Under the pieces are notes generated by a model, which saw nothing but the letters and a program-made list of their open reading frames with translations, did not search any database and had not been told where the DNA came from. Positions 1 through 10,341 of a DNA stretch of 10,341 nt are shown one piece after another. The stretch lies in contig JAFRLD010000077.1 of assembly GCA_017431395.1 (NCBI GenBank), positions 1-10,341 on the forward strand. The letters are read 5' to 3'. Each line of letters starts with the position of its first letter. The first letter of the stretch is position 1. The DNA is from Bacillota bacterium. GTDB lineage: Bacteria > Bacillota > Clostridia > Peptostreptococcales > Anaerovoracaceae. The position numbers and the translations under genes were made by a program.

Positions 1-876
1 GGAAAAGAGCTCTTCGAGGGCGGCCTGTTCAGAGGCGTCCATCGTAGTCTCCCGCACCTTCGGCGGAGCATCGTGATCATGATCATGCGCGCCATCATGG
101 GTGTGCGCCAGATGCTGGTTGGAGCGGCCCATGCCGTAGATGAGCTCCAGGATATGTACAGCCTCGAAGCCATTCTTCTTCATGGCATTGCGGACATCGA
201 TGCTGCTGGTCAGGAACGGGATCTTCGAGACATCGGCAGGGTCGATCTCAGGCTGGGAAGTGCCAGCCTCGCCGCCATCCGCGCCATCCGCGCCATCTGC
301 GCCAGCAGAACCAGTCCCGGTGCTCCCGGCTTCATACAGCACCGCCCCCATATTCTCCGCCAGTTCCCGGACCGCCGGTTCGAACCCGGCAGAGGTCTCT
401 GCTCCACGCGAGGATGCACCGCCATGAGATACACCCCCGGCGCCGGACAGGTCCGGTTCCGAGATCCGGTAAAGCTCCCGGCTGCAGCCGCCGCTGATAT
501 TATGCGAGAGCATTTCATCATAGATCGAAACGACGGGGATCTCGGTCAGGATCCTGCGAAAGAACTTCATATCTTCGGGATTCGTGACGATCACGGTCGG
601 TTTACCAAGGCTTCTCCAGCGGGTCAGGAGCCGTTCGGACCACTTCCGGTTCAGGAGAGGGTCCGCGCCTTCCCTGCCTTTGCAGAGAAAGATGGCCAGG
701 TCGGGATGTTGGTGTCGAAGTGAATCGTACATCAAAACAACCAGCTCCGGTTCGGACTGGGCGAGCGCCAGACCCGGGAACAGGGCATATTCGCATTTAT
801 CCAAAGGCTGGCCCGTCGCAGGGTCCAGCGGCGCGCGTACGAGATACGCGGCTTCGTTCAGAAAATCACTGGTCAT
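1..876 (-). CDS. Degenerate HdrB/CCG-like domain protein with His-rich segment (partial, runs off left edge)
   Basis: The frame is open from ATG at 876 to the window edge, giving 292 residues with no stop, so the C-terminus is missing. The stop codon of the upstream desulfurase gene overlaps the ribosome binding site (TAAGGAGG, then ATG), which supports this start and translational coupling. Residues 30-122 read like the cysteine-rich CCG domain of HdrB-type proteins as I remember it: LFPG at 32-35, PELV at 43-46, a PDLAIFLC segment at 58-65, LGKPTVIV at 90-97 and EIPVVSIYDE at 112-121. The expected cluster cysteines are mostly gone: Leu36 follows LFPG, CKG replaces CCG at 65-67, and NPED at 99-102 replaces the CxxC. 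Residues 140-215 are Gly/Ala/Ser-rich and include a GAD repeat. Residues 220-256 look folded again (LELIYGMG at 243-250). A His/Asp-rich stretch at 255-269 could bind metal. There is no signal peptide, so it is probably cytoplasmic. The function is not recognised, and the HdrB relation is inferred from memory of the family. Confidence 0.6.
   Translation of the reverse strand, partial: MTSDFLNEAAYLVRAPLDPATGQPLDKCEYALFPGLALAQSEPELVVLMYDSLRHQHPDLAIFLCKGREGADPLLNRKWSERLLTRWRSLGKPTVIVTNPEDMKFFRRILTEIPVVSIYDEMLSHNISGGCSRELYRISEPDLSGAGGVSHGGASSRGAETSAGFEPAVRELAENMGAVLYEAGSTGTGSAGADGADGADGGEAGTSQPEIDPADVSKIPFLTSSIDVRNAMKKNGFEAVHILELIYGMGRSNQHLAHTHDGAHDHDHDAPPKVRETTMDASEQAALEELFS
274..303 (-). repeat. 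9-bp tandem repeat encoding Gly-Ala-Asp units
   Basis: Three and a third copies of a 9-base unit (gccatccgc on the plus strand, one copy with a single change) lie inside the partial minus-strand gene. They encode consecutive Gly-Ala-Asp triplets at about residues 192-200, within a low-complexity linker. Such in-frame repeats can change copy number by slippage without breaking the reading frame. Confidence 0.7.
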
Positions 877-887
877 GAAAAGCCTCC

Positions 888-2027
888 TTATGCTTCTTCC
901 GCGATCTCCCGGACCGCATCAAGGAAGGCATCGATCTCTTCAGAAGTAGTGAAGAGCCCCGGGCTGACCCGGACGGTGCCGTTCAGATCGAAAGTGCCGA
1001 GCATCCGGTGGGCGTCCGGTGCGCACTGAAGACCGGAGCGAACCGAAATGTTGTAATACGTTTCAAGGATCATGGCGACATCCGCGCAATCCATGTCCTC
1101 GATATTAAAGGATACGGCAGCAGCTCTGGGCGGGGTAAGGGGGCCATAGACGGTCACCTTCGGGATCGCCACCAGCCCGTCGATCAGGGTCTGCAGTGTC
1201 TTTTGCTCCTCGTGATAGATCGCGCTGACCGAGCGCTCCAGGATATAACGGGCGCCGGCGGCAAGACCTGCGATACCAACGGTATTGGGGGTTCCGGCCT
1301 CATAGTAATAGGGGAGCTGCTCCGGCTGCAGGCGGACTTCCGAGAACACGCCGGTCCCGCCGGAACGGATCGGGCGGGGTGAAACAGAAGGCGCCACATA
1401 AAGTGCTCCCGTCCCGGTCGGCCCTAATAAAGACTTGTGGCCCGGGAAAGCCAGAAGATCTATGTGCATCTTCTGAACATCGATAGGAATCGCGCCGGCT
1501 GACTGGGAGGCATCCACCATGAAGGGTATGCCGGCGTCATGACAGACTGCGCCGATCTCCTCGATCGGATTAAGAGCCCCGGTCACATTCGAAGCGTGCG
1601 TCACAACTACGAGTTTCGTCTCCGGCCGGATCGCCTCGCGGATCTTCTCGGGATCTGCCCCGCTTACCGGATCGGTCTCCACCTTCGTGACCGCGACCCC
1701 GGCGTCCTCCAGATAGGCCAGCGGCCGGGTCACGGCGTTGTGCTCCATCCGGCTCGTGATCACGTGATCACCGGCCGTGAGCATCCCCTGAAGTCCCAGA
1801 TTGATCGCGTCCGTCGCATTCAGTGTGAAGATGATGCGTTTTGGTTCAGAGACATGAAAAAGCTGGGCCAAAGCGGCCCGTGCCTCATTGACATCCGTGG
1901 CTGCGGCCTTTGACTGTTCGGAGCTTCCGCGCCCGGGATTGCCTCCCCGGCGGATGGCGTCCGAAACCGCGTCATACACAGGCTCAGGCTTGGGCCAGGA
2001 TGTTGCCGCGTTATCTAAATAAATCAT
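888..2027 (-). CDS. Cysteine desulfurase family protein (class V aminotransferase fold, EF2568-like)
   Basis: This PLP enzyme is expected to remove sulfur (or selenium) from cysteine (or selenocysteine) and hold it as a persulfide for transfer. The start is set at 2027: a perfect AAGGAG lies just upstream, and the protein then begins MIYLDNAATSWPKP, the usual N-terminus of the family. An in-frame ATG at 2084 would add 19 unrelated residues. The 379-residue length is normal. Visible landmarks are His96 in MEHNA, Asp172 in VDASQSAG, the PLP lysine Lys198 in FPGHKS, and the sulfur-carrying Cys335 in SGLQCAPDAH. The catalytic residues look intact. The closest family I know is TIGR01977 (EF2568-type), which in Enterococcus faecalis lies in a selenium-dependent molybdenum hydroxylase locus. 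Its position divergent from a molybdenum hydroxylase agrees with that. It could supply the terminal Mo=S or Mo=Se ligand, or load the carrier protein at 6284; both roles are inference. Gene 1-876 follows in the same operon. Confidence 0.93.
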   Translation of the reverse strand: MIYLDNAATSWPKPEPVYDAVSDAIRRGGNPGRGSSEQSKAAATDVNEARAALAQLFHVSEPKRIIFTLNATDAINLGLQGMLTAGDHVITSRMEHNAVTRPLAYLEDAGVAVTKVETDPVSGADPEKIREAIRPETKLVVVTHASNVTGALNPIEEIGAVCHDAGIPFMVDASQSAGAIPIDVQKMHIDLLAFPGHKSLLGPTGTGALYVAPSVSPRPIRSGGTGVFSEVRLQPEQLPYYYEAGTPNTVGIAGLAAGARYILERSVSAIYHEEQKTLQTLIDGLVAIPKVTVYGPLTPPRAAAVSFNIEDMDCADVAMILETYYNISVRSGLQCAPDAHRMLGTFDLNGTVRVSPGLFTTSEEIDAFLDAVREIAEEA

Positions 2028-2056
2028 AAAATAACTCCTTTTGCTTGCTCGGATAT

Positions 2057-2065
2057 AGTATAGCA
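2057..2065 (-). promoter_or_regulatory. Extended -10 promoter candidate for the desulfurase operon
   Basis: Read on the minus strand this is TGCTATACT: a TATACT hexamer with the TG extension. It lies about 30 bases before the start codon at 2027. No good -35 hexamer is present at the usual distance (TATGCA at 17 bases), so recognition would depend on the extended -10. Found by eye only. Confidence 0.4.
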
Positions 2066-2128
2066 TTTTTTCATAAACATGCATAGTATTAAGGAGATAT
2101 CAGCGAATCCGATTATTCCGCCCGACAT

Positions 2129-2142
2129 ATTGAAAATTCAAT
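2129..2142. promoter_or_regulatory. Short palindrome, possible operator
   Basis: The sequence is ATTGAA, two A residues, then TTCAAT: a 6-bp perfect inverted repeat. It lies midway between the two divergent promoter candidates, where a shared regulator could bind. There is no independent evidence for a binding protein, and AT-rich palindromes of this size arise by chance. Confidence 0.25.
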
Positions 2143-2194
2143 TGTTGGCAGGACGATCATTCGGCAGTTTTTCCGGTTTTTGCGCTGATAAGTC

Positions 2195-2219
2195 AGTTGA
2201 CGATAATCGTTCAAACTGA
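2195..2219. promoter_or_regulatory. Imperfect dyad overlapping the hydroxylase promoter
   Basis: CAGTTGACGAT at 2195-2205 and ATCGTTCAAACTG at 2207-2219 are near-inverted repeats: CAGTT and CGAT match, with two single-base gaps. The dyad covers the -35 element and spacer of the promoter at 2197-2225, which is where a repressor would block RNA polymerase. Suggestive only. Confidence 0.3.
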
Positions 2220-2225
2220 TAAACT
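2197..2225 (+). promoter_or_regulatory. Sigma-70-type promoter candidate for the first hydroxylase
   Basis: TTGACG (2197-2202) is followed, after a 17-base spacer, by TAAACT (2220-2225). The -35 matches five of six consensus positions and the spacing is ideal. It lies about 50 bases before the ATG at 2278, leaving a short leader that contains the hairpin at 2249-2265. This is the best promoter candidate in the window. Confidence 0.55.
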
Positions 2226-2248
2226 TTTTGTAAGTAATCAATCGCGAA

Positions 2249-2265
2249 TAGTACACCCAGTACTA
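2249..2265 (+). promoter_or_regulatory. Leader hairpin touching the ribosome binding site
   Basis: TAGTAC and GTACTA form a perfect 6-bp stem with a five-base loop (ACCCA). The stem ends at 2265, next to the AGGAGG ribosome binding site (2267-2272) for the start at 2278. It could influence translation initiation or mRNA stability, or be the half-sites of an operator. A 6-bp stem is weak evidence on its own. Confidence 0.3.
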
Positions 2266-2277
2266 AGGAGGCAAGTT

Positions 2278-5154
2278 ATGAATTTTAAGAAGATGACACT
2301 GAAGATCAACGGCGCGGACCGTATGTTCATCTGTAATCCGGAAAAGGATACTCTGGCGGACGTTATTCGCCGACTGGGACTGACCGGAACGAAGATCGGC
2401 TGCGGGACAGGCGTCTGCGGCGCATGCACCGTCATTCTGAACGGCAAGCTGGTCCGCTCCTGCATGAGAAAGATCTCGAAGGTGGAGGAGTACAGCGAAG
2501 TGACCACGATCGAAGGTATCGGACAGCCGAACTTCCTGCATCCGATTCAGGTCGCGTTCATGCATCACGGTGCGGTACAGTGCGGATTCTGTATCCCGGG
2601 CTTCATCGTATCGACTTACCAGCTTTTGCAGGAGAATCCGGATCCGACCAGAGAAGAGGTCAGGGACTGGTTCACTAAGAACAGGAACATCTGCCGCTGC
2701 ACAGGCTATAAGCAGATCGTCGACTCCGTCATGCTGGCAGCTAAGTGCCTGCGCGGGGAGATCACGGTAGAAGACCTGAAGATCCCGGAAGCAGCACCTG
2801 GCGAACAGTACGGCAAACCGCTCCTGCGTCCGTGCAACCTGGCCAGAGTCTGCGGCGTAGAGGACTACGGTGATGACATCGAGCTGAAGATGCCGGAAGG
2901 CACCCTGCACGCGGTCATGGTACAGCCGAGAGTCACCTTCCACGCGAAGATCCTGAGCATCAATACCGAAGAAGCGGAGAAGATGCCGGGCGTTTACAAG
3001 ATCGTAACAGCGAAGGATGTCAAGGAAGCCGGATGCGACAACCGCGTAGCGTTCTTCAGCTTCTCACCGAGAACACTGGCGACCGAGAAGTCCCACTATG
3101 TCATTGCGGATGAGAAGATCATGAACTACGGCGACTGCATCGCGGTAGCGGTAGCGGATACCAAGCAGCACGCTAGAGAAGCAGCAGCGAAGGTCACCTT
3201 CGAATATGAGCAGCTGCCGGAATACAGAAATTATCTGGATGCAGTCAAGCCGGATGCCATCCGGATCCACGACGACCATCCGAACATGTGGTGCGTCCAG
3301 CCGACCATCAAGGGTGCGGGACACGACACGGACAAGCTGTTCGAGACAGCACCGTACGTGGTAGAGGGAAGCTTCTACTCCCAGAGAGAGCCGCACGGGC
3401 AGATCGAATCCGATACGATCCAGGCATACTTTGACGCGGACGGGATTCTTTGCGTCCACTGCAAGGCCATGGCCATCGGTGCTCACCTGACCGACATCTC
3501 GGAAGCTACAGGCATTCCGGAAGAGAAGATCCGTGTCATCGCGAACCCGACGGGAGCATCCTTCGGATGGTCCACCTTCGGACAGTCCTATGCGCTGGCA
3601 GCGGAAGTCTGCATGGCATGCGACAACATGCCGGTAGCCGTCTCCATGACTTATCAGGAGCACGTCGCTTATACCGGTAAGCGTGCTCCGTCCTTCTCCA
3701 ACTCCAGACTTGCCTGCGACGAAAACGGCAAGATCATCGCGGCGGAATGGGATTTCGGTCTCGACCACGGCTCCTACAACGAGCTGGGTGATGACCTGAC
3801 CTGGAGACCGGCGAGATTCACCTACTTCCCATACAATGTACCGAACGTCAAGGGCCTGGCCAGAGTCGCGGCGACGAACCACAACTACGGTACCGCCTAC
3901 AGAGGCTACGGTTCCCCGCAGTCCTACACATGCTCCGAAGCCATGATGGATATGATGGCAGAGAAAATCGGCATGGATCCGTTCGATATCCGCTACATCA
4001 ACATCGCTCGGCCGGGTGATCTGAACGTCAACAGCAAGCCGTTCAGAGAGTACCCGATGGAAGGCATGATGGATAAGCTGAAACCGATCTATGAAGATGC
4101 CAAGAAAGAAGTGGCCGAGTGGAACGAGACCCACGAAGACGTCAGAAAGGGCGTCGGTATCGCATGGGGCGGCTACAACGTTACCGAGGGCGCGGCAGAC
4201 CAGTGCACGCTGGGGATCGAGCTGGCGCCGGGCGGCAAGTTCATCAAGTACGATACCTGGCAGGATGTCGGCCAGGGTGGCGATGTCGGTTCTCTGATCG
4301 TCACGCTGGAAGCGCTGAAGGAATTCGGCGTCACCTCGAAGGATATCATCCTGCGGCAGAACGACAGCGTCTATGGAGTCGACTCCGGATCCTCCGCATC
4401 TTCCCGCCAGCACTACATGAACAGTAAGGCACTGGTCATGGCAGTGGATAAGCTGAAGGAAGCTATGCGCAAGCCGGATGGCACCTACCGGACCTACGAA
4501 GAGATGGTGGCGGAAGGCATCCCGACCAGATACGATGCACAGTACACCAACTCCGATGACAGCACGCTGTCCGACCTGAACCCGGATACAGGTGTTGGTG
4601 AGCCGACCCCGGCATTCACCTACTCCCTGTACATGGCGATCGTCGAAGTCGATATGAAGACCGGCAAGACCAAGGTCGACAAGATCGTCGGCATCGATGA
4701 TGTTGGCGTGATCGGTAACCCGGTATGCCTGGACGGACAGGCTTACAGCGGCATCGCTCACTCCATCGGATATGCTCTCTATGAGGACTACGACGATGTC
4801 AAGAAACACAACAACCTGGCCGGCATGGGCATCGCAACAGCGAACATGCTGCCGGATGACATCGAGCTGATCCACATGTGCACCCCGAGAGACACCAACC
4901 CGTTCGGTTCCTCCGGCGGATCCGAAGCATTCCAGTCCGGTGACCACATGGCAGTCATCAACGCGATCAACAACGCGACCGGCGTAAGGATCCACGAGCT
5001 GCCGGCACGGCCTGAGAAGATCAAGGCGGGCATCGAGGCACTGGCTAAGGGCGAGCCGAACCCGAACGTACCGGAGAAGTACTTCCTCGGCTCCGACTTC
5101 CAGGAGACCATGGAGGACATCCGCAAGAATCCGTGCATCACGGACGAAGAGTAG
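2278..5154 (+). CDS. MOP-type molybdenum hydroxylase (aldehyde oxidoreductase family), paralogue 1
   Basis: This 958-residue xanthine oxidase-family protein is organised like the aldehyde oxidoreductase MOP of Desulfovibrio gigas: Fe-S domains fused to the Mo domains, with no FAD domain. The start at 2278 has AGGAGG six bases upstream, and the paralogue at 10317 begins with nearly the same residues. The plant-type [2Fe-2S] centre uses Cys42, 47, 50 and 62; the second uses Cys102, 105, 139 and 141 (QCGFC, CRCTGY). The molybdopterin-cytosine-dinucleotide region shows NPTGASFGW (423-431), RGYGSPQ (542-548) and GQGGD (665-669). Glu883, in GSSGGSEAFQS, aligns with the catalytic Glu of the MOP GVGE motif. 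The family hydroxylates aldehydes, purines or other heterocycles with water-derived oxygen. With no FAD domain, electrons should leave to a ferredoxin- or flavodoxin-like partner not encoded here. No signal peptide is seen, so it is probably cytoplasmic. The substrate is unknown. It is about 50 residues longer than the 907 I recall for MOP, partly from a C-terminal tail. Confidence 0.93.
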   Translation: MNFKKMTLKINGADRMFICNPEKDTLADVIRRLGLTGTKIGCGTGVCGACTVILNGKLVRSCMRKISKVEEYSEVTTIEGIGQPNFLHPIQVAFMHHGAVQCGFCIPGFIVSTYQLLQENPDPTREEVRDWFTKNRNICRCTGYKQIVDSVMLAAKCLRGEITVEDLKIPEAAPGEQYGKPLLRPCNLARVCGVEDYGDDIELKMPEGTLHAVMVQPRVTFHAKILSINTEEAEKMPGVYKIVTAKDVKEAGCDNRVAFFSFSPRTLATEKSHYVIADEKIMNYGDCIAVAVADTKQHAREAAAKVTFEYEQLPEYRNYLDAVKPDAIRIHDDHPNMWCVQPTIKGAGHDTDKLFETAPYVVEGSFYSQREPHGQIESDTIQAYFDADGILCVHCKAMAIGAHLTDISEATGIPEEKIRVIANPTGASFGWSTFGQSYALAAEVCMACDNMPVAVSMTYQEHVAYTGKRAPSFSNSRLACDENGKIIAAEWDFGLDHGSYNELGDDLTWRPARFTYFPYNVPNVKGLARVAATNHNYGTAYRGYGSPQSYTCSEAMMDMMAEKIGMDPFDIRYINIARPGDLNVNSKPFREYPMEGMMDKLKPIYEDAKKEVAEWNETHEDVRKGVGIAWGGYNVTEGAADQCTLGIELAPGGKFIKYDTWQDVGQGGDVGSLIVTLEALKEFGVTSKDIILRQNDSVYGVDSGSSASSRQHYMNSKALVMAVDKLKEAMRKPDGTYRTYEEMVAEGIPTRYDAQYTNSDDSTLSDLNPDTGVGEPTPAFTYSLYMAIVEVDMKTGKTKVDKIVGIDDVGVIGNPVCLDGQAYSGIAHSIGYALYEDYDDVKKHNNLAGMGIATANMLPDDIELIHMCTPRDTNPFGSSGGSEAFQSGDHMAVINAINNATGVRIHELPARPEKIKAGIEALAKGEPNPNVPEKYFLGSDFQETMEDIRKNPCITDEE

Positions 5155-5196
5155 CCGAAAGTAGAGTGGAGACTACCTTCAAAATATGATAAAATG

Positions 5197-5232
5197 AATG
5201 CAGGGAAGCCGCAGGTGGTTTCCCTGCATTTT
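5197..5232 (+). terminator. Intrinsic terminator-like hairpin after the first hydroxylase
   Basis: AATGCAGGGAA (5197-5207) pairs perfectly with TTCCCTGCATT (5220-5230). Three further pairs, one of them G-T, extend the stem to 14 bp with a six-base loop at 5211-5216. A TTTT run at 5229-5232 ends the structure. It lies 43 bases after the hydroxylase stop and 24 bases before the E1-like gene, so it should separate or attenuate transcription between them. Confidence 0.75.
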
Positions 5233-5256
5233 GTCAGACAGGAAAGAAGGAAACCA

Positions 5257-6282
5257 ATGCAAGTCGGAAGATATCACAGACAGGAGATCTTCTATCCCAT
5301 AGGGAAAGAAGGCCAGGAGAAACTGGCGGCCGGTCGGGTCTGCATCATCGGGATCGGGGCGCTTGGCGGTTCGGTGGCGGCGATGCTGGCGCAGGCAGGC
5401 GTCGGGTACCTCAGGCTCATCGACCGCGACATCGTAGAGCTCACGAATCTCCAAAGGCAGGTCTTATTTACCGAACAAGACGTGGAGGATCAGGTGCCGA
5501 AGGCGGAAGCGGCCCGGGAACATCTGTCCCGGATGAATTCCGAGATCGAGATCGATGCCAGGATCATCGACGCCAACCCGTATAACATAGAGAAGCTGAT
5601 CACGGACGTGGATGTGGTCGTGGACGGGCTCGACAATCTGGAGACCAGGTACCTGCTCAACGAGGCCTGCCAGAAGAATGGGATCAAGTACGTCTACGGC
5701 GGCGTCGTGGGCAGCGGCGGTATGGTCATGAACGTATTGCCGGGAGATGGCCCCTGCCTGGAGTGCCTGCTCGGTCCGCTGCCGGAGGAGGGCTCCTATG
5801 ATACCTGCGATACCGTCGGGGTCATCAGCCCGATCACCAACATCGTAGCTTCCTATGAGGCGGCAGAGGCTATGAAGATCCTGATCGGATCGGAATCCCT
5901 GCTGCATCAGGCGATCTCCGTGGACGCCTGGGACAGCTACACGGAGTTCTTCGATGTGGATCAGGATCCTGAGTGTCCGGTCTGCGGTAAGCACCAGTAT
6001 ACGAGGCTGGAGCACCGGCAGAAGACCTATTCGGCCAGCCTTTGCGGGCACGATGCTTACCAGATCACCCCGGAGGATGATGGATCGTTTAATTACGATG
6101 CGGTCGTAGCGGCCTTAGAACAGGAAGGTACCGTCGAGAAGAAAAAATTCTTCACGACTTTCGTCAATGATGAAGCAGACCTCAAGCTTTTTCCGGACGG
6201 ACGTGCTATAATAAACCATGTGGCCAGCGGTGAAGCGGCCCAGGAGGTATTCGCGAAATACATCGATCGGCAGGAGCGGTAA
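5257..6282 (+). CDS. ThiF/MoeB/HesA-family E1-like adenylyltransferase
   Basis: Proteins of this family use ATP to adenylate the C-terminal glycine of a small beta-grasp sulfur carrier. The start is set at 5257 because an AAGAAGGA site precedes it and the protein then reads MQVGRYHRQ, matching the usual RYxRQ opening; an in-frame ATG at 5194 lies within the terminator hairpin region. The product has 341 residues. Landmarks are the nucleotide-binding GIGALGG at 32-38, the D-x-V-x-x-TNLQRQ segment around 58-68, DGLDN at 123-127, the probable catalytic Cys184 in DTCDTVGVISP, and a structural zinc site from Cys167/170 and Cys240/243. A C-terminal domain (about 255-338, with LFPDGRA at 311-317) occurs in other long ThiF/MoeB-like proteins. 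Its stop is two bases before the carrier gene, so the two almost certainly work together. Neither ThiG nor MoaE is nearby, so a thiamine or ordinary molybdopterin role is not indicated. Confidence 0.9.
   Translation: MQVGRYHRQEIFYPIGKEGQEKLAAGRVCIIGIGALGGSVAAMLAQAGVGYLRLIDRDIVELTNLQRQVLFTEQDVEDQVPKAEAAREHLSRMNSEIEIDARIIDANPYNIEKLITDVDVVVDGLDNLETRYLLNEACQKNGIKYVYGGVVGSGGMVMNVLPGDGPCLECLLGPLPEEGSYDTCDTVGVISPITNIVASYEAAEAMKILIGSESLLHQAISVDAWDSYTEFFDVDQDPECPVCGKHQYTRLEHRQKTYSASLCGHDAYQITPEDDGSFNYDAVVAALEQEGTVEKKKFFTTFVNDEADLKLFPDGRAIINHVASGEAAQEVFAKYIDRQER
6204..6212 (+). promoter_or_regulatory. Extended -10 motif inside the E1-like gene
   Basis: TGCTATAAT is a perfect extended -10 motif, 72 bases before the carrier start at 6284. 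It has no clear -35 partner and lies in coding sequence (Arg-Ala-Ile-Ile-Asn). It could give the carrier and methyltransferase extra transcription, but a chance match is quite possible. Confidence 0.25.
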
Positions 6283-6283
6283 T

Positions 6284-6523
6284 ATGAAGATAAAGATATT
6301 ATTCAATGGGCCCGTCCGTCAGCTCAACGGCTGGAAGAACGTGGCCAACATCGAACTTCCGGATGGATCGACAGGAAATGATCTCTGCGATTATTTCAAT
6401 ATCATTCCGGGCAAGACCAGACTTTATGGTTTCCTGATCCGGGACGGCAAGAAGATCAAGGAAGAAGAAGAACTCCACGACGGAGACACCATTAAAGTTA
6501 ACGGCAAGACATCAGGAGGTTGA
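6284..6523 (+). CDS. MoaD/ThiS-like ubiquitin-fold sulfur carrier protein
   Basis: This 79-residue protein has the size and ends expected of a beta-grasp sulfur carrier. It opens with a beta-strand (MKIKILFNG), has an LPDGSTGNDL segment at 25-34, a strand with IRDGKKI at 52-58, an LHDGDTIKV segment at 64-72, and ends in Gly78-Gly79. A free C-terminal diglycine is the site that E1-like enzymes adenylate and that then carries sulfur as a thiocarboxylate. The start at 6284 has CAGGAG eight bases upstream, inside the last codons of the E1-like gene. The gene starts two bases after that stop, so it is the obvious partner. It could act in molybdenum cofactor maturation or as a carrier for another sulfur transfer. 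By sequence alone it cannot be assigned to MoaD or ThiS; the molybdenum enzymes nearby favour a MoaD-like role. The Gly-Gly codons double as the ribosome binding site of the next gene. Confidence 0.85.
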   Translation: MKIKILFNGPVRQLNGWKNVANIELPDGSTGNDLCDYFNIIPGKTRLYGFLIRDGKKIKEEEELHDGDTIKVNGKTSGG

Positions 6524-6524
6524 T

Positions 6525-7214
6525 ATGGCGATTTTAAGACCCGGCGGTCTGGAACTGACGGACAGGGGGATGGAACTGGCAGAGTTTTCGAAGGGCAGCC
6601 GGATCCTGGATGTCGGATGCGGGGAAGGCGACAGCGTCGCGCATCTGAATGAGGATCTCGGGATGGACGCGGAAGGGATCGATATGAATCTCGTCCGGAT
6701 CTCGGACGCTAAGGAACAGCATCCGGGGATCAATGTCAATTTCGGGGACGGGGAGTTCCTGGACGCCTATATGTCATTCACTTTTGATGGGGTCCTGATG
6801 GAGGGGTCCCTCTCCCAGATCAATATGCCGGATGAAGCCCTGCATGAGGCCTACTGTGTGATGAAAAAAGGCGGCAAGCTGATCATCAGCGATCTCTATG
6901 AGATCGACCCGGACCCGCAGCAGATGAAGGCCGTCCGGATCGAGGCGGACCGGCAGGCCCGGATGCCTCACAAGGAGGGAGAATGCGAAGACCGCGGGCT
7001 GAAGTTCACGGACTTCCGGTTCGAGGGAGCGTTCTATGAGGAACCCCTGCGCCGCATGATCGAGGAAGTCGGATTCAAGATCACGGGATTTGAGGATCAT
7101 TCGGAGAATGCAGAGGAGTTCTTCGAGTATTTCCCGCATCTTAACACAGAGTCCGGCGGCAGGAAGCGCCGCATTGGCTATTTCCTGCTGACGGCGGAGA
7201 AGCCGGGGAAATAA
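6525..7214 (+). CDS. Class I SAM-dependent methyltransferase
   Basis: This 229-residue protein has the Rossmann-fold methyltransferase core. Motif I is ILDVGCGEGDSV at about 27-38, an acidic residue after strand 2 lies in GIDMN at about 52-56, and a GGKLIISDLYEID segment at about 120-132 fits the late-core strands. The start at 6525 comes one base after the carrier stop and is preceded by AGGAGG formed from the Gly-Gly codons of the carrier, so the pair is translationally coupled. The N-terminal LRPGGLELT resembles, as I recall, a methyltransferase family named after DVU_1556, which lies beside the Mop aldehyde oxidoreductase gene of Desulfovibrio vulgaris. That makes a role linked to this enzyme class likely, but the methyl acceptor (cofactor, protein or metabolite) is unknown. 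The final residues are polar and hold no membrane segment, so it is probably cytoplasmic. Confidence 0.85.
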   Translation: MAILRPGGLELTDRGMELAEFSKGSRILDVGCGEGDSVAHLNEDLGMDAEGIDMNLVRISDAKEQHPGINVNFGDGEFLDAYMSFTFDGVLMEGSLSQINMPDEALHEAYCVMKKGGKLIISDLYEIDPDPQQMKAVRIEADRQARMPHKEGECEDRGLKFTDFRFEGAFYEEPLRRMIEEVGFKITGFEDHSENAEEFFEYFPHLNTESGGRKRRIGYFLLTAEKPGK

Positions 7215-7236
7215 CAACATAGCGAGCAATAATAAA

Positions 7237-7268
7237 AAAGGACCGTTCATCGAGTTGAACGGTCCTTT
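7237..7268. terminator. Bidirectional intrinsic terminator between convergent genes
   Basis: AAAGGACCGTTCA (7237-7249) and TGAACGGTCCTTT (7256-7268) form a perfect 13-bp stem with a six-base loop. A-rich sequence before the stem gives a T-run for minus-strand transcription, and TTTCT follows on the plus strand. It can therefore stop both the methyltransferase operon and the convergent hydroxylase transcript. Confidence 0.88.
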
Positions 7269-7290
7269 CTCTATGGACTAAGGTGTGTCC

Positions 7291-7309
7291 AGCCTTTGCA
7301 TGAAAGGCT
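7291..7309. repeat. Small inverted repeat at the 3' end of the second hydroxylase
   Basis: AGCCTTT (7291-7297) and AAAGGCT (7303-7309) form a 7-bp stem with a five-base loop, touching the stop codon of the minus-strand gene. It has no T-run on the minus strand, so it is probably not a terminator itself. It may protect the 3' end of the transcript, or be chance. Confidence 0.3.
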
Positions 7310-10300
7310 TACTTACGGATCTTGTCTCTGTAGTTGAGGTACTGGTCCGCCTGATCCGGCTTCCAGCGGACGCCCTCAGCACCCAGCTCGCCGAATTCGA
7401 TGTCATCCGGCAGGGTCGGGGACATCGGATTGTCCTTGATCTGCTTCACTGCATCGTACAGGTCAGAACCGAGGAAGTACTTCTCCGGCTTGTTCGGGTT
7501 CGGTTTGCCTTCGGCCTTGGCCTTGATACCAGCCAGGACTTTTTCCTTGCTTGCCGGCAGCTCGTAGATACGGACGCCGACCGCGTTGTTGATGGCGTTG
7601 ATGACAGCCATGTGGTCAGAGGACTGGAATGCCTCGGACGCTCCGGAGGAACCGAACGGACCACGCGGATCTTCGCCGTCAATGTGGATGTAGTTGAAGT
7701 TCGGATAGTCCGGGACGTCCTTGATGTACGGCATGCCGGCAGCAGCCATGTTCCAGTGTTTCTTGACGTCTTCGTAGTTCTCGGAGAGAGCGAAGCCGAT
7801 CGCGTGGGACATACCGCCGTAGATCTGGCCTTCGACCGCCTGGATGTTGCCCGGCTTGCCGATCCACTCGACGCAGGTCATGCCTGTGCACTGGGTCTTA
7901 CCGGTAGCGACTTCTACGTCAACGGTCGCCAGGAACAGAGCGTAGGTATAAGTATAGGTCGGGTTGCCTGTTCCATCGTTCGGATCGAGGTCATAGAAGT
8001 AGTTGTATTCATCGATGGTCGCCCAGTCGCCGGGGTATCTTGTCGGCAGGCCTTCGGCTACCATTTCGTCATAGGTTCTGTAGGTCCCGTCTTCTTTTCT
8101 CATGGCATCGGCGATGTTCTTCGCGGCCACGATGGAAGCCTTGCCGTTCGCGTAGTGGGATCTGGAACCGGCGGACTCACCCGTGTTCGGGCAGTACTTG
8201 GAGTCATCCTGGACCAGCTTGATGTCGTCCGGTGTGATGTTCGGGAAGTACGGCTTCAGGGCTTCCAGTGTACAGATCAGAGATCCCTGGTCACCGCCCT
8301 GGCCCTGATCCTGCCAGGTGTCGTATTTTCTGAACGTGCCATCCGGCATCAGCTCGATCGCCACGTGGGATTCATCGATGCCGCCCAGGCCGACATTGTA
8401 GCCGCCCCATGCGATGCCGACGCCCTTCTTGACGTCTTCGTGCTCCTTGTTCCAGGCTTCTGCTTCCGCCTTCTTCTCGTCATAGACCGGTTTCAGCTTA
8501 TCCATCATCTCTTCCATCGGATAGTGGAGATACGGCAGCTGGTTGACGTTGGTGTCTTCCGGTGTCCGTGCGATGTTGATGTATCTGAAGTCGAACGGAT
8601 CGATCCCGGCTTTTTCGGCCAGCATATCGACGATCGCTTCGGAGCAGGTGTAAGCCTGTGGTGCGCCGTAGCCTCTGTAGGCGGTGGTCCATACGTGGTT
8701 GCAGAGCGCCGCTCTGTTCATGCCGACTGCATTCGGAATGTAGTACGGGTAGAACATGAATCTGGAGGTCTTGGTCAGCTTGTCATCACCGAAGTCGGCG
8801 AAGCAGCCTGCGTCAAGTCCGCAATCCCATTCGCCGGCGATGAACTTGCCGTTCTCATCACAGGCCAGACGCGCGTTCCAATAGGACGGGGAGCGCTTGC
8901 CGGTGACAGCCATGAACTGCTTGTAATCCATGGACAGGGAGCATGGCATCTTGGTGACCATGGTGGCGTATGCGCAAAGTGTCCAGTTATGCGCGTTCAT
9001 CGCCCATCCGAAGGAACCGCCGGTCGGGTTCTCGATCAGGCGGATCTCCGTTTCGGAATCTAGACCCAGTGCGTTAGCCATCTCGTCCTTGTCCCAGTAG
9101 AGGGTCATGGTCTTGCAGTGGACGCACAGCTTGTTGTCTTCGTCATAATAGGTCTGTGCCACATCGCCCTCGATGGACATGTGCGGCTCTCTGGAGGAGT
9201 AGAAGGAACCTTCCACGGAGAAAGGCGCGTTCTCGATCATCTCCGGAACCTTCTCGTCATCGCCCTTCAGGACCGGCAGGTGGCAGTAGGTGTTCGGCGC
9301 ATATGTATCCGGCATCCAGTCGTATAACTGCTTGGCTGTCGGAGCGACCGCTTCCAGATAGTTCATGTAGGCTTCCAGTTCTTCGATCTCGACCTTGACC
9401 TTGTCAGCTGCAGCCTTGGCGTGATCTCTGGTGTCTGCGACCACCAGGGCGACTACATCGCCGTACCAGGTGATCTCATCCTCTGCCAGGATGTGGTGGT
9501 GCTCCTGCAGCTCCACGGTTCTTTCGGAGAATCCGAAAGCCATGAAGTGGTTCTTGCAGCCCAGCTCTTTGACGTCCTTGGCCGTGATGACCTTGACGAC
9601 GCCCGGCATCTTCTCTGCTTCTTCGAAGTCGATCTTCTTGATCTTCGCGTGATGGGTGATCCTCGGCATGACCATCTCGACCTTCAGGGTCTCTGCCGGC
9701 ATGTGCAGCTCGATGTCATCACCGTAGTCGCAGACACCGCAGGCCTTCGGCAGGGCGTTGGGTCTCTCCAGCGGCTTGCCGTAGAAGTTGCCGATGTCCT
9801 TGGTCCAGTCGTATCTGTAGTCCTCCACGGTCTTCTCGCCGCGCATGATCGCCGCCGCCGCCATGACTGCGTCTACGATCTGCTTGTAGCCGGTACATCT
9901 GCAGACGTTGCGGTGCTTATGGAACCAGTCTCTGACTTCCTCTCTCGTGGGATCGGGATTCTCCTGCAAAAGCTGGTAAGAGGATACGATGAAGCCCGGT
10001 ACGCAGTAACCGCACTGCACCGCGCCCATCGCGACCCACATGGACTGCAGGGGATGGGGGTAGTTCACGCTGCCGATACCCTCGACAGTGGTGACCTTCC
10101 GGTATTCCTCCATCTTGGACATCTTCTGCATGCAGGAGCGGACGACCTTGCCGTCAACGATGACGGAGCAGGCACCGCAGGCACCCATACCGCAGCCGAT
10201 CTTGGTTCCGGTCAGGCCCAGGCGACGCAAAACATCTGCCAAGGTATCCTTGGCAGGATCACAGATGAACATCCGGTCAGCGCCGTTGATGTTCAACGTC

Positions 10301-10317
10301 ATCTTTTTGAGATTCAT
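7309..10317 (-). CDS. MOP-type molybdenum hydroxylase (aldehyde oxidoreductase family), paralogue 2
   Basis: This 1002-residue protein is a full-length paralogue of the enzyme at 2278-5154, on the opposite strand. By eye 49 of the first 60 residues are identical. The start at 10317 has GGAGG seven bases upstream; the promoter is beyond the window. The two [2Fe-2S] centres are complete: Cys42, 47, 50 and 62, then Cys102, 105, 139 and 141. The Mo-domain landmarks are NPTGGSFGW (430-438), RGYGAPQ (548-554), GQGGD (672-676) and the probable catalytic Glu895 in GSSGASEAFQS. It has no FAD domain and no signal peptide, so it is a probable cytoplasmic enzyme that passes electrons to a separate carrier. 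It has a C-terminal tail of about 35 residues beyond the shared PEKYFLGSD segment. Differences from paralogue 1 in the channel-side loops (for example MAVTGKRSPSYWN against VAYTGKRAPSFSN) suggest a different substrate, which is inference. Length here counts residues to the stop codon at 7309-7311. Confidence 0.93.
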   Translation of the reverse strand: MNLKKMTLNINGADRMFICDPAKDTLADVLRRLGLTGTKIGCGMGACGACSVIVDGKVVRSCMQKMSKMEEYRKVTTVEGIGSVNYPHPLQSMWVAMGAVQCGYCVPGFIVSSYQLLQENPDPTREEVRDWFHKHRNVCRCTGYKQIVDAVMAAAAIMRGEKTVEDYRYDWTKDIGNFYGKPLERPNALPKACGVCDYGDDIELHMPAETLKVEMVMPRITHHAKIKKIDFEEAEKMPGVVKVITAKDVKELGCKNHFMAFGFSERTVELQEHHHILAEDEITWYGDVVALVVADTRDHAKAAADKVKVEIEELEAYMNYLEAVAPTAKQLYDWMPDTYAPNTYCHLPVLKGDDEKVPEMIENAPFSVEGSFYSSREPHMSIEGDVAQTYYDEDNKLCVHCKTMTLYWDKDEMANALGLDSETEIRLIENPTGGSFGWAMNAHNWTLCAYATMVTKMPCSLSMDYKQFMAVTGKRSPSYWNARLACDENGKFIAGEWDCGLDAGCFADFGDDKLTKTSRFMFYPYYIPNAVGMNRAALCNHVWTTAYRGYGAPQAYTCSEAIVDMLAEKAGIDPFDFRYINIARTPEDTNVNQLPYLHYPMEEMMDKLKPVYDEKKAEAEAWNKEHEDVKKGVGIAWGGYNVGLGGIDESHVAIELMPDGTFRKYDTWQDQGQGGDQGSLICTLEALKPYFPNITPDDIKLVQDDSKYCPNTGESAGSRSHYANGKASIVAAKNIADAMRKEDGTYRTYDEMVAEGLPTRYPGDWATIDEYNYFYDLDPNDGTGNPTYTYTYALFLATVDVEVATGKTQCTGMTCVEWIGKPGNIQAVEGQIYGGMSHAIGFALSENYEDVKKHWNMAAAGMPYIKDVPDYPNFNYIHIDGEDPRGPFGSSGASEAFQSSDHMAVINAINNAVGVRIYELPASKEKVLAGIKAKAEGKPNPNKPEKYFLGSDLYDAVKQIKDNPMSPTLPDDIEFGELGAEGVRWKPDQADQYLNYRDKIRK

Positions 10318-10341
10318 TTTTTCCTCCGATTGATTTTTAAC

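What the first reader, a model, noticed from the sequence alone, without database searches (positions are those of the whole stretch)
2278..10317. Two MOP-type molybdenum hydroxylases flank a compact E1-carrier-methyltransferase cassette
Two closely related full-length FAD-less hydroxylases face each other across three tightly coupled genes: a ThiF/MoeB-like E1, a Gly-Gly carrier and a methyltransferase. A cysteine desulfurase is divergent on the left. All three cassette genes can be read as maturation or sulfur-transfer functions. My hypothesis is a shared maturation module that gives both enzymes a modified or sulfurated cofactor. I recall similar methyltransferase genes beside mop in Desulfovibrio, so parts of this may be conserved, but I do not know of a described function.
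Basis: partly seen in the sequence, partly recalled or inferred. Interest (0 to 1): 0.75.

Follow-up and report, generated by a model that had tools for sequence, protein, structure and literature searches.

The report
Hydroxylase pair with sulfur-carrier genes
In some uncultured clostridia, two molybdenum-type aldehyde-oxidising enzymes are encoded beside their own small ubiquitin-like sulfur carrier and its activating enzyme, a gene set that recurs in related species and probably helps build the enzymes' metal cofactor, while the methyltransferase gene next to it is not part of the fixed set.

Summary
Observation confirmed: two intact Mop-type hydroxylases (58% identical) converge on an E1, a Gly-Gly carrier and a methyltransferase spaced 1 nt apart, with a divergent cysteine desulfurase. 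The trio is not a unit. In 18 of 49 same-genus genomes hydroxylase 1, E1 and carrier lie together (17 strictly adjacent); the methyltransferase is inside only in the window. In the 14 other cassette genomes where it was found, it sits with XdhC-like and MocA-like genes. The carrier model resembles MoaD; its relatives lie in AOR clusters, desulfurase-E1-carrier operons and one moaA-moaC-E1-carrier-Mop operon. Five genomes hold separate AOR-type and Mop-type carriers, which form two clades. Best reading: a MoaD/MoeB-type sulfur relay linked to Mop, a counterpart of published AOR-linked clusters. A sulfurated metal site is less likely. Not obligatory: 18 of 36 same-genus genomes with Mop lack the cassette. 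No MoaE was found in the 18 cassette genomes, so the partner for the last step is unknown.

The parts
1..876 (-). LEFT: His-rich protein of unknown function, cut by the contig end; resembles part of the dicluster-binding oxidoreductase NF045663
   Evidence: no Pfam match; NF045663 52.5 bits, profile 417-639 of 759, far below the cut-off of 530; seen beside the desulfurase in 13 of 18 cassette loci
888..2027 (-). cysteine desulfurase-like protein (TIGR01977, EF2568 type)
   Evidence: 428 bits against a cut-off of 377; RSGxxC loop in 13 of 14 cassette copies, the exception being a truncated copy, and lysine motif HKxxL in 14 of 14
2278..5154 (+). MOP1, Mop-type aldehyde oxidoreductase without FAD domain
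   Evidence: NF045668 1101.7 bits, cut-off 1100; aligned to D. desulfuricans/D. gigas enzymes 1dgj and 1sij over nearly full length
5257..6282 (+). E1: ThiF/MoeB-type adenylyltransferase with C-terminal extension, no rhodanese domain
   Evidence: PF00899 235 bits; TCDTxGV cysteine, GxGALG and two CxxC in 18 of 18 cassette copies
6284..6523 (+). carrier: 79-residue MoaD-like beta-grasp protein ending Gly-Gly
   Evidence: AlphaFold2 pLDDT 91; best PDB matches are small subunits of molybdopterin synthase; ThiS Pfam 18.9 bits, under cut-off
6525..7214 (+). SAM-dependent methyltransferase, DVU_1556-like; not part of the conserved cassette
   Evidence: NF045667 141 bits, cut-off 155; no copy or remnant between carrier and MOP2 in the relatives searched
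7234..7271 (-). terminator-like stem in the convergent gap
   Evidence: 16 pairs, loop of 6, T tail on the minus strand
7309..10317 (-). MOP2, second Mop-type aldehyde oxidoreductase, from another Mop clade than MOP1
   Evidence: NF045668 1084.6 bits, just under the cut-off of 1100; aligned to 1dgj and 1sij; separate clade

Best explanation
The fixed part of the locus is a cofactor-building cassette for two Mop-type aldehyde hydroxylases. The cysteine desulfurase supplies persulfide sulfur; the E1 adenylates the carrier's Gly-Gly end, which becomes a thiocarboxylate; the carrier gives sulfur to the pterin precursor to form the dithiolene of the molybdopterin that ends up in MOP1 and MOP2, the role of MoaD/MoeB elsewhere. 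It is a Mop-linked counterpart of the known AOR-linked MoaD/MoeB clusters, and some genomes keep one pair for each enzyme class. The methyltransferase belongs to a second Mop-linked maturation group (XdhC-like and MocA-like genes) and in this species lies behind the carrier. Shown here: gene content, recurrence, intact motifs, MoaD-like predicted fold, separate clades, neighbours. Inferred: thiocarboxylate chemistry, dithiolene as target, dedication to Mop. Unknown: what stands in for MoaE, and what the methyltransferase methylates.
Against: No MoaE in the 18 cassette genomes, so canonical molybdopterin synthase cannot be formed with a known partner. 18 of 36 same-genus genomes with Mop lack the cassette; 6 of these have no carrier of this family at all. 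E1 and carrier score below the curated cut-offs of MoeB, ThiF and ThiS families. In the E1 tree the fork joining cassette E1s to the desulfurase operons and G020 has only 90/92 support. G000 is 79% complete, so absence of AOR or MoaE there is weak. No biochemistry exists.
Confidence: 0.5

Rival explanations
1. The carrier hands sulfur to the metal site: it sulfurates the finished Mo cofactor or the enzyme-bound site, giving the sulfido ligand of xanthine-oxidase-family enzymes.
For: Hydroxylase, desulfurase, E1 and carrier lie together; enzymes of this family usually carry that ligand and XdhC-type factors are usual for it (PMC2997495, abstract in a search listing).
Against: The best-studied Mop enzyme works without the sulfido ligand (PMC3877041, abstract). 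XdhC-like genes are present separately in 14 of 14 other cassette genomes read. Relatives of the carrier sit with AOR and with moaA/moaC, not with sulfuration factors alone.
Confidence: 0.15
2. E1 and carrier are a general MoaD/MoeB pair for all pterin enzymes of the cell; lying between the hydroxylases is linkage without dedication.
For: In G000 no AOR and no other carrier of this family was found; G000 also has further hydroxylase-like genes of the XdhA type on contigs C90, C80 and C164 that need molybdopterin too.
Against: G246, G247, G251, G252 and G254 keep a second, AOR-type carrier in another clade, which a single general pair would not need.
Confidence: 0.22
3. The carrier works as a ubiquitin-like tag, joined by the E1 to proteins such as the hydroxylases, as SAMPs are.
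Against: The same features are normal for sulfur carriers; desulfurase and moa-type neighbours point to sulfur. I made no search for a deconjugating protease.
Confidence: 0.05
4. E1, carrier and methyltransferase form one functional trio that makes a methylated or otherwise modified cofactor.
For: 1-nt spacing of the three genes in the window; methyltransferase family strongly tied to Mop (29 of 31).
Against: In 17 other cassettes the methyltransferase is not between carrier and MOP2; 3 cassette genomes (G271, G278, G279) have no hit for it. In the 148 genomes the link of methyltransferase and E1 is weak (5 shared, p=0.05).
Confidence: 0.08

Closest known systems
AOR-linked MoaD/MoeB clusters proposed for tungsten cofactor (Iyer et al. 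2006, PMC1779556; aorD/aorE, PMC6365974)
   Same: A MoaD-like gene, often with a MoeB-type E1, next to the aldehyde-oxidising pterin enzyme; read there as dedicated cofactor synthesis (passages)
   Different: Here the enzyme is a Mop-type hydroxylase of the xanthine oxidase family, not AOR; the carriers form their own clade; a cysteine desulfurase and LEFT belong to the set
Molybdopterin synthase sulfur relay (MoaD, MoeB, desulfurase)
   Same: Carrier fold, Gly-Gly end, E1 motifs, desulfurase
   Different: No MoaE found; E1 and carrier below family cut-offs
Desulfovibrio Mop aldehyde oxidoreductase (1dgj, 1sij)
   Same: Domain order, cluster cysteine motifs and the active-site glutamate region
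   Different: MOP1 and MOP2 are longer at the C-terminus (958 and 1002 against 907 residues); substrate and metal untested
NCBIfam Mop-neighbour set NF045663 to NF045669 with NF045646 (DVU_1551, 1553, 1555, 1556 families, XdhC_rel_AOR, TrsS)
   Same: The methyltransferase, XdhC-like and MocA-like genes of relatives match this set
   Different: No E1 or carrier in that set as named; the window holds only its methyltransferase, the two Mop genes and a partial NF045663 relative

Membership tests
Mop-type aldehyde oxidoreductase (NF045668) | two [2Fe-2S] domains plus two Moco domains in one chain, no FAD domain | tested here: met
   Pfam, both proteins
Mop-type aldehyde oxidoreductase (NF045668) | curated score of 1100 bits | tested here: inconclusive
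   MOP1 1101.7 met, MOP2 1084.6 just missed
Mop-type aldehyde oxidoreductase (NF045668) | cluster cysteine motifs and active-site glutamate (residue role recalled) | tested here: met
   in the tree set 17 of 17 MOP1 and 10 of 10 MOP2 have the glutamate motif and CRCTGY
Mop-type aldehyde oxidoreductase (NF045668) | molybdenum cofactor bound, aldehyde oxidised | not testable with these tools
   needs protein
MoaD/ThiS sulfur carriers | beta-grasp fold with C-terminal Gly-Gly | tested here: met
   Gly-Gly in all 66 carriers put in the tree
MoaD/ThiS sulfur carriers | Pfam ThiS score of 22.5 bits | tested here: not met
   18.9 bits
Molybdopterin synthase (MoaD with MoaE) | MoaE in the genome | tested here: not met
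   none in G000 or the 17 other cassette genomes; draft genomes, G000 79% complete
MoeB/ThiF E1 enzymes | ThiF domain, nucleotide motif, catalytic-type cysteine, zinc CxxC pairs | tested here: met
MoeB/ThiF E1 enzymes | curated MoeB or ThiF score | tested here: not met
   MoeB TIGR02355 145 of 377, ThiF TIGR02356 228 of 275, PRK12475 315 of 510 bits
AOR-linked MoaD/MoeB cluster | AOR gene beside the pair | tested here: not met
   no AOR in the window and none found in G000
DVU_1556 family methyltransferase (NF045667) | curated score of 155 bits | tested here: not met
   141 bits; placed among genus members by tree
EF2568-type cysteine desulfurase (TIGR01977) | curated score of 377 bits | tested here: met
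   428 bits
Selenium-dependent molybdenum hydroxylase system | SelD and accessory genes with the hydroxylase | not tested
   considered because EF2568 belongs there (recalled; related papers only in a search listing)

The most novel reading that the evidence does not exclude
In clostridia without a detectable MoaE, pterin dithiolene is built by enzyme-class-specific sulfur relays: a cysteine desulfurase-E1-carrier set serves the two Mop hydroxylases while a second E1-carrier set serves AOR in the same cell, each handing sulfur to a partner other than MoaE, perhaps on the apo-hydroxylase itself. That would mean channelled cofactor assembly and an undiscovered molybdopterin synthase.
Probability: 0.25. 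Interest if true: 0.8.

Novelty: new variant of a known kind. Interest (0 to 1): 0.52.

Why it matters
A paper on acetogens says that a MoaE gene was not reported in any of them although they need molybdopterin (PMC5039349, passage). A small cassette that ties a desulfurase, an E1 and a carrier to two defined hydroxylases, in genomes where no MoaE was found, gives that open question a concrete genetic handle. AOR-type and Mop-type carriers in one genome make enzyme-specific cofactor supply directly testable.

Tried and rejected
Trio as a conserved unit: rejected. tblastn (E<=10) of the window methyltransferase against 16 of the 17 other cassette loci (L196, which ends at the carrier, left out) gave one real copy, beyond MOP2 in L191, and two chance-level matches (E above 4); nothing in a carrier-MOP2 gap.

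Recent tandem duplication of the hydroxylases: rejected. MOP1 (17 rows) and MOP2 (10 rows) fall in different, older Mop clades, each 100/100 (copies under 800 residues were left out).

MoCF-domain protein (MPTb) as MoaE substitute: not supported; among the loci in hand it also occurs in genomes that have MoaE, such as G053, G035 and G023.

MoaE missed because divergent: a model built from 11 of the 14 divergent MoaE sequences found gave the same 14 of 148 genomes. A negative link of cassette and MoaE in the genus (0 of 18 against 5 of 31) is not significant, p=0.14.

Riboswitch control: no Rfam match in the window. Of 8 relatives' loci scanned, two (L193, L202) have a Mo/W riboswitch, both beyond MOP2 and before other genes.

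Named genomes: the one genome-contig scan with E1 kept 80 loci, 37-47% identical E1s, almost all from other groups; I did not analyse their neighbourhoods. Fold search with the LEFT model (pLDDT 78) gave no PDB match at E<=0.001.

Rows dropped: from the carrier tree, low-scoring carriers (under 60 bits in the later loci, under 20 in the earlier) including the cut one of L134. From tallies, matches under my own limits (Mop 600, methyltransferase 110, E1 430 bits). Gene labels are best phmmer hits to reference proteins; those for moaA, moaC, MOSC, mogA, mobB, moeA, Tup transporters and the FeS protein I named by eye.
Full report
Observation. The window encodes, left to right: a gene running off the contig (1-876, minus), a cysteine desulfurase (888-2027, minus), MOP1 (2278-5154, plus), E1 (5257-6282, plus), carrier (6284-6523, plus), methyltransferase (6525-7214, plus) and MOP2 (7309-10317, minus). 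Both hydroxylases align to Desulfovibrio Mop structures 1dgj and 1sij over nearly their full length, with cluster cysteines and the active-site glutamate region kept. They are 58% identical to each other. MOP1 just passes the NCBIfam Mop cut-off (1101.7 against 1100) and MOP2 just misses it (1084.6).

Setting. The source is unnamed; close relatives of E1 and carrier are labelled Firmicutes/Bacillota, Clostridia and Clostridiales Family XIII MAGs. The genome held, G000, has 1.6 Mb in 255 contigs and is 79% complete; the window is the whole contig C100, so nothing beyond it can be seen.

The conserved unit. All 349 genomes held for the family were searched with a 14-row carrier model: 85 have a match, among them 36 of the 49 genomes of the genus. 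I read the neighbourhood of the carrier in all 36: 39 stretches from 34 genomes, the window, and G127. In 18 of the 36, MOP1, E1 and carrier lie on one strand; in 17 they are adjacent, and in G252 three ORFs lie between E1 and carrier. The desulfurase is seen in 14 of 18, LEFT in 13 of 18 and MOP2 on the same locus in 14 of 18; some of the misses are contig ends (G278, G274, G247, G279), and in G252 and G269 MOP2 was found farther off or on another contig. In 12 loci other than the window, MOP2 follows the carrier with nothing or one 126-residue ORF between; none has the methyltransferase there. The core is therefore LEFT-desulfurase / MOP1-E1-carrier / MOP2. Because loci were found by the carrier, a cassette that lost its carrier would be missed.

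The methyltransferase. In a draw of 148 family genomes, 31 have a methyltransferase of at least 110 bits to NF045667, and 29 of these have a Mop of at least 600 bits, against 36 of 148 overall (Fisher p=7e-22, relatedness not corrected; limits mine). In the genus 15 of the 18 cassette genomes have a match. I read its surroundings in the 14 other than the window: 12 (G254, G246, G252, G277, G247, G272, G274, G250, G260, G248, G276, G269) and 2 (G253, G251). In all 14 an XdhC-like and a MocA-like gene lie beside it, in 8 a CoA-ligase-like gene as well, and in 7 a moaA-, mogA- or moaC-like gene lies in the same stretch. The set answers to the NCBIfam families NF045663 to NF045669 and NF045646, tested on loci of G002, G127 and G053. 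So the methyltransferase is plausibly a maturation gene, but of another group; in the window it has come to lie behind the carrier, whose Gly-Gly codons (AGGAGG) look like its ribosome-binding site (by eye).

How it most likely works. Desulfurase to E1 to carrier thiocarboxylate to pterin dithiolene, for the hydroxylases next door. AOR-linked MoaD/MoeB clusters were read in this way for tungsten cofactor (PMC1779556, passages), and aorD/aorE of Aromatoleum are called MoaD-like putative maturation factors (PMC6365974, passages). A sulfido-ligand role is less likely, because the D. gigas enzyme does not need that ligand (PMC3877041, abstract and outline) and XdhC-like genes exist apart.

Results against. 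Mop does not need the cassette: of 36 same-genus genomes with a Mop of at least 600 bits, 18 have the cassette, 12 only AOR-type carriers, and 6 (G245, G266, G268, G270, G280, G281) no carrier found. In the 148-genome draw, 11 genomes have this full-length E1 type (at least 430 bits) and 36 have Mop; 10 are shared. MoaE is found in 5 of 49 genus genomes, none with the cassette, and in 14 of 148 family genomes, 4 of them with Mop; so 32 of 36 Mop genomes lack a detected MoaE, including G002 and G079, listed at 100% completeness. The last step of the proposed route therefore has no known enzyme here. Outside the genus, desulfurase-E1-carrier occurs with no Mop beside it in G001, G235, G236 and G237; whether the last three have Mop elsewhere was not tested.

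Literature. Nine searches of the held library listed no paper that by title or abstract describes an E1-carrier pair linked to Mop-type hydroxylases; the library holds open-licence papers only. In PMC1779556 the word xanthine does not occur. TrsS appears in a 2026 selenoproteome review as a table entry (PMC13188914, passages).

Verdict. It is a new variant of a known kind, of moderate interest, mainly for what it offers on cofactor synthesis in genomes without a detected MoaE. The odds are as in the draft of this report; checking changed wording and counts of what was examined, not the conclusions.

Noticed in passing
family-wide:: A divergent MoaE (28-39 bits to Pfam) occurs in only 14 of 148 family genomes, while 56 of 148 have AOR or Mop; 47 of these 56 have no MoaE found. 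How they make molybdopterin is open.
   Followed up: partly
window 1-876 (-) and relatives, e.g. L204:14224-15042, L134:11673-12608: LEFT is a conserved cassette neighbour with a motif HILELxYGMGxSNxHLxHxH followed by more histidines; it looks like a detached part of NF045663 with a possible metal-binding tail. Function unknown.
   Followed up: partly
L191, L204, L205, L207, next to LEFT: A 443-445-residue CoA-transferase-like gene follows LEFT in these four loci; the L204 copy matches butyryl-CoA:acetate CoA-transferase at 275 bits, under the cut-off of 675. It may hint at carboxylic acid metabolism around the hydroxylases.
   Followed up: partly
window 6510-6527: The codons of the carrier's Gly-Gly (AGGAGG) double as the apparent ribosome-binding site of the methyltransferase (by eye).
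   Followed up: no
L193:2060-2187 (-), L202:13115-13240 (+): Mo/W cofactor riboswitches (RF01055, 68 and 61 bits) lie beyond MOP2, before genes of 621 and 509 residues; the first has no Pfam match.
   Followed up: partly
G000 contigs C90, C80, C164 (L130, L131, L132): The window's genome has further xanthine dehydrogenase-like hydroxylase genes as separate subunits (XdhA-type 341 and 366 bits, under cut-off 780).
   Followed up: partly
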